From: Coniferiporia sulphurascens
Taxonomy: Eukaryota; Basidiomycota; Agaricomycetes; Hymenochaetales; Hymenochaetaceae
Length of the DNA stretch: 64,000 nt
Direction of reading: 5' to 3'
NCBI GenBank assembly: GCA_002794785.1
Contig: NBBA01000008.1
Span: forward strand, 1,054,001-1,118,000
Position 1 is the first letter of the stretch; every line of letters starts with the position of its first letter. The translations under genes and the position numbers were made by a program. This document shows positions 1 to 64,000 of this stretch, piece after piece. The notes under the pieces were generated by a model that saw only the letters and a list, made by a program, of their open reading frames with translations, had not been told where the DNA came from and did not search any database.

Positions 1-768
1 GAAAAAGCGTGGATGCGAGTCGCCACAGTACGAGTTGACACTGGTCACAGTCAATGCAAAGCACGAGAGGCCCCCGAGGGTTTAATGCGGGACACTACAC
101 CAGATGTTGCCAATGTTGAGCAGTGAGGAACACGGCGAGAGGAGAGTTGACGGCGAAGAGGAGGCGGCTTAGGCGTCGGTGTACTCCAAGTCGCACAACC
201 GTACCATGTAAATCTCAGCACCCTGTTACATAATCATTTCAAACTCCGCATGTGTATTCGAGACCTTCGTTTCTGCAGTATTGTCGGTTATTTTCGCCTT
301 TACTCACAATGGATACAGTGATGGAATACCTTCAACCTATTAACTGCTCCTACGGAGTCGCCCCCCTCTCACACAGGTGCAACTGCCGATTGGATTGGAT
401 TTTATCATTGTTATCGCTGCACTCCAATATCGATCGCAATTGAAATCCGAGTCACTGGGGGTCCTCAATGGTACAACTCGGCCACTGATGTTAGCGCCAG
501 GTTAACTCAGAATGCCTAGTTAATGGTAAGTCGAGAAGCTCGGTCCACGTTTTAAGAACTTCCTTTTCCCTGGGGAGGTGGTAGACTACTAGTATTCAAG
601 ACTTGCAAGTATATCCATCCGACAATATGCGCGCCAAATGCGACGATGTGAAAGTTTGAAACTAGACAATGAGTGTATAAAAACGTCTGTGATATAACTA
701 GCTCCGAAAATAAAACATTGAGAAGGGAAAGGCGTGTAAAATAAGTGTTTATACGATGAGCAAGTGTT
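1..768. other. Intergenic, no gene seen
   Basis: Only short reading frames without recognisable protein similarity or splice-compatible continuations occur here. I see no end of a neighbouring gene, no RNA gene and no clear repeat before the MITE that follows. Confidence 0.6.
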
Positions 769-776
769 CCTACAAG

Positions 777-1223
777 TAGTGTTGTTGGCAAAACTTGCCA
801 GTTTTGCCACCCCTAGTTTTGCCAAGGGTTTTGCCGGCATGGCAAAACCTCAGTGGAATTTTGGGGATGGCAAAACTGGATTGATTAGTAAGGAAAGTGA
901 CTAATTATTACCATAATTGGGGTGATTTAGTATGTGACAACGTGATAGCGTGACATTATAATCAGGTGTAGTCATACCCTTAAGCATATCACACGAATTA
1001 TTGTTGTTGTTACTAGCCTATTAGTATATTCCGACTTAACATTTGACCAATTGCACTAATCAGTTGCCATTGGATTAGACCACTGATAGTTATATTAGTA
1101 TCAAATTGTATTTAATTACATTACTAATATTGCCATTTGCCACCCCTGGCAAAACGTTTTGCCATGCCAGTTTTGCCGGCAAAACGGCAGAACCTCCCGG
1201 TTTTAGTTTTGCCCACAGCACTA
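777..1223. mobile_element. hAT-like MITE (non-autonomous DNA transposon)
   Basis: The 447-bp element has terminal inverted repeats: left TAGTGTTGTTGGCAAAACT, right (reverse complement) TAGTGCTGTGGGCAAAACT, 17 of 19 identical. It is flanked by near-perfect 8-bp direct repeats, CCTACAAG (769-776) and CCTGCAAG (1224-1231). An 8-bp duplication and TIRs starting TAGTG are typical of hAT transposons. Eleven copies of the octamer GGCAAAAC or its complement GTTTTGCC are clustered in the two end regions (787-876 and 1148-1213) and absent from the AT-rich centre, like the subterminal transposase-binding repeats of hAT elements. There is no transposase reading frame, so it would depend on an autonomous relative elsewhere. 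It ends 211 bp before the APC1 start codon. The family assignment is inferred from TIR and TSD form only. Confidence 0.75.
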
Positions 1224-1434
1224 CCTGCAAGTCACGGTCCCAGAGTCAAGAGTCTCAGCTGGATCGTCCGTCGCGGTCACGCGCGTCTCGCAGCCGCATT
1301 GCCAGAGGCTGCATTTCCTCAGGCTCAGATTACACTGGCAGCCCTGCTTTATCCCAAGGTGAAACCCAGCCTACTATAATGCGCTAGAATTTCAAGCACA
1401 TCTACCATAAATCTGGACTTGTTCCTTTCTCGTA

Positions 1435-4400
1435 ATGCAAAACGACGAGCCGATTGTTCTTAGTGCTCGCCGACCGACTGTTTCCTCTGGGCCGCGTTTC
1501 TTCGAGCATAATCGTCACAAACCTTCCAACAACGACGATGGAAATGATTCTGAGCTTCTGAAATCCATTCGTGCTGCCCTTCAGGGCTCAGGTAAAGAGC
1601 CAAATCCACCTTTCCGCTCAACGATCTCGCCAGCGTTTGATGGTCACAATGCCGAGGAGAGCTTGACATGGAACGAACACACTGTCGTCTGGAGCAACGG
1701 GGGCATACTAAAAAGCACATGGAGCTTTGGGGAGGAGGGCCAGCGCGTACAATATGCGTGCTTTGGCTGGCTACTCACAGAAGGTACTGTTCACTCCGCA
1801 GGACACAATACCAGCAGCGCCGCGCGTTACACATCGGACGAGGGAGATGAACAGCCCTCGCAACCATCCAGCGAACAGAAACCTGAGCGGGATACCTTCA
1901 GCCCTTTCTTCCGCGCAAGGAAAGCCCGCATGAAGATTGTCGAGCCCACGATCATCTCGCGAGGGGTATATGTGTTTCTTCGTAGCTTCGGGAAGGTCTA
2001 TCTAGCAAACGGAGTGGAGTACACGTTCTCGTTACCATTCATCGTACGCCGTGCGTGGCCACTCATGAGCAACGGGGTGCTTTTACAACGCGTGGTGGAT
2101 CCTGCTGAGCTAGATGACCCCGACCCGCTGCCGTGTCTCTATACATTGACGAATCCGTTCCAAGAACCTCGACCCGTCGGGTGCACCGGGGGGATTAAAG
2201 GCGGATACGGCAGAACACCCGTGGAAATTCCTGCATGCGAATTCGACGGTAGCAAGACAACAACAGAGGAAATGCACGTGAAGGAGCAAGTTGTCTGGGT
2301 TGCGCCTGGATTGAAGGACACCGTGGACAACATGATTGTCACTATAGACCGCGGGGCAAGGAAACTTTCATTTTGGAGATACGTCTATGTTTCTCAACGT
2401 GACACCCCTGTCGCCAAAGCCGCGCCTTCAAAGCGAAAGATGAACAGACGGGGTCCGTCTCTTTCGGGCGACAAGTTGCATGCACAAATGCGTATGACAA
2501 GCCAATCTGGGAAAGACATGGTCGCGCGGAACGACCGCATTCGCGAGCCGTCTCCAGAATTTGAACCTAAGCAAGCTGCAGAATTCGCAGAGATGCCGCC
2601 GCTGTCCGCACTGCCGGGAATGCCGCCGGCCTTGTCAGGCACGGCTACACTTGCATCCTTGGCGAATGTGGGCACAGTGATGCCGGAATGGCAGCCGTCG
2701 GCGAACCCTCGTGGACGACGGAATTCTTTGGCCAGAAACGACTTGACTTCAACGATGGACAGAATGATGCTGGGCCGACGCAGCGACATCCAAGGTCATG
2801 TTGGGCCACCGGCTGTGAACAAGACGATTCTCCCGGTTTTCTGGACGGAGCGTCTTCTTGAAATCGACTTGACTGATGCAGAGTGAGTATCTCCCACAGG
2901 TAACTAGTATGCTAATGACTGATGCGCCACAGCGTTAAGGCTTGGGAGAACATAACGGTCTCGATATTTGACCAACGGTTTGATGGAAAACAAACGCGTT
3001 CGCTCGTCGCCCTCTGCCTTCCAGCCTCAGAAAAGCTTGAAATCTTCACGCTTTGTCCCTCGCAGGAGGACCAGACACTGAAAATGGCACATCTCACATC
3101 GCGAACATCTGCTCTATCCATAGTTTCCGTCAAGGCGACCAGACCGGACATCTGGGATCTCCTCGTGTTGAAGTCAAATTCGGACCTCGTGATTATGACA
3201 TTTGATCTGAAGGAGATTCCTATCCACGTCAGGCTGGATACTATTAGACAAAATGAGACATCCATCGCCGATATTTCCATGACCGACGTCTATGCGGACG
3301 GTGACCTTTCCATGGCATCAGCCGTCTCTGATCAACTGAAGATCGTTGCCTTGCGCGATCCGCTCGTCTCCACCGTTTCGCTCGTGCTAGAAGACGGGAG
3401 CGAGGCGCGTTTGTATGTTTCCCTCATACCCACCGACCCCCTTGTGTCCTTGATCAATCAAACCCTTTCAACGTACCTTAAACACGAAGATTACTTTGGG
3501 ATCTACAGGCGCTTCATGCACAATTGGAATAACAAGCACATGAGTGCGTCTCCGGACGTTCAGTTCGACTGCATGGCGGAAGCGGTGTTGAATAACTGGG
3601 GTATCGCGTGGTACTCGACCGAGAACCCTGACAAGGAGGCAGCATTGTCGCCTTGGGATGCCCTGACTAACTCTGCATCTCATTTTCGTTTACGCGACGA
3701 CACGGTGCTTTTCAACCTTTTACCTCCGTCGAAGCCTGTCCCGCCACTTCGTACTCGTGTCGAACTCACTCGCCTTGATAAACAAACACTTCATGTTATG
3801 CTAATGGGATTGCACGTTGCAGGTGAAGAGATGCGACTACTTGTGCATCTATATGAACCTCTCATGAGGCTTTCTACTCTGACGCTTCGTCTCGCTCAAC
3901 TCATTCGGCCGACGTTCTCCGATTTACTAAAGAGAATGTATCCAAGCTCTGCCGATGGGTGGACAACAGGTGAGCTCCGTCCGCCGCTCTGATCCCGGCT
4001 TTAAACAAAATTTGAATATACAGCGCTCATGGGAGTAGACATGACGTCTAAAGACGAAATCATGCTTCCACTTGACATCTCCTCTGCGCTGTACTCGCGT
4101 CTCGCACAGCCAGAACACAGATCCGCACTGCTCGAGTCGACAGCCAACCGCCCGAGCCAAACATACGCGCTCGGGCGCGTAGAGGCACACCCGGTGCTGC
4201 TTGAGTTTACGCGGTTGTTCACAGCGTTCTCGGATATTAAACAGGCTGATGGGCGAAAGCGAGCGGAGGCCACCGTCCTGATGATGGCGCAAGGACAGTA
4301 TGGGTTGGATTTTCTCAACCTTCTTCCTCTGTCTATCGGTGCGCCGCTCCGTGAGGCCGCGCGTACGTGTCAGCTTGGGCCGCCGTCTGACTGGCCCGTG

Positions 4401-7400
4401 AGCGCTTACGAGTTCGTCGGGCGGAACGATCTTACGGAGTCCGCAAAAACCAGCGGAGACTCGGTGTTTAACGATGGTTATCGGACCGTGAAGGATCATC
4501 TCGTAAGTGTGCCACCTTTCACTTTTAAGCGTAAGAGTTTTGTATGTGCTTACTTTCGTTCGACGCTAGAAATCAACCACATCGCGCAAGACCTTCCAAA
4601 CTCTCTTCGAAGAGGCACATAGAGCAGTTCATCATAGCGAAGAAGCCGTTACCGGCGTTGAGCTCGAAATGACGGACTTTACTGATGTGCGCTTTGGTCA
4701 AGATCGTCGACTTCAGGAGGTAGCCAGGATGCTGCGTTCGTCGAATATTCCTTCGATCCGGATGGTTGACAGGCCCGACTTGAGGTATCGTTTCCCTTCC
4801 TTTTATGTTGTGCATAATTGAGTATTGATTGCATATATATTCCAGTGAGCACGACTTTGCCAAAGAACAACAGATGCAGGTTTTGCGTACCGCCGAAAGG
4901 ACGCTGGCCCTTCCTATCGGAAGGGCGATGTTCACATTTGCAACTGTCCCTTCAGTAACGCGAGAAATTTATACAGTGCCAAAGATTGAGCTCACCATCA
5001 GGCTTCAGCCACAGAACGTCTGTATCACACCAGAGTCCGGGAAGATGGCCCCGGAAGCTCTCCATTGGGCTCAATTCCACAACGGCGTAGCAGCGGCGCT
5101 TCGCATCTCACCAGCTACAGGCGTCATCGACAGCTCTTGGATTTCTTTTAATAAGCCTAATGAGCTGACGTCAGAGCATGCTGGCTTTCTTTATGGGTTA
5201 GGGCTTACAGGCCACCTGAAAGAGATGCTTACTTGGCATACATTTGGCTATCTCACACCGAAACACGAACTCACGTCTATAGGCGTCCTTCTGGGTCTCG
5301 CCGCCGCTAATGTTGGGAGCGGGAACAAGCATGTAACGAAGCTGCTAGCTGTTCACACACCCGCCCTTCTTCCATCTCCTGACGTCGATTTGAATGTGCC
5401 TCTTACGACACAATCCGCTGGCCTCGTTGGTGTTGGCCTATTGTACATGGGTTCAAAGAACAGACGTATGGCGGAGGTAGCTCTGCATCAAATCAGCCGT
5501 CCCGATCTTCTTCAGCCCGACTTAAGTAATGAAAATAGGGAGGCCTACACTGTGGCAGCCGCCTTGTCCTTCGGGATGATCATGCTAGGCAGGGGGACAG
5601 GTACGACCAGCCCTGCCGATGTCGCGCTACTATCTCGTCTGCGCATTCTCATTCACGGCGAGGGCCCTTCGACGTTCCAAGTGAAGCCCTCGAAGCAGTC
5701 GTTTGACGTCAATCTCACCTCTCCTGCGGCAACTATGGCTCTGGGCTTGATGTATCTCAAAACGGAACGTCAAGATGTAGCTGATATACTCACGATTCCG
5801 GACTCTGTTGCGGCCCTAAACCACGTTCAGCCCAACTTCTTACTTGTTCGCACTATTGCGCGGAATCTGATCATGTGGAACAAGATCAAACCTAACCGGG
5901 AGTGGCTGCTTGGACAGGTCCCCCCACCGATTATGAGCACGATGGAGAGACGATCGCCTTATCAACAAGTTGACGATGCTATTGAACTGGCTTATTATCA
6001 CATCACCTCGGGTGCCGTCTTCGCACTGGCTTTGAAGTATGCAGGCACTGCAAGCCACGAAGCATATTCAATAATCACAGAATTCTATGAGTTCTTCAAA
6101 CGGGCTTCCTTACATAATAGTATGCCTTTTAAACTTTGATTGATACTCTGCATTAGTATCTGACCCTTCCGCCAGGCCCGGCTTTTGACCATAGGATTAA
6201 GCGTGCTGCTACGAGAGATGGCCTCAGTCTCGTCACCTTGTCAATGGGTATAGTCATGGTGGGCACAGGCGAGCTCACCTGCTTAAAACGCCTTCGTCTG
6301 GCACACGGGATGTACAACCAACCGATTCGTTATGGTGCCCACATGGCCACCCACATGGCTTTAGGCCTGCTTTTCCTTGGTGAAGGACGCTTCTCCTTGG
6401 GGAACTCAGATGCATCAGTAGCCTGCATGGTCGCAGCATTTTATCCGCACTTCCCGGCGCTGTCCTCCGACAATAGGGCATACCTTCCGGCGCTGCGTCA
6501 TTTGTGGGTTCTTGCTGTTGAACCACGTTGTCTCATCGCTAGGGACGTTGATACAAAAGAGGTCGTGTATTTGCCAATGAGGATAAGGGTCCGAGAGGAG
6601 GGCGGTGCGATGGGTGCGGCGCAGTTAATAGCGCCGACACTGATCCCCGGGCTCGACCGTCTAGCTTCCATAAAGATCGACACACCTCGTTATTGGCCGT
6701 TCCTTTTGGACATTGCCAACAACCTGCGACACTTAGGGGGGATTTTGCGATGCCAGACGCTTTTTGTTAAACGCCGCACCATGTTCTTGAGCTACATGGA
6801 GGACCCAAAAGGCAGCCGTAGCCTGTTTGTCCGCTCTGGGATGTCGACCGGTGATGCCGCTACTCTCGATTTCCCGCAGCTGACTGATACCACCGCACAC
6901 CCCGCGAGCGATGTACAACACTACATCACTTCGCACACGAACGACGTAACCTTCATTGCCTTCGCAGACCGCTTTTGCCGGGCCGATGGGAACACTGAGG
7001 AAGAAAAGATATTCAATGCGTTCTGCCATGCGGCGTTACTTGACTGTATCATCCAGGATAAGCCACAGATCCTTTCGTCCTATCTCGCCCTTTACCGTGC
7101 GCGCATCATGAGCCCTCAATCCAGATACTTCCAGCTCGTGCAGCAAGATCTCGTACACGTCGACGACTTCTACGGAAAGCTCTTCGAACGACGCTTCAGC
7201 GGCCGTCCGGAAGGGATTACCCGCCCCGCACTCCTGCGCGAGAACTCCGTCGCAGGCACACTTCTTGCAGTCGACAAAAAGCTGCGCACAATGGCAGAAC
7301 GGCCCGAGTTCCAGAAGGCACTGCGCGCGTATGTGCTAAACAAGGCTATGAGTGAAGATATGCGCAACGGCCCTCAGCACCCCAACGTGGAACGGGACCT

Positions 7401-7641
7401 TGCGTGGTACCTGCAGCGGCACGCCGTACCCTATGCTCCGTACTTCCCTGTGCTCCGAGAACTGGCTGCCGAGTTGGTAGCAAAACACGACGTGGGCTCT
7501 GCAGGAGCAGGATCGCTCAGAAACTTCGAGCAAGGCGTCAAGCTCGTCATGCACGCCTCCGTAACTGGACTGGTGAGGCCGTTCGGAAGCTGGTCTATCG
7601 AGTCTTTCGACGACGTTCTCCAAATCTGGAACACGAGCTAA
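1435..7641 (+). CDS. APC1: Anaphase-promoting complex subunit 1 (APC1)
   Basis: Large scaffold subunit of the APC/C ubiquitin ligase, which targets cyclins and securin for destruction in mitosis. Six exons: 1435-2882, 2933-3969, 4024-4502, 4570-4784, 4846-6119, 6176-7641, all with GT-AG introns of about 50-70 nt; the spliced product is 1,972 residues, close to the human protein (about 1,940). The N-terminal half should form the family's beta-propeller. The best signature is the proteasome/cyclosome (PC) repeat region, about residues 1165-1555, with helices such as HAGFLYGLGLTGHLKEM and THMALGLLFLGEGRFSLG. The stretch ending RNLIMWNKIKPNREWL and the conserved C-terminal domain follow the APC1 pattern. 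Residues 360-460 are a low-complexity, Pro/Ser-rich insertion, probably a disordered regulatory loop. The first ATG in frame was taken as the start; 211 bp upstream lies a MITE. Confidence 0.95.
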
Positions 7642-8679
7642 CGTACCTCCCGACCAACTGCCAACTGCGCCACACAAGTTTTGAGTTGTAATAACATAAT
7701 TCTAGTCTTTCATCCTCCCATTGATTATCTTAGAACTCATCTGACTCATTGTCTCATTGTACGTTAACATGTCGTCTGTTACATCCACAAGTTTGAAATT
7801 GTTGTCGGCCTCCCAGGTCATGTTATAATTGTACCGTTTCCAGGAAACAGACATGGACCTCCAAATGTTGAAAGTTATAACTTGTACCAGTGTATCCCAA
7901 CCCATTAACCGACTGTACCGACGCCTCGAAAAAAGCACAACAGCAGTTTAGTGTACATACCGTGCGGTCATCAGCAAGTTCGGTTAATCTGATTCTTTCA
8001 ATCGATTTCAAAACATATACTGTACATTGCCAATTACAATGATTCCATTGCCATTGAAAGTATCACCGTAATATACATACTCGTCCCCTCGGGTCCTTTC
8101 CATGTAATAAGACCTCGGAATGACCCTTCCCAATCCGTAAACTCCATATACCCGGGGACCGGTGCAGGTTGAGGAGGGCTAATGCTTACGATATGGATCC
8201 ATAGTACCATCACGTCTCAGCCACCCCCCTCGTAAACGTCCAAACATTTGCACACGGCTGTACGAATACAGACCGATCCACGCATGATGTTTCAGACTTG
8301 AGTCAATTTCTAATAAGCACAGTTCTGTGGGCATACACTCTCCGGCCATGCAAGCTCCATACCCACAAATACAGGGGATAATACAGCAGAGCTCGAGAAA
8401 AAGTTGATAATTGGTACAGACAAGAGGAACAAGGGCAGAACGGCTAGCCCGTGTACATCCAGAGGATAATAATAATCTGCAAGCCGTAAACACGAATATC
8501 CGGAACTTCGAGACTACAGGAATTGTATGGTACAGTCAGACTACATGAGGCGATGCGGAGGAAACAGACAACAATGATGCCAATAATGTCAGATGCAGAG
8601 GGGTAAGGTGGGTTCAAAGAAAGACAGGATTGGTCGAAATACAGGGCCAGGAAGGACAGATGAAAGGGAAGGAGCACAA
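7642..8679. other. Convergent intergenic region, no gene seen
   Basis: This lies between the 3' ends of APC1 (+) and the minus-strand membrane protein gene. It is fairly AT-rich, with only short uninformative reading frames. It presumably holds both 3' UTRs. Confidence 0.6.
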
Positions 8680-10390
8680 TTACGAAAACGCTACGCGGAA
8701 AACAGCCAGAGGAAGATTAGCCAGGAAAATAGACACCCGCAGTGCAAGCATGACAGGAAACAACATGAACGATATGATGCGCCGAACAATGCTCCCGTGA
8801 TGGTCAATGTTGCTAGCATCGTTACGAGCATTAGGGAGCCGGATGTACTTTCCGACAAGTGTGTGATCAGAATCAGAGTCGGGAAATCGGGGATCCGAGT
8901 TAACTTCTTCGAGAATAGGCTCTAGCGCTGACACAGAAGGCTGAATCGAGGATACCGCTTTCTTGTATGCCCGGTTCGAAGAGAACGGAAGGCGCGACAT
9001 AAGCCTTTGTAGGTTGGCCAATAAGAAAACCGCGGTAGTCCATGGCAGTGCGGCTATCTTCCAGACAAGTGCTTGCAACTGCGCAGCACGGGAATATGAC
9101 TTCGTCCCACCACGGATATTTCCATGCTGGAGAGTGAGCACGTACGTCTCGAGTGCGTCGAGGCGTGCCTCGTGCACCTTTGCTTTCTGAACAGCTTCTT
9201 CGTGGCGACGTTGGTGGACTACCTCGGCGGTGTCGACGGCATCCGCAAAGTCGTTCCACTCATGAGCGCTGGTGTCTGCTAATTCCGCAAGACGCGTATC
9301 TAGCATTTCCAGCCGATGGCGCAGGCCAACTAGTTCTTTGTCCAGTTCCTCTTCGCGTGTATCAGTGTCTGAAGGATATTGCTCTCCGTGTAGACCCTCT
9401 TCCTTGTCTTCTTCAAGAAGTGTGTTCAGAGCGCGGCTGCGATCCTTCAAGCGTTCCACAAGATGCGACCACGGGCGCACGCCAGTGGCGAGAACAAAAA
9501 GCGATGTGCTGAACCAAGAGAGCGTCTCGGGACTACCTGAAATTGCTGCCGCAACGTACTTGAGCAGGGTCGCACCTAAGAATGGTGAAAGGACAGTGAG
9601 AATCAGATAAAAGACCTCCAGCGTGCGCAGTTCGGCATGAGCCGCATGCTTCGTAGAGTTTTCATCCTTCGGAGTCGAAGCGAGAGAGTACGAAGGAATG
9701 GACATGCGATATAGCGTCCATGGAACTGAATAAAGAGCATAAGTGGGAGAACCAGCGGGAATAGCAGGGATATATACCTTCGACTAGTTGATGCAGGTAA
9801 TATATGAGCAGAAGAAGTAGGAGAATATTCTTAATATGGTCGCTTCCTGTAAGCAAATTCCCTATAGGGGACACTAATGCGACTATAACGGACAAGTCGT
9901 ATCCAAGCCACGAGGAACTCGCCGAAGAACCAGGCTCACGCGAGCGTTTGTTCCCGCTAAAGGTACGCGACGGCTGGCGCCGAGAGCGAGGTTGGTATGG
10001 GACGGCGTTTGGCACAGACTTCGATGAATCTCGCAGGCCTGTGGGACGCGTTCTTCCAGAAAAAATTCGCCCATCTTTAGCGGAATTTCCAGCCTCGGGG
10101 ATCGGCCTTGTTTCTGGTTCAGGTTCAGCATTGTCGCTGCTCGAACCTGAATGTGAGGATTCAGATACAGATGAGAATGAGTGGGTTATGCTTTCGCAAC
10201 CGCAGTAATCTGTACCGGCGCTAAAATCGCCTTCTCTCCCCCCGTGCAGTTCGGCATTACCATCTTCTCCATCGTCCTCGTGTAACATATGTAGCTCTGC
10301 CACGGGCGGGGAAGATGGTCTGGACAACCGCTTTCGAAGGCCATCCATTTCCCGCGCAATTGTCCCTGTCGATGCCGATTTGAGTGACAT
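8680..10390 (-). CDS. Uncharacterised membrane protein with coiled coil
   Basis: Two exons on the minus strand, 9778-10390 and 8680-9725, joined by a 52-nt GT-AG intron; 552 residues. I recognise the general layout from uncharacterised Agaricomycete proteins but no named domain. Residues 1-155 are Ser/Arg/acidic-rich and probably disordered. Two hydrophobic segments follow (about 162-178 and 186-202, the second containing NILLLLLLIYYLHQLVE). After the splice junction come further hydrophobic segments (about 231-262 and 265-285, including SWFSTSLFVLATGVRP) and then a charged, heptad-like region (about 290-370) likely to form a coiled coil. A hydrophobic C-terminus (about 520-552) ends the protein. 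This suggests an integral membrane protein of an internal membrane with a cytosolic coiled coil. It is transcribed divergently from PIH1 with 266 bp between start codons. No function is claimed. Confidence 0.85.
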
Positions 10391-10656
10391 GCTAGTAGTC
10401 GTCGCGTAGAAGGTGATGGTGGTAGTGGGTAAAGAAAGAGATAGGTGTGATTCAGAAACGAAGGGACGTCATTTGCAAGTCTCGGACGCACACTTGTGCA
10501 TGCGAACTGCGACATGACGCTGGTTCCGTATTTGGGAACACCGTGACTGTCCAAAAGCGGGATGTGCTGTCACGCGAGTGCCGAATTTCTTTTTCTGCTT
10601 CAAGTTCTTCAAGTCGCGATCTTGCCCATGCCTGCGTCTGGCCCTATATTTTCAAT
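10391..10656. promoter_or_regulatory. Short divergent promoter region
   Basis: Only 266 bp separate the start codons of the minus-strand membrane protein gene and the plus-strand PIH1 gene, so both promoters and 5' leaders must share this stretch. I see no convincing TATA box. Coordinate expression is possible but is inference. Confidence 0.5.
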
Positions 10657-12135
10657 ATGTCGGCCTCGGGATTCGTAGACCTCATCCCCGCTGTCGGCGC
10701 TGCAACCAACAACGACAACGTGCGCGTATCTCTCGCGCCAAAAGCTGGTTTCTGCATCAAATCTATCACTACTGACACCGGCTTCTACACTTTTGCGTCC
10801 ACGGCTGCAGTTCCCTCGTCGAACTCAAAACAGCTCAACTTGCTCGAGCCCCCCTCTGCTCCAAGGACACTGCAAATAGCAAAAGGCGTAAAGGTCTTTC
10901 TGAACATCGCATGGGATGCGCGTGTTCCATCTCCACCACCGGTGGATGAGTCTGTTATTAGACGCGCTATGTCGGGGGACGACCTGGACGACCCTGGTGA
11001 GAACAGTACCCCCTACTACGTTCCGGTTGTGGTGAGCGAGCCGCGTGAGGAGACCGACAAGGCCGGAAAGCCGTCCCTTGTCCTCGACTGCGTCTTCAGC
11101 GCCTCGCTCAAGGCAAGGTGCACTAAGGATAAGGAATTTAAGATGTACCTAATCGGTGTGTGCAAACTCAAAATGCCTGGGTATGTATATGCGCTTGACT
11201 TAGCTGCCGAACTCCGATGCAGAACTCGCGCTCGAACATGTTGAAGAGAAGATGCACGTCACACTCTCGCGTCAGATTGGTACACCCAATATTACATCGA
11301 AGGGCAAGCTAGAAACGCGCACTGTTCTGATATCTAAAGCACTTTTAAATCCCGGCGGCGCCGAGCAACCGCCGATGACGCCGCTCGTGCAAGTACTTTC
11401 CACCCCGACGTCAACTGTGGATTCTTCAGGAAGCTCAGGCAGCGGCAAAACGCCGGCGAACGCAGATAACAAAAGGACGCAATCTACGCCGGCGCTGAAG
11501 AAGTCTATCCTGAAGAACGGCACGTCTTCGCCTAGTGGGAAGCCACAATCACTTATCGAAGATGTTACTGACGCGCCTACACCTAAAATATCTACGTCTG
11601 CGCCGGAGGGCAGTGTAAGCAACAGGTTGGGTTCGAGCCCTTTGGACCCATTTCCGGATTTAGACACACTCTCGGTGCTCTCGCCTCCGCGCTGGACATG
11701 GACTACGGAAGGTGTGCGGCTCAGGATGGAGATTCAATTACCAAAATTCGTGAGTACACCATTAGTCCCGTAGTTTGCGTTCCTCCTTAGACTGAAGTTG
11801 GATTATCACGCTTTGGGACGTCACAGACCCTCGCCCTTCACGCAGATTCTAAGCTCGAAATCGAGCCTCGCCGGATACTACTTTACGTCCCGCGCACATA
11901 CTTTCTTGACATCAATCTCAACCTATCTGATGCGCAGATCGGGCGGGTTGGTGCATCGCAAGTGGACGACGCGGTAGAACCAGAAGAAGCCGAAGAATTA
12001 GATGTTGATATGCTGCGCGTGAAAGGCTACAATGCGGGGCAGGCGCTGCGTCTAAAGCGCCAGCGCGATTTTGACGTTGAAGGCGCGCGGGCGGAATGGC
12101 ACGTGCAGGAGGGGAAGCTTGTGCTCTTCGCCTGA
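10657..12135 (+). CDS. PIH1: PIH1 domain protein (R2TP complex subunit)
   Basis: PIH1/Nop17 family, the adaptor of the R2TP (Rvb1-Rvb2-Tah1-Pih1) Hsp90 co-chaperone that assembles box C/D snoRNPs, PIKK kinases and RNA polymerases. Three exons: 10657-11155, 11223-11749, 11791-12135; 456 residues. The PIH1 domain spans roughly residues 55-210, with the hallmark strand KVFLNIAWDARVPSPPP, then YYVPVVVSEPREETDKAGKP, VLDCVFS, and a C-terminal helix LALEHVEEKM before LSRQIGTPNITSKGK. The middle (about 215-330) is a Ser/Pro/Thr-rich linker. The C-terminal 120 residues have the strand pattern of the PIH1 CS-like domain, starting near RWTWTTEGVRLRMEIQLPKF. The first junction was chosen because only donor 11156 with acceptor 11223 keeps the domain in frame (MYLI then ELALEH). 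Confidence 0.92.
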
Positions 12136-12860
12136 GCGGTGTATGATGGTTGGGGGAAGAAGAGGGCTTTGCGGGGTGGTAGAAATGCGCGGTAGACCCT
12201 TGAACGAAGACTTCTTGGTTGGGATTCCGTGTCTGGCCTATCTTCAACGTCATTCAATGGCGACATGGCTACCGCAGTTCTCTGCACGACCCAATTGCGA
12301 TGTTTCACCCTTGTCCGCGGCTTCAGCTTGGGTCCAGACTCAGATAGCGTCAGGTCTTTCTGAAGACGTTGAAATTATCAGGATGACTTGCCGTATGCGA
12401 TGGGCGTTGCCATTGAAATCTGCGAAGTGGCGATCCGCCGGTGCGGTGGGCTGCTGACGAAAAGGCGTCAGCGCCGTCGGCAACGAGATAATTCCCGAAA
12501 GCGGAAAAGTTGAGCAGGATCACGATACGCGCGGATGATGGGTCGGACACGCGTGGCTCGATGTTCGGTGTCTCAGTGTATTGTCCGCTCCGGGCGTCTC
12601 GGTCACTCGGCGAGGTGTTGGAGAGTTTGCTATCAGGGACGCGTCTCTTGTGAGAACTGGGGTTGTCGAAGGATAGTACGCCCGTGCGCTGACTTGGACC
12701 CGGATGGCGAATGTGCCTCGTATAGCCAGCTGCACTAGTGCGATGTATGCAACTTGGAATAGAAAAATAGAAAGAAAAAAGAATACAAAGACCCCGTAAG
12801 AGGCAATAATAGCGATTACATGAGCTGTGTATGGACGTCCATAGTGCCATAAGCAGCAGG

Positions 12861-12867
12861 TGAGTCA
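12861..12867. promoter_or_regulatory. Gcn4/Cpc1-type site (TGAGTCA)
   Basis: A perfect TGAGTCA (complement TGACTCA) lies 258 bp before the DAHP synthase start codon. This is the binding site of Gcn4/CpcA bZIP factors, which activate amino-acid synthesis genes, including DAHP synthases, on starvation. A second TGACTCA lies in the intron at 13609-13615. Use in this organism is inference. Confidence 0.5.
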
Positions 12868-13043
12868 AAAGTTAAGCACCGCCAGCAAAGACCTAGTTGA
12901 ACGGGATGAAAAAGAGAAGCTCTAATAAACATTCGTCGCACCCTCGATGAGCATCAGCCTCTCTCCGTCCTCACCGCTCCCAGCGGCCGCAACCGTCGCC
13001 ATCACTGATCTCGTCTCAGGTGCGCCCTCCTCTCCCCGTACAG

Positions 13044-13049
13044 TATAAA
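13044..13049 (+). promoter_or_regulatory. TATA box of DAHP synthase gene
   Basis: TATAAA followed by G lies 76 bp before the start codon, a plausible position for a core promoter with a short 5' leader. Confidence 0.5.
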
Positions 13050-13124
13050 GTCCAGCCTCGCAATTCCTTATGATGGCACCCGACAGCGCACCCAGACGCC
13101 CCACATCCAGCACACACCTACACG

Positions 13125-14653
<1,529 letters not shown>

Positions 14654-17512
14654 AGTCATAGACAGCGGCTGCCCACCTCTCTTTCCCCGCCTTCCCCCTC
14701 CTTCCCTCTTCCTTTTTTTGATCTTGTTCGCTGGCACGAGGAGCTGACTCACGGGCGGGGAAACACGTATTCTACACGACTTCCCCCCAGTGACTGACTA
14801 ATTGGTCGCGGCTTCTAAAAGTAGTTTGGGCTGGCGCGGCCCTACTTAGAATGTAATTCGGATGTATGGATTGTATAGTGTGTGGATAGTATGCACTTGT
14901 GGAAATGGAAACCAACGTTCGATCCTTGACTTGCTTGCTCTGGAGTCTGGACCCCCTGCGCAGTGCGATTGACGCGTTATACGGCTTGAAGCTGACGAAT
15001 TCAACTTTGGACGTTCCTAATGGAAGCAAAGGTACAGGCGCTTTTACGACCGCAATCCAACTTTCAAGTGACCTTGGAGGCTGGAGCTATGCAACCGAAG
15101 TGCGAACTTGTGCGGCGACACAGCGGTCACACCGTCGTCTATTTATTACTTAAGTTCGAGGTACAAGCAGAAAGCGATAAACGACGCCGGCAGATGCCAG
15201 TGCCGATTTCGGTTTAACATTCCAGGCCACCCGTCAGCGGCGGGTGGCCGATATGCGCCCCTTCTATACACCACGTCTGCGTCCCCGCCAAATAAGCAGG
15301 CAATTATCTGCAAACTGAAGCATCCTATTATTGGACGCGCTTCGCCCCCGCCCACGCAGCCGCAGAACGCAGGACGCATGCAATTGTCAGTGGCCTTCGC
15401 GCGGCCGTCGTCCGCAAAACAAACCACCAAACTTAATACACCTCACCCGCACCCCAATTCGACCTTGGCGCCCCCCTTATTGGTGCCCCGACCCCAGAAG
15501 GGATGGGATCCGGGATCCTATGAGTCTCCCTGCATGCACGGCCGCACGCAGCGCGCTGTGCAGAGAGAAACCAGAATTGACTGGGCTTCATCATATCGTA
15601 CCACTTTTCGCTATGATAACGCAACTGGCCGCTAGTGATTGTGGTCATCATTGGTTGGCCCGCCGCCGTCGCAGCCCCCGTAATGGTCGCCGGCGCGTGT
15701 GCGGTTCGTCCATGGCCTGCGCGGCTCGGAGTCTGAGCTCTCACTACTTGGGATTTAGAATAGGGGTACGGTCGGTGCGCACGCCTCTAGATACAGTAAG
15801 TGCTAACGTCAATATTCCGTAGTCTCCGCAGATGCGTTGGCCGGACTCAGTACAGTATTCTGTGCAAGTCGTGTTCTCCCCTGTTCAGTTCGATAACGCG
15901 CCCACATTACTTATGTAAGCAAGACTACCATCGGTCCGAACGACGTCACGCCGACAGTTTTGCCTCTGCACTTGCGAGATCACGAATAGAAGTCCGTGTC
16001 TCCGCCGCAGTTCGATTTGGCTTTTCGACAACGGCATCGTAGATATCAACATATCGTAATCATAAAGTGAGTTCGATGCGGAGCGCGCCACATTTGTTGG
16101 GCTTGATCTCCGCTCTACTATATTTCCAGGAACCCCGATCGATTCCCAACCCCTCCGTTTCCTCCGGCTCGTAATCCCAAATCTTGGAACTTTCGGCTTT
16201 ATCGTCCGTCGTTGTCGCCCTCCGAGGACTCAAGTCGCCGCGAACGCGCGCCTAGCGTGTTGTTTGTAATATTTAGGGGCAATGACTAGCTAATGGCGTT
16301 GGCTAGAGACAAGGGCGCCTCTGCATTGCGCAGGAGCGCCGACACAAAAATAGCCAACTTGGTAATGTGTGGCGATGGCGATGGGCACCGGCTGTGCCAA
16401 GCCTCCGCAATCGGTCCGAAGCAACGGGCACCGCTGGCAAGTGCGTGCGTGCGTGCATGCAATGCACACGTTCGAGTTCATGAAAAAAAAACGTGCGTGC
16501 ATGCGTACGTCACCGCCGACGCTAGCTTTTCTTTTTCCGTCCTGGTGCGGCCAGCGTGGGTATCCTACCGCCCATGCAGCGTGTTCCATTTAATAAATGT
16601 TCCAAGTCAACGAGATTAACGCAGAATACGCTCCCGTCGGAGAGAAGTACTGGCAAGACAAGCAACTTGAACCAAGCAAGCACGAGGGCTGACAGTCTCC
16701 GGTGCGCACATAGTGACCGGAGCACATTGAAGAAACTTTCTCGTAATCATTGAACTCCGAGGTCGAGCAAGGAGATGCGACCCGTACATTCTTATACATC
16801 CATCCATTCTGCGATTCTCGCCACTTGAATACCCTGGGCCACGTTTCGCGACTACCCTAGACGCTTCCTTTTACGAACCTGAAGCAGCGCTCAGCCGGTC
16901 GACCAGTACACCCGCTTCCAACATTTTACACATGGCAGATTTATACAGACTTCTGTCTATACTATCAGAACACAAAAAACGTCCCTGCGTCCGCCGCACA
17001 GTGCCAGCGAATCACGATTGTGTTTCCTTCCCAAGGGAAGGAGGATACACCGACGTGTGTCCACCATCCCCTCTTTCGTCTTCAGGATCTACGACAAAAG
17101 AGTAAAGCAACGGAAGCAGAAGCAGAAGCAGACCGTCATAAGTAGTACGGCAGGTCGCAGAATACGTCCGGAGTTCTGAAAAAAAAAAAGCCGGACGCGG
17201 TACTACGTATATGCTTGGTTCTTGATCTTCACGCCCGGCCACCCTTGAGCTTCCTCGCAAATCCGAGTTAGGGGATGACATACACACACGCTCCGAGCAC
17301 CCGGGGGAAAAACGCGAGGAACGTCCTTCGGAGGCAATCCTAAAAGACTTATCAGTGTTTGAGCAGCCACTTACGAGATTGCCGTATGTATGTGCGTGGT
17401 CAATCAAAGTTGGTATCAACTTTGGGAAAATCCACGGACCCTTGAGTCCGATATCGCAGGGCCGTAGGGCCTCCGGACTTTCCAAACGCAAATCGGGAAT
17501 CAGGAATCGGGT

Positions 17513-18652
17513 AGACCATATAGGTCGATGGCAATCAATCTTCCCCCTCGGGCTCGGCGAGAGATCAGGCGTCACTCACAATCTGGGGTTCTGGGCTCGC
17601 TGTATCGCGATTTGCCGCGCCCCGGCCTTGTTCCTTAACGACGTGTACGTGCTATGTGCGAGGAGGTTGTTGGGTCGGTGCCTGGGTTGGGAGCTTTTTT
17701 TTCTACTTGCGATTGAGAAGACGTGCGGGGTGCCCCGACGTTCGTGAGGCGAAACTGGTATTAACGAAGATAACGGGAAAATGTGCACTTGTTTGAGAGG
17801 ACGAACGGTTCTTTTGGACACTAAGCAAGCATCTGGGCTGGTAGCTGATGGTGTTGATGACAAGACTTGGCAGCGTTATTAAAAAAGGTCGTCTGATATC
17901 AAGTCTTGCTCGTGGTATGACTGAGTCGATGGATTCGGTTTACTTTGCGATCAGCGCCTTTCGCAAATTGCACGCCTGCGCTGTGCAAAAAATATCGGTC
18001 AGTCGGTTAGTACGCGTATACCTGACACTAACACTAACACCTACTATATTATCAGAATATAAGAATATAAAAACTGCTCGTACACAGAGAATACTGTACA
18101 GGTGATGGCAGTGAATAAGGGAATGCTACACCACCATGTACCTATTTCCCGTTCTCCTTTTCACCGAGGTCTTAAGCCATACGGTAGGTACCAAACTGAT
18201 AAATTGGTAACCTAGAAAGAGGAGCGCGAGCGGTAAATCGCGGACAGGGAAGACCACGCGTTTATCCTATCTGTGCAGGTATCGCACCTACCGTTCCGTT
18301 CTTGAATTTCCTTTCGCAATCGTCAGGTTTCACTTGCGAACTTCGTCTTCGGTGTACTAGTATTTCTGGCAGCGTCTAATACCGTACTCACGAAAGCGCA
18401 GCAGGCTAATCCCGATGATTACTACAGTTTTGGGAACGCTCGCTGTATCAATCGCAGAACTCGAGATACCCGGATTTTCCCAGGACAAATAGAGATAAGG
18501 CGTCAGTAACCAGTATAGGTAGCTATAGGCCGTATTCCAGGTCATCGGTCTTTCCCGGGCTCGGGGAGAGATTGGCGTGGCTCTAGGCTTTAGGTCTCTC
18601 GCGAGTTGCCGCGCATTTGCTTCTTCTCGATATGTGCTATGTGCCGTACGGA
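17513..18652. repeat. Two diverged similar blocks, direct orientation
   Basis: The blocks at about 17513-17660 and 18533-18652 share the order GGGCTCGG-GAGAGAT-GGCGT, then GCGA(T/G)TTGCCGCGC, then GTGCTATGTGC, with insertions between. On the minus strand both can encode a peptide containing AHSTY followed by an Arg/Pro-rich stretch. They look like decayed copies of one repeat or pseudogene about 1 kb apart. Aligned by eye only. Confidence 0.35.
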
Positions 18653-19308
18653 GTCCGGGCTGAGGTCCTGAGGAGGGGATTAATATTGTGTAAGTTGTGG
18701 TTGGACTCGTGAATACCGTTTCTGTCCTGGATTCTAGGCTGTCCCTGCGGTAGTCATGATACGACTCATTACTGGAACTCCGTGTCCCTGCATCGTACAC
18801 TGCCCGCAGTCCAGCTGGTACGGCCTACAACAGGCTCCTCATCGATAAAAGACAACCCCTACTAGTACAGCGTGCCGTGGAGTGCACAGACGGGCCCGAT
18901 TTTTTTCTTTCTCCCTATCCCGTCGGATCTGGCTCAATTATACTATCGATTAGTCCAACTCAGGCTCCTGTGCCGCTGTGCGCCTGTGCTGCCGAGACGC
19001 TGTCCATGCGGTTAATAGCCCAACCAGGGCCTCAGGGCTCGTAACAGAAAAGGCTCGCACGAGCCGATGATTCACACTCCGGAGCTCATGTGTACTGTAA
19101 GTCGGATCGGACGAGTACAGCCGTGTTAATTTTACGAGTTTGATTTTATTCTTTTCTATCCTCCTTGTGAATCTGTTTGGGGGGTTGACTGCGACTACAA
19201 ACAATAAATACCAAAAGTCGCAAGTCAACAACCCCCCCCTTCCCTACATAAATATATAGTACATACATTTCATCCGTCCAATAAATAGATGATACAGACA
19301 GCAAGTTT

Positions 19309-19400
19309 GGAAAGCAATGGGAAAGCAGTAGGAAAGCAACGGGAAAGCGATAGGAGAGCAGCAGGAAAGCAATGGGAAAGCGATAGGAAGGCGATGGAAA
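19309..19400. repeat. 11-bp minisatellite, about 8 units
   Basis: Eight tandem units with consensus GGAAAGCRRYR, head to tail from 19309 to about 19396, e.g. GGAAAGCAATG then GGAAAGCAGTA then GGAAAGCAACG. The minus-strand reading frame through it simply spells the repeat. Confidence 0.85.
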
Positions 19401-19927
19401 ACTAGGGAGTGTGTGAGGCGACCAGGACGGCGCAGAGAAAACAAGAGCGACGGATAAATAAAGAGAGTGACGAGCGGCGCCTCTGAAGAGGTCTTGTTGC
19501 GCGCATAGATAGAAGCTTGGCTGCCCCTCGCTTTACAGATGAGAGCGGGGAGGCGCCGACAAACGGGATAAGTGAGGGATAAACGAGATAACACTTGGAA
19601 GAGAACGGTGTCGCTGGCCGGTGGATTTGGTTTAGGTTTGAGGGGGGAGGGTGTGAGGTGGTGGTACAGCGAGCTGCACGCGCGAATGTTAGAGAATTCC
19701 CGGAAGGCGGGAGTAGGCGGTGAGTTACTCACCAATATTTAGTGAGAACGCCGAAGTGAAATAGACATGCAAGGAGAGACCGGTGATTTGATGATGTGGG
19801 TGATATGTGCAGACTGCGATGTCATCAACGAGTCAGACGAGCTAGAGAAAAAACAGCGTAAGGGGAATGAATGGAGACGTACTGAGGTTTGTTCAAGCGC
19901 AGACGTCCGCGCTTCGGGAGCACGCCA

Positions 19928-20104
19928 TCAGGCTATAACGCACAAGTTCATGATGGTCGCGCCCAAAGAGTCGTCCCTCCCCGCGTCGGCAAGCGAGAGC
20001 ATCTCGCACGTTGTGAGCGGTGCAGAGACAGGACCGAAGGTAGGGGCGGGGGCGAGGGAGTCGTCGGTCATGAACCCAGCAGACATCTCGGAGAAGCTGT
20101 CCAT
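19928..20104 (-). CDS. Putative mating pheromone precursor (CaaX lipopeptide)
   Basis: A 58-residue minus-strand reading frame. It starts MDSF, the usual N-terminus of Agaricomycete pheromone precursors, and ends CVIA directly before the stop (TGC GTT ATA GCC TGA). CVIA is a farnesylation CaaX box common in mushroom pheromones. Known family members (Pfam Pheromone, PF08015) are 45-75 residues, are cut at a charged pair about 10-14 residues before the Cys, then farnesylated, AAX-trimmed and carboxymethylated, and act on Ste3-type receptors. Here the candidate cut lies near AGRDDSLGATIMNLC, around Gly-Arg-Asp. The propeptide is acidic and rich in Ser, Ala and Pro, with no signal peptide, as expected. 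No Ste3 receptor is visible in the window. An alternative, a GT donor inside the TTGTGC codons giving an 89-residue spliced product without a CaaX end, looks less likely. The surrounding DNA is otherwise gene-poor. Confidence 0.62.
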   Translation of the reverse strand: MDSFSEMSAGFMTDDSLAPAPTFGPVSAPLTTCEMLSLADAGRDDSLGATIMNLCVIA

Positions 20105-21865
20105 GGCGGTGCGAGAGATGCTAGAACGCGAGTGAGTGCTTGGGGTTGAGTTGCGCGGGGGGATGGTGTGTAAGAGTTGAGCGGGGGTTGCGGGTTAATG
20201 CAGTAGCGCGGCTACAGCAAGTGAGGGGGATGAGGGCGAGCAGAAGTGTGAGTGAGAGTGAGTATATGCAGCGGGTGTCCTTAGTTCTTGAAAAAAAAAA
20301 CAGGGAAAAAAGGCCTGTATTTATGCAACCAGATAATTCGGAGCCGCATATTGCCCATGTGATACCTATCAACCAGATTCCATTTTCTTGTCTCCCACGA
20401 CCTGCGCAAGAAAAAGAAAAACAGAAGATAAAAGACGTTAAAAAAGGGTTAGTTAGCAACCCCCGAAATGCAGACCTACCCGAGCCTCGAGGTGGCTTGT
20501 ATTTTGGGTCGGAGGTTGCCATTTACAGACGGCAACTAGTTCGAATCGCAATTACTGACCTGAGAGGGTTGAAAAAAAAAATTGTGGGTCCGTTCTCCGA
20601 ACGGTCGGCCCCTTCCGCGATCTGTTCCGTGTTCGCACCGATATCCAAAGCAGGATGCGTCGGCCGGACTGCTTGGGTTGAGATAAGGGACATGCCAGGG
20701 CTAGGTGGGGAAGTGGAGTATGGAGCTGGGATATGGAACTGGGATATGGTATCAGGGCGTGGCATTCGCGCAGAATGTGGCTTCAATTCCAAAGTCCCAA
20801 GAAAACAAACTTTGGACTCAGGGGTGTCGAGGAGATTATGGAGAGCACCGCAACGACGGTCTTGCGCCGGTAAGGCTCTACGTGTCGACGCGTACAGCGA
20901 TGCCAAGGCGTTAGACGAGCGCCATGCTTGCCGCCTCATGGGTCAACCGTGGGAGCAGGCCTGTGTGCAATACGAGGACAGTCGGCCGATTCGGATGCAG
21001 GCGCTGAAGCTTCGATTTTAGGGTAAACATAGCAAGCGTAGGGCGTTTTTTCCGATGAGGACCATCCCTCGACGACGGTGACTCGTTTGCTAAAGGTGCC
21101 GCCGAGCCTAGCACCATCTTGAATCTGTAGGTTCGTCGACGCCCCACGATAGACGCAGACGTGGTCGCAGCTGGGCATCTGAAGGTGCTCATATTTATCA
21201 GAAACGGGTAGTGGCATGTCCCTAGTGCACAAAAAGGGGCTGACAGACTATCCGCACGCAACCCCGGGCCACAGAGAAATGTAACCACAGGCCAAAGCAC
21301 ACTGTTCGCTTTGAGCCCCGGACATTGAGTCCGGGTGGTTGTGCCTAAACGATGGGGGGACATTCTGCCAGTAGACATAGCCCAGGGCGCATCTGATAGA
21401 CCATGCGCCTACAAACTGATATTCTGTCGGAACCTTCGGCACAGCAGGTGAGTTAGGAGGCATTGTACTTTGCTTCAAATCATCAAGACCCTGCCAGGAG
21501 ACGTCGGCATCGTCGGGCCACATACTATACCCGGCCACATTAAGTCTGGCCAGCATGACTACCGGAAATTTTAATCCTGAAGGAATGTCCTAGCACTTGA
21601 TGTTCTGATGAGTAGGTTCACCTAAGAAAGTCGCACAGGAATAGGTGTACATAGTTTTGTTAGAGTTTGAATGTACAAAAGACTGTGTAGAGGTCCGCAC
21701 AATAGCAAATATACAGGTGGCCTCCGTTTACTTCAAGGTATACAACAAGCAAGCTGGGATAAACTTAACTTAGAAAATAAAACAACCACGGATATGACGA
21801 AATTACATTGAGACAAACTTCTTCTGAGGAACGCCTGCTCCCGATTGACACAAACAGGATTTATA
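20105..21865. other. Gene-poor region beside pheromone-like gene
   Basis: No gene is supported. The longest frame (plus strand, 20140-21021, 293 codons) has no recognisable domain and crosses poly-A runs. A minus-strand frame (21248-21556) has a fairly protein-like composition but no start context, splice partner or motif. The minus-strand sequence ATAT near 20262-20266 could serve as a weak TATA-like signal for the pheromone-like gene. Confidence 0.5.
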
Positions 21866-23337
21866 TCAACCACCCGCCTTTCCGAGAAGAGCGTAGCCGC
21901 TTCCTTGAGGTCCGTAATGCTGAAATGGAGACGCAAAAGTCTCGTCAGTTAGGGACTCGCAGTTTCAAACTTAAAAACAGACTATTGTGGCTAACACGTA
22001 CCTTACTATAGCAGCTTCGACACACAATCTTATCACCCTTCTCCGTAAGACGGCTAGAGTCCAACGCAGTGTTGCAATCTGTGCAGCGAAGACATGGCTT
22101 ATGAAAAGTGCGTCCATTTGCTTTAACCTGTTCCGCGAAATACACGGGCTTTGTGCAGCGCGCACATAGTGGCGTACCCGTTCCCGGCATCGCCCGACTG
22201 GCCCATGGGCTTGAACCAGCCGCCTTTGGACTTCCGAGAAGCGCGGCACCATAGCGCGTGCCCGCTGCTGTATGGCGCTCCGGTGAGCTCTGAGGCGACG
22301 CGGGTGCTCCTGCTGGCAAGGATGGCGTCGCTGAACGGGGCACAGAGGTCGACTGGCCATTAAATTGCGTTGGTGCACGCGCGTTCGGAGTGATCGGGCC
22401 GTAGCCACGTCCGCTGAGAGCCGATGTTAAGGGTATGGTACGTGGTATTCCAGGTGTGCTGCGCCCCACTCTATGCTCTTCGACGTCACGCTTGCCCTCA
22501 CGACCACTTTCACTTCCACTCTGGCCATTATCCCCCAGTTCATCACGTAAAGGACTTGCGGATCTGTCGCTTGCAGACGCGACCGAACCCCCGGAGGACT
22601 TTGAGCCCTGTTTGAACCCTTCCGTTCTCTTCGCAAATGCCTAAGGGATCATAATTAACACAAGACCAACCTGCCCTCTACGCAATAACTCACGTTTACT
22701 TGGAAGTGAGGCGACCCAACCCGATCCGGCTGCCCTCGCTTTGCGCGCTCAAACCTTCCTTCCACCTCTTTCTCTTCCTGGGTTGGTGACATGCTCCTGT
22801 ACGACTTCGCCGGTGAGCCGGTATATGTAGGCCTGATGGGTGATGAAGACAATGGTATAGGAATATCATCGCGGTGGGGAAGGTTAGCCTGTCGGAGATC
22901 GCGGGGACCGAAGTTCTTGTTGTAACATTGTTTGCTGTGTACGCGTTAGATAACTTCTACAATGCTCGAGTTAACGCCTTTTCACAGCGTACCAGTAGGG
23001 CTCCTTGTCATGCTCCATTAAAGATAGCGAATCTAAGCGTTTGCCACATGTTGTACATGCCAGACAAGGCTGCGGCAAGTTCGATCAATAAACATGGCCC
23101 ACAAAGGGTTAAACGCAATTACCTTGTGGTAAAGCTTGAGGTAATAGCATGGGGGATGAGCTCATTCTGAGAATAAGAAATGTAATATGTACATACATTC
23201 CTTCCAGGGCCCATAATCTAAACAAATTCGAAAAACACATCCCCTTTGAGAGGCAGAGAAATTTATCTCACCTGTTCAGCAGCGTACACTGCTGTCTCGC
23301 ATCGGGGACATATCGGTATACCTCCGTATGGGTGCAT
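21866..23337 (-). CDS. Two-LIM-domain protein
   Basis: LIM domains are paired zinc fingers used for protein-protein contact, often at actin or in signalling and nuclear complexes. Seven exons on the minus strand: 23272-23337, 23197-23217, 23123-23134, 22993-23069, 22700-22934, 22002-22640, 21866-21919; 367 residues. LIM1 (residues 10-62) has Cys10, 13, His32, Cys35, 38, 41, 59 and 62: CPRC, then YHKPCLACTTC, then YCKQCYNKNFGPRDLRQANL. LIM2 (about 296-347) has CARC, FHKPCLRCTDC and VCRSC. Between them lies about 225 residues of Ser/Pro-rich linker. The protein ends YGPQGSGYALLGKAGG, a tail typical of fungal CRP-like LIM proteins. Exons 2 and 3 are 21 and 12 nt and encode IMGPGRN and LYHK inside LIM1; all four introns before exon 5 are 53-62 nt. 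The start is the Met nine residues before the first zinc ligand. Confidence 0.93.
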
Positions 23338-23972
23338 TAAGACTAAGGCGTTCAAAAGAGTGTAACCAACAATCCAGAGGAAAAGCAAGAATAAGAACTT
23401 GAGGGGTTTGGGCTCAAGGGCTGAAGGCGTCGTCACTTGGTCTCATATGACATTGTAGGTTACATAATCGATACATTAATGTTACGTAATTCGAATCTGC
23501 ATATCACAGACCCAAACTACTATTTTGTGGCCCGGTGGTCATAGATCAATTTATCAGAAGGAGGTCTGCGGCTGTTCGAAAACGACTCTTGCACACATGA
23601 TTTTTGTAACTGAGAAACATGAAGCACGATTGCATGGTTGTCAATCGCCACAAGACCCCGTCGTGCTGGGATAGGTCAGCCAAAGCTCAATAACCCAGGG
23701 GAGTCAGGACCATGACAGATAAAGAATTAACCGTTATTTCGTAGATGAAACGCAGGATCCCAGTAAGGCGATACACATAAACTTTTAATGATTTTTTCAG
23801 AAAAGGATTGAAAAGGCCGCTTAGTTTGCAGCCTACATCAGACACGTAAATCTCGTAGTGCAATTTTCCCGGCCCGCTCATGCGAAAAAAACATACGGGC
23901 ACGTGACCTCTGAGAATTTTCCAACAATGGCATATCAAAGGGATCCTTCCTTTCGCCCCTTTTACCAGAAAC
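23338..23972. other. Divergent intergenic region
   Basis: This 635-bp spacer separates the LIM gene start (-) from the F-box-like gene start (+). No further gene, repeat or clear core promoter element was seen. Confidence 0.55.
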
Positions 23973-25514
23973 ATGACAATCCCCTTCAACGACAAATTGT
24001 CGTTCGATAGGACTCTTGGCACATATATTGAGTTCCCAACATGCTCGGATGCCATGCTCGCCAGCCTTACTCTGGCTCTCGGAGTCAATTATGCTGTTAT
24101 GGATGCAGTTCTCTCCATCGTCAAACACTCGGCCTTTGATCCATCTGAAATCACACTGCATGGGACGGAAGACATCTGCGCCCATGTAGCCAATCGCCGG
24201 TGCCAAGACTCCGTTGCGCTGATGGCTCGGAAGCCTGATAGTTGTCGCAGTTTCGTCCCACAAGTTATCGTGGAATATATCGTCGAGGTCATCGGCGACG
24301 AATTGGAGAGAGAAACGCGATCGTCTACTGCTGCAAGTCCATTCTTGCATGTACGAGTCTCTAGAGAGGCAGAGGAGCTTCGTAAAACCCTATTAAACGC
24401 ATGCCTTGTTCAACGGAGCTGGGTTGAACCCACGCGACGAGCATTAGGTCGATGCCTGACGCTTATCAATCCATCAAGGAAAAGTATGCTGGACTCCCTT
24501 CGACAACCACTCCTAGGGCCATGGACGCGAGAGCTCGCCGTGATGATCTCCGAAGAGGACCGGAAGCCGTTACTTGTCAAGCCATTCCAAACCCTTGTGT
24601 CCAAACGCTTAACAGCGGTGTCTAGAATGAGCATGAAGGCTCATCTCCGGGACATCTCCACGTTGACGCACCTGTTCAACCTCATGCCTTCTATCAGAGA
24701 GCTAAGGTTGGAGGCTTATCGCGAGTGCGAAGACTATACCCTCGCCCTTCCATCCCTTTTCTCTTCAATCACTTCACTACACCACCTAGAGCATCTGTCG
24801 CTTAAGCTCCCCGAGTGGATCCCGTCGGGGTTGTCCGCACACGAACTGCCAGCTGAACTCTCACGCATCTCCACATCCCCTTATCTTCAGTCCGTTCATC
24901 TATATTGTGATCTTCCGGCGGAGCGTCTTTCATGGACTCGCAATCCTGGTGGCGATTTCTCCTTGAAGGCCATTGAGAAAACCTTTTGTCACAAAAGTGG
25001 GAATTCGCATGACCATCGCGCTTCCGCACTCCGACCTGTCGCTGACCTTCTTCGGCGGGTTGACGACCTGCGACTTTTCGTCCCAGAATCTGGAAATATC
25101 GCTTTACCACGCATTCTCGAGTACTGCTCTGACATTCGTCGGCTGTATTTCGAGTCAGACGATTTCCCTTCGAACGAGGTCTTGAAGTGTATGCCGGACA
25201 CGATTGAAAGGCTTGCATTTCAGTTTTCTGTGGATTTCACGAAGTATCCGACCAGTGATCTAGAGCCTTGGGATGCCCTTGATATCCAGTTGAGAGAGTA
25301 CCTGGTGAAAGGGCATTGCCCAAGGCTCCAGACATTGCGTGTGTATATGCATTCTCAGACCGAGGGGCTTTTGGTATGTACGAAGGGGAGATATCGGTTC
25401 AGAGTTCTCCAGGATATCAAGCTGCGTCGGGTCGAGGTTGCCTGCGCAGAGAGAAGTATAGATTTCGTTTTCTCGCATCAGCCGGATAAATTACGAGGGC
25501 ATTGGCTCGATTAG
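23973..25514 (+). CDS. F-box-like / leucine-rich hypothetical protein
   Basis: Single-exon frame of 513 codons. Residues 94-150 resemble the F-box-like pattern of mushroom proteins: FVPQVIVEYIVEVIGD, a Ser/Thr-rich gap, then LLNACLVQRSW and ARRALGRCL-like helix. The rest shows irregular leucine-rich spacing (LTHLFNLMPSIRELRLEAY, LHHLEHLSLKLPEW, LQSVHLYCDLP, IRRLYFES) as in the degenerate LRR tails of this large family. Such proteins are presumed substrate adaptors of SCF ubiquitin ligases, mostly without known targets. The first 83 residues have no counterpart I recognise. Met84 (ATG at 24222) lies ten residues before the F-box-like helix and is an attractive alternative start. Single-exon structure contrasts with its intron-rich neighbours. 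Confidence 0.75.
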   Translation: MTIPFNDKLSFDRTLGTYIEFPTCSDAMLASLTLALGVNYAVMDAVLSIVKHSAFDPSEITLHGTEDICAHVANRRCQDSVALMARKPDSCRSFVPQVIVEYIVEVIGDELERETRSSTAASPFLHVRVSREAEELRKTLLNACLVQRSWVEPTRRALGRCLTLINPSRKSMLDSLRQPLLGPWTRELAVMISEEDRKPLLVKPFQTLVSKRLTAVSRMSMKAHLRDISTLTHLFNLMPSIRELRLEAYRECEDYTLALPSLFSSITSLHHLEHLSLKLPEWIPSGLSAHELPAELSRISTSPYLQSVHLYCDLPAERLSWTRNPGGDFSLKAIEKTFCHKSGNSHDHRASALRPVADLLRRVDDLRLFVPESGNIALPRILEYCSDIRRLYFESDDFPSNEVLKCMPDTIERLAFQFSVDFTKYPTSDLEPWDALDIQLREYLVKGHCPRLQTLRVYMHSQTEGLLVCTKGRYRFRVLQDIKLRRVEVACAERSIDFVFSHQPDKLRGHWLD

Positions 25515-25826
25515 ACACCATATAACCCCACCAGCAATCGTTTCGCATCCTAGACCACATCATCTTCCTCATAGAGGTTATACGTTTTCTCGCAAACTTT
25601 ACGGATGTTTTGTATACTAGATCAGCGCTTACTGAGAAGTAGCTAAACTCTTTGCGCTCAGTGTTTGCTACCGGCCCCCTTGGGCCAAATAACGCGACCA
25701 CGCAGCCTTGTTTGGAAACTTATTCCCACGTTTAAACGACGTGTCGTTACGACTGCGGTATTAGCATTCGCCGCCGACAAACGCCCACTACCTTAGACTT
25801 GCGTGAATTCAATCTTCCGTGATAAA
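25515..25826. other. Intergenic region, no gene seen
   Basis: A 312-bp spacer holding the F-box-like gene's 3' end and the promoter of the next gene. Nothing distinctive was seen. Confidence 0.5.
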
Positions 25827-28049
25827 ATGGGCCTGAGTGGTACCGTGCTCTTGAATACCGCCATTCTAACAGTCTCTCGGTGAGCCGGACTTTGCCACAA
25901 CCATTATGGGGGTTAAGCGGCCATTTCTATTTCTAGAGGAGCATTACTTTACGCTTGCCAGAAATACTTGCTGCGTTCAGTTTACCATGACCTGCAGACC
26001 ATTACTGCATCTGCAGGGGTGTTATCGGCATCCAGCCGGGACCACTTAGACATTGACACCGACGTTGAGTTGGAGTCCCTCCCTAGACCCAACACAGCGA
26101 GGGACGGCCCTTTACTCTCGCAAAACGCTGGTCCACAATCAACATCGAACCACCTTAAGATCTCCCAACTATGCTTTTCCTTGTGTTTTTCCGAGAGCTG
26201 TACGCTTTTCCTACTTTTCATGTGCCAGGAACTCTCTATCCTGGATTCTGAGTGAGACTTAAAGCAACCATGGTATCCGAAATTTATAATGAAGAATTGT
26301 TTCAGGAGCTTAATAGTGAATTGGAAGATATCGCTGTTCTTGTTATTGGCGCAAATACTCTTAGTTATCCCGTTACTACAAAATTTCCTTCTGACCTACC
26401 AGTCTCCTCTAGGTATGTCCGTGTGACCCTCATTGAGCCCTTCTTGCTGCTTGAACCAACTTCAAGGGAGAGTTTCCCGCAGTCGATCCGTACCGACACG
26501 CGTCCTAATGGCATTAATACCATACTCGCTGTATATCTTTGCACTTTCTCTGATCCCGCTACCGGAAGGTCTCTCGTCAACGACTATACTTTCCGTAGCG
26601 CTTTCGCGTCTCGTAGTCCTCGGCACGTTCATCATGGGTTCACTTTCTGGTCTTGGGGCAGCACGAAACTCTTGGAACTACATTCCATCCTTGTCTAGAG
26701 GGCAACGGTTCGTTGTTCATTATATGCCGACATGTTAGTACAGGAAATTGATTTCTAGACAGTCGAATACCCTCCGAGCAAGAGTTGTATGCGGCGAAGG
26801 AGGCACTTGTACGTATAAGAAATGATATTCAAGTGCGCCAGAAAGAGGAGCAAAGGTTGCAGGAAACGAAGGTAGCGATGGAAGCTTGATAACTCTGGCT
26901 TGAAATTTTAACCAGGATACCCTTCTGCGCAGTCGACCGACACGTCATCGTGGATGTCAAGAGTAGCGTCAAGTCTCTCTGGAAACTCGGGTGCGCTTGC
27001 TATTTTATCTATTGTCTGCACTCAGATCCGGCACTCACCTAGAATTTCATCCACGAACCTTGCAGAGCTTACTTCCGTCCAACGGGAGATCACCGGACTA
27101 TTAGCTCTGGAATATCAGATGGACAGGAACCTGGAAAGCATGAAGAATTTGCACATCAGCTCACAATATAACCGAACTCTGCAAGGAAGGATTTTACAGT
27201 TTGCAGGTCGCCTATTCGCGCTTTATTGCGTGTTCAGAACGCTCAGCGTAAATTTTCTATTCTTGCACTATTACTTCGATCTGATATATAGATGTTTAGT
27301 CCATACTGAGTGTAGCAGCACCCTTCCGTTCAAAAAATATCGCAGAAGGCGATGCATCAACCTCATATCCAGACATCATCGCGCACTTCCTGACATATTT
27401 ATTCTCTTTGTTGCCATTCATCCATCTTAGCCAGGATACTATATCAGCCATCTCTAGACAAGTCGGGCTTGTCCTTGTCGGGATCATTATCCTAAGCACC
27501 GTGCGATTCGTTCTTAAGGCCGTATCCAGAGTATGTAGAACTAGTCTCAGCTCGGTTGCAGCTACAGCTGACCTGCCTCGCTATTATAGCTACTGAAGAT
27601 TACCAGCCAGAACCTGGGCGCCTCACTGCTGCTGCTTATCCTAGCACAGCTCATGGTCAGCACGTCACTCTATATAATTGACAAAATCGGCAATGACCCA
27701 CATTCATTTTTCGTGTTTTAATTAGGGAACATATCTCATTTCGACGCTTGTTCAACTTCGTACGGCTTTTCCTCCTGCCACGACCTCGCCAGACTCGGGA
27801 TCTGCGCCGGCCAACGTTCTGTCTACTTTGCCTGCGTACGAGGTGTTTGGTGCTGCCTTTGATTATTCGTACTTGCTACTCGCATTCGCAACGGGCGTAT
27901 ACTTGTGGATGGATGAACGTATAAATGGCGGTGGTTCAATGATTGGTGAGTGCAAAATACGCCGTATTCTTTGGAACGAATCTAATCCAACATACAACAT
28001 AACACATACTTGGAAGATGACAACTAGCCAAGTTTACCCAGAACTATAA
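25827..28049 (+). CDS. Golgi pH regulator / GTG-type channel (GPHR)
   Basis: Multi-pass protein of the GPHR/GTG family, an anion channel of the Golgi that keeps its lumen acidic; plant relatives were described as abscisic-acid-binding GTG proteins. Exons: 25827-25879, 25937-26251, 26306-26412, 26467-26707, 26763-26871, 26933-27247, 27300-27530, 27590-27655, 27726-27945 and 28042-28049; about 554 residues. Retaining the last intron (96 nt, in frame) would give 586 with the same stop. Family landmarks in order: hydrophobic N-terminus with CQKYLLRSVYHDLQ; FSLCFSESCTLFLLFMCQ; VNWKISLFLLLAQILL; LSRLVVLGTFIMGSLSGLGA, matching the LSG-FGA motif; a charged helix SEQELYAAKEALVRIRNDIQ; the GRILQFAGRLFALYCVFRTL motif; and C-terminal helices ending AQLMGTYLISTLVQLRTAFP and VYLWMDERING. 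Its stop lies 43 bp from the stop of the convergent GH78-like gene. Confidence 0.92.
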
Positions 28050-28092
28050 ACACATAAAACGTAAAATTTTAATTTGTAATGAACTACCCCCT

Positions 28093-30590
28093 TCAAAAGG
28101 CAGTAATAATATGCTCCCCACCGCTGACAGTGATCGTCGTTGGCCCGCCCTTGGACGTCGCCACGATCCTTCCGTCCACTAAAATCGTCTTTCCGACCGG
28201 CACCGTAACTGAGCCTGTCGTTCTTTTTGGAGTATCAGTCGATATAGTGATGATGTTGTCGGAAATTAGAGTCCACTTCGCACCGAACCAGCCCAAGGGT
28301 GTCTCGAAGCCGCCCTCAGCCTGGGACAGTCCGGAGGTGTGCGGTGCGAGAGACCAGTCTTGTCCCTTCGGGGATTCGACCTGTAAGCCAAGTACGTAGT
28401 ACGTGAGTGCGGACGTGGGACCGGAACTCCAGCCGTGCGAATGGGAGGTGTATGACGGGTCGTAGTTGTAGCCGCGGTAAGAGCGGTACCTAGGGGAGGA
28501 ATAAGCATCGTCCAATTGTACCAATTAGTCTTGACAGAAGGGGTACCAACCCGATAGAACCATTGGCCGTGAAACCCTCGAGCAAAGTAGATTGGACACT
28601 GAGGTTAGTGTACAGCATGTACCCCCATTCGCGGCGGAGTAAATCCATCGCACGGGCATCATTACCAGAGACGAAATGTGTTTGGGGCTACAAATCCCGG
28701 TTAGATTAATGACAGAAAACAATCGCTTCACTGGATGAACACACCTCAAATCCGCCGATAAACGGTGAGATGGTATCCGGCAGTTCGGGAGCGACTGCGC
28801 CCAAATCGTTCCAATTCTTCTCGAGCCCTTCACTGATTGAGTTGGACTGGCTTGCATTAAGGGTTAGGTTGAAAAGAACAGCAAACGAATTCGCATCCTG
28901 TGGGCAGAGTGTTGTCGTGTCGTTGTCGCGGTACATTCCAAGGGAGTCCACCCAGAAATAGTCGTTGTACTTCTGCTTAAAAACAGTGGCGTTGTTAGTC
29001 CATGAGGAAGCGAGGTCGCTCAGGCTGAGGTAACTAGCAAGGTCTGCGCTGTTCGTAAGGACCTGAGGCGAACGTGCGTTTAGGTTGACAATCAGTATTT
29101 TGTCCCGGGGGGTTACCAGTGGTTGCCACCACTCACCTTGTAGAGTAGCGCATTTCCTTCAGCGTTTATCCCTCCACCTCCGAGTCGCGCCCAATCCCTT
29201 AATCCCGTCACGTTCATGAGGCCAGTGGGTGTAATCTTGTTCTCCAGAAATTGGACGGCTTTAGTCTACAAAGCCGTTGAATGGGATTCTTTTTCGAACG
29301 ATATGCATTCCAATTGAGTGCAACTCACGTAGTTCGTCCAGATTGTCTGCAGCCAGTCGGTGTCTCCAGTATACATGTAGTAATTATGGGTGCCAATGAG
29401 CGTCCAGGCGTGGTACGTGTCACTGCCGAGCTGACTGAGAGGGGGTCCGCTCTCAGGTAGGGCGCCCGTCACCGGGTCTTCGGCAGCGAACATGGTCGAG
29501 AGCGCATTGCGCACAGGCGTTAAGTCGTTTGTACTGACGAACGCTGTGGGTACAGCGATTCCCATGTCACCTAAAATAGTGTATGGTGTTATTATCTCGG
29601 TACTGCCCGCAAATATGGATACTTGCCCGGCCAAACAGCCCTAGAAACAGGGTTGCGTCAGTCACTATTTAACGAATTAAAACCGGAAATGAGTCACACC
29701 TGTCGCGCTTTGCACCATCGACAATTATCGGGCCTGCGACACCAAGCGTCGCATTGTTTGCCCAACCTTGAAAAAACCATTATATTCCATGGCTTCGCAG
29801 ACGAAATTAGACATACCTGGAGAAGATACGAAAGGCACCTGTCTTCCGGTATTCAATGGCACAACATTCGTTTGAACAGTATACGCGCCGGAGTACCAGA
29901 TTTTAGTCAAGAAGTTCTTGTCACTAGACACCGGATCCTCCGCAGAAAAGTAGCCCGCATATTCGCGCATATTGTCTACATGGGGCGAAAACGAGATCGT
30001 GCATGTGATATTGCTAATGTTGACTGCATCGTCCGAATCAGAGACTATAGTGAGATAGCGGAAGCCGCCTCGAAGGCGATAGGCAGGCTGCTCCCAAAGG
30101 CCTTTAGAAAGTGGCGCGGAAATAGGTTCAACACCGTCGTATGAAGCGTTGGCAGAGGGATAAGACGAGTCGTCGGAAGTGAGGGGGCTGACATAGACCG
30201 GGGACTCGGAGAAAGCCAGAGACAGCGCACTGCTGTCGGACGACGGGGAAAGGTTCATGGAGATTAAACCACCAACCTTACACCCACCGTGTAAGCATAC
30301 GTTTCGAAGGCGTTGTATTCCAATAATGGCAGATGACCGACCTCTTTCCCAAAGTCCAAAGAAACATAGGAGCCGCTCCCGCTTAATGTCGCTTCTCCGC
30401 TACTGGTGAGCAGCTCCTTCGCATTCTCGACCTTGCCTAGCGACTTGTAAATAGCCGTTGGGTGGACGTATCTTGACTCAGGCGCGTAGTTGAAGGCGTC
30501 CCACGATCCACTTGGCGCAGATGCACGGGTCACACCCGCGCAGAAGCACAGCGCGAGCAGAACGTTGCGGGCGTTTACCAACGTCGCCAT
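28093..30590 (-). CDS. Secreted GH78-like glycosidase
   Basis: Related to glycoside hydrolase family 78 (alpha-L-rhamnosidases; six-hairpin fold), probably acting on plant or microbial polysaccharide outside the cell. Nine exons on the minus strand: 30301-30590, 29817-30232, 29700-29766, 29627-29640, 29329-29570, 29137-29265, 28745-29062, 28551-28687, 28093-28489; 669 residues. The N-terminus (first 25 residues, with VLLALCFCAGV) is a likely signal peptide. Conserved stretches: LDFGKEVG, LNTGRQVPFVSSPGWANNA, VDGAKRDRAVWPGDMG (about 252-266), HAWTLIGTHNYYMYTGD, DWLQTIW and SHSHGWSSGPT (about 553-563). Exon 4 is 14 nt and is followed by a GC-AG intron (donor GCAAGT at 29626-29621). Where classical GH78 enzymes have an acidic Glu before the Trp-x-Gly-Asp motif, this protein has RDRAVWPGD, so specificity may differ. 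Rhamnosidase activity is inference. Confidence 0.9.
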
Positions 30591-31576
30591 TTTTGTCTTC
30601 TTGCCACTTCCTCCACCATCTTATATGAGATTCCGTGTTGCCAATCAGCGCGTATAATTGGTGGCTGCGAGACTTCTGACCAACGTCGAAGCGACCCGCA
30701 TACGATGTCGTGGTCTGTCACGAGACCGCGGTACCGCCAGCGGCCCGACGAAGGGAGAAACCCATGACCGCTGAGCGGTCTCCTTTGACGTATCAAGCTC
30801 GTGTGCACATAGCGTTTCCCCTTGAAAATATGGATATAAGCGACGGAATGCAGGTGCTAGGTTTCTCTAAATGCTCCGACAAGGACGCTCCGGGAAGAAC
30901 CCCGTCAACACCTGGTCAGTGGATGGCGGCGCCAGAATTTCTTTTCATCCATGGAGGCGGCCCGGGACGTGGGTCAAAGTTTTCGCCAGCCGTTGAGAGC
31001 CTTGTTTCGTCCCCATAATCCAGTTTGTTCGGGTACTGTACAACAGAACCCTCACGGACCCAAATAACTTCCGGACGCCTGGACCCTCGCATCTGCACCC
31101 AGAGTAAATCAGTGACCGGGCAGACTTTGTGAAATTCTGTGCAGTCGCAAACTAACCCAAATCCATACGAAATTAACTTCTCTTTTCCGCATTAACCCTG
31201 CGAATGTGGACGTGATGCGTGAGTCGATAATACGACGCAAGCCGATTGCAGTATCCTTAAAATTTGCTCTTCCGCGTCGTCCAAAGCAGGATTCTCATTT
31301 ACCAAAAATTGACCAGGCTTGGTGAAGAAATAATTTCAGATAGACGTTGCATTTGCAGAGACAGAATAGTAATTATCGGCGTAAAGGTACGAGGACGTGC
31401 CACTGGCAGTATTCGTGCCGTCCTCATTTGGTCGTAATCTTTTCAATCGGATAGCCCCAAAATAGGAAACGCTGACTCAACCGTTCCCCTAAACCTCAGC
31501 CAGAGCTCTGCAATTTTTACACATCGTCCCTTAACTCTCTCTTTTATCATTCCTCGCCGCTCATCACTTTACAAAA
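30591..31576. other. Divergent intergenic region with strong-gene promoter
   Basis: The spacer lies between the GH78-like gene (-) and eEF1B-gamma (+). The last 70 bp before the eEF1B-gamma start are pyrimidine-rich (CTCTCTCTTTTATC and neighbours) and end in AAAAATG, as in highly expressed fungal genes. No other gene was seen. Confidence 0.55.
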
Positions 31577-33281
31577 ATGTCTCTCGGAACCCTTTGGACA
31601 GTCCCTGCTCAGGCTCAGGGAAAATACGTAAGTCTCTCATCCCAACAACACAAAAGAAATTCCTAACAAGACGACAGATTCGTGCCGCTGCAGCCATCGG
31701 CGATATCAAGATCGACCTCCCCGAGAGCTACACGCACTTTGAGGACAACAAAAAGCCCGAATTTCTTTCCAAATTCCCTCACGGAAAGATCCCCGCCTGG
31801 GAAGGCAAAGATGGCTTCTTGCTTGCGGAGTCGTATGCCGTCGGTCGCTACAGTGAGTCTCAGTTACGCCGTGTATGCGCATATAGTGAGCGATGTGATC
31901 GTTCACATCGCTACATCGAGATGAGAAGTTTTACACCATTTCAGTTATCCCTGTCTTAATCATACTTGTCGAGAACTTGAAATTCTGATCATTCCCAAAT
32001 CCTTCCCATGTTGTAACTTCTTCTCTGACTCGTTTGTTTTCGCCGCAAAACAGTTTCATCGTTAGCACCCAACTCGACCCTCCTTGGTAGCTCACCGCAA
32101 GAAACTGCACTGGTTGACCAGTGGTCCTTCTTCGCTGCGACTGAAATTCAGCAGTACACCAATCTTATCAGCCAGCTGCTGAAAGGTTCGATCACTCCGT
32201 ACAACAAGCCTGTATGCATATTTTTCTCTTGCACTGTTCATACACCGAAGGGTTTTTCACACAGATCCACCAAACCTTCGCCGAGCGAGAACTTCGATCA
32301 CTTAAGACGCTCAATGAGCACCTTTCAACACGTACTTTCCTCGTGTCTGAACGCATCACCCTTGCCGATCTTGTCGTTGCTGCGGCCCTCCAGAGATCTT
32401 TCGCGATCACCTTTGATGCCCCCCTCCGCGCGCAGTTGACTCACGTCGTGCGTTTCTTCGAGACTGTTGTCAACCAGCCCAAAGTGAAGGACATCTTTGG
32501 CGAGACTACGTACGTCGAGAAGGCATTGCAATACGTCCCGCCGGCTAAGGAGAAGAAAGAGCCTAAGGCTGAAGAGAAGAAGGCTGAGAAGAAGGCTGAG
32601 AAGAAGCCGAAGGCGGTCGAGGAGGACGAAGAGGAGGAGAAGCCCTACGAGGAGCCTAAGGCGAAGAACCCGCTCGACTCTCTCCCTAAGTCCACTTTCA
32701 ACCTTGAGGACTGGAAACGTGCCTACTCCAACCTCGACACCCGCGGAACGGGTGGAGCCATCGAGTGGTTCTACGACAAGTATGTGTGATTCGTGCTTTA
32801 TTATACACATTATATATTTTTCTTGGTGTTTACGATTATTATTCAGATTCGACAAGGAAGGCTTCTCCATCTGGCGTGTTGACTTCAAGTACCCGGAGGA
32901 GCTGACGCTGACGTTCATGTCATCTAATCTTGTCACCGGTTTCTTCAACCGTCTCGAGGCGTCGCGCAAATACCTCTTCGGCTCGGTGGGAGTGCTTGGC
33001 ACGAACAACAACTCGGTTATCAGCGGTGTGTTCATCCTCCGTGGTGATGACTACAAGCCCGTTGTAGATGTCGCGCCCGACTGGGAATCGTATGACTTTA
33101 AGAAGGTCGACCTCGAGAACGCTGACGACAAGGCATTCTTCGAGTCAGCACTTGCATGGGACTTGAAGATTGGTGACAAGGAGTGGGCCGATGGCAAAAA
33201 CGTAAGCACTCTCCACACTTGAGTTCTCCCTCTCCTGAGTCAGGCTGATTCACGACGTCCATTTCTTTTTAGTTCAAGTAA
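31577..33281 (+). CDS. Translation elongation factor eEF1B gamma subunit
   Basis: Structural subunit of the eEF1B nucleotide-exchange complex that recharges eEF1A with GTP; relatives are yeast Tef3/Tef4 and Cam1. Six exons: 31577-31627, 31678-31852, 32054-32211, 32265-32779, 32847-33201, 33273-33281; 420 residues. The N-terminal GST-like domain runs to about residue 210 (MSLGTLWTVPAQAQGKYIR, FPHGKIPAWEGKDGFLLAES, ITLADLVVAAALQRSF). A Lys/Glu-rich linker follows (about 215-260, repeated EKKAEKKAEKK). The conserved EF1G C-terminal domain starts NPLDSLPKSTFNLEDWKRAY (about 263) and includes GAIEWFYDKFDKEGFSIWR and a terminal DGKNFK. Intron 2 is 201 nt, longer than usual here. The last coding exon carries only nine bases: Phe, Lys and stop. 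Confidence 0.97.
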
Positions 33282-34688
33282 AGGGGCGGGTCCGTATCTT
33301 GTATCATAAGAGACTGAGCCAATCCCATGTTGTACTACCTACAGTGTTGTAGCCGGGGCATGCATGTGCGATCTTAGGTGTAGTAGATTGAATCGAATTG
33401 TTCTGTTAGCATTTCTTACGCATTATTTTCTTTGTGAAACTATGTGAGAGCGTGTAACGAACGCGCGTGTGCCGTCGGTATGGCGAAGCCTCGAATTTAC
33501 TCTGACTATGCATGTAAGCATACCGTTGCCATCAATCGTGATGCAAGATTTTTGTACTCAGCCGTACGGATCCTGGGCGGTTGTGCCGGGTCAGTCGGGC
33601 GTCAGAGAGATGGTAGCGATCCGATCGTCGCCACTCCCACTTGACCTACCCGACCACCGACATTCAGCGATTCAATCTTCGACCGCACTTAACCGTCCCT
33701 TCCCGGGAACGCTATCGAATCTAAGGCACTGGTAGGAAATACAGGCTCGTCAAGTACCATCGTACGAATAAGTGGAAAACTAAAGGCTAAAAAAGGATGC
33801 CCTCATCGATTTATTGCGGAAGATGGATGTAATGGCGATATGTGAACCTGACCGAAACGTGTCGAGGAAGATGATACTAGGTTGCACGATTAATTGCATG
33901 CATGATGCGCGATGGTGTTTCCAATACATTAAAGACTTGAAGGTTTCGCATGTCCGAGAAGGACTTCCTTCAAGTACGATCTCGACCGTCGCGGCGTCGC
34001 CAGCTCGGAAATTTTCGTGACAGTTTGAGACCATTAACCTTTCCGTTCGATTGTATTTTGCGCCGACGAGCACCCGAATTAGCATCTCTCCGAGGTACGA
34101 AGCGTTTACTAGAATCTTTCTTTAGAACGCTAGTAGTGGCGAGATAGACCGGAGAAGTTCGAGGAAAAAGAGAAACCTTGGAGGGACGAGTTTAGGGTGT
34201 ACGGATACTGTCCGTCCCTGAGCCGAAATAAGATAAATCCAGACAAGCCCGAGGAGAGAGGAAGAGAGTCAGGAAGGGTACATTCCGTTCAGCCAATTTC
34301 GGACGCCAGAAAGCTTGACTCGGAGAAGCCTTTGGGATATATGCACATCATACTAGTACGTGTGCGGGTGCAGGTGCGTGCCAGTTTCCAGCTGCTGCTG
34401 TGCGTGTACGTGTGGCGGTAGAAGAAAATAGTCCATTAGAATTAGAAGGTCCAGGAGGGATTAGAGAAAGGTGTGGGCAGAAACAGACGCGGCCTCAGGA
34501 TGCACGTGCCAGTAACGCTAGAGAAGAAGCTCATGTCGATCACGATGACATAATGGTCGTACAGCAACTTGAAGTGTTCAAGTCAAGCAACTACTCATGC
34601 GACCTGCCTGGCAACCAACCTCACACCAAAGACTGTCGTTGAAAACTCACTGATTACATCTCTTCAAGGCATACATAGTATCCCTATT
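33282..34688. other. Intergenic region, no gene seen
   Basis: Holds the eEF1B-gamma 3' UTR and the promoter of the DUF1365 gene. Short reading frames (up to 101 codons) have no support. An ATG at 34569 is in frame with the DUF1365 protein but adds only unconserved residues. Confidence 0.5.
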
Positions 34689-36535
34689 ATGGGAGGTGGC
34701 TTCATCTTGCACAACAATGTTTCGCACGCCCGCTTTCTACCCGCCTCCTCAGCACACACCTTTGCCTATCCGACGCTTGCCTTGCTTCTCCCACTGAAGG
34801 CGCTCGAGGCGCGCACACTTGATCTCGGAAATGGCTGGCTCTTTGGGTATAGAAACAACTCTACGCCCACATCCTGGGCACAAGTGACCGGAGTCCGACC
34901 GGAGGCATACCTACTCGACCAAGACACAGTCGAGCAAAGCGTCCGGGCGAAGCTGGAAAAGGTGTTAGAACGCTTCGAGCTGGACGCGCGCACGCTGGAC
35001 GATGCATGGATGCTGACCATGCCGCGCTACTTGGGTATAGAGGGAATCAACCCGCTCACGGTATTCTACTGCTATAAAAAGGGATCCGATGCTCTCTGGG
35101 CTGTTGTTCTCGAGGTGCGTCTTGTTTCCTTTGACATCTGATTTATAAATGCAGAGCCGACAGGAGTTTGTGAAAACTTGATTTTACGCAGGTCCACAAC
35201 ACGTTTGGCGAGCGACACGTCTATGTGCTTCCCACGGGCTCTCCACACGAGGACAAGGAGGTTCCGACCGGTTTCGACCATGCTTGGACGTTCCCTCGAC
35301 AATTCCACGTCTCGCCATTCAATGACCGCTCGGGATGCTACACTTGCGCAGTAATCGCGCCTCCTTTCCCACCTTCTTCCATCACCCCGTCATCTTTACC
35401 CCGATCACCTTCCCCCTTACCGACAGTTCGTATCCAGCTGTACACCGCACACGGTCCGGACTCGCCCACACCCGAGTTAAAGCTCATAGCAACCCTCAGA
35501 CCCATCTCCTCCGCTCCACTCACATCGTACGTTTTACTTGCCGCACTAGCTGGCCAACCCCTTTCACTCTTGCTCACGTTCCCGCGCATCGCGTACGAGG
35601 CTGCCCGCTTGCACTACCGCCGGCGACTCGACGTGTACGCGCGCCCCGAGCCACGCGCAGTGGCGCCGGACCTCGAGGACCTTTTTCTAAAGGAAAGAAA
35701 TGCGGTGCAGCGAGGCGCGGGCGATGCGCTTGGTGTAGGCGGTGGTGTTGGCTGGCAGGGCGAGGGTGCACTCGATCGGTATGCACGCCGGATAAGTGAA
35801 GGTTTCTTTGACCAGCGGGCGCGTGAACTCGGGTTGCGGATTACCCTCGTCTCCACGAATCCTGCGTACGGATGGAAAGAGTTTCCAGTTAACTCGGATG
35901 ATGGTCAAGTGGGATATGAGCACGAAGGGGACCGAGGCTTTACTGAAGCGGAGAGGACAGGGGCAGGAAAGCATATCATAATCGCCTTCCGCTCCCCACG
36001 CTTTTTTTCAATATTGTTGGCCTGTCCGTCCGCACGACACGCACTCCTTGTCGGGCGCGATGCAGAACGCGTATTCGCCGTAACTGACCAAGCGCTCTTC
36101 ATGAAAATATTATCTCCACTTTCCACTTCTCTTCCACCGACACGTCTCCAGGGCTTCCTACAGACCTTACGGCTACTCCCTATCTCCCATACGCTTCTCT
36201 CGCGTCCCGACTTCGATGTTCCACCCGTCCACCCGCTTGACGCACGGGTGTCCTCTACCCTCTCTACTCTACTGCGTTTCTTTGCGCTCTTGCTCCTGAT
36301 CATCCAGTCACCCCTTGAGCGCGCCATCTTCACCGCGGTGCGTGCGCGCTTCGTCCCGGGCGACGAGCCGTGGGGCGCATGGGAACGCGCGGAGGAGGCG
36401 TGGAAGCGCGGTCAGAGTGGTAAGGAGTTAGTTTCGCCATCGACAGAGATAATGGGGGAGATAGATGCTGCGGGAAGCTGGGAGGACGGGAATGAAGAGC
36501 GGTGGGTGGGTAGTGTGCGGAGGCCGAAGAAGTGA
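34689..36535 (+). CDS. DUF1365 domain protein
   Basis: Two exons, 34689-35114 and 35192-36535; 589 residues. The DUF1365 family is widespread in bacteria and fungi; in bacteria it often sits beside cyclopropane-fatty-acid synthases and a lipid-related role is suspected, but the activity is unknown. The N-terminus has the family pattern HARFLPASSAHTFAYPTLAL, then DLGNGWLFGY and VTGVRPEAYLLDQDTVEQ. NPLTVFYCY is followed after the splice junction by VHNTFGERHVYVLP and, near residue 176, FPRQFHVSPFNDRSGCY, the most conserved block. The C-terminal part has hydrophobic stretches (TLLRFFALLLLIIQSP) that may be membrane-associated. Fungal members carry a longer C-terminal extension than bacterial ones, as here. 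The start was set at the Met just before GGGFILHNNVSHARF; an upstream in-frame ATG at 34569 is possible. Confidence 0.88.
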
Positions 36536-37061
36536 ATATTTTCAGCCTCATCCCTCTTGGTTATTTGGTTTCTTTTGGGTTGTACGTGAATTTCGTGCAG
36601 CTGGTCTGTTTTAGGGCGGGACCTGATCCCATGGCTTTGATTCCTGAATGATAACGTGGGACTATGTATATCTACTATCTAACAGCGAGTAATGTCAAAT
36701 AGGTTTTATTACGAACAATTCATGCAATGCAGTGTACACTGGCACATTGACGTAAAGAAGTAGGTTGAGCTAAGCCTATTTTTCATTTACATGAATGTTG
36801 AACACTTGAATTAAATGTACTGTAGTTATTCCCGCTTGAACGTATAGTTGTGTTCCAGTCGAGGATGCATATGTTCAGCCATAATTTGGATCCGACTCGG
36901 ACATGACCGGAGACTCCTGAAAGGGAGCGACGATATGATTACATAATTTAAATGATGGCTATGCGCGTCCCTCACGTGGGTAACCGTGTCGCCACCGCCG
37001 ACAACGCCGCGCAGCGAGGCCGCAGTCGGACACCGTCCGCAAGTCTTGCACATCAACCACC
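36536..37061. other. Intergenic region, no gene seen
   Basis: A 526-bp AT-rich spacer between DUF1365 and AKR1. No supported feature; the AKR1 promoter must lie in it. Confidence 0.5.
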
Positions 37062-39721
37062 ATGTCCGACCCGACCAGCTTCGTCCCTCCCATAGGGGAG
37101 CCGACGACGGCCGTCAACCTCGAAGATGCGTCGGCAGCGAACTTGTCGTTTGCGCAGCAGGCTACCCGGACCGTGCACGAGACCGAGGTGCGTACTTTAC
37201 ATGGCTTCCTGGCCCCAGTTTCAAATTCAACTCATATCCCCCCCCCTACTTCTGTAGATGAACATATTCATCGCCGCACAGCGAGGCGAGGTCGATGTCA
37301 TCAAATCGCTCATCGAGTCTGGGAAGGCACACGCGACGGACAGAGACGAGCAGAATATCACTCCACTCCACTGGGCCGCAATTAATGCGCAGGTCCCAGC
37401 CTGCCGGTATCTGCTCGAGCAAGGCGCGGAAGTCGACGCGCTCGGTGGCGACCTAGTGGCGACGCCTATGCAGTGGGCAGCCCGGAACGGGTACCTCTAC
37501 GTCATACAACTACTCATCGCGCACAACGCCGACCCGACGATTTCCGACGCGCAGGGCTACAACACGCTTCATCTCGTGACGCACTCGTCGTCGGTTATGC
37601 CCCTGCTGTACCTGCTCCACCAACCGATCAGCGTCGACTCGCGCGACGCGCAGGGCCACACTTCGTTGATGTGGGCAGCGTACCAGGGGGACGCGCTCTC
37701 CGTCGACCTCCTGCTGAAGCACGGCGCCGACCCGAATACGCGGGACGAGTCTGAGCTTACACCTCTGCACTGGGCTGTCGTGAAAGGGAACAGGAATTGC
37801 ATTCGCAAGCTCGTTGAGAAGGGAGCGGACCTTACCGCCAAGAACCGGGAGGGAAAGACGCCGAGAGATATGGCTGCTGAGTTGAAGAGCCTTGGCGCAT
37901 GGAAACGGGCATTAGAGGAAGGAGGTATGCTGGAGGACGGAGCACAGAAGCAAAAACCTTTGAGTGAAGTAAGCTGTGGCCATATTTATCAAGGCTTGAC
38001 CTTACTGACCCCTTGCAGCGTAACACGAAACTAGCCATTTTCCTCATGCCAACTTTCTTCTTCTATCTCATGTTCACGACGCTTAAAATTATGCCCTGGT
38101 ATACCGGAATATTGCTCGCCATGGCAGAATTCTTCGCGATGCACCACGTGCGTAGACCTATGTTTTCATAGAATGTGCTTCTTTATTTGTTACTGACCGA
38201 GAAGTTCATAGATCGTGACACGTGTTCTTCTGAATACCTCAAGTTATACTGATAGCGTAATACAAAGTCCGTATTATGCCGGAATTATCTCAGGCAGTAT
38301 GGTGTGGGTTGCGTACTGTTGGGTAACGCGTTTGCTGTATCGTAAGGATATGTTCGTTTGAACCTTCGAGCGCATTCCGTTAACATATAACGCAGAGCCC
38401 CAGCACCATCCGTTCATTCACCTGGCCTTTGCCCTGGCATACGGATTATGCGCGTATAACTTTGTGCGCTCTATCACTCTCGATGCAGGGACGTGTCCAA
38501 AACCTGCGAACGAAGGAGAGCTAAGGGCTGTAAGGAGCCTTCTTGTGTGCCGGGAAGATATAAATTAACACCTTTATTTTACCAGATTGTCGAGGACCTT
38601 GCGTCGGAAGGCCGATTAAATGGACAGACGTTCTGCATACAGTGCATGGTATGACAATCCACATATTTGCACTCCTTCTCAAGCGGCTCATGATGTGCAT
38701 CAAAGGCACGAAAACCCCTCCGCTCAAAACACTGCCGTGTATGCGACAGATGTGTGGCTCGTCACGACCAGTAAGCCTTGCCTTCTCACCTTCCGCTGAG
38801 TTTCTTCTCATTCTACTTTTAGCCATTGTCCATGGGTATGGAACTGTGGTGGGTGCCTTTTCCGCCTTGCTTCATTTTATAGCTGACACCTTTTAGTTGG
38901 AGTAAACAACCATCGCCAGTTCATCTTGTTCGTGACTACGCTTGTCATTGGAATAATTATGTTCGACTATCTTGCTTATGCTTGTAATGTTGCCTCTTTA
39001 TGCTTATCTATGTTCTATGCCCTCATTCGTCTCGTCAGATTTCTCGACTATCAACGCTCTGTCAGAACCCTCGTCGTCATGTCTGCTCCCCGACGAGCTT
39101 TGTGCTATTACTGCTTACGACCCTTTCCTCTTTGCCGTGGCCTGCTGGTCAACCCTCCAGCTCCTCTGGACGACTGTACTCCTTACCGGACAACTGTACC
39201 AAATCACGCGTCAAATGACAACCTTCGAGGTCTCGAACCTCGGGCGGTACGGTTTCATGGGCGGGCGCGGTGGCAGTAGCCTCGCCTCGCAAATGGGGCA
39301 CCGCCACCAGCACGCGCCACTCGGCGGGGGCGGCGCGGGGGGCGACGAAGTGCAGCCGCACAAGCACCAACACGTGGGATGCGGAGGGATGCTGATGCAG
39401 TTGACAGGGTTCGACGCGTTCACGAAGGGCCGTGCTGCGGACGGGCTGGCACGCGCAGGGAAGGCGGCGAACCCGTTCGACGCGGGCATCGTAGGGAATT
39501 GCACGGACTTCTGGACGACGGGGCGCGAGCTCGGCGTCGAGTATGCGCGGCTGTACGATATACCGCTCGAGGGCTTCCGCGAGGCGAAGCGCCGTCGCGA
39601 GAAGGACGAGGAGGAGGACGGCGCTCACGGGACGCGTAAGGCTCGTGGCCAATTCATGGGCTTCAGCCTCGGCATCGGGCGCGGATCGCGTACGGGCTAC
39701 GAGCCCGTGAGCCAGGTATAG
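37062..39721 (+). CDS. AKR1: Palmitoyltransferase AKR1 (ankyrin-DHHC)
   Basis: Integral Golgi/endosome enzyme that transfers palmitate to cysteines of cytosolic proteins; in yeast Akr1 acts on casein kinases and restrains the pheromone pathway. Ten exons: 37062-37187, 37258-37968, 38019-38147, 38212-38341, 38396-38529, 38586-38648, 38706-38770, 38823-38848, 38897-38983, 39039-39721; 717 residues. About six ankyrin repeats span residues 43-260 (NITPLHWAAINAQVPACRYL, ELTPLHWAVVKGNRNCIRKL). Transmembrane helices begin near 283. The Cys-rich catalytic domain has FCIQCMARKPLRSKHC, then [20 protein letters not shown]; the DHHC tetrad is residues 452-455, with the nucleophile Cys455. Two more helices and a Gly/His-rich cytosolic tail follow. 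Exon 8, holding HHCPW, is only 26 nt, and the catalytic domain is spread over four exons. The first exon is a 42-residue acidic leader. Confidence 0.96.
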
Positions 39722-40944
39722 CCTGAGGCTACCGAGTGTCGTTTGCCTGTTGCCGTGTTGCCGTCGATGTTGTTAGTTGATTTGGGTAATGTAATGCCAG
39801 CGTACGCCTTTTATTTTTCGCAGACATGCAGGACATATTTCAGATTGTTCATCTTCGCTACCACTACTTCCACTACTTCTACTACATACCTCGGTTTTCT
39901 TTTTTCTCTCTTTGCACGTTTTCGACTAATGATCCCGTATAGTTTACGAAAATGCGACGGTTGCCTCTTGACCGAATGTAAATGTTGTACTTGATGGAAC
40001 TTGCAAGTGTGGCGATGAACTGCGATGGGGGCTGATAATTATTCGGGGCCTCGAGCCTCGAGGACATCACGCAGTCGTTAAGCACGTGTTTTGAGCCGGA
40101 AATCCCGGCTGAACCTTAGTCGAGCCTCAAGACGGTGGAAACTCTATTGCAAACATAGGAAAATTGTGGCCCATACAATCTAAATATCTCCTCCCCGTTT
40201 TCTCTTGACCTCACCTTGGCGAAGCGAAACGAAACGATATGGAGGGAAATATTGAAAATACCGAGAAGTTGACGCACTTTTTCCACACAGTTACTTTTTG
40301 TTTTATTTTACAACACAGAAAGCGAGGATAAGAAGGAACAAGAAATAAGAATAAGTAAGTTGATATGATAAAAAACAGATTACACTCTCGGCTCGTGTTC
40401 GTGCCGAATATGCAAAACAAAACACAACATCTAGAAGTTACAGTCCTGAGTGACTTTTCAGTCCAAAACGTTGGTCGCAAAGTGCACGAACAGTTGAAAA
40501 TTGATTCCAATAAAAGAGTGTGTGTATGCACAAAAAGGTGTTGCGGATGGGCTGTGGTTGTGGTCGTGGTTACGATTGTGGTCGAAGTTGAAGATGAGAA
40601 TTCACGAGTCGACTTTGAACAACGTGAACGTGAACGTTGAAGTGTGTAGCTGTGGCTGTGGCTCGGGCTAATGCCAGGGAAGAAGACAAAGGGTATCATG
40701 ACGCGGTCGGGGTATTGTCAGGTTCAAAGTAAAGAAGGGTAGGATATGCGGTATGCGCTGCGCTGCGGCCTACGTATGCCTGGAGGAGACGGCGAACTGA
40801 AGGTATTTTTACGTGAGTCTGGTTTTCGCTATGGTATACATGATATGATCCGTTCAGTGCGAAAACGGAGACTTACGAAATGAATGGGACGGCACGTTCG
40901 ATGTGGGTGTGGCGAAAGGAGTGTGTTACGGTATTCCGTACTCT

Positions 40945-41010
40945 GCGGTTGCAGTTGCAATTGCGGTCGTGGTTGTGGTTGCGGCTGTGATTGTGGCTGC
41001 GGCCGCGGCC
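40945..41010. repeat. Degenerate hexanucleotide tract, 11 units
   Basis: Eleven successive hexamers of the form G(C/T)(G/A)(G/A)(T/C)(T/C): GCGGTT, GCAGTT, GCAATT, GCGGTC, GTGGTT twice, GCGGCT, GTGATT, GTGGCT, GCGGCC twice. The phase is perfect although most units differ. Confidence 0.85.
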
Positions 41011-42842
41011 GCCTGTGCCATGCTCACCGCTCCGAGCCGTGCATCACGAGATCACACAGTAAGAAGAGAAAACGGAACCGCTGTCGTTCCTTCCTGCATC
41101 GACAAAAACGGGGAGCAGTACTGGTGATGGTGGTGAGCCTGAGGACAGTTCCGGGACTCCCGGGGATAAGGAGCTCGGCTGCCAGCCTGAGTGCCTGGGC
41201 GGCGAAGGCGAAGGCGAGGGGAGTACTAGTGTAAGGAATTCGTCCATTGATGGGGCGAAGCTCTAAATGGGCGAACACCGAACGTGGAGTCGAAGTCGAA
41301 GCTGTCGAGGTATGAAATCGAAGGGACTCAAAGACGTTCAGCGACGAAAATCAATAAGCGCGAGTCGGGTTGTTGCGAAGAACAAGCTTAAACTGCGCAG
41401 AGGGGGTTCGAGTCGAAGGAGCAGGTAGAGTTGAGAGTTGTTGGGACGGAAGAGCGAGACGAAAGCCTAGGAACTCGAGGGGCAGTTTTATACTCCCAGC
41501 CAAGCCATGAACCACAGTACAACCACAGTAGTGCACAGTGCACATATGTACTGTCAAAGCGCACCATATCCATAACCCGCCACACCGCAAAAAAGGAAAA
41601 GTCAAAGCGGTAGTAGTGGCTGGCGGTGGAGCACTGGTCTGAGGTGTTCGAGTCTTCCCATTGGTCCGAGCTGCAGTGCACAGCAGCATGCATACCACGT
41701 TCCAAAAAGCGTCGAACGCTTTATCCTGGCCGATGGCGGTGGATCCAAGTCGGCGCCAGCCTGAGTACTAGTGGCAGCCCGAGGCCAGTCAGCAGCTACA
41801 GCTGTAGGACTCCGAGTCGGGGGTACTGTAAGGGCACAGAATCCAAGTCCCAGTTCATATTAGCAAGGCCCAAGATTCCAAGCAAGCAGCGGGCCATTGT
41901 AGTTGTAGTTACAACTGGTGCTCGCGACTCGGTGACCGCCAAAACGGTCGCCAGTACGGGAGAACCCGGGCCGGGGCGAAAAGAGTTGAATATTGAATAT
42001 GGCAGTACTCCAGTGACTCGGACTAGAACTCGGTGTGTGGTGACCGCCTCTGATCATAAGTATCATGGCACTATCTCTTTTTCCGGAAGACGGGGGTGAA
42101 GGCGATGGCGGAAGGCCGTCGCATACCAGTGCACAACTCGGACCTCGGACCTCGCCAGCTGCCAGTTATTCGGCGCAGTCGCATATAAGTGCATACCATC
42201 GTTTGACTCGAACATCCGTACATGCGATTATAGATGTCCTCCGGAAAACTAGTCATGCGTCGGAGTGGGTGTTCAGATGCGGAAGGAAAGAAAGAAGGAA
42301 CGGAGGGAAGTTCGATTTGGTCTTGAAATGAAATATTCCGTATTCAGCTCAGCCTCAGGCCTCGGCCGTATACCTTTTCAAGGCTTCTGACTTCTGCGAC
42401 TGTGCGCCAAGTCCACTGCGGACTCGGAACCAGGGACTAAATAAATACTCACACCACGATACGTAGCAGCCCGAGTTGGATATACCGCCCTTTGCCTCGG
42501 ACCGACTATTAAATTTCAAATTCGTACGCGATGAGTTACTGCGCACATGAACGGAAGTCTATGGCATTACAAACTCCCAATCTAGGTCCGGGTCTTCCCA
42601 CGACACGAGTGGAGTTGCACGCCCCGCGCAGACAAGCTCAAAGGGGAAGGAAAACCGGAAACAGAAACAGAAGGCAAAGAAGGAGGACGAAAGAAGGACT
42701 TGGGACGTTCGAGTCCGAGTCACTGGCGGCGGCAGGCTTACTGGAAGAAGAGAAAGGGATCGCAGACCTCGGAAGACTCAGAGGAGAACCCCACTGGCAG
42801 TCGAGAGCGGTCTGGGAAGTGCAGCGGATGGATGGATGGAAT

Positions 42843-42860
42843 CGGACTCGGACTCGGACT
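42843..42860. repeat. CGGACT hexanucleotide, 3 units
   Basis: Three perfect CGGACT units directly after a GATG tetranucleotide run; the same hexamer recurs at 46984 and 59659. Confidence 0.8.
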
Positions 42861-43946
42861 TCTGTGAATGCACGCACACGCACGCTGGATCGAATCACGA
42901 CGGTCCGTCCGGATTCTGGAACTCAATACGTTGGCGCAGAAAAACAGTACAAATCGAATGCCTTCCAATTGGCCGATCCGAGTCCGTGTCTGACTCTCAA
43001 GTCTCAAATCCCGAGTCTGATGACAAAAGAGAAAAGGCGGGGAGGTTGAAAGGCAATGCATATGCTACTGAGCAGAAGGAAGGAACAGATCCATCTAGAA
43101 GAAACCAGAAGAATACCGCACTGTGCTGTTGCTGTTGCCGCGATGTCACTGGCAGCTTCGACGTCAACCGACTGCTCATTTGTCCGATTGTCCGGTTTTT
43201 CCGATTTGGGCATTAATTTACTGTAAATTTGGGGAGAAAACCTGGAGACTCGGAAATCAGAAATCAGAAACGGAATCGGCGGAAGAAGACGAAGACAAAG
43301 ACAAAGACGAAGAGCGCCTACATGGGGGCGCGGGGAACTCCAATTGAGCAAAGAGCCGGGGAAGAACATCAGTTTTAATCTTAGTGTTGATATTGATATT
43401 GATATTAATAGCGAACAAAGACAAAGGAGAAGCGCGCTCAATTTGATACTTGATTCTTCTTCGATGATATTAGTGTTTGCCTCGAGTACGTGTACGCAGT
43501 ACGTACGGTACAGCTTTCTGGTGGCAACGCGGCGGCGTAGGCATAGCGTCCTAAATACGATCATGCAGTGATAGCGGTTCAGCCTCAGGCTTAACTCGAA
43601 CGGTTCTTGTGTTCCCGGGGCCCTGCCGGTATTTTCTTCATCTGGGATTCTAATATTGATTGTATTGGTTTATAGAAGTGTGTAGTGCGTAGTACTGTAC
43701 GTGCGTGCGTGCGTGCACAGCCGTTAATACTGGCACGAGGAGGGGACTCCGAGTCGGAACCCCGAAATCCCAAATCACCACGAGTCGGCGTAGTCGACCA
43801 ATTCTACCAGTACTAATACCACTAGTAGCCTGAGTACTTCGACTACTACGCCGCTGCCACGGTCACGGTGCGAAGTACTTTAAGTTTACTGCGCCCAGGC
43901 TCCGAGTCGTGCTACGGTAATACATATACTCAAGGGGTGCTCTCGT

Positions 43947-43964
43947 TCAGGCTCAGGCTCAGGC
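43947..43964. repeat. TCAGGC hexanucleotide, 3 units
   Basis: Three perfect TCAGGC units. The complement appears as GAGCCT units near 56.6 kb. Confidence 0.8.
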
Positions 43965-44236
43965 TGCGGGGTGGGGCTGTACATTGTACGTTATGATCAT
44001 AATATCATGCATGTGGCCCAGGGTGCATGGGTGCGCGTGTACCAGGGTTCGTATTAATATTCCGGGATATGGATACTAGGTTTAGATCTGCGCTCGCGAG
44101 TCGCGAGTCGTGAGTCGCGACACAAGCCACTGGCGGGACTCAGGACTCCGGACTTAGGAATCAGAAGCCCAGGAGCCCAGGAGCCCAGCTGGCTGGCGCA
44201 TAGTTACGATGCACCAAGGACTGCGCCGCTGCACCA

Positions 44237-44250
44237 TACCACTAGTGGTA
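44237..44250. other. 14-bp perfect palindrome
   Basis: TACCACTAGTGGTA reads the same on both strands. ACTAGT cores recur through the desert, so this may be composition rather than a protein-binding site. Confidence 0.6.
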
Positions 44251-46590
44251 CTGGGGGAGCGGCTGCCGGTGGTAGATTAGGTTTGGGAATATGGGTCGGG
44301 ATTCGGGGGAGGGGAGAGTAGACACGAGTCGTTGCTATTAATTGTGGTCGTCGTTCAAGTTGTTATTTTCATTGGTCTGGACCGGGCTGGGGTCGAGGAT
44401 AAGAAGAACTACCCCCGTCCCCATCCCCGTCCCTGTCCCTGTCCCTCGTATTTTTATTTATTTATTACTTTGTTCGTCTGAAGGCTGTCCCGACTAGGAA
44501 GGGTTTGGAAATTTCGTTGTACATCATGACCACGATCATGGTTTGTCTGCGGGTTGTATGTACTGTATTACCAGAACGTATTAGCCTGCGTGTCCGAGTC
44601 TCAGGCACAGCCTGAGTATCTCTCAGACTACAGCCCGGCCTGCCAGAGTTTATGCCACCCCCCCCGGGTCGACCCCTGAAGAGTATCAATTATATACTTA
44701 AAAGTGACGCAGAGTCCGCAGATTAGGACTTGCATTTAGAGCCCAGGCTTTGGCTTTCGAAAGGTCGGAAGGTCGGGGCTCGGTCGGGCGCGCGGTATAC
44801 TTGACGTTTCCTGTGCATGCACGTCTGCATCGATATGATTGACTTTTCGAGTCAGACAACTCCGCGACCAAGGAGTCAAGGACTCAGAGCTGGTTCATTG
44901 TCACTGTGCACTGTGCACCCGGGCCGAGGTCATGACCGCCCCTGCTCAGGCTGCTGCGCGTTGTGGATAAGTTTCTTTCGTTTAGCGTTACCTGTGATTC
45001 AATACCAATTTTACTGGATGTTAACAATACCGAACGGCACCGACATAAGATAGATACCGACGAGACCGGTGGCATTAACATTATCATATCCTCAGGCTGT
45101 CCACCTCTCAGCCTGAACTTGAACTTGAAAGGCCGCTCAGCCGGAAGTCCTGAATCTAGATTCTGTCCGCGCATGGTTTTATTCGACCTTTTACTGTTTG
45201 ACCGCGTCGCAATTCAACTCGAGTCTGAGTCGGTTCCAGTACCAGTGCCAGTGGCTGGAGAATATTAATGCCGAAACAGGACAAGTTACAGGCCTAGCCG
45301 CTGAAGGACATGTAGTAAAATAAATTGATCGGCGGAAGCTATCCAAGTAGGTTACAGTTACAGTACTAGTAATTCCGGACGGATCGAAAAATGAAACGTA
45401 ACTTGACACGCTGACGACGGCGACGGCGACTCGGGCTGCAGATCTCGAATCACTACGTACTGTAGTCCTTTCGATGTGGACCTTCTTGCACTGCATGCGC
45501 TTCTCCTTCGTCCTTTCCATGAAGGAAATGCAAGCACACGCGTCTCTAGGGGCGGCGGGCGGAGAGTGACGAGCGACGATCGATTTGGATCTGCGTTCAC
45601 GGAACTACTTGTTTGCCGCGCGGCGGCTTGGGCTTGGCGGGAGGAGGGAGATCTACCGTTGCAGCTGGGCAGAGACGGAGCTTGGCTTTTTCGAGCCTCG
45701 CTTTGCTTTGGCCCCGAGTCTTCGTTCCGCGCCCCCTCCCCTGCCCATCCATCCCAGTCTAAGAGCTGTCGCGGCGTCCGGGTGCATCCGAGTCGCCAAC
45801 TCGTTACATATACCGTTTCCTATACCGTAGAAGAGGCGTCATCTCCGCGCTCGACTCGACTCGGTTCAGCCTGAGCTCGGTTCGACGGGCGGTCAACTGT
45901 AACTGTAACGCCTATCCCCCTCTTATTTTTTAATCCCAACTCCAACTCCAATTCCATTTTTAATTTTAAAATTTACCTCGCTTCCTTGAACCCGGAAACG
46001 CGTGCGCGCGCGCACACACCTTTCATATTAGGCCTAGGGGCCGCCCACCTGCGCCTGCCAAGAGACCGCCCGAGTCCCGACGCCTAGGGCCTATCTATCT
46101 ATTTATGCCACTAGGCGCGCATACATGTACACTACGTGGCAGCCTGAGATCGCGGAGAGGGAGAGATAGTACGGTATATACGGAACGAGACACACGTGCG
46201 CATCTTCGCCATACGTTTCTATGTGGCTCGTTGCCCGTTGCCAATTCCCGCCGTATTGGAAGTCCCAACACCGGCACTCGGGCACTCGGGCACCCGGGTT
46301 CTCAGGCTCCGAGTTGCTCGCTCGTTTCTCCGAGTCGGCTCTGGCATGAGATGAGATTAAGCTTAATTTGGGTCCCAATATCAATACGAATATGCATGCA
46401 AGTATGAATCGTACAGCCAACCTGCGTATTCCCGAACCCCCACCCCCCCTCTAACTTGAAGACCCAAGAAGATAAATAAATCATAATGTACATGCAGTAA
46501 TTAATGTGTACCGTACAAAGCGGGCACAATGCATAATACGGTGCGTGTACAAGTACAATTTTGGGTTACAAAATCGGCATCCGCTGACCA

Positions 46591-46622
46591 TGGAACCGTG
46601 GAACCGTGGAACCGTGGAACCG
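46591..46622. repeat. TGGAACCG octanucleotide, 4 units
   Basis: Four perfect tandem copies of the 8-bp unit TGGAACCG. Confidence 0.85.
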
Positions 46623-46753
46623 TGAATGCGCCAGCCAGCGCCAAAGCCACAAAGCCACGCAATTCCGTGAATCTGAGACTCGCTCCTTTTTCTCCCCCCC
46701 TTTTTCCGGATTCCGAATTCCGAATTCCGAAGATCCATCCGGTGAATATGAAC

Positions 46754-46771
46754 ACCGATACCGATACCGAT
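46754..46771. repeat. ACCGAT hexanucleotide, 3 units
   Basis: Three perfect units, 70 bp before the GTATCC tract; both are hexamers. Confidence 0.8.
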
Positions 46772-46840
46772 ACTACTGGTACGGTACGCAGCACTGAATC
46801 TACCGATACGATACACTGGCACGTCTAATATAACCTACCC

Positions 46841-46864
46841 GTATCCGTATCCGTATCCGTATCC
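46841..46864. repeat. GTATCC hexanucleotide, 4 units
   Basis: Four perfect GTATCC units, followed within 20 bp by imperfect AATCGTTC repeats. Confidence 0.85.
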
Positions 46865-48749
46865 ACGCATCGTTTAATCGTTTCATCGTTCAATCGTTCA
46901 ATCGTCCATCGCGGGCGCTTCGCCCATACCGTCACCGGCGGCGTGACGCCTAAACGAAGTCAAAAAGGCGAAACAGGCAGGAAGACCCGTACCCGGGCCC
47001 GGACTCGGACTCGGGCTTGGACGCGGGCTTGGACGCGGAGCAGGGGATCTTGATCTCGCGTGAAAATCTGTATCTGTATGTACATGTGTGTATGTGTGCA
47101 CGGTAATACAGTGATACAGTAATAGCTAATGTTGATAGCCTGCGTGAGCCGTGGCCCGGGTGTGTCCACGACTCGCGCGGTGGGGTGAGTGCGGGAATTA
47201 GTTGGTATTGATGCTAGTACTCCATCCTACATACAGCACAGTACGATATGTACAGTATGTACTGTATATGATGCTTACAAGTCCTGACAGCCAGCCAGCA
47301 GACGGGCGCTTGGGTGAATGTATGTATGCATACGGCACCATCCTCATCGATTCATTCGACTTAATTGCATCAGGGATAAGACTCGGGAAAGTCAGGAATC
47401 AGGATACGACTCGGAATAAGTAAGTAAATAAGTAGGCTAACTTGAAATCCAATTAGCGCCTCCATCCCGGACCCTTATGTATTCACCAGATTAGAAATAG
47501 CCTACTACAAACGTGCATCTGAAAAACGCCCACGTCGGCGTCGGCATCGGCGTCTCAGGCTGTCGTCTGTCGTTCGCTACCGGGGACAAAGGACAAGGAC
47601 ACGGCCCCGCGACCTCGGAAGTCCAAGATCTGACTTCAAGTTTTAAAAAAGATCTGGCTCCGAGTCTTCTTTTTTTCAGATTTTATTTCGTCCGACAAAC
47701 ATATGTATTATGTACACCGTGACCACACAAAACACAAAACACAAAACATAAAACAAAACACAAAACACCCCTTCATCCCGGGCCAGGGCCGCCAGTTCGC
47801 CAGGAAGGATACTAGTCCTGGGAGTCTGGCAGGACTTTAGTGTCTGTTTCGTTTCAGATAAAAGTACACAAGTCACGGTGCATGCAAGTTAGCCGTTAGC
47901 CGTTACGGTTACGGTTATTACGCGACTGAAGTTGGCTAGTGCTTTGTTCAAGTGGTCCCCGGCCTCCACCCGGCCTAACCAAAGCACAAAGCAAACAACC
48001 GTGACGCTCGTCCTCTTGCCTGCACCCGCCGCATAAGTACGTACACGCACACGCGTTAAACGGCCAAACTTAAGCGCAGATTTCTCGCATTGGGGTAATT
48101 TTTTTCTTTCTTTCTTTCTTGGTTAATTAAATAATTAAATAATGCGTTTTGATTGATTGAATTACGTAAATAAATAATCGCATGGAAGCTTAAGCGCGCT
48201 GAGCCTGAGCAGCAGCGCAGCGCCACCCGGATCGACCTGATTAGGGAAGTCGCCTGCACGGGGTATGTATGATCGCGTATCGTATCGAGGATCGAGAATC
48301 GGTGTCTTTTTTTTGTTTCTTTTTTTGGCGCGCCGTTTCAGGTCGTTGTGGTTTGTTTTGTCATTCCTTTTTTTTTTTCGCAAGGCGCGGCCGCCTCTTC
48401 TCAGCCACTCGGGCGCGGATGCGGATTCAGATGACCGGAGTACTAGTGCTGGTGCTGGTGCTGAGTGTAGGCTATCTCTCATCTGGGTATCTGGGTATCC
48501 AATCTCGAAACGCGCGCGTGCGCCCCCGACGCTACGCTTGGCGCTCGACGCTTGACGCTTGACTCGCCGACTTCGTGACTACGGCCGCCTGACAACGCAG
48601 GAGGTTTCCCGTTTCCGTGACGCGCGCCTCCTTTTGGCGCTGTTTTGCCTGGCCTTGCTTATCTCGCTACTGCCTTTGCTAGGGACGCAAGATGTTGGGG
48701 GGAGATTGGCGATGGGTCGATGGGGGCGATGGGGCGATGAGACGACGGC

Positions 48750-48794
48750 TTGCCTTGCCTCGCCTTGCCTTGCCTCGCCTTGCCTTGCCTTGCC
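48750..48794. repeat. TGCCT pentanucleotide tract
   Basis: Nine successive 5-bp units of TGCCT or CGCCT. One of the few tracts here whose period is not six. Confidence 0.85.
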
Positions 48795-49509
48795 GGAAGG
48801 GGGTTGAGAGCAAACGCACTGAATTGACGTGATCGGGGATTAATATTGGGATTGGATATTGGATATTGGATGGGTGGTCTTTGTTCACGCGCACTTGAGC
48901 CGCATGTTGATTTGATCGTTCGTTCGTTTCGAAGCGCCCCCGCCCGCCCGCATCGCTCGAGATGGCTCGGTGGCGCTGTCCCCCCCGCGCTACGACCGGA
49001 TACCGGATTAGGGGTGGGGTGTGCGTTGGGAAGGAGGGGATGTGTTCAAAAAGGTGGTCGTACGTGAGGCCGAGGACGTCCCTTGTCGAACATCCTCCAT
49101 CCTCCGCGCACGCACGCCGACGAACACGGGGCCGCGCCGGTGACAGGGACGGAGACAGCGACGATCGACGAGTGACAAGCGACAGGCGGCGTCCGGGTGG
49201 ACATCAGGCGCCCGACATAGATATCCAGGGCAAATATAACCCCCAGGGGATAGTAACCCGTGACCAGCGAGCCGGGAGGTCTGGCAGTATCTGCAATTGG
49301 GTGCGTGACGTTTTGGCAAATTATCCCTTCAAATATCCTCAGACGTCTGTTTAGGTCCTAGCTTCGTCCGTGTCGCCGTACTCCACACGATAATTAGGCT
49401 TCACCCAGATCGTCGTCCTCATTGTCTTGTCTGCCAATTAATCCCTAGCCTGCCCACTCCACTGCCCGCCCCGCCCCGCTACAGACAGTGCCCAAACCAC
49501 CGCAGAAGG

Positions 49510-52500
49510 ATGTCTACTGTTCTCCAGCAGCCGGCGCCGCGTGCCCGTCCCCATTTCATCCATAAACTCGACCCTCCAGCTCCCGCTCATACCTTGCCTG
49601 CGTGTTTCCTGTCCTTACCCACTCCGTCTCCCTCACCCTCCTTGGCCTCGTCCTCGTCCACGTCCTCGTCCCCCTTGCCACACATGTTCTCCCTCTCGCG
49701 CCTCCAGAGCCTCTCCCTTGGTCCTGTCCAGCGGCACCGTCTCTCCCCGCCCGCCTACGCTGAAATCGCGTCCGACTTTAGCCCAGACGCGTCCTCTGCA
49801 TCTGCCTTTGACCTGCAGTTCGAGCCAGAGCGCGACGCGGTGCGGGCGCCCGCATACGCGTCTACGGAACCAGACTCTGTTGACACGGACGCGGGACCCG
49901 GCCTTGCCCTGCATGAGGTGTTCAGCTTGACTAAGAGTCGCGTCATTCGCGTGAGTATTCGATTCCCTTTCTTTGCCTTTAATCAACCCTGCTTGCTTGG
50001 AATTTTTTCTAAAACTCGGCGCCGATGGGCGCCTTTTAACTCCGGTGCGCCCGTCGTCTGTCACTCGCGTGTTGCGGCGAGCGGGCTTGTATTATTTCTC
50101 TTGTTTCTGTTTTCCTCCATTTCATATCCTCGTCTTCTTTTCGCGTGCTTCACTTTGTTCTGTTCTGCTCTGTTCTGTTCTTGTTCGAAATGCGAGAACC
50201 TCAGGCTTACTGACATCCCTCTTTCTGTTACATTTGCATCCGTATTCCCTAATGGAACTTGGCTAATTGATTTGACTCCAAATGGGCGGCAATTCCAATT
50301 TCCGCTAATTGATGGATCCACCCTCCACCTTCTTTCCAAACGCTCAAATTCCACCCAATCCCAACGATCGCGCAAATGCTTTCCGACCTCCTTTCACACG
50401 CGTCGGGATAATGCCGTGCCATTGACATTCAACTTCCAACGATAAACCCGTCCCGTTTGAATGGACGCCTCCTTCCTTCGCACGATAACTAATTGCCTAA
50501 ATCCGACCTTTCCTTATTCGGATGATGCTCGTCCGCCTTCGCGTCCGTTGCGCTCCCGTTTTTTTCTCTACTGAACACGAACACGAAACCCGTGATTCGG
50601 AACGACTGCCGTCGTCATCAAACAAAACGAATTCGTCGCGACCCGGTCAACCCTGCGTTTCTTGGCGCCTATGCCCTACTGCTGTCCATTCAATCGCCGC
50701 TCGTCGTTACGTTCTTGCTGCGATCCGCCCATCACATCGAACCCTCTTCCACCCCATGCTCTCGACCTTCGAATGCTGCTAACCACCTATAACGTTTCTT
50801 CCGGTCATGGGCTGTCTTCTCCCGACGCCTTATCGCGAATCCTCCCACCCACTCCTCCATTCATCTTTATCCTCTCTTCTGTCTCTTTGGCTTTTGCCCC
50901 CCTCCGCCTCTTCCGCTCTTTTTTCATTTGACTTTTAAACTCCTGCCTTTCGAACGACTCCTATTCCGCCTTCGCCTTCGCGCGTCTTTCAGCTCTTCAA
51001 CCTCCCGTCGACGAGCACTGCAACCTCGCACGCGCTGACGCGTCTCCTCTTAAAGCACGCTCATTTGAACTCTACTAGCACTACGACGCCCACCACCGCC
51101 CTCGAGATGCTCAGCCTCAAGAGACCTGTCAAGCTGCTGACGCTGAACGAGGAGTACGGGGGTAGGCGTCCTGGGGAGGAGGACAGCATTTGGGCCGTCT
51201 TCGGCTCGCATGAAGAGGTGCGTTGCGTTAAATCCCTTGGTCACGATTATACTTCGTTTCCCCCTTCCTCTTCAAACCTTCTCCCAATTGTTTATTCTTT
51301 ATTCGCGCGTCGTCGAAGAAAGTGTGTGTTGGTGTGGCGTGACTTGCGTCGTTTAATCGGCGGAGACACGATTGGATGGAGGCGGGCGGAAAGGCTCGGG
51401 TGGGGGCTCGCTGTACCGCCTTTAAAATCGACGCAAGCTCCGCGCCCAGGCTTTTGCGGGTGGACGGAGGTTTGCCCGGGGACGCCGTCTTATTCCGCTG
51501 TTGGGTAAAAGCATGTATATTCCGAGCGAGTCCGCGAATCCGAAGCCGGAGCAGAAGCAGAAGCCGAAGCCTTCCCTTTCGTTCGAGACGGGCTTATGCG
51601 TATTCTTTACAGTCATAAAGTTCCGTCTCCCCCATCGATCTTCTTTTTCTTCTTTCTTTCTTTCTTGCCTGTTTCTCCTTTTCCCTCCTGTGTATCTCTT
51701 TATCCGTGTTTTTGACGCAGCTATTAACGAAGGACCCTTTCCTCTTCCCTTCTTTCTTTTTGTGCTGTGCCGGGCTGGGCTGGTCTGGGCTGCGACATTA
51801 GGCATGCGCAGCGCTGTCCTTGTCTTTGACTGACTCCGTGTCTGCTGCGCCTGCGCTCGAGGTCGATCTGGAGCCGTATGGGAAACTGCGGCACTTCAAA
51901 TTGAGTACCAAGAACAATGTGAGTAAGCGTTTATATGTCTCTCCCGGCCTTTGATAGTTTGGGGGGAACGGGAGATTGGTTCTATGCATCACGTGATATT
52001 TGGGTTCCGGGAAAGCGTGACTCGAGAGGGTGATTCGTGGGGCTGTGCGCGACAGGGACCCCGGGGGAACGGGGCTGTTCGGAGATTGTCGCTTTGGATT
52101 ATTTTTGATGCACGCGATCTTAGTGGGCCTGAAGGGCTGTGGACTTAGGGGCTATACTCATCCCCGGCTCATCCGGTAGCTGGCTTCTCCTTTGTCTGCC
52201 TGCGGGGTGTGTGTGGCTGCGATCATACGAGGATGGAAAAACGTGCAATCACTGCGTGGAGAAGGCGAAGAAGGGCTGCTGGTGGAAGCGCCGGGATCGT
52301 TGGGAGTCATAGACGCATCTATCCATATCCCTATCCATCCGCCTCGTTGTCCCGCGATTTCTGGATATGAACAACCTTGGCTATCATATAATGTGCCTCT
52401 TCTCTTGCTCTGGATATCGGCGCTGACTTGGTTTTTGATTCCCTCCCTTCACATCTATCTGTTCATCATCTGCTATTTGTATCCCTCCCACATGTATACG

Positions 52501-55448
52501 CTACAGGCTCTTGCAACTGCGCTGCAGACGCAGACGATGCCCCTCGGTATCAGTGGGCCTGTCCCTGGACGAACGAGCGCGAGCGCGAGTGCACTGTTCC
52601 CTCCGTCTCCGACATCCCCGATATCATCGACCTTCGAGCACTCGTTCGCGACATCAGGCGCGGAGCAAATGTACGAGTTCGAGATGGGCCTGGGAGTGCC
52701 GGCTGTGCACGCCCCGCGCGGGGGCGGAGGCGCGTACCAGCTGTCGAGTAACCCGCCAAATCCGCGGGCGACGTTCAGGCATGGTGATTGGATGTACGTA
52801 TGTGTTCCTCCGTAATGTTTTTTATTGTTGTTTTCTCCCCCCCAACATTCCTCCATCGATCCGGCGTGGCGACGCGACGAGGGACGAGGGGAGATGAGAT
52901 TGCGATCTGGACGAGCTTATGCGCCGGCCGATCCAGCCCTATTACGCGGTCGTGACGTCGGTCGGGTCGAGGAAGGTCCGGGTAACCGATCCGAAGGAGC
53001 AGCGGTTTTACCCAGTGCTGCCCAATCAGGGGGAGCGAGACCGTTTTCGGATTGATCCGTAGGGGCTTAATGTCCCGGCGTTCTAAATGGCTGAGCCGCC
53101 GTCCGCGTGCCGAAATCGGCCGTCGCGTGCTTCGCATTTTCTGTCCAACCGCTTTCTGCCCTTTATTTTTCTTCCCTTGACCCGAGCAGAATTGCTGACG
53201 TATTTTCTTACGCTTGCTTTCACACAGCTGTGCCTCCCCTGCTTGCGCTGCTCATAACTTCGGGTGAGGGGTCCCTGCTTATATTTTTTTTACTTGTTTT
53301 TTTTTCCTCTCTCTCCCTTCTCTCGTCCCCTTTTAAAGTGCGCTTGTACTGCTAAGACCTCCGTTCCCCCGTTGTATCCGCGCCCCCCTGCGCCTCCACC
53401 TACCGCACTTCCCCCCCTGTCCTTCGTCCGCTTGTTCGCCCTTTGTCTCGCGTGCACCACACGCCCACTGACCTTTCATACTCCCCCTTTTTACTCCTTC
53501 CGTTACTTATCTGTGGTTGCATGGCATTGGCTGACATCGCTTCTTCCTCATCCGCTTTGTGCCCCCGTCGTCATAGGCGGAACGTCATATGCATATCTTG
53601 CGCCGCTCCTCGATTGCTGCAAAACAGCCCGCATTCATCTACGCGCGGTAGCTCTGCTGGTCTCTCTCCCTCGTCTTCCGCTACTAGTAACGTTACTGTC
53701 GCTGTTGCACGTATCGCATCCCCACGCTTCGCGAACATGAGTGCCGCCGCTGTGCATCCTCACCCATACGCCTCGTCGCTGTCCACCTTTGGTGTCTCAG
53801 GCCCCAACGCTATCGCCGGTTCCACCAACTTTGGCACGAACTCGAACTATAACACGAACTTGAACATGAGCAACATGAGCAACATGAACTTCAACTTGAG
53901 CGTGCAGCTGCAGCAGCTGCACCTGCAACAGCGCATGCAGCCCGCTGCGGCGCTTGCGCAGATGCAGATGGCGGCGAAGCTGAACCCTACGCAGAGCCCC
54001 TTGCTTACGCCGTCTGGTCGTGCGCTGGCTGTTGGAGGGAAGGTGCAGAATATCTCGCCTGATCCGCTTGCGCCGTGTATTATGTTTTGGCCTGATAACG
54101 AGCCTCTGCCTGAGCCTGGGCAGATTAGGCCCCCGGGACTTGCGAACGCTCATGTATGTAGCGTCTTTTACTCGTTTCTGCGCTCTTCTCTTACGGGTTT
54201 TATTTTTTCTTCTTCTCTCGCTAGCAGCCTCCTATCATGAATACGGGGAACAAGGGCCCGATCGAGCAGCAACCGGGGGATTGGGTCTGCCGGAAGTGCG
54301 AGTATTTGAACTGGAGAAGGAGGAAGGTGTGCCAGACGTGTTTCCCCTGTGAGTTGATTGAGAGGTTTCTTCTATCTCCCCCCTCTCGCCATCGGAACTG
54401 ACCTTGTGTGTGTTCGCTCTTGTGCTTGTGCGCGGATTTAGATGCGGAGGGGAATAGCGACTCGGTGTCTGCTACGATGCATGCGGAGCGCTTGGCGCTG
54501 CTTGCGGCGGTGTATACGCAGGAACATGTGACGCAGGCTGCATTGCAATCGCAGCAACAGCAACATCAACAGCAGCAGCAGCAGAGGCAGCAACAGCACA
54601 TGATGCAGAGTCAAACGTCCGTGCATGCATTCCCTAGTTCCTCGGCCTCGGCATCGAATTCGAACTCAAACTCATTCCATTCCTCGCCACCATCTTATTC
54701 TTACCCCTATTCCGCGGCGCGCAGCTCGTTCTCCTCGGCTCCGGCACGTCCGAATGCCAACGTCTCGGCCGGCTTGGGGTCGAACGCGAATGCAAATGCG
54801 CGCCTTGCGAGTCAGACCCAGATGTATGCGGCGGCGCGGAGGGCGGAGACTGCATCTGCATCTGAGATGTCCTCGGGGAGCATCGTGTATCAGACGCCGT
54901 CTTCGCCCGCCACGCCACATTCGGCACGTTCGCTTTCGGGTGCAAACGCGAGCGCGTTTACGTCCGACGAGCGGGAGCGGTATACTTCGCTGCAGACGGG
55001 TGCACGGACGGGACCGCTGCTGCCTTCGTTCCTTGAGAACGAAGTACAGCCGATCCGCCCGATGTGGGGCGTGGGTGTGGGCGTAGGTGCACGCACACCT
55101 GCGTCGCTGTCGCCCGCCTCGTCGTCCTCGGCGGATTTGTCGTTTGACGAGTACGAGGAGGTGGGGTCGCCTGTTAGCGCTAGCGGGGGTAATGCAGGTG
55201 CGATTGCACGCCCGTTTTATGCGCATCGTGCGGGGTCTGCGTCGGGCTCGGGTTCGTCGACGGGCTCGGGTTCGACGTCGAGTCTTACGCTTGGAGGGAG
55301 CAGTATTTGGAGTCTGGATCGCGATGAGGACAAGGCGTGGAACGCGAGTGCGGGCACGGGGTCGGGTGTACTCGCGGACTCGTTCGTGAATGCGTTTGCT
55401 GGTGTAAGAGTCCGCACGGCGAGTACGGATGCGCTGAAGGCTATTTAA
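49510..55448 (+). CDS. Nrp1-like RRM / RanBP2 zinc-finger protein
   Basis: RNA-binding protein resembling yeast Nrp1, an Asn-rich stress-granule protein with an RRM and two RanBP2-type zinc fingers. Eight exons: 49510-49950, 50993-51217, 51802-51918, 52507-52793, 53228-53263, 53577-54153, 54228-54348, 54442-55448; 936 residues. An RRM-like region lies at about 140-260 (VIRLFNLPSTSTATSHALT, GEEDSIWAVFGSHEEACAAL, YGKLRHFKLSTKNN). Finger 1: Trp356, Cys358, 363, Asn367, Cys374, 377 (GDWICASPACAAHNFGRNVI, then CISC). Finger 2: Trp580, Cys582, 585, Asn589, Cys596, 599 (GDWVCRKCEYLNWRRRKVCQ, then TC). Both match W-x-C-x(2-4)-C-x3-N-x6-C-x2-C, a single-stranded-RNA-binding fold. The rest is Asn/Ser/Gln/Ala-rich, with a polyGln patch near residue 640. 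Finger 1 is split by an intron after a 36-nt exon. Introns 1-5 are 1042, 584, 588, 434 and 313 nt, far longer than elsewhere here. Met59 is an alternative start. Confidence 0.9.
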
Positions 55449-55774
55449 ATTGTTTTCTATTTCCCTTCCCTCCCCTCCTTCGCTCGTTGCTGTGTGTGTG
55501 TGTGTGTTTCCTCGCGTCCCCGCTGCCCTCTGTTTTATGTTGGTGCGTAATGCTCTTTTTGATCTCGAAGGATAGGGTGCTGACTTTTTTTTGGAATTTT
55601 TTTGTAGTTGCAAAAAATTCATTCCCGATTCGGCTTTCCTTGCTCGTTCTCTCGCGTTATTTATGCAATCCACCCCCGGAATTTTTTTTACTTTCTTTCT
55701 GAAGAATTAGAGCTAAAGCTCCCCTTGAACTTTTCGTATCTCTTTTAATCGTTTGTTTCGTTTTCGACTACGTG

Positions 55775-55808
55775 GTCAAGGTCAAGGTCGCGGACGCGGA
55801 CGCGGACG
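55775..55808. repeat. Degenerate hexanucleotide tract, 5.7 units
   Basis: Hexamers GTCAAG, GTCAAG, GTCGCG, GACGCG, GACGCG, then GACG, in constant phase. Confidence 0.85.
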
Positions 55809-56583
55809 AAAAACGCTCGTACATATACGTGCCCCTGCAACCCTGCAATTCGTACCTCGTAATTCGCACGGGCGGCGGAGGCGGATGGAACTGATTTACG
55901 ACGGACACCAAATTTTCTGTAACATCGCCGAAAGCTTAAAGGCCGGATGAATGCTGAAGATGGAACGCATAAAGTCTGCTTTGGAGTGCAGGAGCTTTGG
56001 GGGGCTTTCTACGCGCGCTTCCCTATTCGAGAGGACGGAAAATGTAGTTTGGGGTTGGATGGGAAGGACGTTGCCCTGGAATGTGAGACGTGGCCGTTCT
56101 GTTGACCCCAACCTCCCGACCCTCCGACCCTCCCCCTTGGTCGTTTCCCTTCGCCTTCGCCGTGATTTTCGTGCTTTCGCCACCGTGTTTTATTCATGCG
56201 CCAATCGCTTGCGCGCGCTCTCATTCATTTCGTTTTTCGCCCCGCCTCGTCTCATTTCGTCTTCGATCTACCACGTCCTCTTTTGTGCAGTTGTGTTTCT
56301 GTTCGTGTTTCCTTCGTGTTCCTGTTACTGTTGTCAAATGGTCGTTCGGTTGGTGTCACTCCCCCCCCCCCCTTTTTACTTAAGTATATATTTTTTTTCG
56401 CTCGCTCGTCCGTTTAGCTAGTTAGCTCGTACTTACTTACCTGCTTATCTCTCTCTCTCTCGCTTTTTTTCTTTCTTTCTGTGTCTCTGTCTCCTCGTTG
56501 CAATGATGTGTATTCTTGGAATCTATATACTCTAACTCTATACTGCTTATGCGTGTGTGATGTGGCTTGGGGTTGATTGATAT

Positions 56584-56601
56584 GAGCCTGAGCCTGAGCC
56601 T
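56584..56601. repeat. GAGCCT hexanucleotide, 3 units
   Basis: Three perfect GAGCCT units followed by GAGCAT; complementary register to the TCAGGC tract at 43.9 kb. Confidence 0.85.
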
Positions 56602-57084
56602 GAGCATGGGGTCTGGTCTCTCGCCGACCGACGATTTTGTCTCGGTGGTTGGATATGAACTTGACTCGACTTGAAGGCGCCGCAGGTGCTTGTGCTTGTG
56701 TTTGTGTTTGTGTCTGTAATCGCGGTGCTCGATGCCCCGGGCCGGCCTCTCACTTCAGACAGCCAGGCTTACCCCCGGCAGACCGCAGAACCGGACGACA
56801 TGAATAACTCGAATGAATCGCGATCGTGCATGCCAGTAACTCGGACTTGGAGCACGACTCGGGTGCAGCTGCTGGGTCGGCGGCCTTCCGCCCGCTAGTA
56901 AACTTTTTTTTTTTTGGAAAATCATGCGCGTCAGTGGACCGCGACTCGGACGGGCACGGACACGGTCGGCCCGGCTCGAGTGGCCTTTTTTTCTTCTTAA
57001 GTTCTTGCCATTTCGTTTCGTTTCGGTTCGATTCATTTTGTAATTTCATTTTGTAATTTGTAATGGAGGCCACCGGTCAGTGAT

Positions 57085-57102
57085 TGGCACTGGCACTGGC
57101 AC
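57085..57102. repeat. TGGCAC hexanucleotide, 3 units
   Basis: Three perfect TGGCAC units in non-coding DNA. Confidence 0.8.
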
Positions 57103-59658
57103 CGCCTTGAAAGGGGCAAGGGGCCCGGGACCGCGCGATTTTCGTGACGGACGGTTGCGTTCCGACTCGGCGCTGACCCCGGCCTCGGTTCGAGACGACT
57201 TGAATTGTGCGAGTCCGTTTTTTGGAGGACTCGGATGGAATGCAGTGTCACAGTGTAGAATGGGGTGTGTGTCACGGTGTGAGGGTGTTTGGTTTCTGGT
57301 TTTGGTCCTTTTGGTTCTGGTTTTGGTTCTGGGTGCGAGTCTTGGCCTGGGGGAGATTGGTTGTACGGCTACTATGATCATAATGCACATTGCCAATGGC
57401 GGGGGGGCTGCGCTTGACTCGGAGGTCCAAGCCCGGCGGCTGCTGGCCCCTGCCCCGGTCTTAGGCTTTGAATCTTTCTGCTGCGTTTCAACTTATAGTT
57501 ACAATGGACTGGTTGACTTTGGGCTGAGACTCGGACTCGAATAGGATCTGTTACTCTTGGGCTTAAGCTGTGTTTTAAACTCGGTGCAGACTGACCCTGT
57601 CGGCGTTCCACTGGCACTGCTAGTGGCTACGACAAGGTCACGGTGTTCTTCAACTTGATGAAACACGGTACATGATGACTCGGATGCATCATGATGACGC
57701 TGCGCACCCGCGACTAGTGCAATGAGAAGACTCGAACTTCGTGTCGGACTCCGACGACTCGGAGCAATTAAATTAAAAGAGTTATTATCGGTGTTCCATT
57801 ATCACTGTCAGCTGCCGTTTTGACTTTACCTTTTTGTTTTTCGCCGACGTCACGGTGGTGGAACGTTTGCCAGTGTGTGCTCAGTGCTGTTGAGGTTACG
57901 CTGTGGTTTCATAACCGGGGAGTACTATAGAATCGTTCTCGAGTATTCCTTTTTGAAATAGGTTTTTGGACTCGGCGAGGGCGTAGTACGAGTCGAGTGT
58001 ATATACATGTATGACATTCTCTATATACAGTACTTGTAAAAAAAGAATCAAAGCGAAAAGTATGAATTCGGGTTCCAATTTCCCTCCCCCCCTTCCTTTC
58101 GCACCTAAACATCACTCCGACGCAGTGGCTAGTTTCCGATGGACAGTTATCGCATACGCAGGTTGCGCCGTGCACCGTGCACGGCCTTCTGCCTCCGCCC
58201 GAGTCCGCTTTCGCTCCCGAAAAAGGGACAGTATCATGTGACCCAGAGACGAAGTGCACCGCCGCAAAGCTCAAATTCACCAGGAAATCGGAACTGCAAT
58301 TTTCGCTCCGGATCTCCCTTGCCGCGTTAGTGCTAGCACTGTATCATGGTGTACCTGGAGCTAGCGCTTGCGCTTGGCGGCTCGCGGGGGGGAGCCAGTT
58401 CCGCGACCGGCGATGGCGATGGCTACGATGACTAGGGACTCGGAGGGGGTCTAGCCGCTTTTGAGCAAGTTTTTCTGAGGAAATTTAGGAGCAAAATAAA
58501 CAAACGGAACTTTGAATGCTGAAACATACTTGGTAAGCTTTAAGTATGGAATCGCGCCTGTAGCGGAATGGGGACCGTGAGTGTCGGATGGACGCAACAT
58601 TTTACGCTAACGGTTTGTTCTGCCACCCGAGTGCCAGTACATACTTCCGAGTTAACTCCTGGCAGGGAAGGGGGGGTAATTGTGTACATGTACAGTTCAG
58701 CTGCACCGGCATGGACCTACCTTAGCGTCTCGTGGCCCTGCCACCGTCGGTCCGACTCCGATCCCGACTCCGTAGCAACTATTCGGTTCCGTCTCCCATC
58801 ACGTCGCTACGAGCACGGTAGATCCCCCTGACTTGGACATAAATAAGCGATAGAAACTTTGAACCCTGATTCAGAACCCGAATGTTTTCATCTTTCCAAA
58901 AAAGTATGCCAAAAAAATCATTTTTTCTTCTTCTCTCCATTTTCGAGTTAGGCCTCCATTTTGTTTTCTTTATTTTCGTCAAGCTCAATCGGGGATAAAT
59001 ATGATGTACGGTAAGTACTGCATGGCTTCATTTTCTGAATTGCACTTGTCCCGTTCGCCCCCCTGGAGGCATCGGCGCGTTCTTGCATGTGATTCTCTCA
59101 ACTTAGTTGTCCTCGCTTTTCTCTTTTTCTTCCTACTCAAAGCTTCAGGACATTCTGCGTGCGAAATATACGTGTACTTACTTACTTACTCATGTACCAC
59201 TCACTCCTCACAACCTCGACCGAAGGTCGACTTTGTCTCATTTATCATCCAACGATGGAAATAACCTCTTTCCCCTCTCCACCCCCCTGTCCCCTTTATT
59301 TCTGCCCCCTCCAAATGGTCTTGTGCGTAGTCAGAGTCTGTCAGCACCTTCGTTTAGCATTTGCAGCAACATTTTTGTGCCCTCGCTGTCGCTGTCCGAG
59401 TCGCTGCTGCCGTTCTGCTCGGGTTCTAGCCCTTGACTCCCAAGTCCCGGTTTCTAACTGGCGGTACTACCCCAAATTCAATTCCTCGCTGCGGATCATT
59501 TCAGCATTATCATTTTATCATTAGCACCCGCCACTCGGGTTCGAACGAATGAAAGTGGCCCCCCCTGCCGTGATAAGTACTTATTAATATCGACGCCGGT
59601 GCTGGGTACCTGTATTGTGGAGCTCGCGAGACACGCATCACTTTATGCGCAGCTCGTC

Positions 59659-59682
59659 CGGACTCGGACTTGGACTCGGATT
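59659..59682. repeat. CGGACT-type hexanucleotide, 4 units
   Basis: CGGACT, CGGACT, TGGACT, CGGATT in constant phase; same family as 42843-42860. Confidence 0.8.
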
Positions 59683-59924
59683 CAGGGCTGTAGATGCGGG
59701 AAATCCGAGATTAGTGCATTGCATTTTGATGCTGCGTCGCCTGGCTTTTTGCATTACTTAGTCTTACATTACATTACATTGCTGGAGTAATGCAGGAATG
59801 CAGTAGTGTGTGCGATGTGCGGAGGCGGGACGCGGGACGCGGTTGTATTATACATACCCACATACACATTAGCGGATGCGGGCGCGAGTGAGCCGCATTC
59901 CTCGTCCACCGACTCCATATGCTA

Positions 59925-60591
59925 CTATCGTGTGACCCCTCTTACAAAGGGTACCCCTCTTACAAAATTCGCATTTCTGAGCTTCCACACAACCAAACTA
60001 CCTTCGGAAAAATTAATGTAGACCCTAACAAGCTATGTAACAGTGAATGCAAAACTTTCTTTGTAAAAAATTGCATTGGTGTGAAGTCATTGTCAAAATA
60101 CATGTTTTTTCGGTCTGTAGAAGTCTTTTGGGACCACCGGCTCACACAATATGTGCGCATATCAGCAGATATATTGTATTAAACTTATTTGTTAGATATC
60201 AAGTCCTGTAATTGTGCTATTCCGAGAGGAATAGCTCATTGTGGTGCATAGAAAGAGAGAAATTTATCCAAATGGTGACAAAAGGTGACAGAATGCACCC
60301 CGCATTCTGTTCCATTTAAAACTCCGCTAGCATCCGGTGCTGAGTTTTTGCTTGATGCCGAGTGTCTATCAGTCGGAGTTTCAACAGTTTCCGTGACAGA
60401 GAGTGACCAAAATTTTGTAAGAGGGGGCACCTTCATTCTGGGAGATTCTGCTTATCAAAAACTATCCGGAAATTTTCTGGAGATAGATAATTGCAAGTAC
60501 ATTATAAGTGTCAAGAAAGAGAAAAATAAATGAAAATTTAAGTGCTGTAGAGGCAAAATACAAAAATTTTGTAAGAGGGGTCACACGATAG
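59925..60591. mobile_element. MITE with TA target duplication
   Basis: A 667-bp element with perfect inverted ends: the first 24 bp, starting CTATCGTGTGACCCCTCTTA, are the exact reverse complement of the last 24. It is flanked by TA on both sides (59923-59924 and 60592-60593), as expected for Tc1/mariner-type insertion. Inside the left end the 3' half of the terminal repeat is duplicated (ACCCCTCTTACAAA at about 59950), and a third related copy (TTTTGTAAGAGGGGGCACC) lies near 60414, so the element has subterminal repeats. The 82-codon frame inside (60285-60533) has no transposase motif. The interior is AT-rich, unlike the surrounding GC-rich spacer. Superfamily assignment rests only on the TA dinucleotide and is tentative. 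Confidence 0.75.
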
Positions 60592-62856
60592 TATCGGTGG
60601 AGGCGGGCACGCTGGACACCGTGTCCCGTGGCGATCCCGGCCCGGGGCCGCCGTCCCATGGTCCCTGCTGCCGAAAGTCCTACAGTAGTTGCACTGACAG
60701 CACCACTGGCGGCCGCACCGTGCGTGGTTGACGAAAGGAGTGCCAGTCAGCTGCAGACTATAGTATGATATCGGTGTGATCTTTTCCAGATAGCGATAGC
60801 GTACTGGGTGCCGGGGCTTAAGCTCAAGCTTGTCTTCGTTACCGACACATTATAAAAATAATATTAATAGACGTGACCCCGCCCCACTTCCGAATCTCTC
60901 CTGTCTCCGACTCGGACACTCATGCACCCCAGAAAATAGACTGCCCATATGCATGCAAAAAATTGTATGCACGTAATACGTTTCTGGCTTTGGAGTCTGG
61001 AGCGTCACTTAGATCGCCCGACTCCAATGTACAGCCCTTATGCACGAGACACAGAAACAGAATCCCCAGTTGTTGTTTTATTAATATTTAATTCCCGATA
61101 CCTTTAGGTTTTTATTAGCGACCATCCACCCACTGGCACCGACGCCAACGCTATGGTTCTCGCTTTTCGATGCCCGGACGGGGGATCCAACGAGTCGCGC
61201 CGCCCCACCGTACCGGTATATTTTTAATTCAATTTCGCCTCTTTTCTCGCCGAGGATCTTCCGTCTTCTAAAAGTTCTGAGCCTTGCGTACCCGAATACC
61301 AGTCCGGACAAGCGAGCTCTGCTTACTGTAATTACTTACTTGTCACGGAGTTGAGGCCGGGGGCCCTCTCTCCTTATCTCGCCGACAGGCGATATTAATT
61401 GCTGATGATATTTTGCATACAATGTACGGGTCGGGACACGCGTACTACGTAGGGGTGATCAGAGCGGTTAACATCCAGCGCTGTTGATACCTACTTAGTC
61501 CCATTTGACCCGCATGCGCCATGCAGCCGACCCCACACCCGCTCCTAAAGTCCTCGTGTCTCTGGGAAACTTGCCAGTGCAGATCCCGAATCTCAAGCTC
61601 CGCTTCCGAAAGTGGAACGGAAACATCCGTTTCGGGGTTTCGTCTTTTCCCTTCCTTCTTTGCCTCTATTCTCGTGCTTTTCCGAATCTAGCTTGAGTCT
61701 ATCACAATTTTTTTTTTTGATTCAGGAATGAATTAATGCCGTTAGTATGCTTTTAGGCTCGTTTTTTCCTTTTTTTCTCATCTTTTGCGCGCTTCTTTCT
61801 TTCCCTCACTCATTTAGAGAGAGTCGGACCTCTAAAAAAAGACTCCTGTGGGCGCGTCATATCGGCTCTTTGAAGACACCTATTCGGAAAAGTCGTTGTC
61901 GCAAAGTTTCGATCCTGTGCAAAATTAATGGCCTTGCTACGAAATCTTGTCGCCGATGGCGACGGCCATTGATATTCGTACTTTGGAGAAAGACACCTCC
62001 TATCAGTACTTGGGCGGCGGCGTACTATACAATGAACTAATTAGCAAAACTGTAATAAATCTATTACGATTCTGTCATTAATACATCGGAAACACCATCC
62101 AGTTCCTGACCAAGTGCATGTATTAGTATTGACACTACTACATCTTCTGCAATTAATCGACAAGAGCTCTTTTTTTAATCACAAAACTGTACCTGTCCAC
62201 CTTAGAGCCCTGAATCCGACTCGGAACAACGCATAATCTCTGCGTATGTATGTTTTACCAATACCCCATGGGAACTGTGAACACAAGGGGTTCCCGATTG
62301 ATGCGAATGGCTCGCTCCAGACAAAGTTTCACTATTCGTGAAGTCCACACAACCTACAGATTTGAAAGTCATAGTGATCGATGCGAGCTGGTTCCCCTGC
62401 GCTACCGCCGCGCGCATAGCGACGAATATGAGTGAGGAATAAAGACGGCAGTGTAACACATCCAGGGTAGCAATATCAAAGATGTCGGAGTCGTCCACAC
62501 TTTAGATTCGGTGTTTGGTGCGTATAGTGAGTAAATGTCTGGAATCTTGCATTTCGCCATGCTGTACGGGTATGACGAAATAACATGAACCTTCGGAGAT
62601 TTAATTCCAGCTGAACCCAACAAAGGGGGCACTGAAAGCCTTTCTGGGTACTGTAAGTTCTGAATCTTTAGTCGTAATAACTTGCGTTACGTAAGAGTAT
62701 AACAGATCTCCGGGTCGGCAACTGCCGTTTGTAGCTTGAGCCAAAATTTCCAGTGCACGAGACTTCTGCTAGTGCAAATTGAACTGGCAGCTACCTTTGC
62801 TCGTTCCCCTTCGCTGCTGTACTCGGTAGTCAGCGTTGGTTATCTCGAGCTAGGAA
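60592..62856. other. Intergenic region before UTP10
   Basis: No supported gene. It contains scattered GACTCGG words (60907, 62217) and the UTP10 promoter. An AAAATTT motif at 62743-62749, 108 bp before the start, resembles the core of the yeast RRPE element of ribosome-biogenesis genes, which is weak evidence. Confidence 0.5.
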
Positions 62857-64000
62857 ATGCCGTCAATTCTTGCGGCACAGCTCGCCAAAAGCGTGTCTCT
62901 GAACGCGCCCCTGCTTTCTGAAACTGGCCGCAAGAAGCACTTTGCCTCGTCCTCTTACCTCTTCTCTTCGTTCACCAAGGGCCAAATCGACGACCTAGAC
63001 TCGATACATGCGCTAGCGGTAAACGCGCTCTCGCAGCTAAGACGTGTATACCCGTCTCTGGCAGTTTTCGACGATTATGCGCAGACATACCGGGTTCTTT
63101 TCTCCCAGAAGGCCAAGGAAACGGACAGGACTCTGCTTGCGAAGGATGAGCTGAACGACGTGAACGATGCGCTTAAATCGATACTGAGGGCCTTGGGGTG
63201 CTGCTTGCTAGAGGGTACGGCTGGAAGAGTTATAGAATGGCTCGTACGACGGTTTCGTATCAACGAGTTCAACGTGCCCGACGTCCTCGCGCTTTTCTTG
63301 CCGTACCATGAGTCCCCGCACTTTGCCAAGATGGTATCGATTTTGACCATTGATGAAAATGCGCCGTGGAGGTTCCTTTCCGCGTACAAAGCTTCTGGGA
63401 AAACACCGTCGCGCAGTGTGCTCGTTACGGAGATGCTGAAGGAGAGAGAGCTAGCGCGGTACGTCGTTGGGCTTCTTCCTGAAGCGTTGACGGCGTCTGG
63501 GGGTATCAGCACACATCGCACGCTCATTTGCTTCAACACTTCTGTTGTGCTGGAGTATGTGACGCGCGCGGATAAAAGGGATTTGGATGCGGGGACGCTG
63601 GCGTTTCTCCTTCCTGCGCTCATGGAGCCACTGAAAGGTGGAGACCAGACAGTGTCCCACAAGTTATCAAAGGACAACATCGTAAGTTCTCCTCCGCATC
63701 AGTTGATGTTACTGCTTAGCCTCATTTTTTTTCTAGTTGGGCAGCTACGTTTTGCTTTCCGCGTTATCCCAAAAATGCACATTCACCCCATCCGCCATTA
63801 AAACTACCGCTTCCTCCATGGTGCATTGCGCCTCTGCAACTTCTGCAGTCGGGGCTGCGCAACTTCTCACAGCACTCGTCTCGTTTCTGGGTGCGCAAGA
63901 AACATTGAACGCATTGTCTGTGAACGTTGTAGATGAGTTAATCGCTATGCCGTTCGTATTCTCACTTTGTGTATGATGATCTTCTGCTGACTCTTGCGTC
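62857..64000 (+). CDS. UTP10: U3 snoRNP protein UTP10 (HEATR1), 5' part
   Basis: N-terminal portion of the very large HEAT-repeat protein of the small-subunit processome (t-UTP/UtpA complex), needed for rDNA transcription and 18S pre-rRNA processing. The gene runs off the window. Exon 1 is 62857-63681; exon 2 starts at 63737 and probably ends near 63951-63955, where GT donors precede a stop. Recognisable family stretches: LAAQLAKSVSLNAPLLSETG at the start, then SYLFSSFTKGQIDDLDSIHA, DRTLLAKDELNDVNDALKSI, GRVIEWLVRRFRINEFNVPD and LALFLPYHESPHFAKMVSIL (about 135-170), the most conserved part of the UTP10 N-terminus. About 347 residues of a protein usually near 2,000 are visible. The start is the first ATG, four residues before the conserved LAAQL. 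Confidence 0.93.

Follow-up and report, generated by a model that had tools for sequence, protein, structure and literature searches.

The locus considered here raises the question of whether a short frame in Coniferiporia sulphurascens is a gene for a lipopeptide pheromone precursor and, if so, whether that precursor serves mating type. The frame, P0001, occupies positions 19928..20104 on the minus strand of the window, the whole stretch of 64,000 nucleotides analyzed, which corresponds to C8:1054001-1118000 in a genome of 39.35 Mb and 31 contigs. A preliminary description had proposed it as a mating-pheromone-like gene. As judged from its sequence and that of a second frame, P0002, P0001 is likely to be a genuine gene, paired with P0002, whose product is the precursor of a CaaX lipopeptide pheromone; this reading spans both mating and non-mating functions.

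P0001 itself was found exactly as it had been described. Its 58 codons and stop translate as MDSFSEMSAGFMTDDSLAPAPTFGPVSAPLTTCEMLSLADAGRDDSLGATIMNLCVIA then stop, beginning with MDSF (20093..20104; start context ACCGCCATGG) and closing with the CaaX box CVIA (19931..19942), a predicted farnesylation signal. Between these ends lies DAGRDDS (19967..19987), a putative N-terminal processing region with 11 residues from its Arg to the CaaX Cys. A putative TATA-like element, the weak ATAAATA (20318..20324, minus), stands 220 bases upstream of the ATG. The frame has a single match in the genome and is acidic, as proposed, with a net charge of -7. The most hydrophobic 10 residues of its N-terminus average only 0.85 on the Kyte-Doolittle scale, and by this measure, used in place of a dedicated predictor, there is no sign of the signal peptide that had been said to be lacking. 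The surrounding 7 kb had been called gene-poor, which is roughly right: the nearest Pfam-matching ORFs are at 10.4-11.2 kb (PIH1 domain) and 21.9-22.5 kb (LIM domain), and Pfam returned no family for three longer ORFs overlapping or adjoining P0001 (19767-20135 plus, 20121-20522 minus and 20140-21021 plus). In a codon score trained on ten long ORFs from the window, P0001 ranks first among the window's 322 ATG frames of 45-90 codons; a plus-strand frame within the P0001 interval is also raised (0.131 vs 0.243 for P0001). A PDB sequence search with P0001 and an Rfam search of the window returned zero matches.

A frame of similar build lies on the same strand at 41044..41247. P0002 has 67 codons and a stop, reads MDEFLTLV...VDAGRNDSGSVFSSYCVIS, carries a net charge of -3 and contains DAGRNDS (41080..41100), 10 residues from R to the Cys of its CaaX box CVIS (41047..41058). 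It has one full match in the genome, a second match on contig 7 being at chance level (E 5.3). A putative TATA box (TATAAA, 41487..41492, minus) lies 245 bases upstream of its ATG, and its codon score is unremarkable (rank 58 of the 322 window frames). The Ustilago-type pheromone response box is ACAAAGGG; its one occurrence within 1.5 kb of the P0001 and P0002 starts, at 40686, is uninformative because it is positioned downstream of P0002. Segmental duplication was considered as the source of the pair and set aside, as blastn of positions 17001-23000 against 38501-44000 gave zero matches. Two ORFs elsewhere in the window have below-cut-off family matches: one at 38972-39721 (plus), approximately 1.3 kb from P0002, weakly resembles a DHHC palmitoyltransferase (E 0.0098), and one at 26954-27430 (plus) matches the ABA_GPCR family (E 0.0013).

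Both frames have the outline of published precursors, which are 40-100 residues long with an MD[SA]F-like N-terminus (PMC5100862, PMC8305134; these and the other papers cited are represented here by excerpts). P0001 has 58 residues and starts with MDSF, P0002 has 67 and starts with MDEF, and in each the CaaX box immediately precedes the stop. The putative processing site is less conventional. The dipeptides described for such precursors are ER, DR, EH, NH, EE and DE, about 10-15 residues before the C-terminus (PMC8305134, excerpt); P0001 and P0002 have none of these and present DAGR followed by DD or ND, near the expected distance. Their predicted mature ends, ...DDSLGATIMNLC for P0001 and ...NDSGSVFSSYC for P0002, are not G-rich. 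P0001 has MNL ahead of its CaaX box, without the Y/F present there in P0002 and in five other precursor-like frames of the genome.

These five frames came from a census confined to CV[VI][AS]-type ends. The pattern CV[VI][AS] followed by TRR occurs at 94 places in the genome vs 67 for the backwards control, and 58 of the 94 carry a true stop: the two window frames, C8:703545 (in a stretch already scanned) and 55 others, of which 46 were read. Five of the 46 have an M[DE]xF start and were judged precursor-like, the other 41 being without such a start. Three of the five are G-rich (C1:3977438, 40 aa; C5:1780129, 38 aa; C8:288095-288319, minus, 74 aa) and two are not (C11:745664, 44 aa; C22:235955, 39 aa). 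Among the C1, C5, C11 and C22 frames, two have nearly the same tail (DTGSGGSSTYCVIA and DTGSGGSTTYCVVA). In tail comparisons P0001 and P0002 score 32 with each other and neither exceeds 22 against the five, so the window frames form a group apart. The frame at C8:288095-288319 is a single reading frame of 74 codons in which two pheromone-like units, NDRPGGGSGTTYCVVA and SEERGGDGQTYCVIA, follow each other, with no stop closing the first. This frame may encode a precursor of two peptides or have arisen as a stop-loss fusion; red yeasts are known to have multi-copy lipopeptide precursors.

The Pfam pheromone family PF08015, put forward earlier as a check on P0001, did not recognize it: at an E limit of 10 neither P0001 nor P0002 was listed, nor was either assigned to any other Pfam family, although HMMER filters discard most matches above E ~0.1 despite that limit. 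The same profile listed 6/6 published Rhizopogon precursors, two of them over the curated cut-off (six of the eleven in the excerpted part of Table 4 of PMC5473757), as well as all three frames tried from the same genome (C1, C5 and C11; 17.6-20.1 bits, none over the cut-off). A genome-wide search gave zero places at E 0.001 and four at E 10 (C8:288 kb, C1:3977 kb, C10 and C19), none of them in the window and only C8:288 kb over the cut-off. Since it listed just two of the five other precursor-like frames, the genome-wide search is a weak test by itself. The below-cut-off matches on C10 and C19 lie at C10:1409627-1409749 (17.7 bits, with an internal stop) and C19:61799-61924 (14.1 bits).

Could two short frames with a coincidental heptapeptide account for these observations? 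Such an origin would be in keeping with the negative PF08015 result for both frames, the neutral codon usage of P0002 and the weak similarity of the two bodies, which, taken without MDxF and CaaX box, is matched by 593 of 20,000 shuffles. Against it stands the rarity of the outline. The window contains seven ATG frames of 25-110 codons that close with a loosely defined CaaX; two of these, P0001 and P0002, combine an M[DE]xF start with a strict CaaX box (C[VTI][VIL][ASMVG]; the motif classes were set after P0001 was seen). Comparable frames are absent from 22 further 10-kb pieces of contig 8 (220 kb in all) and from 6.4 Mb of simulated sequence, made up of 100 first-order Markov copies of the window; in the simulated sequence the loose CaaX definition gave one. 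The frames also share DAGR[DN]DS. The back-translated pattern DAGR[DN]D[S] matches the genome (39.3 Mb) twice, once in P0001 and once in P0002, with no third match. Its backwards control matches three times, so two matches are no excess; it is the in-phase placement of the motif at nearly equal offsets in both frames that carries evidence. The tetrapeptide DAGR is not rare, being found also in an unrelated CV[VI][AS] frame (L055) and in a frame of the receptor region. BLASTP aligns P0001 and P0002 with 10/18 identities across DAGR...CVI, and only 5 of 20,000 shuffles align as well as or better than the 18-residue tails without the CaaX box, a segment chosen post hoc with the motif already seen. 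Together with the first-ranked codon score of P0001, these results make the coincidence of two chance frames improbable, and the P0001 frame is unlikely to be due to chance. A CaaX box alone is not pheromone-specific, and with no profile match P0001 might also be viewed as a CaaX-ended small protein unrelated to pheromones, such as a prenylated membrane peptide. This is very improbable in view of the MDxF start, length, acidity and like-built partner, which together form the outline of a pheromone precursor (PMC5473757, PMC8305134, excerpts).

The location of the pair relative to pheromone receptors bears on its function. All STE3 matches in the genome (E up to 0.001) fall at C8:772-781 kb (772143-781387), in three gene-like groups within approximately 9 kb; two groups are clearly related (42-68% identity by exon), while the third is weaker (50% over 36 and 30% over 121 residues). 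The preliminary description had suggested a search for STE3-type receptor genes within about 50 kb of the window, and no STE3 match lies there. The closest lies on the same contig some 293 kb from P0001, the distance from P0002 to the cluster being about 314 kb, so neither frame has an STE3 match within the tens of kb expected in a B (P/R) locus. The earlier pheromone-gene reading thus stands in part: start motif, CaaX box, acidity, coding-like codon usage and a partner with a common processing-site region make P0001 precursor-like, but it draws no support from PF08015 or from the 50 kb around the window, where STE3 matches are absent. A relic receptor near the pair was sought by tblastn with five receptor exon frames against the window and 10 kb on each side, with zero matches.

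The neighborhood of the receptors was read in turn. None of 21 ATG CaaX frames at 690-890 kb, nor of seven CaaX frames with or without ATG at 770-790 kb, was judged a precursor, so that 82 kb to the left and 109 kb to the right of the cluster hold no recognized precursor-like frame; a spliced precursor could escape such a reading. The closest outline, a 39-codon frame at 751518-751637 with an MSDV start and a CVIY end, was set aside by judgement. Between 890 and 1044 kb, reading covered 345 bases. Among the 150 integrase (rve) matches listed for the genome (150 of 248 candidates were scored), ten lie on contig 8, none of them in 233-1,315 kb, so nothing here points to a large transposon island separating the receptors from the precursors. 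Elsewhere, three Homeobox_KN matches at C1:3743-3748 kb adjoin a peptidase M3 (MIP-type) match at C1:3750-3752 kb, with another homeodomain match on C12; homeodomain genes adjoining MIP are the arrangement reported in Agaricomycetes (PMC8686365, PMC6207663, excerpts), and with the STE3 cluster they place the genome among the basidiomycetes, probably the Agaricomycetes. Linkage of the pair to this locus was discarded, as the locus is on C1 and the pair on C8. Since receptor matches are absent from the vicinity of the pair, and the surroundings of the receptors yielded no recognized precursor, the ligand genes have probably been uncoupled from the receptor genes, a layout reported in Agaricus bisporus.

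What such uncoupled precursors would do can be read in two ways. That the pair encodes non-mating lipopeptide precursors is a serious possibility, if short of probable. It accords with the distance to the receptors, with the dispersal of the five other precursor-like frames over C1, C5, C8, C11 and C22, and with the scattered precursors of A. bisporus, judged in the excerpted account to be without mating-type function (PMC8305134). The non-mating peptides in that account are, however, G-rich (consensus GGGSGNGAYC), as are three of the five other frames, whereas P0001 and P0002 lack this composition and form their own group. Because the C11 and C22 frames also lack it, G-richness is no sharp test.

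Alternatively, P0001 and P0002 may be genuine B mating-type pheromones belonging to a P/R region that has been extended, for instance through an inversion, to approximately 300 kb on contig 8 and is still inherited as one block; this reading is possible but doubtful. The pair shares its contig with the sole STE3 matches, the 82 kb to the left and 109 kb to the right of these receptors are devoid of recognized precursors, and the two frames differ from the G-rich non-mating peptides. The sequences of mating-type precursors are reported to be very distinct (PMC4101180, excerpt), and in Flammulina, PR subloci separated by 177-181 kb were inherited together in the crosses reported in the excerpted part of PMC5100862. 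The separation of some 293 kb nevertheless exceeds the published distances compared, all taken from excerpts, and the B locus of Grifola spans only 47.8 kb (PMC10607315). In addition, each Flammulina sublocus retains its own receptor, and the sublocus combinations differ between strains, which shows that the subloci can recombine (PMC5100862, excerpt). A more specific proposal, which we rate as rather unlikely, is that P0001 and P0002 represent a divergent subgroup, marked by DAGR[DN]D and invisible to PF08015, that still specifies mating type, the P/R locus having been split into ligand and receptor blocks 0.3 Mb apart.

Under the preferred reading of P0001 and P0002 as lipopeptide pheromone precursors, whether for mating or not, their maturation would be expected to follow that of the family (PMC8305134, PMC5100862, excerpts). 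Both would be translated as short precursors and farnesylated at the CaaX Cys, after which the last three residues would be trimmed and the Cys carboxymethylated. A protease would cut at or near DAGR(D/N)D, and the product would be exported as a lipopeptide of roughly 10-13 residues ending in ...MNLC or ...SSYC. The target of this lipopeptide would be an STE3 receptor, possibly from the C8:772-781 kb cluster.

Several known systems resemble the pair in part. The phb genes of Rhizopogon are likewise short MDxF frames with an acidic spacer and a site approximately 10-15 residues before a CVIS/CIIA-type CaaX box, one example in Table 4 being an MDAF frame ending LLVDADAKWNYGGYCVIS, and they are often missed by gene finders (PMC5473757, excerpt). 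Unlike P0001 and P0002, they lie close to STE3, and all six tested match PF08015. In A. bisporus, precursor genes are similarly unlinked to the mating-type-orthologous receptor, but they yield G-rich mature peptides, and three out of four are located next to a centromere (PMC8305134, excerpt). With its scattered precursors and receptors, judged to have lost their role in mating type, this species is the nearest precedent for the layout among the sources excerpted. In Flammulina velutipes, P/R genes are spread along one chromosome as PR-a and PR-b, which recalls contig 8, but each sublocus contains both receptor and precursor (PMC5100862, excerpt), whereas here the two lie apart. P0001 and P0002 combine a divergent processing region with an unusual genomic location.

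Pheromone precursor genes are readily overlooked when genomes are annotated. In the excerpted account of Rhizopogon, about half of the precursor genes were found only by a CaaX script (PMC5473757), and in the excerpted accounts of Sparassis (~20 kb; PMC6207663) and Hypsizygus (5 kb; PMC8686365) precursors were sought only around receptors. P0001 and P0002 would escape a PF08015 search and a receptor-neighborhood search alike. Should they prove to be mating-type genes, a ligand can be encoded far from its receptor; otherwise they are candidates for mating-independent lipopeptide signaling. On either reading, they offer two defined predicted peptides and a small set of receptors against which to test them.
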